Below, in pieces: positions 1-51,673 of a stretch of 51,673 nucleotides of DNA. The position numbers were made by a program, and so were the translations under genes. The notes under the pieces are model-generated. The model saw only the letters and a program-made list of their open reading frames with translations. It ran no database searches and was not told the origin of the DNA. Position 1 is the first letter of the stretch; each line of letters opens with the position of its first letter. This stretch comes from Archangiaceae bacterium (lineage in GTDB: Bacteria > Myxococcota > Myxococcia > Myxococcales > Myxococcaceae): NCBI GenBank assembly GCA_016879935.1, contig JAACJQ010000422.1, positions 1 through 51,673 of the forward strand, given 5' to 3'.

Positions 1-61
1 ACGGCTCGCCGTGCCCGTACCCGACGACCGGCAGCTGCGTGATCTCGAACCTGCGCGCCAT
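1..61 (-). CDS. N-terminal fragment of an unidentified protein, cut by left edge
   Basis: An ATG on the minus strand begins a frame that stays open to the edge of the window and reads MARRFEITQLPVVGYGHGEP. It lies 29 bases downstream of the stop of the neighbouring minus-strand gene, an operon-like distance. No clear Shine-Dalgarno sequence precedes it. Only 20 residues are visible, so no family can be named and the call rests on position and open frame. Confidence 0.4.
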   Translation of the reverse strand, partial: MARRFEITQLPVVGYGHGEP

Positions 62-90
62 CGCCCAGTAAGGGCGGTGTCGTCGTCGGG

Positions 91-501
91 TCAGATGCCC
101 TTCATCTTCCACGTGGTGATGCGCCGCGTGTCGGTGCGCGACTCGAGAATGTTGTCCTTCTGCATCTCTTCGAGAATGCGCAGCAGCTTGAGTGACGGAA
201 TGCCGACGGCCTTCGAGATGGTGTCGGCGGTGAGGCCGTGCACCTCGCGGCGAAGCTCCTTGATGATGTCGCGCTTGAGCTCGGCCTTCTGAAGGCCGTC
301 CATGTCTTCCGAGCGCCACGCCTGGAGGATGCCGAGGACGATCAGCAGCAGCACCAGCACGGCCAGCGCCGGGTAGACGAGGTGCGTGTTGTTCTCGAGC
401 AGCTCGATGTAGCGGGGGCTCGTCGCGCTCGGCGGGCGTACGTAGTCGGGGGCCTGGCCGGGCAGGTCGATGAGCAACGTCAGGGCGCGGAGCGTCAGCA
501 C
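91..501 (-). CDS. small membrane protein with C-terminal winged-helix-like domain
   Basis: The product is 136 residues with a GTG start. A strongly hydrophobic segment (about residues 42-62, rich in Leu, Val and Ile) is followed by a charged stretch and then by a helical region (about 73-136) containing GLTADTISKAVGIPSLKLLR. That pattern looks like the helix-turn-helix of a winged-helix fold, ending in a beta-hairpin-like RTDTRRITTWKMKG. A membrane-anchored DNA- or protein-binding module is inferred. The gene is divergent from the amidohydrolase and probably precedes the partial gene at the left edge in one transcript. The family is not recognised. A shorter N-terminus is possible, because the putative promoter lies very close to the start. 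Confidence 0.65.
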   Translation of the reverse strand: MLTLRALTLLIDLPGQAPDYVRPPSATSPRYIELLENNTHLVYPALAVLVLLLIVLGILQAWRSEDMDGLQKAELKRDIIKELRREVHGLTADTISKAVGIPSLKLLRILEEMQKDNILESRTDTRRITTWKMKGI

Positions 502-510
502 GGTTTCAAA

Positions 511-538
511 AGTGTACCTCTGTCACGGCGTGAGCCAA
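511..538 (-). promoter_or_regulatory. putative sigma70-type promoter for the small membrane protein
   Basis: On the minus strand TTGGCT (538-533) is separated by 16 bases from TACACT (516-511); each hexamer matches four of six consensus positions. It sits in the only non-coding gap between the divergent genes. The predicted transcript would begin only a few bases before the GTG start, so the leader would be very short. Confidence 0.3.
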
Positions 539-552
539 CATGCTCGCCCGCC

Positions 553-1884
553 GTGGAGCTGCTCATTCGCAACGCTGCCGTCGTCACCATGAACGCCTCG
601 CGCGAGGTGTTGCGCGACGCCGACGTGTTGATCGATGGCGATCGCATCGTCTCGGTCGGCCCGCACTCGCGCGCCCGCCGCCGCCTGGCCACCCGGGTCA
701 TCGAGGGGAAGGGCCTGGTGGTGTTGCCCGGCCTCATTCACTCGCACCTGCATGCGTGCCAGACGCTCTGTCGCAACCACGCCGATGGGCTGGAGCTGCT
801 CGACTGGCTCCGTGAGCGCATCTGGCCATTCGAGGCCTCGCACGACGCCGCGTCGATGCGCGCCTCGGCCGACCTCACCTTCCTCGAGCTCATCACCTCG
901 GGCGCGACCGCGTGTCTCGACATGGGGTCGGTGCGTCACTACGACGCCGTCTTCGAGGCGGCGCGTGACGCGGGCCTGAGGCTCGTCGGCGGCAAGTGCA
1001 TGATGGATGCAGGGCAGGGCGTACCGGCCGGGCTGCGCGAGACGACCGAAGCCAGCCTCGCCGAGAGTGTTCGCCTGCTCGAGAAGTGGCACGGCGCCGA
1101 GAACGGGCGCCTCACCTACGCGTTCGCGCCGCGCTTCGTGCTCTCGTGCACCGAAGCGTTGATGCGTCAGGTCGGCGAGCTCGCGAAGGCGCGCGGCGTT
1201 CGAATTCACACCCACGCCTCCGAGAACCCGACGGAGTGCGACCTCGTTCGCGAGAAGACGGGCCTCGACAACGTCTCGTACTTCAACTCGCTGGGGATGC
1301 TGGGCCCCCAGACCACGCTCGCGCACTGCGTCTGGGTGACGGCGGAGGAGCAGCGGGTGCTGCGTGAGACGCGCACCTGCGTCTGTCACTGCCCGAGCGC
1401 GAACTTCAAGCTGGCGTCGGGCGTCGCGAAGATTCCCGAGCTCGTGCAGCAGGGCATCACCGTGGGCCTCGGCGCCGACGGCGCGCCCTGTAACAACACG
1501 CTCGACATCTTCCACGAGCTGCGGCTCGCGGCGCTCATTCACCTGCCGCGCGTGGGGCCGACCGGTTTCTCGGCGATGCAGGCCCTCGAGCTCGCCACCG
1601 TGAACGGCTCGAAGGCGCTGGGGCTCGAGAAGGAGATCGGCTCCATCGAGGTGGGGAAGAAGGCAGACCTCACCCTCGTCGACGTCTCGGGCACGCACCT
1701 CACGCCCATCTCCAACGACCCCGTCGCCACCATCGTCTACTCGGCGCAGTCGCGAGACGTTCGCCACGTGATCATCGATGGCCAGGTCGTGTTGCGCGAT
1801 CGGGTTCCCCAGACGATGAACCCCGAAGCCGTGCGAAAGAGCGCTGCTACTCACGCCGCACGCCTCCTGAAGCAGCTCGACTGA
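553..1884 (+). CDS. amidohydrolase, 5-methylthioadenosine/S-adenosylhomocysteine deaminase-like
   Basis: The product is 443 residues with the layout of the cytosine-deaminase/MtaD-AtzB branch of the amidohydrolase superfamily. An N-terminal beta-sandwich (LLIRNAAVVTMN) leads to the metal-binding motif PGLIHSHLH (His65-x-His67). HTHASENPTECD supplies the barrel-strand His and the conserved Glu, TLAHCVWV a further His, and VGLGADGAPCNNTLD the catalytic-metal Asp. The C-terminus returns to the sandwich (IGSIEVGKKADLTLVD). The family hydrolytically deaminates or dechlorinates aminated purine or triazine rings in the cytoplasm, usually with Zn or Fe. Motifs alone do not fix the substrate; MTA/SAH/5'-deoxyadenosine deamination is the default inference. 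The GTG start is chosen because it places the sandwich at the N-terminus and avoids overlap with the divergent gene; no strong ribosome-binding site is visible. A hairpin terminator follows. Confidence 0.88.
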   Translation: MELLIRNAAVVTMNASREVLRDADVLIDGDRIVSVGPHSRARRRLATRVIEGKGLVVLPGLIHSHLHACQTLCRNHADGLELLDWLRERIWPFEASHDAASMRASADLTFLELITSGATACLDMGSVRHYDAVFEAARDAGLRLVGGKCMMDAGQGVPAGLRETTEASLAESVRLLEKWHGAENGRLTYAFAPRFVLSCTEALMRQVGELAKARGVRIHTHASENPTECDLVREKTGLDNVSYFNSLGMLGPQTTLAHCVWVTAEEQRVLRETRTCVCHCPSANFKLASGVAKIPELVQQGITVGLGADGAPCNNTLDIFHELRLAALIHLPRVGPTGFSAMQALELATVNGSKALGLEKEIGSIEVGKKADLTLVDVSGTHLTPISNDPVATIVYSAQSRDVRHVIIDGQVVLRDRVPQTMNPEAVRKSAATHAARLLKQLD

Positions 1885-1962
1885 GGCCGAACGCCCGGGC
1901 TCCAGGCTGCCCCGCAAACCGCGAGAATCGCGGCGGTATTTTCCTATCGCTGCCCCTCTTTT

Positions 1963-1983
1963 CTCTCGGCGGCCGAGAGTTTT
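1963..1983. terminator. bidirectional intrinsic terminator after the amidohydrolase gene
   Basis: Perfect 7-bp arms CTCTCGG (1963-1969) and CCGAGAG (1973-1979) enclose a 3-base loop. TTTT follows the hairpin (1980-1983) and TTTT also precedes its left arm. It lies about 80 bases past the amidohydrolase stop and before the next gene. The rest of the roughly 200-base gap (1885-2082) shows nothing else convincing. Confidence 0.65.
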
Positions 1984-2082
1984 CATAAGAACGACGGGCC
2001 CTTGCGCGATGGCGTTGCGTTTGCTTGATCGGCGCCGCATCTGATGCGGCTGCTTGTTGCCTCATCGACCCGGGAGCAGACC

Positions 2083-4101
2083 GTGGTGAACCGAACGTCG
2101 AGCGCGATGGTGCTGGTGGTGTCGGCGGCCGCTGTGTTCGTGGCGTGCCCTCCGGCGTCGACCGCGGTGCCCGACCCCGCCTACGAGATCACCATCGCAG
2201 GGACGACGCGAGATGCCGGGCGGCCCGTCATGGTGGTGCCTGACGCGGGTCCGGCCGAGCCTGATTGGGTGGCTGGAGAGCCCTGTCCTCCGGAGTCGTT
2301 CGGTCGGCTCGTGTTCGACGATGGCGGGGTCGAAGACACGCCCGATGGAGCGATCGTCTTCGGCCTCTGCGCGGCGGTGCGTACGGTCTCGGGTCAGGCG
2401 CTGCTCGATGGCCGGCCTGCGAGCGGGTTCAAGCTGCAGTTCAAAGGCGCGAGCGCGAACGGCGAGTACGAGAAGCTGCTGCCGCCGACGGGGCAGTACG
2501 ACGTGAAGGTGCTGCGCAGCAACTACGACATCTTCTACTACCAGCCGGCCGGGGTCTTCGCGACGCACGAAGGGTTGATCGACTTCGGTCGCGTCGACCT
2601 GCGCGAGAACCAGAGCCGCAAGCTCGAGGGCCGCACCCACACCCTCGCGGGCTCGGCGCTCTTCGGAGGGTTGCCCTTCACGCCGACGCGGCTGCCGAAC
2701 GACACGGGCCTCGAGGTCTACGGCGCGTCGCGCCTGGGCTACGCGGCGGCTCAGCGCGTCAGCACGCAGAGCCAGGCCGGTTCGTACGAGCTCAAGCTGC
2801 TCGAGGGCCAGTTCGCGGTGTACCTGAACGCTCCGCCCGCGGCGCTCTACGGCACCGAGCTGCGCCGCTTCATGGCGTACCCGACGCAGCTCGTCTTCGA
2901 CCACGATCAGGCGCTCGACATCGACATTCCGACGGCCACGCTCGAGGGCGAGATCACCATCGACAACATGCCGCTGCCCGATCGCCGCCAGGGCACCGAC
3001 TTCTCGTTGAACTACACGATTCCCGGAGAGCGCGAGGCCACGGTGCTCACGCACCACGAAGGCGGCTACCGCACCATCACTGGCATGGTGCCGAAGGCGG
3101 AGTACGGCATCACCCTGAGCCTCGTCGGCACGCCCGACAAGACGTACCCGGCGGAGATCTACGCAGTGCCGCTCGTGGGCGCGCTCGATCTTCGGCGCGA
3201 CGGCCGCCTGACCGCGAACCTCGGCACCGAGTTCATCGAAGGCAGCATCAGCATCGACGGCGTGCCGGTGCGCCCGCGGCCCAACTACAACTGGAACATG
3301 TTCATGTACGGGTTCGCCGGCACCGCGAACTCGCAGAGCTTCCTCGAGTACCGCGTGCCGCTCGAGTCGGCCTCGTTCCAGCTGCGCGCGTTCGCCGGCA
3401 ACTACTACACGGTGCTGCAGCTCTCCGATGAGTTCGCCGAAGATCTCGTCGACGGCTGGTTCGTGGTCGACCGGTTCAAGCAGGTGCAGGGGCCGACCCG
3501 CATGCCGATCGACATCAAGACCGGCTACTACAGCGGCAAGGTGCTCATCGACGGCAAGCCGCCTCCGGCAGGCCAGGCGTCGGGCACCTTCTTCTTCGCC
3601 AACCGCGCGCCCGAGTACCGCAACAGCTTCTTCCGCCGCCGCCTCGTCACGGCCGAAGACGGCCAGTTCCGCATTCGGTTGCCGGTCGGCGACTACGACG
3701 TCTTCTTCATCATCGATCGCGATCTCTACCCCGAGTACGCGGCGGGCTGGCGGCTGACGGCCACACAGTTGCTCATTCGCCAGTCGGAGATGATCAACGA
3801 CAACATCGAGTACAACACGGTGCTCGTGACAGGCCCGATTCGCGTCGGCGGCCAGGTCGTTCAGAAGCTCATCGGTGGCGAAGAGGTCGGCGTGCGCATG
3901 GAGCGCTACGACGGCCGCATGTACGAGTGGGGCTTCAGCGGCGGCGGGCCGAACTACCGCATGCGCGTGCCTCCCGGTGACTACAAGGTCGACTTCGTGA
4001 TCAACCGCGGCGGCGTCGAAGGCACGGCCTGGGGCGCGGCGCCGTTCGGGCCCAAGCTGCACGCCGGCAGCCCAGACGCACCTCCACTCGCCAGTCAGTG
4101 A
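2083..4101 (+). CDS. large lipoprotein with tandem beta-sandwich-like repeats
   Basis: The product is about 672 residues. The GTG at 2083 is chosen because GGGAG lies seven bases upstream, and it gives a signal peptide ending in a lipobox-like FVAC. Beyond it the protein is built of roughly 95-residue repeats. Each opens with a pattern of the form G-x-hydrophobic-x-hydrophobic-(D/N)-G-x-[68 protein letters not shown] and [15 protein letters not shown]. Many end with a P-(V/P)-G-(D/Q)-Y-(D/K)-V motif such as [20 protein letters not shown]. This resembles carboxypeptidase-regulatory-like or Ig-like folds, which suggests an elongated surface or periplasmic protein. The function is unknown. The N-terminal extension to ATG 2044 looks unlike coding sequence. 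Confidence 0.75.
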
Positions 4102-4276
4102 CGCCTGCTTTCAGGGCTTTGCTGCTCGGGAACGCCGGACAAGCGCCCGGTGTTCGTGCCTTGAAGGCTGGAGACGCAATCGCACTCCAGCGCAAGACGT
4201 GTTGAGCGAAGGGCGGTACAGTGCGTCGGTGGTCGGGCCGCTCAATGGCCCGACAGATCAGGGAGATCGAGCCATC

Positions 4277-5011
4277 ATGTGGCAACGCTTCAAGCGGGCG
4301 ATGCGCAGCTTCGTCGGGTTCTTCGTCAGCACCATCGAAGACCCAGAGCTGATCCTCGAGCAGAACATCAGGGACCTGAACGATCAGGTGCCCAAGATGA
4401 ACGAGTCGATCGCCATGGTTCGGGCGAACGTGACGCTGCTCGAGAAAGAGAACGCCAAGTACAAGACCGAGGTGGGTGATCTCACCGCGAAGGTGAAGGC
4501 CGCCATCTCGGGTGGGCGTGACGATCTCGCCGCCCAGTACGCGACGCGCCTGCAGATGGAGAAGAGCGCGCTGGCCCGCAACGACGCGCAGCTGCAGACG
4601 GCCCGCGCCGCCTACGACAAGGCCTTGAACGTGAAGAAGGCGTTCATGCGCGAGAAGGACAAGAAGACCGCCGAGGCGATGGCGGCCATTCGCGACGCGC
4701 GCCGCGCCAAGTGGCAGTCGAAGGTCGCCGACGCGATGGAGTCGTTCGAGGTCGCCGGCATCGACGCGACCCACGACGAGATGCTCCGCAAGGTCGAGGA
4801 GCAGACCGCCGTGAACGAGGCGCGCATGCAGATGGCGCTCGAGTCGGTCGATCACGAGCGCATCAAGATCGAAGAAGAGGCCGAGCAGCTCCAGGCTGCC
4901 GAGCTCGTGAAGCAGTTCAAGATGGAGATGGGCCTCGACAGCCCCGCGCCCGTGTCGGACGTCTCGGCGACGGGTGAGAAGACCATCGGCAAGAAGGTCG
5001 AGGTGAAGTGA
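4277..5011 (+). CDS. pspA: PspA/IM30 (Vipp1) family membrane-stress protein
   Basis: The product is 244 residues. The N-terminus [20 protein letters not shown] fits the amphipathic helix of the family, followed directly by the diagnostic [20 protein letters not shown]. The remainder is a long charged coiled coil with a short disordered tail ([13 protein letters not shown]). Known members form ESCRT-III-like oligomers on the inner face of the cytoplasmic membrane and stabilise it under stress. The ATG is preceded by AGGGAG eleven bases upstream; an upstream TTG in frame would add unconserved residues before the amphipathic helix. It is the first gene of a seven-gene operon, and no PspF-type regulator is seen beside it. 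Confidence 0.88.
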
Positions 5012-5018
5012 CGGGCCC

Positions 5019-6158
5019 ATGCGCGGCCGTCGCTTCATCGCCACGCTGTTGTTCCTGAGCCTCGGTGCCGGCGCATTGCTGGCGCTGAGGCTTGGTTATG
5101 TCGACCGCCTTCGAGATCGCGTGCAGGGCCGCGCGCCGAAGCTGACGGCCGGCGATTTTCCCGCAGGCGTCACGGCGCCGGTCGACGACGTCGCTTCGAT
5201 TCCCACGCGGCCAGTGCTGGTTGGCGTGGTGCCGCGTGGAACGGTTGCGCCGCTGGTCTGGGCCGCAGGAGACGAAGCCAGGCCGGGGCTCTTCCGCTCG
5301 GCCTACGCCCTCGACGTGAAGGTGGTGCGCTTCGAGTCTGAAGACGCGCTCCGTCGGGCGCTCGTGAAAGGGGCCGACAACGGAGGCGTCGATCTCGCGG
5401 CGCTCTCGGTCTCGACGCTCGGCATGGTGTCGACGCCACTGCGAGATGCCGCGCCACGCACGGTGATGTTGCTGGGCCGCAGCCGCGGGCAAGACGTGCT
5501 GGGCACGCGCAGCGGCTCGCTCGTTCCCGCGCAGCTCGCCGGCAAACGCGTCGCCACCGAGCCGCGGAGCCCCGGGCACTACTTCACGCTCTGGGTGCTC
5601 TCGCGCGCGGGCCTCTCGATGCGTGACGTGACGTGGGTGCCGCTGGAATCGTCGCTTCAGGCAGGTGCGGCGCTGCAAGCGGGGAAGGCCGACGTCGTCG
5701 CAGGGTTCGTGGGAGACGTGCACCCGATGGTTCGAGAGCTGGGCGGCTCGCTGGTGTCGACGACGGCCGACGCGCCGCATCTGCTGGCCACCGTGCTGGT
5801 CGCCCGTGGTGAGTTCGCGGCGCGCTACCCCGACGCCGTGCGCCGCTTGATTCGGGGCTCCCTCGACGCGAGCGCTCAGGTCGTGAAGGCGCCGGAAGAA
5901 GCGGCGCGGGTGCTGGGCACGTTCGCGCCCGAGCTGGGCGACCCGACCGAGGCCATTCTCGCGGCGCCGCCTGCCACCATGCGTGAGAACCTGGCCTTCT
6001 TCGGGCTCTCGGGAGAAGCGCCGGTGACGTACTCCGAGCTGTACCAGTCGGCCGTGTCTCTCTCGCAGAAGCTCACCGGGCCGGGCAGTGCGCCGAGCGC
6101 CGAAGAGACTGCGGACCTCGGAGCGCTGAAGTACGTTTCGGCGACGCAGCGCCCGTGA
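5019..6158 (+). CDS. periplasmic solute-binding-like protein (NrtA/SsuA/TauA superfamily)
   Basis: The product is 379 residues. A Leu/Ala-rich hydrophobic N-terminus (about residues 7-24) acts as signal anchor or signal peptide. The mature part begins with [10 protein letters not shown] and shows the type II periplasmic-binding pattern: [79 protein letters not shown] and [19 protein letters not shown]. Such proteins normally bind small anions or sulfonates for an ABC importer. Here the importer partner is absent; the linked ABC genes are of exporter/extractor (FtsX/MacB) type. The start lies seven bases after the pspA stop, and the end overlaps the next gene by four bases (GTGA). Confidence 0.75.
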
Positions 6159-6976
6159 GCAAACGATCTCCCAACTACCTGAGGGCCGCGCTGTTGATGC
6201 CGGCCAACCTGTTCGCGCTCGCCGCGGGCGGAGTCGCGTCGCTCATCATGGGTGACTGGGTGCCGCTCGCCGCGGCGGGTGGGGCTTCGGCGGCGTACCT
6301 CGCGTTCCTCTCCACCATGCCGTCGTTTCGACGGGCCGTTCGCGCGAACTCCGAAGCGCAGACGTCGGCCGAGGTCGCCAGCCCCGAAGAAGAGCAGGCC
6401 CTGCTGGCCGAGCTCGCCCCGAGCCAACGCGAGCACTACGAGCAGCTTCGCGCCCTCAAGCAACGCATTCTCGACGAGTACGGCAAGCTGCCCGGCGGTG
6501 GCGTGCTGCAGGCCTCGAGCGAGCAGCGCCTCGACACGTTGCTGACATCGTTCCTCCGGCTCGTCACGACGCTCAACAGCTATCGCAAGTTCTTGAATGC
6601 CGCTGACCGTCAGGCCGTCGAGCGCGAACTCCACGAGCTGGTGGCCGAGGTGGAGACGGAGAAGAACGAGCGGCTCAAAGAGGTGAAGAGCCGGCGCGTC
6701 GACATCCTGAAGAAACGGTTGGCCCGCTTCGTCCAGGCCGAAGAGAGCCGGGAAGTGGTGAGCCACCAACTCGCGAGCATCGAGGACCTCTTGCGCCTGA
6801 CCCACGAACAGTCCATCGCCATCAGAGACCCGCAGACCGTGACGCGGCAGCTCGATGCGCTCTCGGCCGAGGTGGCCGCCACCGAAGAGACCGTGCGCGA
6901 CATGGAGTCGTTCATGGTGGTCACCGAAGAGCTCTCGTCGACGCCGGGTTCGCAGGCCGTGAAGGTGCGCTCATGA
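6155..6976 (+). CDS. membrane-anchored coiled-coil protein
   Basis: The product is 273 residues from a GTG that overlaps the previous stop. Two hydrophobic stretches (about 9-31 and 35-51) form a short membrane hairpin. The rest is almost entirely helical and charged, with heptad-like Leu and Glu patterns (ERELHELVAEVETEKNERLK, VDILKKRLARFVQAEESREV). The C-terminus continues as coiled coil to about residue 255. The family is not recognised. Its place between a solute-binding-like protein and a lipoprotein, with overlaps at both ends, suggests a scaffold in the same envelope complex, perhaps contacting PspA through coiled coils. Confidence 0.7.
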   Translation: MSKRSPNYLRAALLMPANLFALAAGGVASLIMGDWVPLAAAGGASAAYLAFLSTMPSFRRAVRANSEAQTSAEVASPEEEQALLAELAPSQREHYEQLRALKQRILDEYGKLPGGGVLQASSEQRLDTLLTSFLRLVTTLNSYRKFLNAADRQAVERELHELVAEVETEKNERLKEVKSRRVDILKKRLARFVQAEESREVVSHQLASIEDLLRLTHEQSIAIRDPQTVTRQLDALSAEVAATEETVRDMESFMVVTEELSSTPGSQAVKVRS

Positions 6977-8553
6977 CGAGGCGGGTGTTGGTGCTGGTGC
7001 TGCTCGCGCTCGCGGGCTGCTCGAAGTGCGGGAAGAAACCCGAAGCGGCGAAGGGTGGCATCGAGCAGGTGCTCCCGCGCGGCGCGATTGCGGTCGTGGT
7101 GGTGCCGTCGCTGAAGGACTCGGGGGCGAAGCTGACGCTGCTCGAGCAGGTGAAGGTCGCGGGCTTCGTGGCGCCGCTTCAGGGGTTCGCGAGCGCGAAG
7201 GCGTTTGCCGACGAGGTCGTTCGCCAGCTCGGCGTCGACGTGCGCAGCCCGGCCGAGATGGAGAAGGTCGGGCTCGATCCCGCGCGCGCGATGGGCGCGG
7301 CCGTGCTGCTGACGGGTGACGTGTACCTGGTGCTGCCGGTGAAAGACGCCTCGGCGCTGAACGCGCGGCTCGAGGGCATCTCGGTGAACCGCTTCGGAGC
7401 GGGCGCAGGCGCCGAGCAGAAGCAGGGTGACATCACGGTGAAGACGTTCTCGACGCAGCAGGGCCAGCCTGCGCGGCTCGGCTATGCCATCGCGAACGGC
7501 TGGGCCTTCGTCGGCCGCGACTCGATGATTCCCAAGCTCGGTCAGGCGGCTTCGCTGGGAGAGACCGATCGCCTCTCGAAGGACGAACAGCTGGCCGAGG
7601 CACTGAAGACGGCGGGCTCGCACGATCTCTACGCCTGGCTCGGCAGTGGGAGCCCCGTGTTGCAGACGACGCCGCTGCTCAACGCGTTCGTGACGGTCTC
7701 GTTGTCGAACACGGCGCTCGAGGCGCGCATCTCGGGGCAGTGGAAGGACAAGCCCGAGCTGCTCGCCGCGCTCACGCCGCAGAGCGCGCAAGACTTCTCG
7801 GGAGTGCTGCCAGCCGACGCCTTCCTCACGGCTCGGTACACCGGTGACGCGAAGGGGCTCGGTGTCATCTCGCGACAGCTCATCGGGCCAAACCTGGCTC
7901 GCGCCTTCGAGGCCGGCGGGTTCGAGCTGAAGACCGAGGTGCTCGACCGCCTGCAGCCGGGGACCGTGTTGTCGCTCTCGCTCGCCGATCGTCCGCCGAT
8001 GGATCGTGGCGTGCCGTCGTTCGACATTCGGCAGACCAACCCGTTCGCGTACGCGCACCTGTCGGGTGTCGCTCCCGTGTCGTCTGCCGAGCTAATCATG
8101 CCGACGCTCACGAAGGTGGCCGAGGTGGCTCCGCGGTTCGGCGCGAAGCTCGAGAAGCAACAGCGCGAGGGGAAAGATCTCTTCTTCACGACGTGGGCGC
8201 AGGGGCAAGGCGTGCACTTCGCGCCGAAGGGTTCGCTCGTGGCGTTTGCTTCTCCGGTGCAGCGGCTCGATGCGGTGCTGGCGTCGGAGGCGGCTCCGAA
8301 GCCTGCGGCTGCCACGAGCGATGCGTTCACGATGTCGGTCGATTTCACGAAGCTCGCCAACTCGGTGCGTGGGTTGCCCGAGAGCGCGTGGGGCCTGGGT
8401 GGGTTCGCGCTCAAGCCGACGACCGTGCGCTGGCTCGATGCGACCGACGACTTGAAGGGCCTCACCGTCACCGCTGGCGCGAAGGACGGCAAAGTGCTGA
8501 CGACGGTGAAGTTGTCGCTCGCGATCGCCGCGCCCGCTCCGAAGGTGCAGTGA
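6973..8553 (+). CDS. large lipoprotein of unknown function
   Basis: The product is 526 residues with a textbook lipoprotein signal, MTRRVLVLVLLALAGC, followed by SKCGKK, so a second Cys sits three residues after the lipidated one. The mature part is about 500 residues without recognised catalytic motifs. It alternates hydrophobic strands and helices (GAIAVVVVPSLKDSGAKL, VYLVLPVKDASALNARLEG, FVGRDSMIPKLGQAA), resembling DUF3352-like secreted proteins, but this is only an impression. It overlaps the preceding gene through ATGA and is followed after three bases by an ABC ATPase, so it is probably the accessory envelope component of that transporter. Confidence 0.72.
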   Translation: MTRRVLVLVLLALAGCSKCGKKPEAAKGGIEQVLPRGAIAVVVVPSLKDSGAKLTLLEQVKVAGFVAPLQGFASAKAFADEVVRQLGVDVRSPAEMEKVGLDPARAMGAAVLLTGDVYLVLPVKDASALNARLEGISVNRFGAGAGAEQKQGDITVKTFSTQQGQPARLGYAIANGWAFVGRDSMIPKLGQAASLGETDRLSKDEQLAEALKTAGSHDLYAWLGSGSPVLQTTPLLNAFVTVSLSNTALEARISGQWKDKPELLAALTPQSAQDFSGVLPADAFLTARYTGDAKGLGVISRQLIGPNLARAFEAGGFELKTEVLDRLQPGTVLSLSLADRPPMDRGVPSFDIRQTNPFAYAHLSGVAPVSSAELIMPTLTKVAEVAPRFGAKLEKQQREGKDLFFTTWAQGQGVHFAPKGSLVAFASPVQRLDAVLASEAAPKPAAATSDAFTMSVDFTKLANSVRGLPESAWGLGGFALKPTTVRWLDATDDLKGLTVTAGAKDGKVLTTVKLSLAIAAPAPKVQ

Positions 8554-8556
8554 GCC

Positions 8557-9219
8557 GTGATCGAAGCGAAGGACATCAGCCGTGAGTACGACGACGGCGC
8601 GAAGGGGCGGCTCAAGGTGCTCGACGGCGTGTCGCTGTCGGTGGCGCAGGGCGAGTTCGTCGCGATCGTCGGGCGCTCGGGCAGCGGAAAGTCGACGCTC
8701 CTTCACGTGCTGGGCGGGCTCGACACCGACTTTCGCGGGCAGGTGACGGTCGCAGGCACGCGGCTCGATGGACTGCCCGATGCCGCGCTCAGCCGGTTTC
8801 GCAACGAGACGGTGGGCTTCGTCTTTCAGTCGTTTCACCTGATGTCGGGCGTGTCGGCGCTCGAGAACGTGCTGTTGCCTGCGCGGTTCTCGGCGACGCC
8901 GGTGACGGATCTCGAGGGGCGCGCAAAGGCGGCGCTCGATCGCGTCGGGTTGACGAGTCATGCCGCGCGCAATCCGGGCCAGCTCTCGGGTGGTGAACGG
9001 CAGCGGGTCGCCATCGCGCGCGCATTGTTCTCGTCTCCGAAGGTGCTGCTGTGTGACGAGCCGACGGGAAATCTCGACGCCGAGACGGCCGACGGCGTGG
9101 TCGCGTTGTTCAAGCAGCTCAACGCCTCTGGGCTCACCATCGTCGCGGTCACACACGAGGACCGGCTTCGTGGTGCCGCGAGCCGGGTGCTGACGCTGTC
9201 GAAGGGCGTGCTGTCATGA
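8557..9219 (+). CDS. ABC transporter ATPase, LolD/MacB type
   Basis: The product is 220 residues with a GTG start and the complete motif set: Walker [11 protein letters not shown]-loop FVFQSFHLM, signature LSGGERQR, Walker [13 protein letters not shown] and switch His in VTHED. The [11 protein letters not shown] segment and the short length match the LolD/FtsE/MacB-ATPase branch that pairs with FtsX-fold permeases. These systems extract lipoproteins or transmit mechanical force rather than pump through a channel. The permease partner is two genes downstream, with a repeat ORF inserted between; the end of this gene overlaps that ORF by four bases (ATGA). Confidence 0.92.
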
Positions 9220-9473
9220 CCGCGGCGTCCCACGACGGCGCTGCGTTCCACGACGGCGCTGCGCTCCACGACGACGCTGGGCTCCACGACGGCGCTGCGC
9301 TCCACGACGGCGCTGCGTTTCACGACGGCGCTGCGTTTCACGACGGCGTTGCGTTCCACGACGGCGCTGCGTTCCACGGCGGCGCTGCGTTCCACGACGG
9401 CGCTGCGCTCCACGACGGCGCTGTCGCGCGCGCGGCGAGCCGGTGGATGCCTGCTTCGGCGGTGTGCCCATGA
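9216..9473 (+). CDS. 85-residue His-Asp-Gly hexapeptide-repeat protein coupled to ABC genes
   Basis: The ORF starts within the ATGA that ends the ATPase gene and stops within the ATGA that starts the permease gene, so ribosomes could re-initiate across all three. After MTAAS it consists of eleven hexapeptide units of consensus H-D-G-A-A-(F/L). Variants include [12 protein letters not shown] and HGGAAF, and the eleventh unit reads HDGAVA. A short tail follows: [14 protein letters not shown]. There is no signal peptide or membrane segment. A regular His every six residues with a neighbouring Asp suggests metal binding, but this is inference. The alternative is that the ORF is only a minisatellite that has kept frame; the exact double ATGA overlap argues for translation. 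Confidence 0.55.
9231..9428 (+). repeat. 18-bp tandem repeat (minisatellite), 11 units
   Basis: Eleven head-to-tail 18-mers of consensus CACGACGGCGCTGCGTTC lie entirely within the small ORF between the ABC ATPase and permease genes. Units differ at the last codon (TTC, TTT or CTC) and by single changes to GAC for GGC, GGG for GCG, GTT for GCT and GGC for GAC; the eleventh ends GTCGCG. Because the period is a multiple of three, several other frames are also open across the array, which explains apparent repeat ORFs on both strands. Confidence 0.95.
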
Positions 9474-10747
9474 GCGGCTCGCTCTGGCCGCTGGTGAAGC
9501 TGTCGCTCTCGCGCGATCGCCGCAGCGCGATCTCGTCGACCTTCGGCCTCGCCATCGGTGTCGCCTCGCTCGTCTTCTTCGTCTCACTCGGCCTCGGTGT
9601 CGGGCGCATCGTTCGCGAGAAGGTCTTCCCCGTCGACACCAGCCTCGTCGAGGTCGTGCCGGCGCAGCTCTCGTTCGGCCTGCTCGGAGGCGGCACGCTG
9701 GACGAGCCCACGGTCGCGCGACTCGAAGCGCTGCCCGGTGTGAAGCGCGCGTACAAGAAGATGAACGTGCGGGCTCCGGCGGTCACCATCTACCGCGGAG
9801 ACTTCTTCGGCCGCCCGCTGCACATGGGCCTCGAGATTCTCGCCGTCGGCGTCGAGCCCGACTTCATCAAGAGCGATCTCATGCTCGGAGACTTCGCCGA
9901 CCCGGGCCCGGACAAGCCGATTCCCGCCATCGCGTCGACGCGGCTGCTCGAGATCTACAACAAGAGCTTCGCGCCCCAGCGCTCGTTGCCGCAGCTCTCG
10001 GGCCAGATGCTCGCGGGCTTTATCTTCCCGGTCGACTTCAACCGCTCGTTCGTCACCAGCACGAACCCGAACGAATCGGCGATTCCTTCGCAGGCCCAGC
10101 TCGTCGGAGTCTCCGACCGCGCGATGCTCGCGGGCATCACCATTCCCCTCGACGCCGCGCGCCGGCTCAACGCCGCCGCCAACAAAGACGCGAAGACCTT
10201 CACGGCCGTCACGCTCGCGGCCACCGACCCCTCGCAGGTGCCGCAGCTCGTCGCTGCCGTGAAGGCCATGGGCCTGCGCGTCGACGATCAGGATCGCCGC
10301 ATGGCCGAGAACGCCGGAGCCGCCGTGGCCATCAGCACCTCGAGCCTCGCGCTGCTGTCGGTGCTCATCTGCCTGCTGGCTGCCTTCAACATCGCCCACG
10401 CCTTCTCGGCGTCGGTGCGGGCGAGAGAGAAGGAGCTCGGCGTGATGCGCGCCGTCGGAGCGAGCCGCTCGGCGCTCTTCCGCCTCGTGCTCGTCGAGGC
10501 CCTGCTCCTCGGCCTGCTCGGTGGCGTCATCGGAACCGCCCTGGCCCTCCTCGCGGGCTATGGTCTCGACGTGGCAGCCGTGCGTTTCGTGCCCGAGTTT
10601 CCTTTCAAGCCCGAGACCTGGTTCGAGCGGCCGCTGTGGCTGATGGGCGGAGGCGTGGTGCTGGGGGTGCTGGCCGCCGTCGCCGGTGCCTTCCTGCCTG
10701 CACGCCACGCCTCACGCACCGCTCCCGTTCGGGTGCTGGCCGGCTGA
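9470..10747 (+). CDS. ABC transporter permease, FtsX/MacB fold
   Basis: The product is 425 residues. The topology is that of the MacB/LolE family: one N-terminal helix (about 22-45, [21 protein letters not shown]), a large periplasmic domain, and three C-terminal helices ([59 protein letters not shown]). The cytoplasmic segment [20 protein letters not shown] between the second and third helices is the typical ATPase-coupling region, and the C-terminus [14 protein letters not shown] matches the family ending. The start in the ATGA overlap is preferred over an in-frame ATG at 9443. It is the last gene of the operon. Confidence 0.88.
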
Positions 10748-10869
10748 AGCGCTCTTCTCCACACCCGCTCCCACATCGGGAGAATGGGTGATGCGGTTCG
10801 TTGCACGGTTCTGGAATCGGTCGGGTACGCTCGCGGGGTTTTCAGCGTGCATCGACGTCGAAGGACTCC

Positions 10870-12921
10870 GTGACTACCGCTCCGAAACGCCAGCCGATTC
10901 CGTTCGGGAAGTACCTGCTGCTCGACCGCATCAACATCGGCGGTATGGCCGAAGTGTGGCGCGCCAAGACGTTCGGCGCCGGTGGCTTCGAGCGCCTGGT
11001 CGCCATCAAGCGCATTCTTCCGAACATCGCGGAGGATGAAGAGTTCATCACGATGTTCATCGATGAAGCGAAGATCACGGTTCAGCTGAACCACGCGAAC
11101 ATCGCGCAGATCTACGAGCTGTCGTCGATCGCGAACTCGTACTTCATCGCCATGGAGTACGTGTCGGGCAAGGACATGCGCGCGGTCTTCGATCGCTGCC
11201 GCAAGCGTGGAGAGCCCGCGCCGATTCCGCTCAGCTGCTACCTCATCGCCCAGTGCTGTGAAGGGCTCGACTACGCCCACCGCGCCAACGACAAGAACGG
11301 CCGGCCGATGGGCATCGTGCACCGTGACGTCTCGCCGCAGAACGCGCTCGTCAGCTACGAGGGCGAGGTCAAGGTCATCGACTTCGGTATCGCCAAGGCC
11401 GCGGGCAAGGCGACGAAGACGCAGGCCGGCATTCTCAAGGGCAAGTTCGGCTACATGAGCCCCGAACAGATTCGTGGCCTGCCGCTCGATCGCCGCAGCG
11501 ACGTCTTCGCCATCGGCGTGTGTCTGTACGAGATGCTGACGGGCGAGCGGTTGTTCGTCGGCGACTCCGACTTCTCGGTGCTCGAGAAGGTGCGCAAGGT
11601 CGAGGTGCTGCCGCCGTCGCACTTCAACCGCAAGATCCCCGACGCGCTCGAGAAGATCGTCATGAAGGCGCTCGCGAAGGACGTCGACGAGCGCTACTCG
11701 TACGGCAGCGAGCTCGGCGAAGACCTGCGCAAGTTCCTCTACACGTCGGGCTACTCCTTCGGCCGCAAAGACCTCGCGGCCTTCATGAAGGCGACGTTCG
11801 CCGAAGACGTCGACAAGGAGCGCGCGCGCCTTCAGGAGTACAACGACATCAAGCCGCCCGAGGGCATGCTGGCTGCGGCCGAGATGGGCTTTGGCGTCGG
11901 CCACGTTCCCAGCAGCCCGGGCATGGCGCTGAACGCGAGCGCGGTGACGGCGATGCCGACGATGGCGCCTCCGTCGGTCGCGCCCGCCCAGTCGCAGATG
12001 GGCCTGCCACAGATCGTCCGCCCGATGCCGCCGACGCTCGCCCCGCAGGTGTCGCCCACCACCGTTCCGATGCCTGCGCGCTCGCCCAGCCTGCCGCGGC
12101 TCACGGCGGCTCAAGCGGTGCACACCGTCGGCAAAGAAGAACACGAAGCCACAGTGCTGGCCGACGGCCTCAGCGACGACGCGACGAACCCCGGCCAGGA
12201 CTCGACGAAGGCCATCGACGTTCGCAACCGGCCCGAGGCCAACGACCCGGCGACCGACCCTGGCCGGCCCGTGCTGCAGCGCGGAGGCATGGTGCCGAAC
12301 ATGGCCGGCCCCGACGCGATGACGCAGATGGGGCAGGGCATGGGCCGCCCGGGCCCGCCGGTGCTGATGAACGACGGGCTGCCGCCGAATGCGCGACGTC
12401 CGACGAACGGCAGCCAGCCCCTGCCGCCGCGAATGGCCGCGCCGATGATGGTCGAGAACGCGGGGCTGTCGAACCCGTCACTGCCCGCGCTCCAGCCCAC
12501 CGGCGACACCTCGCCGCAGCTCGCTGCGTACAGCCCGAGCTCCAGCAGCGCGCAGCTTCCCCAGGTCGGCGGTTCGAGCAACAAGACGGCGTTCGCCATT
12601 CTCGGCGCGGGTGTGCTGGTCGTCGCCACGCTCATCGGCCTCGCCGTCGCGTTCAGGCCGGGGCCCAAGGGGCTCTTGATCATCGACGTGCCCAACGGCG
12701 CGAGCGGCACGATTCGCGTCAGCATCGACGGCAAGGATCTGACCGAGGGTGACGGCTCCCCGATCAAAGACTGGCCGCAGGTGCGTGAAGTGCCCGCGGG
12801 CAAACACATGGTGATGCTCAAGATCCCCGGCTACGAGACGCTCACCGAGACCGTCACCGTCGTCGAAGGCAACGAGCCCAGCGGTCTCAAGGGCTCCCCC
12901 AAGAAGAAGAGCGGCGAGTGA
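10870..12921 (+). CDS. membrane-anchored Hanks-type Ser/Thr protein kinase
   Basis: The product is 683 residues from a GTG with AAGGA five bases upstream. The kinase domain occupies about residues 10-300: glycine loop INIGGMAEVWRAK, ATP-anchoring Lys in LVAIKRIL, catalytic loop HRDVSPQN (the variant common in myxobacterial kinases), metal-binding DFG in KVIDFGIAKA, and activation/P+1 region FGYMSPEQIRG. A long low-complexity region rich in Pro, Met and Ala follows. One membrane helix at about 572-595 (AFAILGAGVLVVATLIGLAV) precedes a small external domain. That domain contains VREVPAGKHMVMLKIPGYET and resembles a PEGA-type beta domain. It likely transmits an envelope signal; the AAA ATPase 23 bases downstream is a candidate partner. 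Confidence 0.92.
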   Translation: MTTAPKRQPIPFGKYLLLDRINIGGMAEVWRAKTFGAGGFERLVAIKRILPNIAEDEEFITMFIDEAKITVQLNHANIAQIYELSSIANSYFIAMEYVSGKDMRAVFDRCRKRGEPAPIPLSCYLIAQCCEGLDYAHRANDKNGRPMGIVHRDVSPQNALVSYEGEVKVIDFGIAKAAGKATKTQAGILKGKFGYMSPEQIRGLPLDRRSDVFAIGVCLYEMLTGERLFVGDSDFSVLEKVRKVEVLPPSHFNRKIPDALEKIVMKALAKDVDERYSYGSELGEDLRKFLYTSGYSFGRKDLAAFMKATFAEDVDKERARLQEYNDIKPPEGMLAAAEMGFGVGHVPSSPGMALNASAVTAMPTMAPPSVAPAQSQMGLPQIVRPMPPTLAPQVSPTTVPMPARSPSLPRLTAAQAVHTVGKEEHEATVLADGLSDDATNPGQDSTKAIDVRNRPEANDPATDPGRPVLQRGGMVPNMAGPDAMTQMGQGMGRPGPPVLMNDGLPPNARRPTNGSQPLPPRMAAPMMVENAGLSNPSLPALQPTGDTSPQLAAYSPSSSSAQLPQVGGSSNKTAFAILGAGVLVVATLIGLAVAFRPGPKGLLIIDVPNGASGTIRVSIDGKDLTEGDGSPIKDWPQVREVPAGKHMVMLKIPGYETLTETVTVVEGNEPSGLKGSPKKKSGE

Positions 12922-12944
12922 CGCTCGCGCGCTCCTGAAAGACC

Positions 12945-14687
12945 ATGGCCAAGACCAGGAAGACCGATGATCCCCTCGCCGGGTTGCCGGCGTGGGCGCA
13001 GAAACTCGCCCAGCGGTACTACACGCGCACCGTGTCGACCTTCGTGGTCTACGGCGCAGTCAGAGATCTGCAGCCCGTCACGAAGGACGACGGCGGCCGC
13101 GACTTCGCGAACCTGAAGACGTTCCTCGGGGCCGAGCTCTTCGGCGGCCGCGATCACGTCATCTATTACGATCGCTCGTCGGGCATTCGGTCGCAGGCCC
13201 CCGAGACGCAGCAGGACTTCTCGCGGGCGATGGCGTCGTACGACGCGATGTACGGCACCGACTTCGCGCGTGTGATGCCGAGAGACCCAGGCCGCGCGCT
13301 GCAGATCATCGAGAACTACCTGCGGCTGCGGGTGAGCGACGGCAAGTCGTTGGCGCTGGTGATCGACTTCGCCGAGACGATCGCTCCGGCCGGCGACATG
13401 GGCTCGTTGTCGGCAGAAGATCGGTTCACGCTCGCGACGCTCATCAAGTGGTCGCAAGACCCCCAGTTTCTCCAGGGCGACTTGTCGATCGTGCTCGTCG
13501 TCGAGAACCTGGCCGACATCTCGGCGCGCCTCTCACGCAACCCCTACGTCGCGAACATCGAGATCACGCTGCCCGGTGAAGAAGAGCGCCTCGACTTCGT
13601 GAAGTGGAAGCTCGAGGGCAAGAAGCTGTCGTCGGTCTCCGACGTCGGCGTGCAGGCGCTGGCGAAGATGACGGCCGGCCTCTCGCGCATCAACCTCGAC
13701 CGCGTGCTGACCGAGGCGATCGAAGCCGGGCACCGCATCACGCCCGAGACGCTGAAGGACAAGAAGAAGGAGATCATTCAGGCCGAGTGTCACGGCCTGC
13801 TCGAGTTCATCGAGCCCGCGTGGACGCTCGACGTGGTGGCCGGGCACGCGAAGGCGAAGAAGATGCTGCGCGACGCCTCGACGATGCTGAAGAAGGGCCG
13901 CATCGAGGTGATGCCCATGGGCTACCTCGTGTCGGGACCCGTCGGCACGGGCAAGACGTTTCTGGTGACGTGCTTCGCCGGAGAGATCGGCATTCCCTGC
14001 GTGAAGTTCCTCAACTTCCGCAGCCAGTGGCAGGGCGTGACGGAGTCGAACCTCGAGAAGATCTTCAACCTGCTCAAGGCGCTGTGGCCGGTGGCGGTGA
14101 TGATCGACGAGGCCGACGCGTTTCTCGGCGATCGTGACGCGGGCGGAGACTCGGGCACGTCGAGCCGCATCTTCGGCTCCATCGCGAGCTTCATGGGCAA
14201 CACCGAGTTCCGCGGGAAGATCGTCTGGTTCCTGCTGACGTGCCGGCCCGATTTGCTGCCCATCGACTTGAAGCGCCAGGGCCGCGCCGAAGAGCACCTC
14301 GCGCTGTTCTACCCGCAGACCGACGCCGAGCGGGACGAGCTGTTCAAGGCGATGCAGAAGAAGACGAAGGTGCAGGTCGACGTGCCCGACTTCTCGAAGC
14401 TCACCAACGGGCACCCGTTCTCTGGCGCCGACATCGAGGCGATTCTCATTCGCTCGAAGTTCAAGGCCGCGACCGACTCGCGCGATCAGGTGACGCCAGC
14501 CGACGTCGAGGCGGTGGTGAAGGACTTCGTGCCGCCCAGCTACCCGCTGGAGATCGAGCTGCAGAACCTGGTCGCCGTGCAGGAGTGCACGAGCCGCGAG
14601 CTGCTGCCCGAGAACTTCCAGAAGCTCGAGCGCGACGAGGTGACCCGCCGCATTCGTGAACTCAAGGTGCTGCTCGAGGAGCGGTGA
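12945..14687 (+). CDS. AAA family ATPase with degenerate first module (Ycf46-like)
   Basis: The product is 580 residues. The C-terminal half carries a complete AAA core: Walker A SGPVGTGKTF, Walker B VAVMIDEADAFLG, sensor-like LLTCRPDLLP, and a helical lid with GHPFSGADIEAILIRSKFKA. The N-terminal half (about 1-280) shows the same order of strands (SLALVIDFAETIAP, LSIVLVVENLADIS) without a usable Walker A, so it looks like a decayed AAA module, the arrangement of Ycf46/Spastin-like ATPases. The substrate is unknown. It lies directly behind the kinase gene and overlaps the next gene by four bases (GTGA). Confidence 0.82.
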   Translation: MAKTRKTDDPLAGLPAWAQKLAQRYYTRTVSTFVVYGAVRDLQPVTKDDGGRDFANLKTFLGAELFGGRDHVIYYDRSSGIRSQAPETQQDFSRAMASYDAMYGTDFARVMPRDPGRALQIIENYLRLRVSDGKSLALVIDFAETIAPAGDMGSLSAEDRFTLATLIKWSQDPQFLQGDLSIVLVVENLADISARLSRNPYVANIEITLPGEEERLDFVKWKLEGKKLSSVSDVGVQALAKMTAGLSRINLDRVLTEAIEAGHRITPETLKDKKKEIIQAECHGLLEFIEPAWTLDVVAGHAKAKKMLRDASTMLKKGRIEVMPMGYLVSGPVGTGKTFLVTCFAGEIGIPCVKFLNFRSQWQGVTESNLEKIFNLLKALWPVAVMIDEADAFLGDRDAGGDSGTSSRIFGSIASFMGNTEFRGKIVWFLLTCRPDLLPIDLKRQGRAEEHLALFYPQTDAERDELFKAMQKKTKVQVDVPDFSKLTNGHPFSGADIEAILIRSKFKAATDSRDQVTPADVEAVVKDFVPPSYPLEIELQNLVAVQECTSRELLPENFQKLERDEVTRRIRELKVLLEER

Positions 14688-15175
14688 GGCCCGCGGTCTT
14701 TCCGTGGTGCCTGCTCACGGCGACCGCTGCGGCCGCTGGTTCTGTCGAGTGCACGCTCGACGGAGCTCCGTGGAAGACGAAGGCGCCTTTGATCTTCGTG
14801 TCGAGCACCGAGGGGCCGCTCAGGCTCTACCTGCAGGTGAACTCGAACCGCGCGCCTTCGCTCAGCCTGGCGGTCGACTGGGAGCTCCTGAAGGGACCGG
14901 GCAAGGCGGCGGTCGAGCTTGGGGCCTCGGACGGAGGGCCGGCGGCGATCTCGGGCATCTTCTCGGAGCGCTACGAGAAGCCCGTGCCGACACCCGAAGG
15001 AATGGCCTCAGCTGAACGGCGACGCGTGCGGGTGATCGGCGGCACCTTCGAGTGGGAGGCGACCGCGTCGCAGGCGTCGCTCTCGCTTTCGATCACCGCC
15101 GCCAGCGCCGATGGGAAGCGGCGCGTCTCGGTGCAGTGCTCCGGCCACGGGCTCGCCTTTCAGCGCAGCCCGTGA
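14684..15175 (+). CDS. small secreted protein of unknown function
   Basis: The product is 163 residues from a GTG overlapping the AAA gene stop. The N-terminus RPAVFPWCLLTATAAAAGSV reads as a short signal peptide. The mature part contains two widely spaced Cys residues (VECTLDG and VQCSGHG) that could form one disulfide around a beta-rich domain. No family is recognised. Tight coupling to the kinase and AAA genes suggests a shared operon. Its stop lies six bases from the stop of the convergent alpha-2-macroglobulin-like gene. Confidence 0.6.
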   Translation: MRPAVFPWCLLTATAAAAGSVECTLDGAPWKTKAPLIFVSSTEGPLRLYLQVNSNRAPSLSLAVDWELLKGPGKAAVELGASDGGPAAISGIFSERYEKPVPTPEGMASAERRRVRVIGGTFEWEATASQASLSLSITAASADGKRRVSVQCSGHGLAFQRSP

Positions 15176-15181
15176 GGTCGG

Positions 15182-17602
15182 TCAGCGAATGACCCACGCC
15201 TTCGGCACGAAGGTCTTCGCGCGATCGGTGCGGTACTCGACCGAGAGCGTCGTCGGCTGCGCCTGGAGCTTTCCGGCGAGCGTCGGAATCACCTTGAGCT
15301 TGCCGGCCCACGGGTCGCCGCTCGCGACCTGCGGCAGGTGCAGGGTGATGGCGCCGTCTTCGGTCTCGTAGCGGCTGATGGTTCCAGCGGTGACGAGCGC
15401 GTCGAGCGACGGCGTGTCGTGTTGCACGCCCGCAGGCAGACCGAGGCGCAGCTTCATCGTCGTGCTGCCCGGGTAGGCGGCCGTCATCGAGAGCTCGGCG
15501 GCCTTGCCGACGGTGAGCTGCTCGGGGAGCGTGGTCTCGAGCTCGAGGCCTGCCTCGCTCGACGGCTTCCACGGCACGTACGCGACGAGGCCCAGCGTGT
15601 AGCCGAGGCCAGGCACGGGCGGCTCCGCGGTGACGCTCCACGAGTGTTCGCCCGACGAGCCAGTCGCTTCGGCCTCGAGCACCAGCACGCTCTTGAGCGT
15701 CTCGGGCGTGAGCTCGCCCGTCGCAAGCACCTTGCCGTCACGCGAGAGGGAGATCTTCACACCGGGCGGCACCTTGTCCTTGAAGATGGTGGTGATGGCG
15801 CGCAGCGCGAGCAGGTTCGTGCGGCCATCGCCCCAGCCCATGAACGGGTCGTAGGCCCCGAGCAGGGTCGTGCCGAGATCGGCCATCGGCGCCTTGGCAT
15901 CGCCTTCGAGCGCGAGCACCGCCAGCGCGGTCGCTTCGATGGAGGAGGGCACGAGGCCGTCAGCGCGCACCACGCCGGAAGGAACGGTGAGCGACGCGCC
16001 CTCGGCACCTGACGAGATGCCCGCGATCACGATGGCCTTGAGCTTGTCTGCGACCGCGCCAGACACCGCGCCCGACGCGAGCGCCGCAGCCGCCGTGTAG
16101 GGATCATTGATGCGGCCCAGGTTGCGCTCGTACGCGCCAGCGGCTTTCAACGAGACCGCCGTGAAGCGCTGCTTCGCACGAGGCGAACCCTGCGAGGCCT
16201 TCACCGCACGAACGCAGTCACCCGTCGTCACCAACAAACGCTGCAGGGTCCACCCGTCGGCGCCCTGACAGGTTCCATCGGGGCGCTGGGCCTGAGCGAC
16301 CTGCGCCGCGAGGCGTTCTCCGAGACGCGAGAGCACGGGGTTCTCGGGGTGGGCGAGGGCGGCTTCGGCGAGCAGGGTGGCCGCGTCGACCGACGGCGCG
16401 CGCGAGTGACGCATCACGCGCTGGGTCGCGAGCACCGAGAGATCTCGAATGACCGGCAGGTTCGGCTCTTCACCGAGCGCGCGAAGCAGCGCAGGCGCAC
16501 TGCCGAGCAGCTGGAGCAGGTAGGCATCTTCAGCGACGCCGCCACGACCCGGCGCGGCCGAGAGCTCGGAGCGCACGAGACCGAGCGCTCCCGGGAAGAC
16601 GCGCAGCACGACCTGCTCACTGCCGGGCAGGGCGTTGGCGGGGCCTGAGAGCGAGAAGGTGCGGGGCGCGGCGAGCGTTCCACCGTGCGCGATGGTCTCG
16701 CGCTGGCCCGCGGGCTTCACGTCGATGACGCGCTCCACGGCGTCGGTGCTGCCGAGCGTCGCCTTGAGCGTGAGCGGCCCGGGACGCGGTGCGGTGAGCG
16801 AGACGTTCTGCACGACGTTGCCGCCAGCCGCGACCTTGACGGTGCTGCCGCTCGAGCTCAGCACGCCGGTCGATTCGAGCCGCAGTGGGCTCGAGACTTC
16901 GCGCTCCGTCGTGTTCACGACCTGAATCGGCAGCACGACCTGATCGCCTGCGTAGAGCATCGGAGGGACGACAGGCTCGACGTACGTGGGCAGCGTTCCG
17001 AGGAAGCTCGTCGCCGCGCCGGCCTGGCCGCCCTGTCGGGAGTGCGCGAGCGCGAGCACCCGCCACGTGGTGAGACGATCGGGCACCTTCACCGGCACCG
17101 TCGCGTGGCCGTTGCCGTCGGTCACCACGAGCGGTTCGAAGAGGAACGTCTCGGGGAACCAGGCGCGCGTCGCGGCCGGAGAACCACCTTCGCCGTCCTG
17201 ATCCTTGCCGTCAGCCGGCTTCTCCTCTGCATTCTTCAAGACCATCTTGGGCGCAGCCGCCTTCTTCGCGACCCCGAGCGAGCCCATGCCCGAGCCGTAG
17301 CCACCTGCGCCGCCACCGCGCCCTCTGGTCCCGATGCCTCCGATACCGACCGCGTCTCCAGCGGCAGCTCCGAACATGTTGCCCATGGCCGTCGACGGAG
17401 CGGCGCTCGGGGGAGGCGGCGCGCTCGGCATGTCGTAGGCCTCCTCCTTCATTTCGCCTTCGTCACCCCTGCGCTTGTCGGAGGCGTAGGAGTCGACCGA
17501 GCTGGCGACGCTCATGGGGCGTCTCGACGAGCCCTTCGCGCTCAGGAAGAACAGCACGAGAATCGCGAACCCTGTTCCCAGGAGGACGAGGACCTTCTTC
17601 AT
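15182..17602 (-). CDS. alpha-2-macroglobulin-like protein, C-terminal half (thioester-domain part)
   Basis: The product is 806 residues. The start MKKVLVLLGTGFAILVLFFL overlaps the upstream stop by four bases (ATGA) and gives an N-terminal membrane anchor. A Gly-rich low-complexity linker follows (around 70-110, GIGGIGTRGRGGGAGGYGSG). The conserved bait/C-terminal-type opening RAWFPETFLFEPLVVTDGNG comes next, then MG-type domains. A helical thioester-domain-like region spans about 340-600 (SVLATQRVMRH, GWGDGRTNLLALRAI). The thioester motif CGEQ is absent; the equivalent stretch (about 345-355) reads PGRGGVAEDAY. A receptor-binding-like beta domain closes the protein. It should act in the periplasm, perhaps as a protease trap without covalent capture. 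Confidence 0.82.
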   Translation of the reverse strand: MKKVLVLLGTGFAILVLFFLSAKGSSRRPMSVASSVDSYASDKRRGDEGEMKEEAYDMPSAPPPPSAAPSTAMGNMFGAAAGDAVGIGGIGTRGRGGGAGGYGSGMGSLGVAKKAAAPKMVLKNAEEKPADGKDQDGEGGSPAATRAWFPETFLFEPLVVTDGNGHATVPVKVPDRLTTWRVLALAHSRQGGQAGAATSFLGTLPTYVEPVVPPMLYAGDQVVLPIQVVNTTEREVSSPLRLESTGVLSSSGSTVKVAAGGNVVQNVSLTAPRPGPLTLKATLGSTDAVERVIDVKPAGQRETIAHGGTLAAPRTFSLSGPANALPGSEQVVLRVFPGALGLVRSELSAAPGRGGVAEDAYLLQLLGSAPALLRALGEEPNLPVIRDLSVLATQRVMRHSRAPSVDAATLLAEAALAHPENPVLSRLGERLAAQVAQAQRPDGTCQGADGWTLQRLLVTTGDCVRAVKASQGSPRAKQRFTAVSLKAAGAYERNLGRINDPYTAAAALASGAVSGAVADKLKAIVIAGISSGAEGASLTVPSGVVRADGLVPSSIEATALAVLALEGDAKAPMADLGTTLLGAYDPFMGWGDGRTNLLALRAITTIFKDKVPPGVKISLSRDGKVLATGELTPETLKSVLVLEAEATGSSGEHSWSVTAEPPVPGLGYTLGLVAYVPWKPSSEAGLELETTLPEQLTVGKAAELSMTAAYPGSTTMKLRLGLPAGVQHDTPSLDALVTAGTISRYETEDGAITLHLPQVASGDPWAGKLKVIPTLAGKLQAQPTTLSVEYRTDRAKTFVPKAWVIR

Positions 17603-20600
17603 GGCTTCTCCTTCGCGACCCACAGGTTCCAGTTCTCGGAGTCTTCCGGCAGCCGCGTGCCATCGACGACGACCTGTCGCGGCTCGGTGAGGGCCAGCAG
17701 ATCCATCGGCAGGCGGTGCAGGCGCAGGCGCCGGCCCCAGAAGTCGCGGTTCGATTCCTTGCGCTGCTCCATCGCGTCGAGCGACTTCTTCCACAGCGTC
17801 GCCATCACCCGCGGCGTCATCTTCTCGCTCGCTGGCGCGCTGGCTTCCCACTCACGGGTCTGCACGTGCAGCTCGGACAACGCGACGTAGAAGCGATCGA
17901 CCAGCGTCTCGTTCGGGTCGATGACGGTGCGCGCGTTGGCGACGACGGGCGTGTCGATCTCGGGGGGCGGCGGCAGCTGCGACACCTTCAGCAGCGTCGC
18001 GGCCTGCGCGTTCTTGCCACGCACGCGGCCCTGCGAGAGCGCCTGCGCGTCGATCCCAGGGAAGGCCATCTCTCCCGTCACCTTCGGGCGCAGCCCATCG
18101 AGCTCGCCCGTGCCTGGCAGGGGAACGAGTTGCGAGAGGCTGTCGTCGACACCGAAGAGCCCGACGGCCGCGGTTCCACCCACACCACCGATACGCGTCT
18201 CGATGTCGAGGTGCGCGAGCTGGCCGGGCGCGTAGCGTTCCTTCTCGGGCTTCACCGTCACGCCCAGCACGTTGCGGGGTCGCGAGTAGATGAAGACCTC
18301 GGCGCTCTCGAACTGCACCGAGAACCAGCCCTCGACGTCGGTCGGCAGGTCGAAGCTGGCCGACTTCTCCTTGTCGTCGAACTTCGACTCCCACGTGCGC
18401 GCGCCCTGTCGCAGCCACAGCTTCTCGGGCAGCGTGCCGCTCCAGTTCGGGCCGCGGAGCAACTGCACCGTCACCTTCTCACCCGGGTTCACGAGCTGGC
18501 TCGAGGCGCGCAGCCGAATGTCGGGAATCGTCCCCGGGCGCATGCGCAGCTTCGTGGAGCCGAGCACTTCGTTGCCGGCCTTCGCGACGACCGAGAACTC
18601 GTAGCCCTCCATGATCGTCTCCTGCGGGCGCTCGGCTTCGTACTTCTCGGGCGCGTCGACATCGAACGAGACGAAGCCGACCGCTGCGAAGTCGTTGCCT
18701 GCCTCTTCGTCAGCGTTCGTCACCGGGCGCTTCAACTTCACCTTCGTGAGCCGCGAGGTGATGCACGAGATGGCAGCGTCGGGCACGCGACCGCCGTTCT
18801 TCTCGGGGACCCAGGTGAGGCTGACTTCCTTGTCACCGGGCTGGTACTGCCAGAACGCGGTGCGCTGCAGCGTGCCGGACTGAATCGTCGAAGGCAGACA
18901 GTCACGCACGTCGAGCATGCCGTCGGCGAGCGCCTGATCGAGCAGCGGCGGAACGTTGGGCACGCCCTGTGAGCTCTCGTTGAGGCGCGGCAGATCTTCG
19001 TCGTTGAACTGAAAGCTGACGCCGAAGAGGCGCTCTTCTGCGGGCGCGAACTTGAGGCCGCGCAGCACCTTCTCGACACACTCGCTCAAGCGAGACGGCG
19101 CGCCGGCGATTCCGGCGATCGCTCCCGACGCGCGCACGTGCAGGCCGTACGAGACGCCACCACCTTCTTCACCGACGTAGCGCGTGCAGCTGGCGAGCGC
19201 GGTCTCGGCGCGATCGAACGTGAGGCGATCGGCCAGGCTCACTTCGTCTTCGGCGAGGCGATCGTTCAGGTCGGTGCGGGTGACGGGGTCGGCTTTGGGC
19301 GGCGGGCGAAAGGGCAGGGCGGGAATGATGACGTTCACCGCAGGGCCGGGGTCGAGCTGCAGCGTGGCAACGCCGTCTTCGTCCGAGGTGGCGACGACGC
19401 CCTTGTCGGTCGGCTCCCAGAGGCGCTTCACGAGCAGGTCGGTGTTCGAGAGCACGCGGCCGTCGGCGGTCGTGGCGCGCAGGTAGAGGCGGTTGTTGAA
19501 CCCCTCGACGAGCCCATCACGCAGCTCGCTCACGGCGGTGACGGCGATGGCGTCTTCGCTCAGCATCACGTCGGCCGAGCCTTCGACCCTGTCTCCAGAT
19601 GGATCGACTGCCGAGATCGCCGCGGTGAGGTGCGCTTCGCCCTGCAGGTCTTCGGGAATCGCGGGCAGGTCGACCGAGAACGAGCCCGACTTGTCCGTCT
19701 CGGCCTGCTTCGGGAGCGCCGAGCCATCGACCCACGACGTCGGCGCGGGCCATGCGCCCGAGGTGCTCCACTGCAGCTCGATCTTCGCGTTCGCGACCGG
19801 AGCGCCAGAGCTGTACTTCACCTCGCCACGCAGCTCGGGCCGCTCGTTGCGGCGGTAGTACGGCTTCGAGGTCGACGCCTCGACGCGGAAGCGGGGCAGG
19901 GTGAAGGGCTTCACGGTGAACGAGCGCGACTCCGAGGCCGGGCCGCTGCTCCAGCTCACGTTCCACGTGCCGCTCTGCGCCTGCGAGTCGAGCGGGAAGC
20001 TGCCGCGCACCACGCCCCACTCACCGGCGGGCGCCTTCTCTTCGAGCAGCACTTCTCCGTTCGGGTCGGTGACGCGCCAGACGCCGGGGCGGCCATCGAG
20101 CGGCGCGAGCGTGCCGGCGTGCAGCACCAGCGCGCGGAACTGCACCGTGTTTCCAGGCTCGAACAGCGGGCGATCGGTCAGCACGTGAATGCGTGCAGGC
20201 GCGAAGAGGGGAAGCGCCGCGTCGACCGAGGTCTCGCCGAGCGACGAGTTCACCTTGGTGCGCAGCAGGTAGTCGCCGTCGTTCACCGTGGGAATGGTCA
20301 CGGTCGCGGTGCGCATGGCGCCGGCCTCTTTCCAGCCGTCTTTCGGCGTCAGCACCTGCTCACCCGAGGGGCCGACCAGCGACACCTGCGGCGTGAAGCG
20401 CGACATCGAGGCGGTCTGCTGCAGATCAGACGGGCCTACGGTGTACGCGGCGAAGACCTCGACCGTGACCGTGCCTTCGGCGCCGCGCACGAGCGAGCCG
20501 GTGTTGAGCTGCACGAGCTGGCGAAGCTCTCCATCGGGGCACTCGTCGAGCCACAGGCCGTGCGCGAAGCCCGTCGACAGGCACGTGCGCGAGGCGATGA

Positions 20601-20676
20601 CGGCGAGAACGAGGCCGATGATGGCGAAGGCGATGAGCGGCCCTTTGCGCACCGCGCCGCGGAGTGGTTGGGTCAT
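17599..20676 (-). CDS. alpha-2-macroglobulin-like protein, N-terminal half (MG domains)
   Basis: The product is 1025 residues. ATG 20676 is supported by an upstream GAGGGGAA and gives a membrane anchor (GPLIAFAIIGLVLAVIASRT). Macroglobulin MG domains follow, with the family hallmark HVLTDRPLFEPGNTVQFRAL and later FTLPRFRVEASTSKPYYRRN. Two unusual Cys-flanked segments lie at about 480-560 (GLHVRASGAIAGI, LSECVEKVLRGLKFAP) and 590-650 (AAISCITSRLTKVKLKRP). They resemble the AgmX/PglI C-terminal or TonB-C-like domain of myxobacteria. More MG-type sequence follows (PEKERYAPGQLAHLDIET). With the overlapping downstream gene it forms one bipartite alpha-2-macroglobulin, split roughly before the thioester-domain half. 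Confidence 0.82.
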   Translation of the reverse strand: MTQPLRGAVRKGPLIAFAIIGLVLAVIASRTCLSTGFAHGLWLDECPDGELRQLVQLNTGSLVRGAEGTVTVEVFAAYTVGPSDLQQTASMSRFTPQVSLVGPSGEQVLTPKDGWKEAGAMRTATVTIPTVNDGDYLLRTKVNSSLGETSVDAALPLFAPARIHVLTDRPLFEPGNTVQFRALVLHAGTLAPLDGRPGVWRVTDPNGEVLLEEKAPAGEWGVVRGSFPLDSQAQSGTWNVSWSSGPASESRSFTVKPFTLPRFRVEASTSKPYYRRNERPELRGEVKYSSGAPVANAKIELQWSTSGAWPAPTSWVDGSALPKQAETDKSGSFSVDLPAIPEDLQGEAHLTAAISAVDPSGDRVEGSADVMLSEDAIAVTAVSELRDGLVEGFNNRLYLRATTADGRVLSNTDLLVKRLWEPTDKGVVATSDEDGVATLQLDPGPAVNVIIPALPFRPPPKADPVTRTDLNDRLAEDEVSLADRLTFDRAETALASCTRYVGEEGGGVSYGLHVRASGAIAGIAGAPSRLSECVEKVLRGLKFAPAEERLFGVSFQFNDEDLPRLNESSQGVPNVPPLLDQALADGMLDVRDCLPSTIQSGTLQRTAFWQYQPGDKEVSLTWVPEKNGGRVPDAAISCITSRLTKVKLKRPVTNADEEAGNDFAAVGFVSFDVDAPEKYEAERPQETIMEGYEFSVVAKAGNEVLGSTKLRMRPGTIPDIRLRASSQLVNPGEKVTVQLLRGPNWSGTLPEKLWLRQGARTWESKFDDKEKSASFDLPTDVEGWFSVQFESAEVFIYSRPRNVLGVTVKPEKERYAPGQLAHLDIETRIGGVGGTAAVGLFGVDDSLSQLVPLPGTGELDGLRPKVTGEMAFPGIDAQALSQGRVRGKNAQAATLLKVSQLPPPPEIDTPVVANARTVIDPNETLVDRFYVALSELHVQTREWEASAPASEKMTPRVMATLWKKSLDAMEQRKESNRDFWGRRLRLHRLPMDLLALTEPRQVVVDGTRLPEDSENWNLWVAKEKP

Positions 20677-20787
20677 GGTGGTTCCCCTCGAGCTGAAGCG
20701 CCCGAAGTCTATGCGCAGGACGCCGCGGGGTGTCGGGAAGTTCCAGACGCGCAGCAATCACCCGTCAAGGAGCGCGTAGAAGGAGTC

Positions 20788-21165
20788 ATGCGGCCTCTGC
20801 TCAACCTGCTGTGGGCGGTGCTCGGTGGTGGAATCGTGACGGCGCTCGAGTACGTGCTCGCGGGCCTGGTGTTGTGCCTCACCATCGTCGGCATTCCTTT
20901 CGGGCTTCAGTGCTTCAAGCTCGCCGGGCTCGCGCTGTTCCCGTTCGGGAAGGACTTCGACGATTCGAGGCCGCGCGGCGTGACGAACCTGCCGCTCAAC
21001 ATCATCTGGTTCCTGCTCGCCGGCGTGTGGATCTGCATCACGCATCTGACGCTCGCGCTCGGCCTCGCGGTCAGCATCATCGGCATTCCCTTTGCGCTGC
21101 AGCACGTGAAGCTCGCGATGCTGGCCCTCATGCCCTTCGGCGTCACCGTGCGCGAGGTGCGTTAG
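20788..21165 (+). CDS. yccF: YccF family inner-membrane protein
   Basis: The product is 125 residues. The two-repeat structure of the YccF (DUF307) family is visible: LTIVGIPFGLQCFKLAGLAL with FPFG in the first half, and SIIGIPFALQHVKLAMLALM with PFG in the second. Each repeat has about two membrane helices. AAGGAG lies directly upstream at good spacing. The gene is divergent from the alpha-2-macroglobulin pair. The function is unknown; the family is widespread in the inner membrane. Confidence 0.9.
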   Translation: MRPLLNLLWAVLGGGIVTALEYVLAGLVLCLTIVGIPFGLQCFKLAGLALFPFGKDFDDSRPRGVTNLPLNIIWFLLAGVWICITHLTLALGLAVSIIGIPFALQHVKLAMLALMPFGVTVREVR

Positions 21166-21176
21166 TCGGTTTGGAA

Positions 21177-21204
21177 TTGGGCGGGTGGCTGAAGACGCGA
21201 TAGA
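21177..21204 (+). promoter_or_regulatory. putative sigma70-type promoter before the Gly-linker lipoprotein
   Basis: TTGGGC (21177-21182) and GATAGA (21199-21204) are separated by 16 bases and lie 33 bases upstream of the GTG start, in the short gap behind yccF. The hexamers match the consensus only moderately. Confidence 0.25.
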
Positions 21205-21236
21205 GCGGCGACCCTCAACGCCCTGGGGGGTACTCC

Positions 21237-23858
21237 GTGATTCGCAAGACCATCGCCTTCGCCGCTCTCGTGTTGTCCGCCTGTCCACCTCCGGTCACCG
21301 ATGAGTGTGGAACGGGGTTGCCCGCGTGTGGTTCGGGGCTCACGTGCGTCGCGGGGAAGTGCACGGCCGCTGGAGGTGGCTCTGCTGGAGGCCAGGTGAC
21401 GGCCGGTGGGAGCGCCGGCGGTCAGGTCACGGCGGGTGGTTCAGCGGGAGGCATGACTGCGGGTGGCACGACCGCGGGTGGTTCGGCCGGTGGCATGACG
21501 GCGGGCGGCATGGCGGCAGGTGGCTCGGCAGGTGGAATGTCGGCTCCGCTCTGTGACGGTGGCTGCGAGACCTGGGCCGTGTGCAACGGCGCGATCGTCG
21601 GGGGCCGCTGCGAGAACGGCGTTCTGTCGGTCGTGGAGCCCGTCGAAGGCGGCTCGTACGACGCAGGTGCGCCGCTGCCGCTGCTCGCGTCGCTGGTGTT
21701 GCCTGATGGCGGGGCGTGGCCGACGGTGCTGCGCATTCCTGCCACCACGAGCTGGGGGCAGACGGCGCAGGTGCTCAGCGGCACTGCCACCACCATCACT
21801 GGCGCTGCAACTGCGGGTGCCGGCCTCGTCAGCGTCGGGTGGGACGGCGGGCCGTCGGTGCAGCGCAACCTCTCGTTCGTCTCGTGCACGGCGACGTGTG
21901 AGGGCTTCCAGCGTTGTGTCAGCACCACCGCCGGAGGGTTCTGCGCGACCTTGCCGCTGACCGTCAGCATCACCACGCCTGCGGCCGACGGCACCACGAC
22001 GAACGACGCCGGGCTCCAGGTGCAGGTCACCATCACGTCTGCCGATGGCGGCATGCCTTCGTCGGTGCCGGTCGCCGGCCCCGGCATGGCGGTGATCGCC
22101 TCGCGCGACACGGCCACCTCGAGCACGTACACGGCGAGCCTCACGCTTGCGACGCCCGACGGCACGAAGACGATCGTCGCCGGCTGGGACGCGGGCGTTG
22201 GCTTCTCGGCGCAGCGCTCGCTCATCTTCGATTCGACGCCTCCGACGGTGACGGTGGTGGTTCAGCCTCCGACGCGCGCTGCGCACGAGCAGGACCCGAC
22301 GGCGCCGAACCTGTGGAAGAAGGACGAGTCGGCGCTGGTCGCCGTGACGGTGACCGACGCGACCTCGCCCGTGCAGCCCGTGACGCCCGCGATGGTGATG
22401 GCGCCCGGTGGTTCGACGGCGATTGCCGCGCCCGGCGCGTGCACGAGCTGCACGCCCGCGACTGGCAATGCCCAGACCGGGTGCACCTGCTTCCGCGTTC
22501 CCCTCGAGCGCGCGACCATCGCTGGAGCGCGTGGCCCCGTGACGGTGGGCGTCGTGGGCGCCCTCGATGGCCCCGGGAACGCCGGCAACGGCACCAGCCC
22601 GAGCTTCACGGTGACCCGCTTCAAGTGGGCTCGGACCTTCCCCGGAGCCGTCGCACGGCCGGTCGCGGTCGGTGATGGCGGCGTCGTGTTCGCTGCCGCG
22701 TCGGACATGTCGAACGGGCGCCTCACGGCGTTGACCTCCGACGGCACCGTGTTGTGGGCGGTGAGCGACGCTGGCGTGGTGACGACGGGCCCCGCAGTCG
22801 GCGCCTCGGTGTGGGTTGGCACGAAGAGCGGCGCCGACGTCGCGATGTCGCCGTTCTCGCTGGCGGGTGCTCCCCAGGCGCAGCGCGCCGTCTTCAGCGC
22901 AGGCAACGGCTTCGAGGGCGACTTCGCGCTCACGCCCGCGATTCAGTCGGGCATGACGTACGAGACTCCGATCGCCATGCGTGAAGGCTCCAACAACCTC
23001 ATCGCCTGCGGGCCGGCCACGGTGGGTCGCGCGACCTCGATGGCGAGCGGTACCCCGGTCGTCGTGGCCCGCACGGGAATGACTGGCGGCGTCGAGGTCT
23101 TCATCAACCGCGGCGGTACGAGCGACCTCGCGAAGTACACCTACAACAACGCGTGGCTCGGCAACGGCACCAACACGCTCTCGGCGACGAGCATCTACGG
23201 CGTCGTCAGCCTGGCGACCGGCCCGACCTTCTTGAGCGGCAGCGGCGGCGCCATGAACGACGGCATGGTGATGCTCACGTTGAACGCGGTCGCGGCCGAT
23301 CTCACGAGCGTGTCGCCCTCGAAGGCGCCCACCGCTTCGCCGACGACCGAAGCGCCATATGGCCCCAGCGCGGTCGGCGCCGGCTTCCTCTACGCCGGCA
23401 ACGCGGGTGGAGCGCTTCGACGCTTCGCGATCGGCAGCACGAACCTGCTCACCGGCATGCGCGACGAGGTGACGGGCCTTGGCGATCTCTCGAAGTCGAC
23501 GCCGGTGCTCGGCAAGGGCGGCCTCGTCTATGCCGTCAACGGCGCGGGCAACGTGAAGGCCGTGCAGTTCTCGAGCTCGGTGAACAGCGTGCTCTGGAGC
23601 GCGAACGACTTCGTCTCGGCGGCCGACGGCATCGGCCAGGCCGCGCTCGACGTGGTGCGTGACGCGACCGGCGCTGCGCAGTGCTCGCGCGGGCTGGGCG
23701 TGTTGTACGTGCCGACGGTTGCCGCTGGAGTGGCGACGGTGACGGCGGTGATCGTCGACTCGCCCGGCCTCGACCCGCTCGCGCCGTGGCCGAAGTACCA
23801 GCGTGACAACCGCAACTCGGGCTTCGCTGACTCCACCTCGCCAGCTGCCTGCCCGTGA
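21237..23858 (+). CDS. Gly-linker lipoprotein with beta-propeller-like C-terminal part
   Basis: The product is 873 residues with a GTG start. The signal MIRKTIAFAALVLSAC carries a lipobox, and a short Cys-rich knot follows (DECGTGLPACGSGLTCVAGKC). A 55-residue Gly/Ala/Ser linker comes next, then a second Cys cluster (LCDGGCETWAVCNGAIVGGRC) and Ig-like repeats ending in phrases such as VSVGWDGG and IVAGWDAG. The C-terminal half has PQQ/propeller-like blades with VVFAAASDMSNGRLTALTSD and the ending PWPKYQRDNRNSGFA, typical of secreted PQQ-like propellers. It is probably displayed at the outer membrane; ligand and role are unknown. Confidence 0.78.
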   Translation: MIRKTIAFAALVLSACPPPVTDECGTGLPACGSGLTCVAGKCTAAGGGSAGGQVTAGGSAGGQVTAGGSAGGMTAGGTTAGGSAGGMTAGGMAAGGSAGGMSAPLCDGGCETWAVCNGAIVGGRCENGVLSVVEPVEGGSYDAGAPLPLLASLVLPDGGAWPTVLRIPATTSWGQTAQVLSGTATTITGAATAGAGLVSVGWDGGPSVQRNLSFVSCTATCEGFQRCVSTTAGGFCATLPLTVSITTPAADGTTTNDAGLQVQVTITSADGGMPSSVPVAGPGMAVIASRDTATSSTYTASLTLATPDGTKTIVAGWDAGVGFSAQRSLIFDSTPPTVTVVVQPPTRAAHEQDPTAPNLWKKDESALVAVTVTDATSPVQPVTPAMVMAPGGSTAIAAPGACTSCTPATGNAQTGCTCFRVPLERATIAGARGPVTVGVVGALDGPGNAGNGTSPSFTVTRFKWARTFPGAVARPVAVGDGGVVFAAASDMSNGRLTALTSDGTVLWAVSDAGVVTTGPAVGASVWVGTKSGADVAMSPFSLAGAPQAQRAVFSAGNGFEGDFALTPAIQSGMTYETPIAMREGSNNLIACGPATVGRATSMASGTPVVVARTGMTGGVEVFINRGGTSDLAKYTYNNAWLGNGTNTLSATSIYGVVSLATGPTFLSGSGGAMNDGMVMLTLNAVAADLTSVSPSKAPTASPTTEAPYGPSAVGAGFLYAGNAGGALRRFAIGSTNLLTGMRDEVTGLGDLSKSTPVLGKGGLVYAVNGAGNVKAVQFSSSVNSVLWSANDFVSAADGIGQAALDVVRDATGAAQCSRGLGVLYVPTVAAGVATVTAVIVDSPGLDPLAPWPKYQRDNRNSGFADSTSPAACP
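21372..21536 (+). repeat. coding Gly-rich linker repeat
   Basis: Codons 46-100 of the lipoprotein consist of near-repeats of GGSAGG joined by QVTA, MTA, TTA or MAA. At DNA level the first units (GGTGGCTCTGCTGGAGGC and relatives) differ at synonymous sites, so the array is older than the 18-bp repeat in the ABC operon. It probably serves as a flexible stalk above the lipid anchor. Confidence 0.8.
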
Positions 23859-23862
23859 CGCG

Positions 23863-24639
23863 ATGCGGGGGCTGAGCGTCAACGGCTTCGTCATCACCGA
23901 GACGCTCGGCTCGGGGCGCGCGGGCGTGCTGTACCTCGCCCGCCACCCCGACACCGGCCAGGAGGCCATCATCTGCCTCACCGCCGGCGGCGACGACGGG
24001 CAGACCGCGAAGGTGTTTCTCGAAGAGGCCACCTCGCTGCGCCCCGCGACGAGGGAGCTGTCTCGCGCACGGACGAGCGATGGCCGGGCGGCGATGTTGG
24101 CGGTGCTCCCCAGGCTGCCGTCGGAGGCGAAGACGCTGCCGCTCCCCGGCGCGGGCAACACGCGTTTTCCCGAGACCGAGCTGCTGCCGTCACGCCGCCC
24201 CAGTCGGCTTCCGGCAGTGCTCCTCGTCATCGGCCTGCTCGTGCTCGGCGTTGGCATCGGGTTGGTCGTGCTGCAGCGGGGGCAGGGCGGTGACGCGGTG
24301 ACGCCGCCCAGCGCGCCCGCCGCGCCGCCCGCAGCCGTTTCACAGGTGGCTCCACCAGGCGCGCTCGAGCCCGTCGTTCTTCCGCAGCCGGCATCGAAGG
24401 CGGAGCGATCGAAGAAGCCGAGACCGGCCGTGTGTGACGCAGCGTGGCGACGCGCCGCCGAGGCCGAGCTCATCAGCCTCAAACGCACCGTCGCAGGGCG
24501 GAACGATGACCGGCTCTTCAGGCGCTACGAAAAGGCCGAGGAGTCGGTGATGCTTCGGATGCAGGCGATGGACACGCCCACGGAGTGCGCACAGGTGAAC
24601 GCCACGCTCGATGCGCTCATCGAGAAGTACGGCGACTGA
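23863..24639 (+). CDS. kinase N-lobe remnant fused to membrane anchor and exported tail
   Basis: The product is 258 residues and starts four bases after the previous stop. Residues about 3-65 look like the first strands of a Hanks-type kinase (VNGFVITETLGSGRAGVLYL, then ARHPDTGQEAIICL). The glycine loop is visible, but the ATP-anchoring Lys position is hydrophobic. There is no HRD loop, no DFG and no C-lobe. A membrane helix (about 114-136, VLLVIGLLVLGVGIGLVVL) leads to a Pro/Ala linker. A C-terminal helical domain follows with two Cys (AVCDAAW and TECAQVN). It cannot be a catalytic kinase; a truncated pseudokinase or scaffold is inferred. Confidence 0.65.
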   Translation: MRGLSVNGFVITETLGSGRAGVLYLARHPDTGQEAIICLTAGGDDGQTAKVFLEEATSLRPATRELSRARTSDGRAAMLAVLPRLPSEAKTLPLPGAGNTRFPETELLPSRRPSRLPAVLLVIGLLVLGVGIGLVVLQRGQGGDAVTPPSAPAAPPAAVSQVAPPGALEPVVLPQPASKAERSKKPRPAVCDAAWRRAAEAELISLKRTVAGRNDDRLFRRYEKAEESVMLRMQAMDTPTECAQVNATLDALIEKYGD

Positions 24640-24759
24640 GACGACACGGACTCCGCGGAATCCAGCCGAGTCGTGGTGGCCGGGTCAGCGGAGTCACCTT
24701 CCGACCCGTGTCTCGTCTGCTCGCGCTCGTGTGAAACGGCTCGGAGCGCGACCTCGACT

Positions 24760-26730
24760 TCACGGCGCCGCAACGACCAGCACCTGGCCGCGCTTCAGCT
24801 TGCTCGTGCCCAGGTTGTTCCAGCTCTTCAGGTCGGTCACCGACGCGCCGTATTTCTGGGCGATCGACCACAACGAATCACCCGACTCGACCGTGTGCTT
24901 CGTGCCCTTCGCCGCCACGACCTTCGGCGTCTCGGTCTTCACGGGCGCCTGGGGCGCTGCGCTCGCCACCGTCGCAGCGGGCGCACTCGTCGCGGCTGCA
25001 TTGTTCGTCAGGTCCGCCTTCGGGTCCGGCCAGATGACGAGCGCGAGGCCGACCTTCAGCCGGTTGCTCGTCAGCACCTCGTTCCACGCCTTCATCTCGG
25101 CGACGCGGACGTCGAAGCGGCGGGCGATCGTCCACAACGAGTCGCCCTTCGCCACGCCGTACGTCACCTTCGTCTTGCCGCCTTCGGTCTCGACCGTCAC
25201 CGTGCCGCCGGTGACCGTCTTGCCCGAGCCGGTCTGCGTGCCCGCGGGAATCTCGTCTTCGGGCCTCGCCGCCGACAAGCCGCTGCGTCGTGCGCGCGCG
25301 ACCTGTCGCTCCAGGGCAGTGTCAGCCTTGCCGGCCTTCATCGCGGTCGCGCTCGGCACGGGCACCACGAGGTCGGTTCCCAGCCGCAGTGAGCGCGCGC
25401 TGGTGAGCCCGTTCATGCGCATGATCGCCTCCTGCGCGGAGTGGTGCTTGAGCGCGATCTTCGACAGCGTGTCGCCCTTCTCGACGCGGTGAATCTTGAA
25501 GTGCAGGCGCTCCTGCGGCGCGTACTTGCCGAAGGTCTCGTCGAAGGCGGCCTTCCTCCCTTTGGGAATGCGCAGCACGTACGGCTGCTCTGGCGTCGCG
25601 GGAGGCGTGCACCACCGCTTGAGCTCGGGGTTCAGCTCGCTCAAGGCGTCGAGGCTCACGCCCGCGCTCGTCGCCAGCACCTCGAGATCGACCGAGTCGG
25701 TCAGCGACACCTCGTCGAACTCGAACGGCCCCTCGGGCTCGAACTCGTCAGCCGAGAACCCGAACGCCTCTGGGTGGCGCGCCACCAGCGCACAGGCGAT
25801 CAGCTTGGGCACATAGTGCTTCGTCTCCTTCGCGAAGCCGTGCTTCATCTCGGAGAGCTCCCAGAAGTCGCGCGTGCCAGAGCGCTCGATCATGTTGCGC
25901 ACGCGCCCGCCGCCGGTGTTGTAGCCAGCCCACGCGAGGTACCAGTGCCCGAGCGTCTGGTAGAGCAGGGCGAGGTAGTCGGCGGCTGCGTTCGTCGCCT
26001 TGATCGGGTCTCGGCGCTCGTCGACCCAGAAGTCTTCTTTGAGGCGGAACATCTTCGCGGTGCCGGGAATGAACTGCCACGGCCCGACGGCGCGCGCCCA
26101 CGACTTCGCCTGCGTGTTGAAGCCGCTCTCGATCATCGCGAGGTACACGGTGTCTCGCGGCAGGCCCTTCGACTCGAGAATGGGCTGCATCAACGGAATG
26201 TAGCGGTGGCTGCGGCTCATCCACCGGCGGAACCACTTGCGGCCGGGCCCCTGGAAGAAGCGAATGTACTGGGCCACCAGCGGGTGCATCTCGACGGGAA
26301 TGTCGTAGCGGTCGCGCACCAGCGAGACGTCGAAGGTCGACACGTCGCCGACGACGCCCAGCTCGAAGGGCAGCTCGGCGCCGCTCCACTCGGCCTGCTC
26401 GAGCGCCTGATCGAGCCGATCGCGGAGCAACGAGCCGGTGCCCAGCTGCTGCACCGTGGTGCGAACGGCGGTGTCGGCAGAGGCCTGTGCGGGTGCTTCG
26501 ATCGACTGCTCCTCGAGCGCCTTCATGGCGTCGAGCTCGGCGTCGGGGTCGTCTTCTTCGTCGTCGACCGGTTTGGGCGCTGCGAGAGGCGGTGGAGGGG
26601 CCGTGTCGACCGCCGACGCTCCTGCATCAGCCTCGACGGTCACCTGCGCGACGAGCCGCATGCCCGGCGGGGGCGGCGGCATCGGCACGTCGGGCACGGC
26701 CAGGATGAAGAGGACGGCGGTGGCGAGCAT
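24760..26730 (-). CDS. membrane-bound lytic murein transglycosylase D-like, with three LysM domains
   Basis: The product is 656 residues. The N-terminus MLATAVLFILAV is a signal sequence, followed by a Pro/Ala/Asp-rich linker. The SLT (goose-lysozyme-type) domain runs from about 180 to 320, with catalytic Glu201 in LAMIESGFN, then AVGPWQFIPGTAKMF and the substrate-groove AWAGYNTGGGRVRNMI. Three LysM modules follow, each with a hallmark segment: VEKGDTLSKIALKH, VAKGDSLWTIARRFDV and VESGDSLWSIAQKYGA. The enzyme cleaves the glycan strand to 1,6-anhydro-muropeptides in the periplasm. E. coli MltD has two LysM domains, so this is a longer relative. No clear ribosome-binding site is seen. Confidence 0.92.
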   Translation of the reverse strand: MLATAVLFILAVPDVPMPPPPPGMRLVAQVTVEADAGASAVDTAPPPPLAAPKPVDDEEDDPDAELDAMKALEEQSIEAPAQASADTAVRTTVQQLGTGSLLRDRLDQALEQAEWSGAELPFELGVVGDVSTFDVSLVRDRYDIPVEMHPLVAQYIRFFQGPGRKWFRRWMSRSHRYIPLMQPILESKGLPRDTVYLAMIESGFNTQAKSWARAVGPWQFIPGTAKMFRLKEDFWVDERRDPIKATNAAADYLALLYQTLGHWYLAWAGYNTGGGRVRNMIERSGTRDFWELSEMKHGFAKETKHYVPKLIACALVARHPEAFGFSADEFEPEGPFEFDEVSLTDSVDLEVLATSAGVSLDALSELNPELKRWCTPPATPEQPYVLRIPKGRKAAFDETFGKYAPQERLHFKIHRVEKGDTLSKIALKHHSAQEAIMRMNGLTSARSLRLGTDLVVPVPSATAMKAGKADTALERQVARARRSGLSAARPEDEIPAGTQTGSGKTVTGGTVTVETEGGKTKVTYGVAKGDSLWTIARRFDVRVAEMKAWNEVLTSNRLKVGLALVIWPDPKADLTNNAAATSAPAATVASAAPQAPVKTETPKVVAAKGTKHTVESGDSLWSIAQKYGASVTDLKSWNNLGTSKLKRGQVLVVAAP

Positions 26731-26807
26731 CGGAGGGCGGAAAAGCAGCTTATGGAAGTGCTGTCACACCGCAAACGCACGACCCGGCCATTTCACTCCG
26801 CGGCGCA

Positions 26808-27962
26808 TCACCCCACGACCACGCGATTTCGACCCTCACGTTTCGCCCGGTAGAGCGCGGCGTCGGCGCGGCGCAGCAGATCGTCGAAGACCCGATCCTC
26901 CCGCGTGAGCGCAGTCACCCCGAACGAGGCCGTGAGCTCGAGGCGCAGCTCGGCCCGCACCAGCGGCTCGGCGGCAAGTGCAGCTCTCAGGCGCTCGGCG
27001 GCTTCTGCGCCGCTCGCGGCGTCGAGGTCTTTGAGGAGCACGACGAACTCCTCCCCGCCGTGACGTGCGGCGAGGTCGTTGCGTCGGCAGCCGGCGCGCA
27101 GCCCGCGGGCCACGTGCTGGAGCGCGAGATCTCCGACTTCGTGCCCGAACCGATCGTTGACCGACTTGAAATGGTCGACGTCGATGACGGCGACCGCCAG
27201 ACCTTTTCCCTGCTGCCGCGCCTCTTCGAGCGCCGAGGCGCCACGCGAGATCAGCGTGCGACGATTCCACAAGCCCGTGAGCGCGTCGGTCGACGCCGCG
27301 TTCTCCCACTCGCGCCGGAGCCGTTCGGAGCACATCAGCAGAAACGCGGTCGTTCCGATGATGGGTAGCGTCGAGGCCAGCATGGGCGTCACCACGTTCA
27401 CCCAGCTCCCCGGGTCGACCACCGTCGTCTCGGGCCCGGCGCGCAGGCCAAACCACGCGCCGCGGAGCACCATCACGATGGCCAGCCCGACGAACAACGC
27501 CACCAGCACCAGCCGACTCGACGCGCCGTCGGCCTGACGGCCCCTCCACAGCGCTCGCGCCGAGCCCGTCAGTGTCGTCACCCAGGCGATGGAGGCGAGC
27601 ACGACGCGAAGAGAGAAGTCGTCGCGCACCACCGTGAACCACGCGATGCCTGCCGCCAGCGCGATGGGCCCGAGCCAGCGCACGTGCGACGCGGGGCGGC
27701 CATCGAAGAGCTCGACCGCGTTCCAGTAGGCGACGAGCCCGGCCAGCAGCAGCGCGTTGCCGACCGGGAGCGCGACCCACGGAGGGAGCCACTTCTGCAG
27801 CGCGAGCACCAGACAGCCGATGGCGATGAGCAGCGTGCCCACTCGCCACCCGAACGCAGGCGCCCGCAGTGCTGGCGCCAGATCGCCGTGCATCACCCCA
27901 AGCACCGCGCCGTTCAGCATCATCAAGACGGTCGCGAAGAGGAACGCGGTGACCGGATCCAT
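26808..27962 (-). CDS. membrane diguanylate cyclase (GGDEF domain)
   Basis: The product is 384 residues. The first half has about six hydrophobic helices with no recognised sensor motif. The C-terminal GGDEF domain begins at STDALTGLWNRRTLI. It carries the Mg-binding VAVIDVDHFKSVNDRFGHEVGD, the active-site loop HGGEEF (GGEEF variant, normally active) and an intact inhibitory I-site RRND five residues before it. The enzyme should make c-di-GMP from two GTP and be product-inhibited. The ending ADAALYRAKREGRNRV is the standard C-terminus of the family. It precedes the transglycosylase gene by 77 bases on the same strand. Confidence 0.93.
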   Translation of the reverse strand: MDPVTAFLFATVLMMLNGAVLGVMHGDLAPALRAPAFGWRVGTLLIAIGCLVLALQKWLPPWVALPVGNALLLAGLVAYWNAVELFDGRPASHVRWLGPIALAAGIAWFTVVRDDFSLRVVLASIAWVTTLTGSARALWRGRQADGASSRLVLVALFVGLAIVMVLRGAWFGLRAGPETTVVDPGSWVNVVTPMLASTLPIIGTTAFLLMCSERLRREWENAASTDALTGLWNRRTLISRGASALEEARQQGKGLAVAVIDVDHFKSVNDRFGHEVGDLALQHVARGLRAGCRRNDLAARHGGEEFVVLLKDLDAASGAEAAERLRAALAAEPLVRAELRLELTASFGVTALTREDRVFDDLLRRADAALYRAKREGRNRVVVG

Positions 27963-27999
27963 TTCGCTTCATTACCATGGAGTTTCAAAGGGTTCTGGC

Positions 28000-28028
28000 T
28001 TGACCTTGCGTCTGGAGGGAAATGTAGG
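28000..28028 (+). promoter_or_regulatory. putative sigma70-type promoter for the Cys-rich lipoprotein
   Basis: TTGACC (28000-28005) and TGTAGG (28023-28028) are spaced by 17 bases in the divergent gap between the diguanylate cyclase and the Cys-rich lipoprotein. The -35 match is good and the -10 match is weak. Confidence 0.3.
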
Positions 28029-28063
28029 CACATGCCCACCACACCCTCCCGGTTGGCGTGCCC

Positions 28064-29935
28064 ATGAAATTCTCCGTTCGAATCGAAGTGCTGCTGCTCG
28101 CGATGTTCGTCTCTGCCTGCGACTGTGGAACGGCGGGCACCCGCTGCCAGTCGGCCACCGACTGCACGACCGATCGCCCGTTCTGCGCGCCCGCGCTGCA
28201 GACCTGCGTCGAGTGCGTCTCGGACGATCAGTGCGGTGCAGGCTTCGTGTGCGATCCATCGGGGGCCTGTGCTCCGGGCTGTCGTGACGAGCGCGGCCGC
28301 TGCGAGCTGGGCCAGTACTGCAAAGAAGGAGCGGCGTGCGTCGAGTGCGCGAACGACAGCCACTGCGGCCCCGGCCAGCTCTGTCAGAACAACGCGTGCG
28401 TGCCCGGCTGCTCGGCCCAGCACCCCGTCTGTCCGTCGGGGCTCATGTGCGACGCGACGGCAGGCCGCTGTGTCACCTGCACCACGAACGCGCAGTGCAC
28501 CCTGCCCGGGCTGCCCGTGTGCAACCCGGCGACGAACACCTGCGTCGGCTGCGTGATGGACGGAGACTGCACCACGCCCGGCAAGCCGTTCTGCAACCCG
28601 GCGACGAAGACGTGTGTGGCGTGCGTGAACGACCCGCAGTGCCCGCGCGGCCAGGTCTGCCAGTCGAACGTCTGCGTGAATGGCTGCAACGCGAACCAGC
28701 CGTGCCCGATGGGGCAGGTGTGTTCGGCGACCGGCCAGTGCGTGCAGTGCACCACCGACGCGCAGTGCGGCGGCGTGACGCCGAAGTGCGACACCGCAAG
28801 CAACCGCTGCGTCCAGTGCCTGCCGGGAGCCGCCGACATGTGCCCGATGGGCCAGTACTGCCGCACCGACTTCACCTGTGAGCGCGGCTGCAAGACGGGC
28901 ACCGATTGTCCCTCTGGGGTGTGCCTGCCGAACCACTCCTGCCAGAGCTGCACGCTCGACACGCAGTGCGCGGCCGGCAACGTGTGCATCAACGGCACCT
29001 GCACGGCGGCGTGCAGCGCGACCAACGCCTGTGGCTCGGGTCGTGACTGCTGCAACGGCCGCTGCGTCGACACCCGCAACGACGGCGCGAACTGCGGCAC
29101 CTGTGGCACGGCGTGCGGCGCTTCGGGCGCCTGCTGTCAGGGCCAGTGCAAGTCGCTCACGACGCCGACCGACTGTGGCGCCTGCGGCGTCGCGTGCGGA
29201 GCCAACTCCACCTGCTGCAACAACGCCTGCACGCCGACGAACTCGCTCACCAACTGCGGCGGCTGCGGCATTCGCTGCGGCGCCGATCAGTTCTGCGACG
29301 GCACCGTCTGTCGCAACCAGACGTTCCCCGAGTTCTGCGCGAACCGGAACGTCTACGCCATCTCCGACGGGCGCACGCTCGATGACGCGGCCACCAACGT
29401 GCTCGCCAGCACGATTCGGGCGAACTGCTCGAGCCAGACGACGATTCAGTACGGCCCCCAGACGAACGCCTCGTGGGTCGATCAGACGAACGGCGCGCTG
29501 CTGCTGGGCGGAGGCTCGACCGTCGTCACCGCGGGAGGCCCCTTCCCCAACAAGCCCGTGCAGTGGCTCGAGCGCACGCGGCAGGTGACGAAGGTGTTCT
29601 TCGCCACCAACAACCTCGACACCTTCTACTTCCGCAAGCGCGCCGACAGCTCGAACGTCGTCACCTTCGCGCAGGCGAACTGCAGCCCGAACCGCGACGT
29701 CTTCCTCGTCGAGCTCACCACCGACCCGACGAGCGGCACGCTGGCGCTCATCAGCTACGGGCTCTGCTCGGGCGGCTACGGCACCCAGACGGGCGCCTGG
29801 TACTGGGCCAACGTCATGCTGCCCAACCGCACGAATTACCCCGACAGTTGGTACATCTACGAGTGGGTCGACACGAACATGAACACCCAGCCCGACATGA
29901 CCGACTCGTTCACCCTGCGCGGCAGCGGGCGCTGA
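28064..29935 (+). CDS. Cys-rich repeat lipoprotein
   Basis: The product is 623 residues. MKFSVRIEVLLLAMFVSAC is a lipoprotein signal. From residue 20 to about 420 the protein is a chain of short disulfide-type modules. Each has the pattern C-x-x-(D/N)-x-x-C-x(5-9)-C-x(5-9)-C, for example CVECVSDDQCGAGFVCDP and CVACVNDPQCPRGQVC, followed by a CGxCGxxCG series (NCGTCGTACGASGACC, NCGGCGIRCGADQFC). The last 200 residues have few Cys and look like a globular domain. This organisation is typical of myxobacterial surface proteins; ligands are unknown. ATG 28064 is preferred over a GTG two codons upstream. Confidence 0.8.
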   Translation: MKFSVRIEVLLLAMFVSACDCGTAGTRCQSATDCTTDRPFCAPALQTCVECVSDDQCGAGFVCDPSGACAPGCRDERGRCELGQYCKEGAACVECANDSHCGPGQLCQNNACVPGCSAQHPVCPSGLMCDATAGRCVTCTTNAQCTLPGLPVCNPATNTCVGCVMDGDCTTPGKPFCNPATKTCVACVNDPQCPRGQVCQSNVCVNGCNANQPCPMGQVCSATGQCVQCTTDAQCGGVTPKCDTASNRCVQCLPGAADMCPMGQYCRTDFTCERGCKTGTDCPSGVCLPNHSCQSCTLDTQCAAGNVCINGTCTAACSATNACGSGRDCCNGRCVDTRNDGANCGTCGTACGASGACCQGQCKSLTTPTDCGACGVACGANSTCCNNACTPTNSLTNCGGCGIRCGADQFCDGTVCRNQTFPEFCANRNVYAISDGRTLDDAATNVLASTIRANCSSQTTIQYGPQTNASWVDQTNGALLLGGGSTVVTAGGPFPNKPVQWLERTRQVTKVFFATNNLDTFYFRKRADSSNVVTFAQANCSPNRDVFLVELTTDPTSGTLALISYGLCSGGYGTQTGAWYWANVMLPNRTNYPDSWYIYEWVDTNMNTQPDMTDSFTLRGSGR

Positions 29936-29983
29936 CCACTTCTGTTTGCACCTGTGGGGCGGGGTGTGGGTTCACCAGACGTC

Positions 29984-30361
29984 ATGTGGACCGCCCTCGT
30001 CATTCTCGCCGTCGGAATCGCCGTCGTGCTGTGGCTCCGCCGTGGCCGTCGCGCCTTCGCGGTGCGCGTGGTGAACGGTGAGCTTCGCGTCGTGGGCGGG
30101 TGGTTGCCGGGCCCGATGCTCGCCGACTACCGCAGCGCGCTCCGTGGGCTGACGGGGCTGGTCGAGGGGCACTTCGAAGAGGGCGGGCTGCGCGTCACCG
30201 TGTCTGGCGGTATCGACGAGTTCGTCGAGCAGCGCCTGCGGAACATCGCGCGGCTCTACCCGATGGCGACGTTCCGCGCGTCACGCAAGGCCGAGCAGCA
30301 GGTGCTGCGTGGCACCGCCGCGGTGGCGTTGATGAGCGCCGCCGCCCGTCGCGACGACTGA
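29984..30361 (+). CDS. DUF3634-like single-pass membrane protein
   Basis: The product is 125 residues. An N-terminal helix (MWTALVILAVGIAVVLWLRR) is followed by a short domain with VRVVNGELRVVGGWLPGPML and GGIDEFVEQRLRNIARLYP. The pairing of a V-x-N-G-x-L-x-V-x-G strand motif with a C-terminal QQRLRN-like helix matches my memory of the DUF3634 family. The function is unknown. The stop lies three bases from the stop of the convergent clpA gene. Confidence 0.65.
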   Translation: MWTALVILAVGIAVVLWLRRGRRAFAVRVVNGELRVVGGWLPGPMLADYRSALRGLTGLVEGHFEEGGLRVTVSGGIDEFVEQRLRNIARLYPMATFRASRKAEQQVLRGTAAVALMSAAARRDD

Positions 30362-30364
30362 GCT

Positions 30365-32655
<2,291 letters not shown>

Positions 32656-32656
<1 letters not shown>

Positions 32657-32994
32657 CAGGGATCCTCTGGTTCGATGCTGAGCTTGAGGGGGTACTCGTG
32701 CTCTTTGGCGAGCGCGTGCGTCTTCTGAACCTTCGTCTCGGCGACCTCGCGCGTGTACACGCCAGCCACACCCATGCCGTTCTTGTGGATGTTGAGCATG
32801 ATCGTGACCGAGTCCGACTCGGACTTGTGGAACACGGTGCGAAGGACGAACACGACGAACTCCATCGTCGTGTAGTTGTCGTTGTGGAAGACGACCGCGT
32901 AACGCGGAGGCTTCTTCAGCGACTCCTTCTTCCTCGTCTCTGTCGCGACGCCCGTGTCGCCATCGTCGGCTCCGGGCCGTTGCTTCGTCGCCAT
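32656..32994 (-). CDS. clpS: Clp adaptor protein ClpS (N-end rule)
   Basis: The product is 112 residues. A charged flexible N-terminus (about 1-28) leads to the conserved core KPPRYAVVFHNDNYTTMEFV. Its HND segment and following Met form the pocket for N-terminal hydrophobic residues in known ClpS proteins. The second signature is IMLNIHKNGMGVAGVYTREV, with the conserved His. It delivers N-degron substrates to ClpA, and the direct clpS-clpA order with overlapping codons supports this. The start at 32994 is preferred to an upstream in-frame codon that would add unconserved residues. Confidence 0.94.
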
Positions 32995-33040
32995 GGTCGA
33001 AGAAGAAGGTAACAGACCTCGGCTGGCTGCCCACGAAGTC

Positions 33041-33060
33041 AAAAGGTCAGGTGCCTGACC
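33041..33060 (-). terminator. intrinsic terminator between the release-factor-like gene and clpS
   Basis: Read on the minus strand, arms GGTCAGG and CCTGACC pair around two bases (opening to a GCAC loop with 6-bp arms), and TTTT follows at once. It lies about 87 bases past the stop of the release-factor-like gene and before clpS, so clpSA is probably a separate transcript. Confidence 0.6.
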
Positions 33061-33146
33061 AATCGACTTAGGCCCAGCTCGCTACAGCCCGCGACACGCC
33101 CGCCTGGTGGGGCCCTGTCGAAGGCATCAACGCGGCAGCGGCCGTT

Positions 33147-33509
33147 TCAGTCCCACCCGCCGCGGCGGTTCTGCTTCTTCTCGGAGGTGTGCCGTTTTCC
33201 CTCGAGGCGGCGGCGTTTTGCGCCCTTGCCCGGCTTCGTCGCGATGCGTTTGGGCTCGACGTACGACTTCTTCACCAGCACGGCGCGCAGGCGCTCGAGG
33301 GCTTCGCCGCGGTTCTGCAGCTGGCTGCGGCGCTCGGTGGCGGTGACGGTGATGCCGGTGGGGCGGTGGGCGAGGCGCACGCCCGTCTCGGTCTTGTTGC
33401 GGTGCTGCCCGCCGGGCCCCGAGGCGATGAAGAAGGCCTCGTCGCACTCCAGCAGGAGCGCTTCGTCGGAGAGCGCAGCAGCGCGGGCGAAGTCTTGGGG
33501 CGTCGGCAT
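33147..33509 (-). CDS. peptide chain release factor-like protein (RF-1 GGQ domain only)
   Basis: The product is 120 residues and consists of the GGQ catalytic domain alone: FFIASGPGGQHRNKTETGVR, then TGITVTATERRSQLQNRGEA. A strongly basic tail follows (KPGKGAKRRRLEGKRHTSEK) like that which anchors ArfB/YaeJ in the empty mRNA channel. There is no codon-recognition domain. Such proteins hydrolyse peptidyl-tRNA on stalled or damaged ribosomes. The QHRNKTE variant (His where ArfB usually has Asn) points to the PrfH/RF-like side of the family. It lies 44 bases after the Nudix-membrane gene, probably in the same transcript. Confidence 0.85.
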   Translation of the reverse strand: MPTPQDFARAAALSDEALLLECDEAFFIASGPGGQHRNKTETGVRLAHRPTGITVTATERRSQLQNRGEALERLRAVLVKKSYVEPKRIATKPGKGAKRRRLEGKRHTSEKKQNRRGGWD

Positions 33510-33553
33510 GGCGGTGGGTCGCTTGGAGTTCGTGGAAGCTGACGAGGTCGACT

Positions 33554-34777
33554 CTACTTCTCCTGCTTCTCGGCGTCGGCCGCCACCATGCGATCGATCT
33601 GTGCGGGCAGGGCGCGCTCCGAGAAGCCCGCGATGAAGACGAGCGCGGTGAGCAGCTCGGTCGTCGGGTGCGTGGTGTTCACCAGCAGCGCCATGCCGAG
33701 GCCCGAGGTCGCTCCCAGCGCGATGCGGCCGAGAATCAACGTGGAGTCGACGATCACCTGCGGGCGTTTCGAGGCGTTGGTGGTGACCGACGACAGCAGC
33801 GCCGAGCACACGGCGCCCAGAACGCCGATCAGCGGCGCGAGCCTGACGAGGCCCGAAGGCAGCCCGGCCCAGCCCGTGAGCTCGACCGTCAGCTCGAAGA
33901 GCGTCAACACGGCGAGGCCGAGCGCGGTGAGCAGCACGATGCGCTGCTGCACGAGCCGCGCACGATCGAAGTAGGCGTCGTGGTGTTCGTCGAGCAGGTT
34001 CGCGACGCCGGCGATGGCGTGCGCGCCGGGCACCTGGCTCTTCTCGCCCATGAGCTCCTTCGCTGCCGTCGCGCGCCAGCCGCGCAGCTTCTCGGCGGCT
34101 TCTTCGCGAACGGCCTCCCAGCGGGCGCGGAGCGCTTCACCCTGCATCGCCTCGAGCTGCGTTCGGCGCGCCTTCTTGAGCATCGCCCAGCCCAGCTCGG
34201 GGTCTTCGAAGACGTTGCGCTGCGCCTCGGCGAGCTGCCGGCGCGCCTCGATGGTGACGTTCGAAGGAGCCGCCTCGAGCACGCGTTGATCGGCCAGCGC
34301 CTGCGCGAGGTGGCGGGTGAGCTGTCGGGCCGACACCTGCTGCCCTGAGAACACGAGCGAGGCGTACTGCCAGGGCGTCGGGTGGAGCGGCTGCGGGGTG
34401 GCGGGCCCGAGGTGACCCGCGAGCAGCCGGCGATCGGCCTCGTCGGCGAGCAGCGAGAGGGCGTCGCGCGGGGTGACGAAGGCGACGCGGCCCTGCTCGG
34501 TCTCGAACGAGTCGGCGGTGCGCTGCGTGAGCTCGGCGTCGAAGTAGAGCCTGCCGTTCGGCGGCAGCGCGCTGGCCTCGACGAAGCCCAGCACCTCGAC
34601 GGGCTGCGCGAGCGCTTCGTTGGCGAGCCGGCGGGCGGCGTCACGGAGCGGTTCGTCGGGCCGAACGTCGCCGCCGGGCAGTACCCAGCGATCGGGCGCG
34701 CCGCTCGGCTGCAGCAGCGCGAGGCGGGCATCTCCTGAACCCGTCTTCCACACGAACGTCGCGATCGATCGCTGCAT
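33554..34777 (-). CDS. degenerate Nudix domain fused to multi-helix membrane module
   Basis: The product is 407 residues. The start follows GGGGGAG at short spacing. Residues about 1-120 show a Nudix fold (ATFVWKTGSGDARLALLQPS, WVLPGGDVRPDEPLRDAARR). The Nudix box is broken: Gly36, Glu42, Arg50 and Glu54 fit, but the Glu after Arg is Leu51, the last Glu is Ala55 and the last Gly is Ala57. A helical charged linker (about 145-260) leads to four membrane helices (roughly 279-297, 311-330, 346-366, 374-388) and a conserved-looking FIAGFSER near the end. It may sense a nucleotide through the inactive Nudix domain and act at the membrane; this is inference. Confidence 0.7.
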   Translation of the reverse strand: MQRSIATFVWKTGSGDARLALLQPSGAPDRWVLPGGDVRPDEPLRDAARRLANEALAQPVEVLGFVEASALPPNGRLYFDAELTQRTADSFETEQGRVAFVTPRDALSLLADEADRRLLAGHLGPATPQPLHPTPWQYASLVFSGQQVSARQLTRHLAQALADQRVLEAAPSNVTIEARRQLAEAQRNVFEDPELGWAMLKKARRTQLEAMQGEALRARWEAVREEAAEKLRGWRATAAKELMGEKSQVPGAHAIAGVANLLDEHHDAYFDRARLVQQRIVLLTALGLAVLTLFELTVELTGWAGLPSGLVRLAPLIGVLGAVCSALLSSVTTNASKRPQVIVDSTLILGRIALGATSGLGMALLVNTTHPTTELLTALVFIAGFSERALPAQIDRMVAADAEKQEK

Positions 34778-34820
34778 GCGCTCCCCCACGGTTGGAGCGC
34801 GCAGCATAGCCACCAGCGCG

Positions 34821-36758
34821 TCAGGGCATCGGCTGAACGACGATGAGCTCGGTGTCGTCCGGGGTCGCTTCGGAGCGCCCGCGCCCGAAGGGGAAGTTGT
34901 TGTCGTTGACGATGACGACGCGGCCATCGGGCAGGGTGGTGACGCCTTCGATGGTCCAGAACGGGAAGGTGAACGTGCCGCCATCGGGCAGCGCGAGATC
35001 GAGCAGATCGGCCGCGGTCGTCTTCGTCACCCGCGCGCCGAGCACCTCGGGCAGCCTGAAGCGCACGAGGCGTTTGAAGCCGTCGCTGCGTCGCTCGGAG
35101 TCGTCACGCTCGAGCGCGTAGCCGAAGCGCTCGTTCACCAGCGTGAGGTCGCCGACCGCCTTCGCGCGCTCGTCGAGGGGAAAACGAAAGGCGAGCCCCG
35201 CCCAGCGCTTCGTGCGCAGGTCGAACCTGAACGCGAGGCAGTCTGATTCGCCAGGGAGCGGCTTCTCGAGCATCGCGATGAGGAAGTTCCCGTCGGCCGA
35301 CATGCTCAGGTTCTCGAAGCCCGAGCTGCGGTGAACGGTGATGGGGGCGACCCGCTCGGGCCATGAGAAGCCCAGGCGCGTCTCGGGCGACGCACGAACG
35401 GTCCGATCGCCAAAGAGCGCGATGGTCTCGAGCCAGGGCGCCTCGGCCTGTGCGATCTGAAGTGACCGCCAGTCGAATGACTGCAGCGTGACGCGCGCGC
35501 CGGCGTCGGCCTCTTGCACGCGCTTGATGAGCAGCCGCGTGAGCCATGACGCATCGTCGTGCGGCAGGCCGGTGCCGTGAACCTTCGTCTCGATGTTGAG
35601 CCGCCCGGGAAGCTTCAGCGCCTCGGTCAACGTCATCGGGCGGGTCGAGCCGCCGTCGCGCCGCTGGAGCGGAAACTCGGCGAGCAGCCCGTTGCAGTCG
35701 ACCCGGCGCAAGACCTCGAGCTTCGTCGCGGGAATCAGCAGACCCGCATCGGGAGCGCGCGGACACTTTGGTGGCGCCAGCGATGGGTCGTGCCAGACGA
35801 GCGCTTCGTCGTCGGCGGTCGCCGTGAGATCGAACTCGAGCACCGTGGCGCCGGCGTCGAGGCCCAGCGCGAAGGCGAGCGGCGTCTCTTCAGGAGCCAG
35901 TCCTCTCGCGCCGCGATGGCCGTGCAGTTCCTTCCCTGCGTCGCGAACGGCAGCGCCGAGATCGGGCCTGTCGGTGATGACGCCGTCGACGTTCCACCGC
36001 AGCAGCTCATCGATGCGCGCGGGCTCGTTCACCGTCCACGGCACGACGCGGAAGCCGGCCGTGTGCAGCGCCTTCACCTGGTCAGCCGACGTGAGCCAGC
36101 GGTGATCGGGAGAGAGCGTGCGCGTACCGGTCGCGACCTTCAGTGCCTCTGCGCTCCGCAACATCAGGTTCGTGCGAAGGAACGGCGAGTCGGCCCCGAG
36201 CAGCGCGCCACCATCGATGGGGACTTCGAAGGGCGGCTCCAGCACGCGGCCCTGGTCGTCGACGTGCACGAGGAACGGCCCGTGTTCATCGCCGAACCAG
36301 AACGTTCCATCGGCCACGCGAACGAACGACTCGGGGTCGAGATCGGCTCCGGTGAGCAGGCGCGTCGTCGTGTTCTCGTTGACGATGGGCCACGGCAGGC
36401 GCCGCGAAGGGTCGGACAGCACGAAGAGCGTCGTCGCCTTCAGGACCCCCGTCGTCAGATCGGGCTCGAGCTTCCACGCGCGCAGCAGAAAATCGGCAGA
36501 GGTCTCAGGTACGCCGTAGCCGTTGTCGCTGATGCTGAGAAAACCGGTTGGCGTGAGCTGCAGCGACGAAAACCCCTGCACCGGCTGCGTCGCGTACGGC
36601 CCACCCTCGACACGCGCTCCACTCGGAGGGCCGTCGACGAACGTGTTCGCAGGCAGCACGGCGCGACCGGTGAGCAGCGCGCGCGCAGGCACCTTCCGCT
36701 CGGGCAGGACGGGCTTCGAGGAGCAGCTCGCGAAGAAGACGATCAGCAGCCAGCGCAT
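34821..36758 (-). CDS. lipoprotein: phytase-like esterase domain with inserted, permuted GDPD domain
   Basis: The product is 645 residues with lipobox FASC in MRWLLIVFFASC. Residues about 58-185 match the first half of the esterase-like-phytase domain (GFLSISDNGYG, DPESFVRVADGTFWFGDEHG) and about 475-645 its second half (SSGFENLSMSADGNFLIAML, WTIEGVTTLPDGRVVIVNDN). Between them lies a glycerophosphodiester phosphodiesterase in unusual order. Residues about 196-272 are the usual C-terminal end (HTAGFRVVPWTVNEPARIDE, VDGVITDRPD); about 278-455 are the usual N-terminal part with HGHRGARGLAPEETPLAFAL, LEFDL, VWHDPSL and LNIETK. All expected catalytic residues are present. It should hydrolyse phospho(di)esters outside the cytoplasm. 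Confidence 0.78.
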   Translation of the reverse strand: MRWLLIVFFASCSSKPVLPERKVPARALLTGRAVLPANTFVDGPPSGARVEGGPYATQPVQGFSSLQLTPTGFLSISDNGYGVPETSADFLLRAWKLEPDLTTGVLKATTLFVLSDPSRRLPWPIVNENTTTRLLTGADLDPESFVRVADGTFWFGDEHGPFLVHVDDQGRVLEPPFEVPIDGGALLGADSPFLRTNLMLRSAEALKVATGTRTLSPDHRWLTSADQVKALHTAGFRVVPWTVNEPARIDELLRWNVDGVITDRPDLGAAVRDAGKELHGHRGARGLAPEETPLAFALGLDAGATVLEFDLTATADDEALVWHDPSLAPPKCPRAPDAGLLIPATKLEVLRRVDCNGLLAEFPLQRRDGGSTRPMTLTEALKLPGRLNIETKVHGTGLPHDDASWLTRLLIKRVQEADAGARVTLQSFDWRSLQIAQAEAPWLETIALFGDRTVRASPETRLGFSWPERVAPITVHRSSGFENLSMSADGNFLIAMLEKPLPGESDCLAFRFDLRTKRWAGLAFRFPLDERAKAVGDLTLVNERFGYALERDDSERRSDGFKRLVRFRLPEVLGARVTKTTAADLLDLALPDGGTFTFPFWTIEGVTTLPDGRVVIVNDNNFPFGRGRSEATPDDTELIVVQPMP

Positions 36759-36809
36759 GGCGCGCACCGTAGCCGGGAACCCGAACCACCTCGCGGTGTC
36801 AGGAGCGCC

Positions 36810-37241
36810 ATGACGAACCGGAAGCTGCGCGCCGAGGTCGAGGCCGAGACGGGTGAGCTGACGCTCGTGCCGTACCTCGACATTCTGATGAACCTCATCC
36901 TCTTCATGATCCTCTCGATGACGGGGCTCGGTGCGATGAAGGTGATCAACGCGACGCGCGCCTCGGGGCAGGGGAGCGGTGCGGGCGCTCCCGTCTCCGT
37001 CGTCATCGATGAGTCGGGCTATGTGATTCGCCAGGGAGAGCAGGTGGCGACCGTTCCTCTCCGCAACGGAGCGTGGGATCAACCCGCGCTCAAGACGGTG
37101 CTCGAGCCGCTGCGGGGAGGCTCCCGCTTGCTGGTGAGCGCGGCGGCGGGGGTTCAGTTCGAGGTGCTGGTGGCGACGATGGACGCGGCGCGCACGACGG
37201 CCGATGGAAGGCCGCTGTTCCCCGACGTCACCCTCGAGTGA
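36810..37241 (+). CDS. ExbD/TolR family biopolymer-transport-like protein
   Basis: The product is 143 residues. The topology is one N-terminal helix (ILMNLILFMILSMTGLGAM) with the family-typical preceding acidic residue (TLVPYLDILMNL). A periplasmic domain follows (VSVVIDESGYVIRQGE, LLVSAAAGVQFEVLVATMDA). The Asp in the helix is the proton-path residue of known ExbD/TolR. AGGAGC precedes the ATG. No ExbB/TolQ gene is adjacent, so the partner must be elsewhere. It is divergent from the phytase/GDPD lipoprotein and meets the next gene stop-to-stop with no gap. Confidence 0.78.
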   Translation: MTNRKLRAEVEAETGELTLVPYLDILMNLILFMILSMTGLGAMKVINATRASGQGSGAGAPVSVVIDESGYVIRQGEQVATVPLRNGAWDQPALKTVLEPLRGGSRLLVSAAAGVQFEVLVATMDAARTTADGRPLFPDVTLE

Positions 37242-37703
37242 TCAGAACGCGACGCCCCACGCGAGCCGCAGCTCGGGGAAGAACGCGGGCCATGTGCGCA
37301 CCGTGCCTCCTCCCGTGAGCTGAAACGTGAGCCCCGCGTGCGAGACGAACCAGTACGTGAGCTCCATCGCTCCGACGAAGTGAAAGCCGAGGAACCGCTC
37401 GTTCGGCAGCGCGACCGACTTCACGCCCGCCAGCGCCGACAGCCGCAGCGTGACGCCTCGGTTCGACTCGTCACGCCAGTCTTCGAAGAGCCAGCGAGGG
37501 CCGCCGCGCGCGTACCAGCTCTGCGCGAACACGAACGCCGACGCGCCGCCTTCGAGATCGACGTACGGAATGAGGTGAAACGTGCCCGACACGCCGAGCA
37601 CGTCGGGCAAGCCGGTGAACGTCGACACGCGCACGCTGCCGATGAGCCGCGGCCGGTCCACGTCGCTCCCGGCGAGCAACAACAGCAGAACGGCTTTCGT
37701 CAC
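37242..37703 (-). CDS. small outer-membrane beta-barrel-like protein
   Basis: The product is 153 residues with a GTG start overlapping the preceding small gene (GTGA). A short signal (TKAVLLLLLAGSDV) is followed by alternating aromatic/hydrophobic strands (GTFHLIPYVDLEGGASAFVF, MELTYWFVSHAGLTFQLTGG) and a C-terminal Phe (LRLAWGVAF), the BAM-recognition pattern of outer-membrane barrels. The family is not recognised. It is the last gene of a three-gene minus-strand operon led by a dioxygenase. Confidence 0.6.
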   Translation of the reverse strand: MTKAVLLLLLAGSDVDRPRLIGSVRVSTFTGLPDVLGVSGTFHLIPYVDLEGGASAFVFAQSWYARGGPRWLFEDWRDESNRGVTLRLSALAGVKSVALPNERFLGFHFVGAMELTYWFVSHAGLTFQLTGGGTVRTWPAFFPELRLAWGVAF

Positions 37704-37828
37704 CGCGGCTCGCGGAGCAGGGCGCGAAGTTCGGAGATGGCCTCGCGGGCGTTCCTGACCTTGCCCTGCTCGACCTGCTTCGTTCCCAGCTCGAAAATCT
37801 CGAGAAGCGCGACGGTCTCGGCGTTCAC
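37700..37828 (-). CDS. 42-residue small protein in the dioxygenase operon
   Basis: A GTG-started frame encodes 42 residues forming one amphipathic, charged helix-like sequence (VALLEIFELGTKQVEQGKVR, then NAREAISELRALLREPR). AGGA seven bases upstream overlaps the stop region of the dioxygenase gene nine bases away, and the stop overlaps the next start by GTGA. These couplings on both sides support translation. No family is recognised; a small regulatory or coiled-coil partner is possible. Confidence 0.6.
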   Translation of the reverse strand: MNAETVALLEIFELGTKQVEQGKVRNAREAISELRALLREPR

Positions 37829-37837
37829 GCAGCCATC

Positions 37838-38791
37838 CTACTTGATGAGACCGATCTCACGCAGGCGCTGACGGAGGAAGTCGTCGGCGGTGATGTCGGG
37901 GTACTTGCGCGGGTTCTCGGGCGTGACGCACGCGTCGAGAATGCGCAGTGAACACTCGGGAAACGGGTGCACGAAGAACGGCATCGAGTAGCGCACCACG
38001 TCTTCGGCCGCGCTCTTCGGGTTCACCACGCGGTGGGTCGTCGACGGAATCACCTCGTTCGTCACGCGCGAGAGCATGTCTCCCGAGTCGACGACGATCT
38101 GGCCCTTCACCGAGTCGACGGCGAGCCATTCCTTCTGGCGCGTGAAGAGCTCGAGGCCCGACGAGGTCGATTCGCAGAGCAGGGTGATGAGGTTGATGTC
38201 TTCGTGCTCGGCCGCGCGCACGCCGCCGGGAATGAACATGTCCTTCAGCGGCGGGTAGTGAATGATTCGCAGCACCGAGTTGCCGTCGGTCGCCATGTCC
38301 GAGAACGTGGTGCGCGGCAGCTTGAAGAACTCGGCGAGGGCCTGGAGCATCACCGACGCCGCGGCGTCGAGCGCGCCGAAGAGCTGCAGCGTGTTCTGCT
38401 TGAACGTCGCCAGCTCGCCCGGCCACACGTTCTCGCCGTAGATCGACTTCTTCGCATTGCTGGGCGGAAGGTCGCGGCCGACGTGCCAGAACTCCTTGAG
38501 GTCGCCGACCTTACGGTTCTTCGCGTGCTCCTGGCCGAAGGGCGTGTACCCGCGCTGCCCGCCGCCGCCCGGAATGACGTACTTCTGCTTGACGTCTTTG
38601 GGCAGGGCGAAGAGGCGCTCGGCGTCGGCGTAGGTGCGGCGAATGAGCTCGTCGTCGACGCCGTGGTTGACGATCGACACGAAGCCGAACTCGGTGAGGC
38701 CTTCACCCCAGGCCTGAATGAAACGTTCACGCTCGGCGGGGGTTCCTCGCGTGTAGTGCGACAGATCGAGAACGGAGATGCGCTTGGTCAC
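37838..38791 (-). CDS. 2-oxoglutarate/Fe(II) oxygenase, isopenicillin-N-synthase-like family
   Basis: The product is 317 residues with a GTG start. The N-terminal DIOX_N region (AWGEGLTEFGFVSIVNHGVD) is followed by the Fe-binding facial triad: His196 and Asp198 in EHEDINLITLL and His253 in STTHRVVNP. Arg267 in RYSMPFF is positioned to bind 2-oxoglutarate. The G-x-R-G-Y-T-P segment (GGGGQRGYTPFGQEHA) is typical of bacterial and plant members of unknown substrate. True isopenicillin N synthase also has an R-x-S motif, but no peptide-antibiotic genes are nearby, so that reaction is unlikely. It leads an operon with a 42-residue protein and a barrel-like protein. Confidence 0.9.
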   Translation of the reverse strand: MTKRISVLDLSHYTRGTPAERERFIQAWGEGLTEFGFVSIVNHGVDDELIRRTYADAERLFALPKDVKQKYVIPGGGGQRGYTPFGQEHAKNRKVGDLKEFWHVGRDLPPSNAKKSIYGENVWPGELATFKQNTLQLFGALDAAASVMLQALAEFFKLPRTTFSDMATDGNSVLRIIHYPPLKDMFIPGGVRAAEHEDINLITLLCESTSSGLELFTRQKEWLAVDSVKGQIVVDSGDMLSRVTNEVIPSTTHRVVNPKSAAEDVVRYSMPFFVHPFPECSLRILDACVTPENPRKYPDITADDFLRQRLREIGLIK

Positions 38792-38853
38792 GACGCTGTT
38801 CTACCGCGCCTCGCGCGACGCACCAGAGAACGGCCCGGTATAGTGGTGCACCC

Positions 38854-39699
38854 GTGAACCCCCTCTCTCTGGAGTCCGTCGCGACGCTCGAGGTGTCGGC
38901 TGCGAGCGGCTGCGTCGTGAAGGACGGCCGTGTCTACGTGGTGGCCGACGACGACCCGCACCTGTGGGGCTTCTCCATCGAAGGCGCGCGGGTCGAACGC
39001 CTGCGGCTGCTCCACGGAGCGCTGCCCACCGACGCGAAGGCCCGCAAGGCCGTGAAGCCCGACTTCGAAGCGCTCGCCGCGTTGCCCGATGGGTCGCTGT
39101 TCGCGCTCGGCTCCGGTTCGACGGCCCGACGCCGAAGGGCCGCGCTGGTGAAGAACGGCCACGCCACCGTCATCGATTGCACGCCGCTCTTCGTGGTGCT
39201 CGAGCAGCAGTTCGACGCGCTCAACCTCGAGGCCGCGGTCGTGGTCGGAGATCAGCTCGTGCTGGGGCAACGCGGCAACGGGCCCAACTCACAGAACGCG
39301 CTCATTCGGCTCGGGCTGCACGAGGTGTTGATGGGCTTTTCGGCAGGAGAGCTTCCCTCGGTCGCCATCGAGGGCATCGACCCGCTCGAGCTCGGCAGCC
39401 TCGAAGGCGTGCCGTTGTCGCTGACCGATCTGACGCTCTCGCTGGACGGGCGCGTGTGTTTCTCCGCTGCGGCCGAAGACACCGATGATCCCTACGTCGA
39501 CGGGGAATGCACCGGCTCGGTCGTCGGCGAGCTCTCGGGCAATCGGGTCATCTGGCAGACGCCCATCGAGCAGGTGGTGAAGATCGAAGGCCTCGCGCAG
39601 TACGACGCGAACCGTTGGGTGATGGTGGCCGACGCCGACGATCCCTCCGTGCTGGCGAAGCTGCTGGTCGCTCCTGCGAAAGCGATGGCGCGTCGATGA
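38854..39699 (+). CDS. DUF6929-like beta-propeller-type protein
   Basis: The product is 281 residues with a GTG start and no signal peptide, so cytoplasmic. Repeating strand patterns suggest a propeller: GCVVKDGRVYVVADDDPHLW, FEALAALPDGSLFALGSGST, LNLEAAVVVGDQLVLGQRGN and LSLTDLTLSLDGRVCFSAAA. The ALPDGSLFALGSGS and LGQRGNG segments fit the DUF6929 family as I remember it, which is a tentative assignment. TATAGT at 38839-38844 could be a -10 element, but no -35 element was found. It overlaps the flavoprotein gene by four bases (ATGA). Confidence 0.65.
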   Translation: MNPLSLESVATLEVSAASGCVVKDGRVYVVADDDPHLWGFSIEGARVERLRLLHGALPTDAKARKAVKPDFEALAALPDGSLFALGSGSTARRRRAALVKNGHATVIDCTPLFVVLEQQFDALNLEAAVVVGDQLVLGQRGNGPNSQNALIRLGLHEVLMGFSAGELPSVAIEGIDPLELGSLEGVPLSLTDLTLSLDGRVCFSAAAEDTDDPYVDGECTGSVVGELSGNRVIWQTPIEQVVKIEGLAQYDANRWVMVADADDPSVLAKLLVAPAKAMARR

Positions 39700-41267
39700 C
39701 GGCCCGTCACGTGTGGGGCTGGGGGCTCGCCGAGCAGGCGCTCGCGCTCGACGACGTTCGCCCACGGGTCGAGCCGTTCTTCGGTGAAGCGGCCGAGCTC
39801 ACCGGAGCGTCCCCTCGTCTTCCGACGCCGCGTGTGCCCGTCCCGGAGGCGTTGAAGGCCTTCGCCTCGGCCTCCGATGAAGCACGCGTCGGTCACGCGA
39901 TGGGCAAGGCGTACCCCGAGCGGGTGCGCGGCTTTCGCGGAGACTTCTCCAGCGCGCCCGATCTCGTCGCCACGCCTGCGAACGAAGCCGAGCTGCTCGC
40001 GACGTTCGAGGCTGCGGCGAAGCTGAAGCTCTCCGTGACGCCCTTCGGTGGTGGCTCCAGTGTGGTCGGTGGCGTGGAGCCGAAGCTCGGGCCCGGCAGC
40101 AACGGCACGGTGAGCCTCGATCTCTCGAAGTTCGATCGCGTGCTCGAGGTCGATTCTGTTTCACGGTTGGCGCGCGTGGAGGCGGGCGTGTTCGGCCCGG
40201 CGCTCGAACGCCAGCTCGCCGAGCACGGCCTCACGCTCCGTCATTTCCCTCAGTCGTTCGAGTTCTCGACGCTCGGCGGGTGGATCGCCACACGCGCAGG
40301 TGGCCACTTCGCGACGGGCCCGACGCACATCGACGACCTCGTGCACTCGGTGCGAATGCTCGCGCCCCGTGGCGTCATCTCGACGAAGTCGTTCCCCGCC
40401 TCGGGAGCCGCCGTCGACCCCAATCGGCTCGTCATCGGCAGTGAAGGCGTGCTCGGCGTCATCACCGAAGCGTGGATGCGTGTTCGCCCACGCCCGGCCT
40501 TCCGCGCCTCGGCGAGCGTGCAGTTCTCGGAGTACCCGGCCGCCGTCGCGTGTGTGCGCGAACTCAGCCAATCGGGGCTCTCACCGGCGAACTGCCGGTT
40601 GCTCGACCCGATGGAGGCGATGGTGAACGGCGTCGTCTTCGACGGCTCGTCGGTGCTGGTGCTCGGCTTCGAGTCGGCGTCACACTCGATGAAGTCAGCC
40701 ATCGACGAAGCGCTGCGCATCACCGCCCGGCATCATGGCCGCTGCGAGGCGGGCGCCCAACTGCGGGAAGGCGCCTCGGAGCGTGCGAACGACGCCGGTG
40801 AGGCGTGGCGGCGCTCGTTCCTGCAGGGCCCCTATCTGCAAGACGCGCTCATTCGGCTCGGGCTCGTCGCCGACACCTTCGAGACCGCGTGCACCTGGAG
40901 CCGGTTCGACGCCCTCTATGCCGGCGTGACGGGCGCGATGAACGAAGCGCTCCAGAAGCAGTGTGGCGGTGGCGTCGTCTCGTGCCGCTTCACGCACGTG
41001 TACCCCGACGGGCCCGCGCCGTACTTCACCTTCATCGGCAAAGGCCGCGAGGGCGCCGAGCTCGAGCAGTGGCAGGCGCTCAAGCGCGCGGCGAGCGACG
41101 CCGTGACGGCCCACGGTGGAACCATCACGCATCACCACGCGGTCGGTCGAACGCACCGGCCCTGGTACGAGCGCGAAGTGCCGGCTCCGTTTCTCGACGT
41201 GCTGCGCGCGGCGAAGAAGACCCTCGACCCCGACGCGTTGCTCAACCCAGGCGTGCTCTTCGACTGA
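39696..41267 (+). CDS. FAD-linked oxidase, alkyldihydroxyacetonephosphate synthase-like
   Basis: The product is 523 residues. N-terminal region: VRGFRGDFSSAPDLVATPAN. The PCMH-type FAD domain shows VTPFGGGSSVVGGVEP and later SFEFSTLGGWIATRAGGHFA, HIDDLVHSVRML and VIGSEGVLGVITEAWMRV. The C-terminal domain carries ITHHHAVGRTHRPW around residues 475-489, matching the His-rich loop of alkyl-DHAP synthases, and CRLLDPMEAM, CRFTHVYPDGPAPYFTF. In known AGPS enzymes this chemistry swaps the acyl chain of acyl-DHAP for a fatty alcohol, the first ether-lipid step; D-lactate/glycolate oxidases are the main alternative. Ether lipids are documented in Myxococcus, which fits. Confidence 0.82.
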   Translation: MTARHVWGWGLAEQALALDDVRPRVEPFFGEAAELTGASPRLPTPRVPVPEALKAFASASDEARVGHAMGKAYPERVRGFRGDFSSAPDLVATPANEAELLATFEAAAKLKLSVTPFGGGSSVVGGVEPKLGPGSNGTVSLDLSKFDRVLEVDSVSRLARVEAGVFGPALERQLAEHGLTLRHFPQSFEFSTLGGWIATRAGGHFATGPTHIDDLVHSVRMLAPRGVISTKSFPASGAAVDPNRLVIGSEGVLGVITEAWMRVRPRPAFRASASVQFSEYPAAVACVRELSQSGLSPANCRLLDPMEAMVNGVVFDGSSVLVLGFESASHSMKSAIDEALRITARHHGRCEAGAQLREGASERANDAGEAWRRSFLQGPYLQDALIRLGLVADTFETACTWSRFDALYAGVTGAMNEALQKQCGGGVVSCRFTHVYPDGPAPYFTFIGKGREGAELEQWQALKRAASDAVTAHGGTITHHHAVGRTHRPWYEREVPAPFLDVLRAAKKTLDPDALLNPGVLFD

Positions 41268-42083
41268 TCAGGGGCAGTTGTCGGCGAGCTGGAGGTTGCA
41301 GCAGGTGATGACGTTCGAGGTGCCGCAGCCGGTGCCGTCGCGCAGACCGACCTGCACCTTGCCCGCAGAACAGGCCGAGGTGCCGCCACAGTTGAACGCG
41401 GGCTCTTCGGCGCAGTTCACCGTGGTGAAGCAGAGCCGGCCGCTGCCCGACACGCCGCCCGTCGCGCGGAACTTGCCGCCGTTGGAGATCGACGCGATCT
41501 GCACCGCGTTGGCGACCGTGCTGCCCGTGTAGAAGTTGAACCCGCCGAGGCCCAGCCCGCGCAGGTTCACGAAGTCGGTCTCTCCCACGCCACTCACGCG
41601 GTTCCACGCCACCTGCGTGCCCGAGTTCACGTCGGTCGCGTTGACTCGGAGCGTGCCCGTCGCGTTGATGTTCGCGGCGTTGATGTTTCCGGTCGTGGTG
41701 AGATCGGCGGTGCCGACGGTGCCGACCTTCTGCTGCACCCAGGTGACGAGCTGCTGGAAGTTGCCGTTCACGTCGGAGGCGAGCGCGGGCTCATCGGCGC
41801 AGAAGGTGACGAGCGGCGCGGGCAGCGTCTGGGCACAGGTCCCGGCCGCCATCACGCGCGGCGTCAGCAGGACGAGCGCAATGCCGGCGATGGCTCCCAG
41901 CCAGCGCTTCTTCGACGAGCGCGAGACGTCACGCCGCGCCGCCTCGTACACGGAGCGCCAGGTGACGAGCTCTTCCACCGACATGCCCAGCTCCGCCGAG
42001 AGCTGCTCCAACGGTCGACCAGACGCGAGGGCACGGTTCACTGCCTGAAGGCGTTCGAGCGGGGAGTTTGGGGACATGGGCAT
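41268..42083 (-). CDS. HTH-like N-terminus, membrane helix and exported Cys-containing domain
   Basis: The product is 271 residues (269 from the second ATG). Residues about 20-50 look like a helix-turn-helix (PLEQLSAELGMSVEELVTWR), followed by a basic stretch and one membrane helix (KKRWLGAIAGIALVLL). The exported part has a coiled or beta-helical segment rich in Asn and Thr (TADLTTTGNINAANINATGT), like phage-tail or autotransporter stalks. It ends in a Cys-rich domain (FTTVNCAEEPAFNCGG, GCGTSNVITCCNLQ). It resembles a membrane regulator or pilus/tail-like adhesin; no family recognised. Its stop abuts the convergent AGPS stop within TGATCA. Confidence 0.6.
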   Translation of the reverse strand: MPMSPNSPLERLQAVNRALASGRPLEQLSAELGMSVEELVTWRSVYEAARRDVSRSSKKRWLGAIAGIALVLLTPRVMAAGTCAQTLPAPLVTFCADEPALASDVNGNFQQLVTWVQQKVGTVGTADLTTTGNINAANINATGTLRVNATDVNSGTQVAWNRVSGVGETDFVNLRGLGLGGFNFYTGSTVANAVQIASISNGGKFRATGGVSGSGRLCFTTVNCAEEPAFNCGGTSACSAGKVQVGLRDGTGCGTSNVITCCNLQLADNCP

Positions 42084-42157
42084 GGGCGTGTACCAGCGGT
42101 GATGGCGGGGACGAGGACGTTACTCGTGCCTCCCATGTTCGCGCTGCTCGCCCCCGG

Positions 42158-42187
42158 TTGACGTCGACGCCTCTGGTGCCGTAGGCG
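42158..42187 (+). promoter_or_regulatory. putative sigma70-type promoter for the barrel/zincin operon
   Basis: TTGACG (42158-42163) and TAGGCG (42182-42187) are separated by 18 bases in the 130-160-base divergent gap before the outer-membrane-type gene. The -35 match is good and the -10 match poor. GGGGAGG follows at 42199-42205. Confidence 0.28.
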
Positions 42188-42244
42188 GCCCGTGCTTTTC
42201 GGGGAGGCCCGGTTCTGTCGAACATCAGCCGCATCACCTGCGCC

Positions 42245-43483
42245 GTGCTCTGTGTGCTCTGCCGCGTGGCGGCGGCTCAGGGCCAGCCCGCTGCCCCCTC
42301 TGACGACCCCGTTCCCGCCGAGGCCACCACCGCGACGAGGCCGCTCACGCCCGCTCCTGTCTTCGCGCCCGATGCCGGCACGGGGCCCACCGCCGAGAAG
42401 GATCGGCCGCGTGGCTCGCAAGGCTTCGTGGAAGCGCGCGGCGGCAGCGGTGAGATGCGCTTTGGTGGCTTCGACTTCGGCTTCACCACGTTCTTCTCGT
42501 CGGGCCTCTTCTTCGCGCCCGAGTCGTACACCGCGTCGCTCACCTTCTGGCTCGAGCCTTCGTGGCGGTTCGGCTCGAAGTTCTTCAAGGGCACCTGGTT
42601 CGAGTCGATGTCGGTGGCAGCGCGCTTGCCCATCGAGATCGAGTTCGCCGGCAGCGACCCGCGCTTCCGCGGCACGGCCTACTCGAACGCGTCGTTCTTC
42701 AACGTGCCCGAGGGGCTCGCGGGGCTGGCGCCGCAGGTCGGCGTCGTCGATGGCCCCGCGCGCACGCCCGTCATTCTCGGCGACACCTGGCTGAGCCTCA
42801 TTCAGGGCAAGACCCTCACCATTCCCGTCGTCGACATCTCGCTCGCGAACAGCCTTCGCGTCGCGCTGCCCACCTCGCTCGGCAGCCGCAACACCGGCTT
42901 CATCAGCTCGGTCTCGCTCGGCTTCATCTTCGACAAGGCGCTGGGCCCGGTGCACCTCACCTACGTGTTCCGCCCGTCGAAGTACTTCTACTCGTCGTCG
43001 GCGCCGCCGCGCAGCCAGGGCCCGTCGACCTTCACGCTCAACGGGAAGACCGAAGAGACGTGGGCACCGCAGAGCACTGGCACCGCGAACCCGAACTACG
43101 GCTTCATCAACGGCCTGTCGGCCTCGGTGGAGCTGCCCGCGGGCTTCTCGGCGTCGGCCTCGTACTTCCTCTTCAACATCATGCCGTTCCCCAATGGCGG
43201 CTGCTCCGTCGCGGGCGTGCCCCAGGCCACGTGCGCCGAGCAGCCGAAGTTCGGTGGCTCGCAGTGGCGCAACGATCACTGGTTCCTCGCGTCGGTCGAC
43301 TGGTCGAAGGGCCCGGTGAGTCTGTCGCTCGGCCTCTCGACGTACCGGCCCATCAACCAGCTCGATGGAAAGGTGACACAGCCCTTCCTCGAGGTGAGCC
43401 GCAACAACGCCACCACCCTCTATCTGTCGTTCACGACGAGCGCCGAACAGCTCGTCGACAGCTTCACCCCGGAGAAGAAATGA
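42245..43483 (+). CDS. outer-membrane beta-barrel-like protein
   Basis: The product is 412 residues from a GTG; the true start may lie upstream at CTG 42215, nine bases after GGGGAGG. That start would give a better signal peptide (SNISRITCAVLCVLCRVAAA). After a Pro/Ala/Thr-rich segment the protein shows long amphipathic strands with aromatic girdles: MRFGGFDFGFTTFFSSGLFF, YTASLTFWLEPSWRFGSKFF, VHLTYVFRPSKYFYSS, GFSASASYFLFNIMPF and KGPVSLSLGLSTYRP. It reads as a transport- or secretion-type barrel without a recognised family. GGAGAAG inside its end serves the zincin gene, which it overlaps by four bases (ATGA). Confidence 0.7.
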   Translation: MLCVLCRVAAAQGQPAAPSDDPVPAEATTATRPLTPAPVFAPDAGTGPTAEKDRPRGSQGFVEARGGSGEMRFGGFDFGFTTFFSSGLFFAPESYTASLTFWLEPSWRFGSKFFKGTWFESMSVAARLPIEIEFAGSDPRFRGTAYSNASFFNVPEGLAGLAPQVGVVDGPARTPVILGDTWLSLIQGKTLTIPVVDISLANSLRVALPTSLGSRNTGFISSVSLGFIFDKALGPVHLTYVFRPSKYFYSSSAPPRSQGPSTFTLNGKTEETWAPQSTGTANPNYGFINGLSASVELPAGFSASASYFLFNIMPFPNGGCSVAGVPQATCAEQPKFGGSQWRNDHWFLASVDWSKGPVSLSLGLSTYRPINQLDGKVTQPFLEVSRNNATTLYLSFTTSAEQLVDSFTPEKK

Positions 43484-46400
43484 AGCGCGCGCTCCTCTGT
43501 CTTGCAGCCGTCGTCGTCTCGTGCGGCACGCCCGTGCAGCCCCGCAGCACCGTGCAGCACGACGCCATCGCCAAGAGCGATCTCGAGGGCGTCTGGTACT
43601 TCCGCCAGACCGTCGTCGGCGTTCCGTTCGCCACCGGCTTCACCTTCCCGGGTGAGCAGGGCGAAAACGAGATGGAGAAGATCGTCTGGGACATTCAGGA
43701 GAACACGCTCATCGCGCGGCGCGCGTACGAGTTCGTGCGTGGCTCCGAGAAGGGCCAGGAGCCATTCGCGTCGGGCGCCGATCGCCGCTACCAGGGCGCG
43801 CCCGTGGCCGCGTTCAAGATCACGAGCCACTTCGACGTGATCCGCGAATACAACGCCTCGACCGGCGAGGAGTACGACAAGCTCATCGAGAGCCAGGAGC
43901 GCAAGTGGTTCGAGCGAAAGTTCATTCGCGTCGACTGGTCGAAGAACGAGGTCACCAACTTCAACTTCCTCGCTGACTGGACCTCGCCCGCGATTCAGCC
44001 CATCAAGCAGGATGCGGTGCCGTACTACGTTAGCGACCCGAACGACCCCGACGCGTTCCGCATCGAGCGCACCGGTGAAGAGCAGGCGACCTACCTCGAG
44101 GTGACGCAGAAGATCGTCGCCAGCCCCGAGACGGTCACCTTCGAAGACGGCACCAGCTTTCCCCTCTGCTGGCTCGAGTACTCGACGAGTGATTGCGCCA
44201 GTCAGGAGATTCGGGTGCGCAACGCGTTTCGCCGCGTGCTGCCCAGCGACTACGAGCCGCGCGTCTACGACGACAAAGACATGGAGCGCTTCGGCTACTT
44301 CTCGACCGAGCGCCGCTCGTACAACCGCCAGTACGGTCTGACCGAGACCGGCCGCGAGCGCTTCATCAACCGCCACAACCAGTGGTGGCACTCGTTGTCG
44401 ACGAAGCGGTGCCAGCTCGACGTGCACTGCGGCGACACGTCTCCGGGCGTGCGCTGCGTCACCGAGCTGCCCACCGCGACCGTCGAGAGCGACGGCAAGG
44501 TGACGGGCTTCTGCTCGTTGCCGTACGCGGTGCGCAACCGCGCCGACCCGTCAGACCCGTCGAGCACGGATCTCGGCGCGCGCCCCATCGTCTACTACCT
44601 GAACCAGGGTTTCCCCGAAGACCTCAAGGGCGCCGCGAAAGAGCTCGAGCGCCAGTACGACGTCATCTTCAAGGGCGTCGTCGAGAGCCTGCAGGGCCGG
44701 CCGGCCGTTGGGCAGGCGTTCGTGATGTGCGTGAACAACCCGGTGAAGGAGGGCGACCCGGCGGTGTGCGGCCAGCCCGGCACCACGGTGCGCATCGGCG
44801 ACATTCGTTTCAACATGCTCTACTGGGTCGACGAGCCGGTCTCGGCGGGCCTGCTGGGCTACGGCCCGAACTCGAACGACGCCGAGACCGGTGAGACGGT
44901 CGCCAGCTCGGCCTTCGTCTATGGCGCGCAGATCGACACCTACTCGGCGATGGCCCGCGACATCGTGCGGCTGGTCAACGGCGAGCTGCGGCCCGATCAG
45001 TTCGTCGAAGGCGTGAACGTGAAGGAGTGGCTCGCGGGCCAGCAGTACGGCAGGCGCCGCACCTTTAGTCAGGCCGAGGTCGACGAGATGGCGAGGTCGA
45101 TGGACGTCGCGTGGACGAAGGGCCTGCCGAAGACGCCGCGCATGACGAAGGGCTCGGCGAAGCAGCTCAAGCAGCAGATGGCGACGCGCGCGCAGGCGCT
45201 GGCCGCGACGCAGGTGCTCGGTGGGCAGGCAGGGCAGACGACGCAGCGGCTGATGAAGCTCCGCGGCTCGGACCTCGAGCGCAAGCTGGTGACGCCCGAG
45301 GTGCTCGTCGCCCACCGGCAGGACCCCCGAACTCCGGTGACGAAGGGGCTGCTCGAGCGCATGAGCCCGCTGACCCGCTACACGCCCTCGCAGCACCGCC
45401 TGCAGCAGGCCCAGCGCCGCCGCCTCGGAGCGCACGGTGTCGACCTCGCGGAAGCGACGCTCAACGACGCGGTGCTCGGCTTCGCGCTCGGCCAGAAGGG
45501 CGCCGACCCGCAGGTGGTGTGGAAGCGCATTCGCGAGCAGGTGTTCCTCTCGACGGCGCTGCACGAGGTCGGGCACACGCTCGGCTTGCGCCACAACTTC
45601 GCGGGCTCGTACGACCCGATGAACTACCCGAAGACGTACTGGGATCTGCGCACGGCGAATGGCACGAAGCAGCCGAAGCCGCGCTACCTCGACCCCGAGA
45701 GCGACGCCGAGCTGCAGGGCGTGACGGTGGCCAACGGGCTCAAGGCCGGCATCACCGAGTTCATGCAGTCGTCGATCATGGACTACGGCGCCAACTTCAA
45801 CTCCGACATTCAGGGCCTCGGCCGCTACGACAAGGCCGCGCTCAAGTTCGGCTACGGCAACCTCGTCGAGGTCTTCGAGAACGTGAAGGACGTGTACCTG
45901 CTCGGCGCGGTTCAGGCGGTGAACGCGTACGGTGACGCGCTGCCCTTCCTCGTGAGCTGTGACGGCAACGACTACACGTCGCTGCACTACACGAAGCTGC
46001 CCGACGTGGTGGACATCGACCGTCGCGTCGACGTGCCGTTCTCGCAGATGACCCGCAAGGAGCTCGCGAGCCGCTGCGCGTTCCCCGATCTCGTCGAGGT
46101 CGACTCGCGCGATCGCCCCCTCGTCCCGTACAAGTTCTGCTCCGACGAGTTCGAGTCGGCGTCGACGGGCTGCGAGGCGTTCGATCGTGGCGCCGACGTC
46201 TACGAGGTCGCCGAAGCGAAGATGAACGACTACCGCTCGTACTACCTCTTCGACTCGTTCCGGCGCGATCGCCTGTCGTTCGACCCGTGGGAGTCGGTCG
46301 ACCGCTCGTACTCGCGCTACTTCGGGTCGCTGCAGACGATGATGCAGTTCTACGTGCTCAACCGCGGCGTCTACGCCGAGCTCATTCCCGACGCGCCGAA

Positions 46401-47304
46401 CGACCCGAACAACTTCTGGCGCTCGCCCGACAAGTGGGGCCCGTACACGGTGGCGGTGACGAAGAGCTTCGACTTCTTCGGCGACGTGATGATGATGCCC
46501 GAGCCCGGCCCGTACGATCTCGAGACGCAGCCCGACGGCCGCGACCTCTACGTGATGGACGAGTTCTGGGACCGGCCGAAGTTCACGCTCGGCCTCGGTG
46601 AAGCGCGCTACTTCGAGACGAGCTGGGAATATGACTCGGGCTACTTCTGGTACGAGCGCGTGCACCACGTCGGCAGCTTCAACGACAAGGTGTCGGCGAT
46701 GATGTTGATGTTCGACTCCGAGACGTACTTCCTCGGCAAAGACGTGGCGGCCGACTCGCGGCAGTACGCGATCAACTACTGGCGCATCTTCCCCAGGCAG
46801 ATCCTCGATCTCTTCGGAGCGGCGATGACCGACCGGTTCGATCGCATCGGGCCCATCTATGACGGCACGAAGTTCGTCACGCGGCCCATCTCGGGCACCA
46901 TCACCATTCCGCCGATGGGCCAGGCCGCGGTCGACCCGAAGCTGGGCTTCACGCTGCAGCTGTGGATGACGGTGCTCGGCAACGCGCTGATTCCCGCGAC
47001 GTACGATCAGACGTTCTCGAACTCGTCGCGGCTGTGGCTGCAGGGCACGGGGCAGACCGTGACGAGCACGCTGCCGACCGTCACCTTCGACGACCCGTTC
47101 AGCGGCAAGACGTTCGTCGCCATCAGCTACAAGGTCGGCATTCTCGAGACCGGCATGGCGGCGCGCATGATCTCCCGCGCGAACGAGCTCAAGGCGAAGG
47201 TGGTGCCGGGCGACGCAGCCACCGAGACGCCGCTCAAGCAGTACATCGAGCTGCTCGAGTCGCAGCGCACCGTCACCGATACCTACGGCGGCGGCGTCTT
47301 CTGA
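43480..47304 (+). CDS. giant zincin-type metalloprotease lipoprotein
   Basis: The product is 1274 residues. MKRALLCLAAVVVSC is a lipoprotein signal. About 690 residues of unrecognised sequence precede HEVGHTLGLRHNFAGS (His695 onwards), the extended zinc motif HExxHxxGxxH of metzincins. A Met-turn candidate, SSIMDYG, lies about 70 residues later (Met767). Further conserved-looking segments are NYPKTYWDLRTANG and RYDKAALKFGYGNL. The layout resembles large zinc-dependent metalloproteases of the DUF4953/DUF5117 type, though that name is from memory. It would act in the periplasm or on the cell surface. Translational coupling to the barrel protein suggests they work together, for example barrel-assisted display. 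Confidence 0.85.
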   Translation: MKRALLCLAAVVVSCGTPVQPRSTVQHDAIAKSDLEGVWYFRQTVVGVPFATGFTFPGEQGENEMEKIVWDIQENTLIARRAYEFVRGSEKGQEPFASGADRRYQGAPVAAFKITSHFDVIREYNASTGEEYDKLIESQERKWFERKFIRVDWSKNEVTNFNFLADWTSPAIQPIKQDAVPYYVSDPNDPDAFRIERTGEEQATYLEVTQKIVASPETVTFEDGTSFPLCWLEYSTSDCASQEIRVRNAFRRVLPSDYEPRVYDDKDMERFGYFSTERRSYNRQYGLTETGRERFINRHNQWWHSLSTKRCQLDVHCGDTSPGVRCVTELPTATVESDGKVTGFCSLPYAVRNRADPSDPSSTDLGARPIVYYLNQGFPEDLKGAAKELERQYDVIFKGVVESLQGRPAVGQAFVMCVNNPVKEGDPAVCGQPGTTVRIGDIRFNMLYWVDEPVSAGLLGYGPNSNDAETGETVASSAFVYGAQIDTYSAMARDIVRLVNGELRPDQFVEGVNVKEWLAGQQYGRRRTFSQAEVDEMARSMDVAWTKGLPKTPRMTKGSAKQLKQQMATRAQALAATQVLGGQAGQTTQRLMKLRGSDLERKLVTPEVLVAHRQDPRTPVTKGLLERMSPLTRYTPSQHRLQQAQRRRLGAHGVDLAEATLNDAVLGFALGQKGADPQVVWKRIREQVFLSTALHEVGHTLGLRHNFAGSYDPMNYPKTYWDLRTANGTKQPKPRYLDPESDAELQGVTVANGLKAGITEFMQSSIMDYGANFNSDIQGLGRYDKAALKFGYGNLVEVFENVKDVYLLGAVQAVNAYGDALPFLVSCDGNDYTSLHYTKLPDVVDIDRRVDVPFSQMTRKELASRCAFPDLVEVDSRDRPLVPYKFCSDEFESASTGCEAFDRGADVYEVAEAKMNDYRSYYLFDSFRRDRLSFDPWESVDRSYSRYFGSLQTMMQFYVLNRGVYAELIPDAPNDPNNFWRSPDKWGPYTVAVTKSFDFFGDVMMMPEPGPYDLETQPDGRDLYVMDEFWDRPKFTLGLGEARYFETSWEYDSGYFWYERVHHVGSFNDKVSAMMLMFDSETYFLGKDVAADSRQYAINYWRIFPRQILDLFGAAMTDRFDRIGPIYDGTKFVTRPISGTITIPPMGQAAVDPKLGFTLQLWMTVLGNALIPATYDQTFSNSSRLWLQGTGQTVTSTLPTVTFDDPFSGKTFVAISYKVGILETGMAARMISRANELKAKVVPGDAATETPLKQYIELLESQRTVTDTYGGGVF

Positions 47305-47393
47305 GCGTCGCTTCGTCGAGCGTCAGCCAGCTTCCCTGAAACCGCGACGGGCGCGGGCACATGTGCTCGCCAACTCGTCGTGGAGGGGAACAC

Positions 47394-48044
47394 ATGGCTC
47401 GGTGGCTCTGGGTGGTGATGGTGGTGGCGTGCGCAGCGCCGCAGCAGGCGCAGCAGGCGCAGCACGCACACGGCGGCGATCATCACGGCAACGCGTGGGA
47501 TCGAACGTACGCGCGAGGAACCGGGTTTCGGCTCGAGCCCAACGCGCTCTTGCAGCAGACCGCGGCCTCGCTCCCGCCAGGCGTCGCGCTCGACGTGGGC
47601 ATGGGGCAGGGCCGCAACGCACTGCACCTCGCCTCGCTTGGCTGGAAGGTGACGGGCGTCGACCCGTCGGTCGAGGGCAACCGCATCGCCCGAGAGGCCG
47701 CTGCCGCGAAGGGGCTCACGCTCGACGCCGTCGTCGGGGGCATCGAAGACTTCGACCTCGGCCGCGAGCGGTACGACCTGGTGGCCCTCATCTACGTCGG
47801 CGGCGCCGACCTGGCCGAGCGCATCATCACCGCGCTGAAGCCGGGTGGCGTCGTGGTGGTCGAGTTCTTCCACCGCGACATGGAGGCGAGCCTTGGCCAC
47901 CACATGGGCGCCTTCGAGACCCACGAGCTCGAGCGCCTCTTCCCCGGCTTCGAGGTGCTGCGCAGCGAGACCGTCGAAGACGTCGCCGACTTCGGGCTGC
48001 AGCGCTCGAAGCTCGTCAGGTTCGTCGGTCGCAAGCCGCGCTGA
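47394..48044 (+). CDS. SAM-dependent class I methyltransferase with lipoprotein signal
   Basis: The product is 216 residues. ATG 47394 has a perfect GGAGGGG five bases upstream, so the N-terminus MARWLWVVMVVACAAP is genuinely part of the protein. It has a hydrophobic core and a lipobox VVAC (Cys13). A His-rich linker follows (QHAHGGDHHG). The Rossmann fold shows motif I VALDVGMGQGRNALHLA, an acidic residue ending strand 2 (VTGVDPS, Asp90), strand 4 YDLVALIYVGG and motif KPGGVVVVEFFHRD; TehB-like methyltransferases share this profile. Export is odd because SAM is cytoplasmic; either the anchor faces inward or the enzyme has another ligand. Its stop is one base from the convergent UspA stop. 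Confidence 0.8.
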   Translation: MARWLWVVMVVACAAPQQAQQAQHAHGGDHHGNAWDRTYARGTGFRLEPNALLQQTAASLPPGVALDVGMGQGRNALHLASLGWKVTGVDPSVEGNRIAREAAAAKGLTLDAVVGGIEDFDLGRERYDLVALIYVGGADLAERIITALKPGGVVVVEFFHRDMEASLGHHMGAFETHELERLFPGFEVLRSETVEDVADFGLQRSKLVRFVGRKPR

Positions 48045-48045
48045 C

Positions 48046-48915
48046 TCAGGGGCGAACGATCAGCACGTCGTTGGTCGCGTGCGAGAGCACCCACTCGGCG
48101 ACCGACCCGACGATGAAGCTCTTGAGCGCCGTCTTGCCGTGCGTGCCCAGCACGGTGAGATCGGCGCCGAGCGACTGCGCCTCCTCGAGCACCAACGTAC
48201 GCGCGTCACCGCTGCGCACGATCGGGTGAAACTCGACGCCGGAGATCTTCTTCAGCAACGTCTTGAGCGCCTTCTCACCGTCTTTGACGAACTTCGAGCG
48301 CAGCACCGTGCGCTCGTCGGAAGTCATCGAGATGAAGTCCTCGTACGGAATCGGGGTGGCGTGAAACACGTTCACCCGCTTCGTGTCGGCCTCGAGCAGC
48401 GTCAGGCCCTGCTTCACGACCGAGAGCGCCTTGTGCGTCGGGTCGATGGCGAAGAGCGGGTGCTGGTACGAGCCGGTCACGGGGCTCTGCACCAGCAACA
48501 CCGGGTGCTCGGTCTGGCGCATCACGCGCGTGGCCGTCGAACCGACGATCAAGTCCATCACGCCACGGCGACCGTGCCGCCCGATGCAGATGACGTCGGC
48601 CTCGACCGTGTTCGCGCGCTTCATCACCTGCTGCGCGGCGTTGCCTTCGACGACGTCACCGACGAACTGGGCAGGTGAGAGCCCGCGCTCGACCGCGATC
48701 GATCGCGCCTGCGCGAGGTGCTTCTCGAGGCTGCGCTCCGAGTCGGCGATGGCCTCTTTGCGCAGCGCTCCGGGAATGTCGGCGGGCAGCACGTGGAGCA
48801 GGGTGATCTTCGCCTTCGGTGCCAACGGCAACCGCAGCGCCCGCTCGAACGCCCGCTGGGCGCCTGGTGAGAAATCGGTCGGAACCAGAATCGACGACAA
48901 GCCCTTCGATGCCAT
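48046..48915 (-). CDS. tandem universal stress protein (two UspA domains)
   Basis: The product is 289 residues. AGGAGGGG five bases upstream fixes the start at MASKGLSSILVPTDFSPGAQ. The first UspA domain ends with IGRHGRRGVMDLIVGSTATR, which fits the nucleotide-binding pattern G-x2-G-x9-G-(S/T). The second ends with LGTHGKTALKSFIVGSVAEW, also fitting, so both halves could bind ATP. Such proteins are induced by growth arrest or stress and are cytoplasmic. No regulator is adjacent. Confidence 0.93.
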   Translation of the reverse strand: MASKGLSSILVPTDFSPGAQRAFERALRLPLAPKAKITLLHVLPADIPGALRKEAIADSERSLEKHLAQARSIAVERGLSPAQFVGDVVEGNAAQQVMKRANTVEADVICIGRHGRRGVMDLIVGSTATRVMRQTEHPVLLVQSPVTGSYQHPLFAIDPTHKALSVVKQGLTLLEADTKRVNVFHATPIPYEDFISMTSDERTVLRSKFVKDGEKALKTLLKKISGVEFHPIVRSGDARTLVLEEAQSLGADLTVLGTHGKTALKSFIVGSVAEWVLSHATNDVLIVRP

Positions 48916-49030
48916 GAACCCCTCCTGAGGGCGCGGAGTGTGCCCGCGCGCTTCAGCGAGTGTCGGAAAAAGGGCGGAATCCGCCCTTCGCGCGCCGCTC
49001 GGTCGATTCCCGTGAAGGTTTCCGGGTGGG

Positions 49031-49059
49031 TTGGACACTCACCCGTCGCCCTGTATGGT
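49031..49059 (+). promoter_or_regulatory. sigma70-type promoter for the MopE-type lipoprotein
   Basis: TTGGAC (49031-49036) and TATGGT (49054-49059) are separated by exactly 17 bases, with TG before the -10 hexamer as in extended -10 promoters. It is the best promoter match in the window and lies 49 bases before the ATG. Confidence 0.5.
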
Positions 49060-49108
49060 CCCTCCCCGCTGGCGTGGCCGAGCGCCAATCGCGCAGGACA
49101 TCGTCGAC

Positions 49109-51673
49109 ATGTCGTCTGGCACTCTCGTCGTTCGTCACCTCATCGTGCTCCTCGGAGCGTCGATGCTGGCGGCGTGTCTTCAGCCCGTTCGTGAACCCGA
49201 CTGCCTGTTGGACGGGAAGTGCGAGTGCAAACAGAAGTCTGACTGCACGCCCGAGAAGGACTGCATCGGCGGCTTCTGTCGCATGCTGCCCGACGCCGGG
49301 TTGCCGGGCGACCTCGGCTGGCCCTGCGCGACGAACACCGACTGCCGTTTCGGCCCCTGTCTTCCGAAAGGCCCGGGCAACGGCCTGGTCTGCTCTGCGG
49401 CGTGCGGCGTCGACGGCGGCTTCACCTGCGAGAAGGGCTGGGAGTGCAAACAGTCGACGCTCGGCCCCGGCTTTCTCTGCGTTCCTCCCTTCCGCGCGCT
49501 CTGCAACACGTGCGTGAAAGACAGCGACTGCAACGCGGCGGGCGATCGCTGCCTCGCCCTCGACGGTGGCAGCTTCTGTGGCACCGACTGCTCGGTGGTC
49601 GCGTGCCGCGCGGGCTACTCGTGCCGGTCGCTCGCGGTCGACGGCGGCGTCGCGCGCCAATGTGTGCCCGACTCGAACTCGTGCGTCTGCAACCCGAACA
49701 CGGTGGGCCTCACGCGTTCGTGCTCGACCTCGGCGTCGCTCGGCCGCTGCTTCGGCGTCGAGACCTGCCAGCTCAACGGCACCTTCGCTTCGTGTGACGC
49801 GCTCATCGCTTCGCCCGAGGTCTGTGACGGTATCGACAACGACTGCAACGGGCTCACCGACTCCGCCGACCCGGGCCTCGACACGTCTGGCGTCGCGGGC
49901 TTTCCCAACTGCCGCAAAGGCGTGTCGTGCACCGGCAAGTACTCGTGCGGCTCGAAGGGCCCCGACGCGGGCTTTGGCTTCCTCTGCTCGGCGCCCGACC
50001 CGGTGGAGGAGCGCTGCAACGGCGTCGACGACGACTGCAACGGCACGGTGGACGACGGGCTGCGTGACTCCATGGGCCGCTACTCGAGCCCGCGTGCCTG
50101 CGGAGGCTGCAACACCGATTGCTACGTGACGCTCAACGGCCTCGAGGTCGACGCCGGCCCCGGCGCTGCCTCGTGTGTCGATCGCGCGGGTCAGTTCACC
50201 TGCGTGCCGCGGCGCTGCGCGACGGGCTTCTACCTCTTCCCCTCGGCGACCGACCCCGCCCGCTGTGAACCGGTGCCCGAGACGCAGTGCGCGCCGTGCT
50301 CCTCGAACGCCGACTGCCGCGTGCCGCTCGACGTCTGCGCGACGGTGGGAAACGATCAGGGCCGCTCGTGTCAGCAGTCGTGCGCGCCATCGAGCCAGCG
50401 CCCGAACTGCACCGGCATCGTCGGCTCGCAGGACTGCTGCCCGATGGGGAACACCTGCCAGAGCCAGGGTGGCGCGCTCGTGTGTGTGCCGACGACGAAC
50501 TCCTGCGAGTGCGCCACCGCGCGGCAGGGCTTCTCGCGCAGCTGCTTCGTCACCTCGGGCGCGTCGACCTGCGTGGGCCGTCAGCTCTGCGAAGCGACGG
50601 GCATGTACTCGACCTGCGACACCTCGATGACGACGGCCGAGCTTTGCGACGGGGCCGACAACGACTGCGATGGCGTCATCGACGACGGCTTCGTGAACAC
50701 GCGCGGCACGGGCACCTACGACTCCGACGAGCACTGCGGCATGTGCCAGAACAACTGCCGCGCCCGCTGGAGCCCGACGATTCAACACGCCATCGGTGGC
50801 TGCCGAGCAGACGGGGGCGTCGGCTGCACCATCGTTCAATGCACGACCGAGGCGGTGGGCGGAGACGGTCAGGCGTGCCGCACCAACGCCGAGTGCGCCA
50901 GCGGCACCTGCGACCCGCTCTACGCGGTGTGCGTGCGGCCGTGCTCGATGGGCTGCACCGGCAACTCGGTGTGCGTCGGCTCGTTCTGTGCTCCTCGCTG
51001 CACCAGCGACGGTCAGTGCGGCGCCAGCGGCTCGACCTGCCAGAGCTTCGACGGTGGCGTGCGCGCGTGCGCCATCACCGCGCAGTTCAACGACGTCGAT
51101 CGCGAAGAGACGAACGGCTGCGAGTGCCCGCGAATCCCCGGAGTTATCGACACGCCCGACGTGTCTGCGACCTGGCCCATCGCGGGAGATCGCTACGTCG
51201 ATCGTGACTGTGACGGCGTCGACGGCGTCGCGGCGAGCTCGGTCTTCGTCTGGGCGCAGAGCCCGAGCAGCCAGGGCACCCGCACCAACCCCTACCGCAC
51301 CATTCGCGAGGCGATCGCCAACCGCGGCACGCGCACCACCATTCTCGTCGCGCAGGGCACCTACGTGGAGCAGGTCATTCTCGAGCCCGGCATCGCGCTG
51401 CACGGCGGCTACTCGAGCGACTTCTCGCGACGCGACATCATCACCTTCCCCACGCTCATCGAGGCGCCAGAGCCCGACTTCACCACGGCCACCTTCAAGC
51501 GCGGCGCGGTGAACGCCGAGTGGCAGGTGACGCAGCCCACCATCATCAGTGGCTTCACCATTCGCGGCTACGACGTCACCTCGCGGCCGGCCTCGGGGCA
51601 GCGCGGCTTCAACAGCTACGCGATGTACGTGAACGTTCCCGGCGGGCTCACCGTGCAGAACAACCACTTCGTC
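49109..51673 (+). CDS. MopE-type Cys/Asp-rich lipoprotein with beta-helix-like C-terminal part (partial)
   Basis: The frame is open for 855 codons to the right edge. MSSGTLVVRHLIVLLGASML plus AAC is a lipoprotein signal. Cys-rich modules follow (DCTPEKDCIGGFC, NCTGIVGSQDCCPMGNTC). Three MopE-type motifs are present at about residues 237, 300 and 510: EVCDGIDNDCNGLTD, EERCNGVDDDCNGTVDDG and ELCDGADNDCDGVIDDG. These are putative Ca/Cu-binding modules common in myxobacterial surface proteins. From about 720 the sequence turns to right-handed beta-helix features (NPYRTIREAIANRG, TILVAQGTYVEQVIL, ISGFTIRGYD). Much of the C-terminus is missing. Confidence 0.85.
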   Translation, partial: MSSGTLVVRHLIVLLGASMLAACLQPVREPDCLLDGKCECKQKSDCTPEKDCIGGFCRMLPDAGLPGDLGWPCATNTDCRFGPCLPKGPGNGLVCSAACGVDGGFTCEKGWECKQSTLGPGFLCVPPFRALCNTCVKDSDCNAAGDRCLALDGGSFCGTDCSVVACRAGYSCRSLAVDGGVARQCVPDSNSCVCNPNTVGLTRSCSTSASLGRCFGVETCQLNGTFASCDALIASPEVCDGIDNDCNGLTDSADPGLDTSGVAGFPNCRKGVSCTGKYSCGSKGPDAGFGFLCSAPDPVEERCNGVDDDCNGTVDDGLRDSMGRYSSPRACGGCNTDCYVTLNGLEVDAGPGAASCVDRAGQFTCVPRRCATGFYLFPSATDPARCEPVPETQCAPCSSNADCRVPLDVCATVGNDQGRSCQQSCAPSSQRPNCTGIVGSQDCCPMGNTCQSQGGALVCVPTTNSCECATARQGFSRSCFVTSGASTCVGRQLCEATGMYSTCDTSMTTAELCDGADNDCDGVIDDGFVNTRGTGTYDSDEHCGMCQNNCRARWSPTIQHAIGGCRADGGVGCTIVQCTTEAVGGDGQACRTNAECASGTCDPLYAVCVRPCSMGCTGNSVCVGSFCAPRCTSDGQCGASGSTCQSFDGGVRACAITAQFNDVDREETNGCECPRIPGVIDTPDVSATWPIAGDRYVDRDCDGVDGVAASSVFVWAQSPSSQGTRTNPYRTIREAIANRGTRTTILVAQGTYVEQVILEPGIALHGGYSSDFSRRDIITFPTLIEAPEPDFTTATFKRGAVNAEWQVTQPTIISGFTIRGYDVTSRPASGQRGFNSYAMYVNVPGGLTVQNNHFV

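Follow-up and report, generated by a model that had tools for sequence, protein, structure and literature searches.

A minisatellite micro-ORF as a probable translational bridge between the ATPase and permease genes of a myxobacterial ABC transporter

An 18-bp minisatellite wedged between an ABC ATPase gene and its permease gene is probably a dispensable coding bridge by which the two genes keep their termination-reinitiation coupling. Comparison with relatives shows the array to be an insertion specific to this lineage, placed in the conserved RTGA overlap (4 bp) of this ABC ATPase and permease. We propose that the array would be tolerated because its micro-ORF starts in the terminal ATGA of the ATPase gene and stops in the initial ATGA of the permease gene. 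The selected feature seems to be translational continuity rather than the repeat peptide, and the content of the insertion looks neutral. The stretch analysed, referred to here as the window, has 51,673 nucleotides and is one entire contig of a draft genome of 9.5 Mb in 445 contigs. The features of the locus are as follows.

5019-6158, + strand: upstream chain gene, NMT1/SsuA-like (ORF coordinates, family searches)
6155-6976, + strand: upstream chain gene (ORF coordinates, family searches)
6973-8553, + strand: upstream chain gene (ORF coordinates, family searches)
8557-9219, + strand: ABC ATPase gene, 220 aa, GTG start (Pfam ABC_tran, 2.7e-33)
9202-9206, + strand: AAGGG, Shine-Dalgarno-like (SD-like) sequence ahead of the micro-ORF start (sequence, duplex energies)
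9216-9219, + strand: ATGA in which the ATPase stop and the micro-ORF start overlap; the permease start (RTGA) of the relatives sits here
9216-9473, + strand: wedged micro-ORF, 85 codons (open reading frame list, translation, congener comparison)
9221-9423, + strand: 18-bp minisatellite encoding H-D-G-A-A-(F/L) (TRF, unit list)
9424-9469, + strand: non-repeat 3′ part of the insertion, weakly resembling the ATPase 3′ end, with GCGAGCCGG common to both
9470-9473, + strand: ATGA in which the micro-ORF stop and the permease start overlap
9470-10747, + strand: permease gene, FtsX/MacB-PCD family, 425 aa (Pfam FtsX, 5.3e-19; MacB_PCD, 2.7e-6)

The three upstream genes follow one another with successive -4 overlaps, and a 3-nt gap separates the last of them from the ATPase gene. 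The transporter resembles those of the LolCDE, MacB and FtsEX types in having an ATPase and an FtsX-domain permease, adjacent or fused. It differs from them in its scores and stands as an unassigned branch, as neither the ATPase nor the permease reaches the NCBIfam cut-offs for LolD, LolC/E, MacB or FtsX. The ATPase is nearest to the LolD/MacB/FtsE-type ATPases, with LolD as its top NCBIfam match, under the cut-off. Assignment to LolCDE fails at 230.9 against a cut-off of 307.75 for LolD and at 47.4 against 362.45 for LolC/E.

The array was scored by TRF at period 18, 11.3 copies, 91% matches and a score of 322, making it the top TRF array of the window. The first-pass annotation, made from the letters alone, had described this array, the ORF around it and an ATGA at each end, and the TRF output and the ORF coordinates bear the description out. 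ORFs run through the array on both strands. A stop-free 18-bp repeat is open in every frame, and the openness of the ORF at 9216-9473 is therefore by itself no evidence of a gene. The sole informative feature is the frame relation of the insertion (254 = 2 mod 3), expected by chance about once in three.

Relatives in which the two genes are directly joined, with no array, had been named by the first-pass annotation as the sign of a neutral insertion, and such relatives were found. The four nearest congeners (G001, G003, G005 and G006), whose permeases are 86-89% identical to that of the window, all join the ATPase and permease genes by a 4-bp GTGA overlap. Relative to these congeners the insertion is 254 bp long and spans one RTGA to the next. 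Since the genes join without the array in 4/4 nearest congeners and at about 118 of 126 junctions, the array is an insertion and not a conserved peptide or linker. A site equivalent to the AAGGG of the window stands ahead of the permease start in the congeners; this SD-like purine stretch in the end of the ATPase gene would serve the permease there.

The ATPase-permease junction was read in the window and in its relatives within the order, 126 genomes in all; the relatives are Myxococcaceae/Myxococcales metagenome assemblies, in which many short loci show the first 35-60 permease codons only and are classified by N-terminal sequence. An RTGA 4-bp overlap is found at 116 of the 126 junctions and TGATG at two. 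If a coupled gene chain is recognised by stop/start overlaps of 4 or 1 nt, there are thus 118 direct overlaps among the 126 junctions, and two -4 overlaps in the window. Counted among the 116 are G002, which has 36 bp extra with the frame kept as an N-terminal extension, and G036, whose ATPase is lengthened by a palindromic element (a C-terminal extension), the RTGA overlap coming after it. In two genomes, G099 (L142) and G071 (L160), ATPase and permease form a single fused ORF, and these fusions have apparently arisen within the order. The fusion linker of G071 reads through a CCCCTCACCCCGG-like element, the permease there being read from its first part only.

A separate insert is present at six of the 126 junctions, and all six are bridged by an ORF running from the RTGA of the ATPase to the start of the permease. 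The bridge ORF has 85 codons in the window, 88 in G004, 27 in G056, 40 in G065 (from another family), 4 in G088 and 18 in G043. At its far end there is a -4 overlap in the first five of these, and TAG followed directly by GTG in G043. No long untranslated gap was found at the 126 junctions; even if its micro-ORF is disregarded, G088 would have a distance of just 7-8 nt. The bridge peptides and sequences of the different genomes are mutually unrelated. In the 263-bp insert of G004 (L022/L051) the ATPase 3′ end is repeated in tandem; a copy that is 38/44 identical ends exactly at GTGA, and because the insert contains such a copy it arose by tandem duplication. Palindromic elements of the CCCCTCACCCCGGCCCTC...GGGGAGAGGG type stand at the ATPase-permease junction in L027, L028 and L029 (genus g16) and in L160 (G071), where they have been taken up into a micro-ORF, an extension of the ATPase or the linker of a fusion.

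As a comparison set, the same loci were read mechanically at the junction preceding the ATPase, giving 110 overlaps and ten gaps. Four of the ten gaps are bridged by double-overlap micro-ORFs of 6, 7, 32 and 12 codons (G005, G001, G056 and G050; loci L019, L020, L028 and L030), with -4 overlaps at both micro-ORF ends, and another four keep the frame and have an RTGA start. Since the upstream junction is bridged likewise in four genomes, stop-start bridging is not limited to one junction.

Reporter work in E. coli indicates how such a geometry would act. Reinitiation requires overlaps or very short distances (PMC10666635); a 38-nt gap removes 80-90% of it or all of it, and the final 15 nt of upstream coding sequence are enough for it (Huber et al. 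2023, PMC10666635). Given that requirement, an untranslated insert of 250 nt would uncouple the permease from the ATPase. We suggest that ribosomes finishing the ATPase would reinitiate immediately on the micro-ORF at the ATGA at 9216-9219, translate it, and then reinitiate on the permease at the ATGA at 9470-9473. ATPase-permease coupling could in this way outlast the 250-bp insertion, by means of an ORF that overlaps at both ends. We infer both the translation and reinitiation across the micro-ORF and the purging, by selection, of insertions that leave a gap. The first-pass annotation had raised the possibility that the array tunes permease translation. The part of this that stands is a bearing on that translation, as coupling would be kept and a stop-start hand-over is found at every insert of this junction in the order.

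The alternative that survives best, although we judge it unlikely, is a neutral insertion: the array would be junk, the permease would initiate alone from an SD-like site at 9470 or from the GTG at 9443, and the double overlap would follow automatically from a duplicated ATGA and a one-in-three frame. The open reading of the array in every frame, the neutral unit changes and the clear same-site duplication in G004 all agree with this. The permease ATG is also preceded by its own SD-like stretch, with a predicted duplex of -8.8 kcal/mol versus -9.0 for the micro-ORF start, and independent initiation is therefore possible. If an insertion arises by duplication of an RTGA-bearing segment, a second RTGA comes with it automatically, which leaves the frame (1 in 3) and the openness as the only informative features. 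Set against a neutral insertion are the double-overlap geometry at five of the six inserted junctions, with adjacency at the remaining one, the lack of a long gap throughout the 126 junctions, and the recurrence of the bridging geometry upstream of the ATPase. The role of chance was estimated with a null in which the insert interiors were shuffled, dinucleotides being kept, and the length was randomised by 0-2 bases. The chance that an ORF from the RTGA ends no more than 4 nt away from the permease start is 0.15 for the window, 0.15 for G004, 0.06 for G043, 0.32 for G056 and 0.24 for G065. In this shuffle simulation the product for the five coupled stops is 1.1e-4, and it rises to 0.005 for six cases, G002 included, if an in-frame extension is also counted as a success; the continuity criterion was picked after the cases had been seen and the events are few (5-6), which makes both figures indicative.

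Far less probable than a neutral insertion is a device in which changes in unit number tune or phase-vary the output of the permease with the frame kept. A unit of 18 bp is six codons and preserves the frame, and the near identity of the units would allow slippage. However, a kept frame gives no on/off switch, no second genome of the species was found in which unit number could be compared, and RNA folding of the insertion region is not unusual (z -1.45).

Less probable again is a functional peptide, in which the HDGAA(F/L) repeat protein would serve the transporter as an accessory or metal-responsive component, either subunit or linker, a role akin to the metal-responsive linker or coupling peptide of the first-pass annotation. 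Such a role is suggested by the regular, in-frame, His/Asp-rich repeat and by its position between two subunits of one transporter. It is opposed by the lack of the peptide in all congeners, by the lack of any match in Pfam or NCBIfam, and by the unrelated peptides that relatives carry, through independent insertions, at the same place. A dN/dS-type check among the units, as had been recommended, gave the idea no help. Six positions vary among the ten full units, and one of the six changes is synonymous in the ORF frame versus 1.7 expected, no excess over chance; neither of the other two frames has so few synonymous changes. No purifying selection on the units is seen in these six changes. The unit variation and the absence in relatives would argue against a selected peptide, six changes being few, and the micro-ORF peptide is probably a by-product. 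The least probable reading is an internal permease promoter within the insertion, for which the MIRU-bearing senX3-regX3 region of M. tuberculosis is a precedent (PMC4213456) and against which the scan found neither promoter nor terminator, with no sigma-70-like site in 9100-9600 (other promoter types lying outside the scan).

The coding bridge that we favour is functionally like the MIRUs (mycobacterial interspersed repetitive units), which are repeats, apparently mobile, that enter at start codons, with an inner ORF coupled at -4 spacing (PMC12548453) and an insertion geometry that minimises the effect on the host gene (2025 review, PMC12548453). The MIRUs of senX3-regX3 have tandem units of 53-77 bp (PMC4213456). 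The window likewise has a repetitive start-codon insertion in an operon, tandem copies, and an internal ORF coupled at -4 spacing to the downstream gene. Nevertheless, the array is not a MIRU, since its unit is 18 bp rather than 53-77 bp (size compared, from PMC4213456) and it lies at one genomic site, whereas MIRUs are dispersed at many loci. A further difference is that the bridges of the relatives share no sequence relationship; one is a duplicated ATPase 3′ end. What goes beyond the MIRU case, as we read these junctions, is convergence: inserts of unrelated sequence have come to share one geometry at a single junction.

Termination-reinitiation coupling at ATGA is likewise associated with -4 overlaps between the genes of one complex (PMC10666635, PMC6728339); the window differs in having two overlaps in series, with a non-homologous micro-ORF between real genes. 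Regulatory minigenes also present a short ORF within an operon. In axe-txe, such an ORF affects the translation of the next gene, and frame and distance matter (PMC8708949). However, axe-txe is a two-codon regulatory element, whereas the window ORF has 85 codons.

It is tempting to propose a no-gap rule for coupled operons of the Myxococcales, by which inserts of whatever origin at a coupled junction would survive only by becoming a micro-ORF from stop to start, by extending a gene in frame or by fusing the two genes. We put this forward tentatively, as a generalisation falling slightly short of an even balance. If it is true, new small ORFs would arise recurrently from such bridges in a MIRU-like but element-independent way, a minisatellite being one substrate. 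The window junction offers a natural experiment that asks whether unbroken ribosome traffic between subunit genes is necessary in bacteria. The convergence of a minisatellite, a duplicated gene end and palindromic elements on stop-start geometry at one junction adds an evolutionary argument, beyond reporters, for selected coupling. It also marks a route from neutral repeats to small ORFs that are probably translated, which annotators and small-protein surveys should not read as functional peptides.

The origin of the array was sought in its own genome and in the flanking genes. By pattern, no repeat of the array DNA was found elsewhere in its own genome, barring two single matches with three mismatches each. 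A dispersed-element origin was rejected, there being no second copy in the genome, and the weak BLAST matches L002-L004 and L095 are unrelated repeats; L003 is of TTDAGS type and L095 is an SGGGAA linker, both within coding sequence. The 18-bp unit gave no significant match to the ATPase 3′ end. The 3′ flank of the insertion resembles that end at p ~0.02-0.06 in 38- and 45-nt comparisons and 0.3-0.5 over 30 nt, a weak likeness that is suggestive only as a signal of origin. The site is empty in the congeners, and CATGA is present at each end of the insertion. The motif is short and is also expected from tandem duplication, and its presence at both ends would fit either a duplication or a target-site duplication. 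A literature search on minisatellites in myxobacteria gave nothing relevant. Other tandem arrays were seen in the same genome: a very long 18-bp array of ~74 copies lies in L004 at 967-2312 (contig C336), and a second array of the window, with a 42-bp/15-bp period (GCGGGTGGCATGACG), is at 21429-21544.
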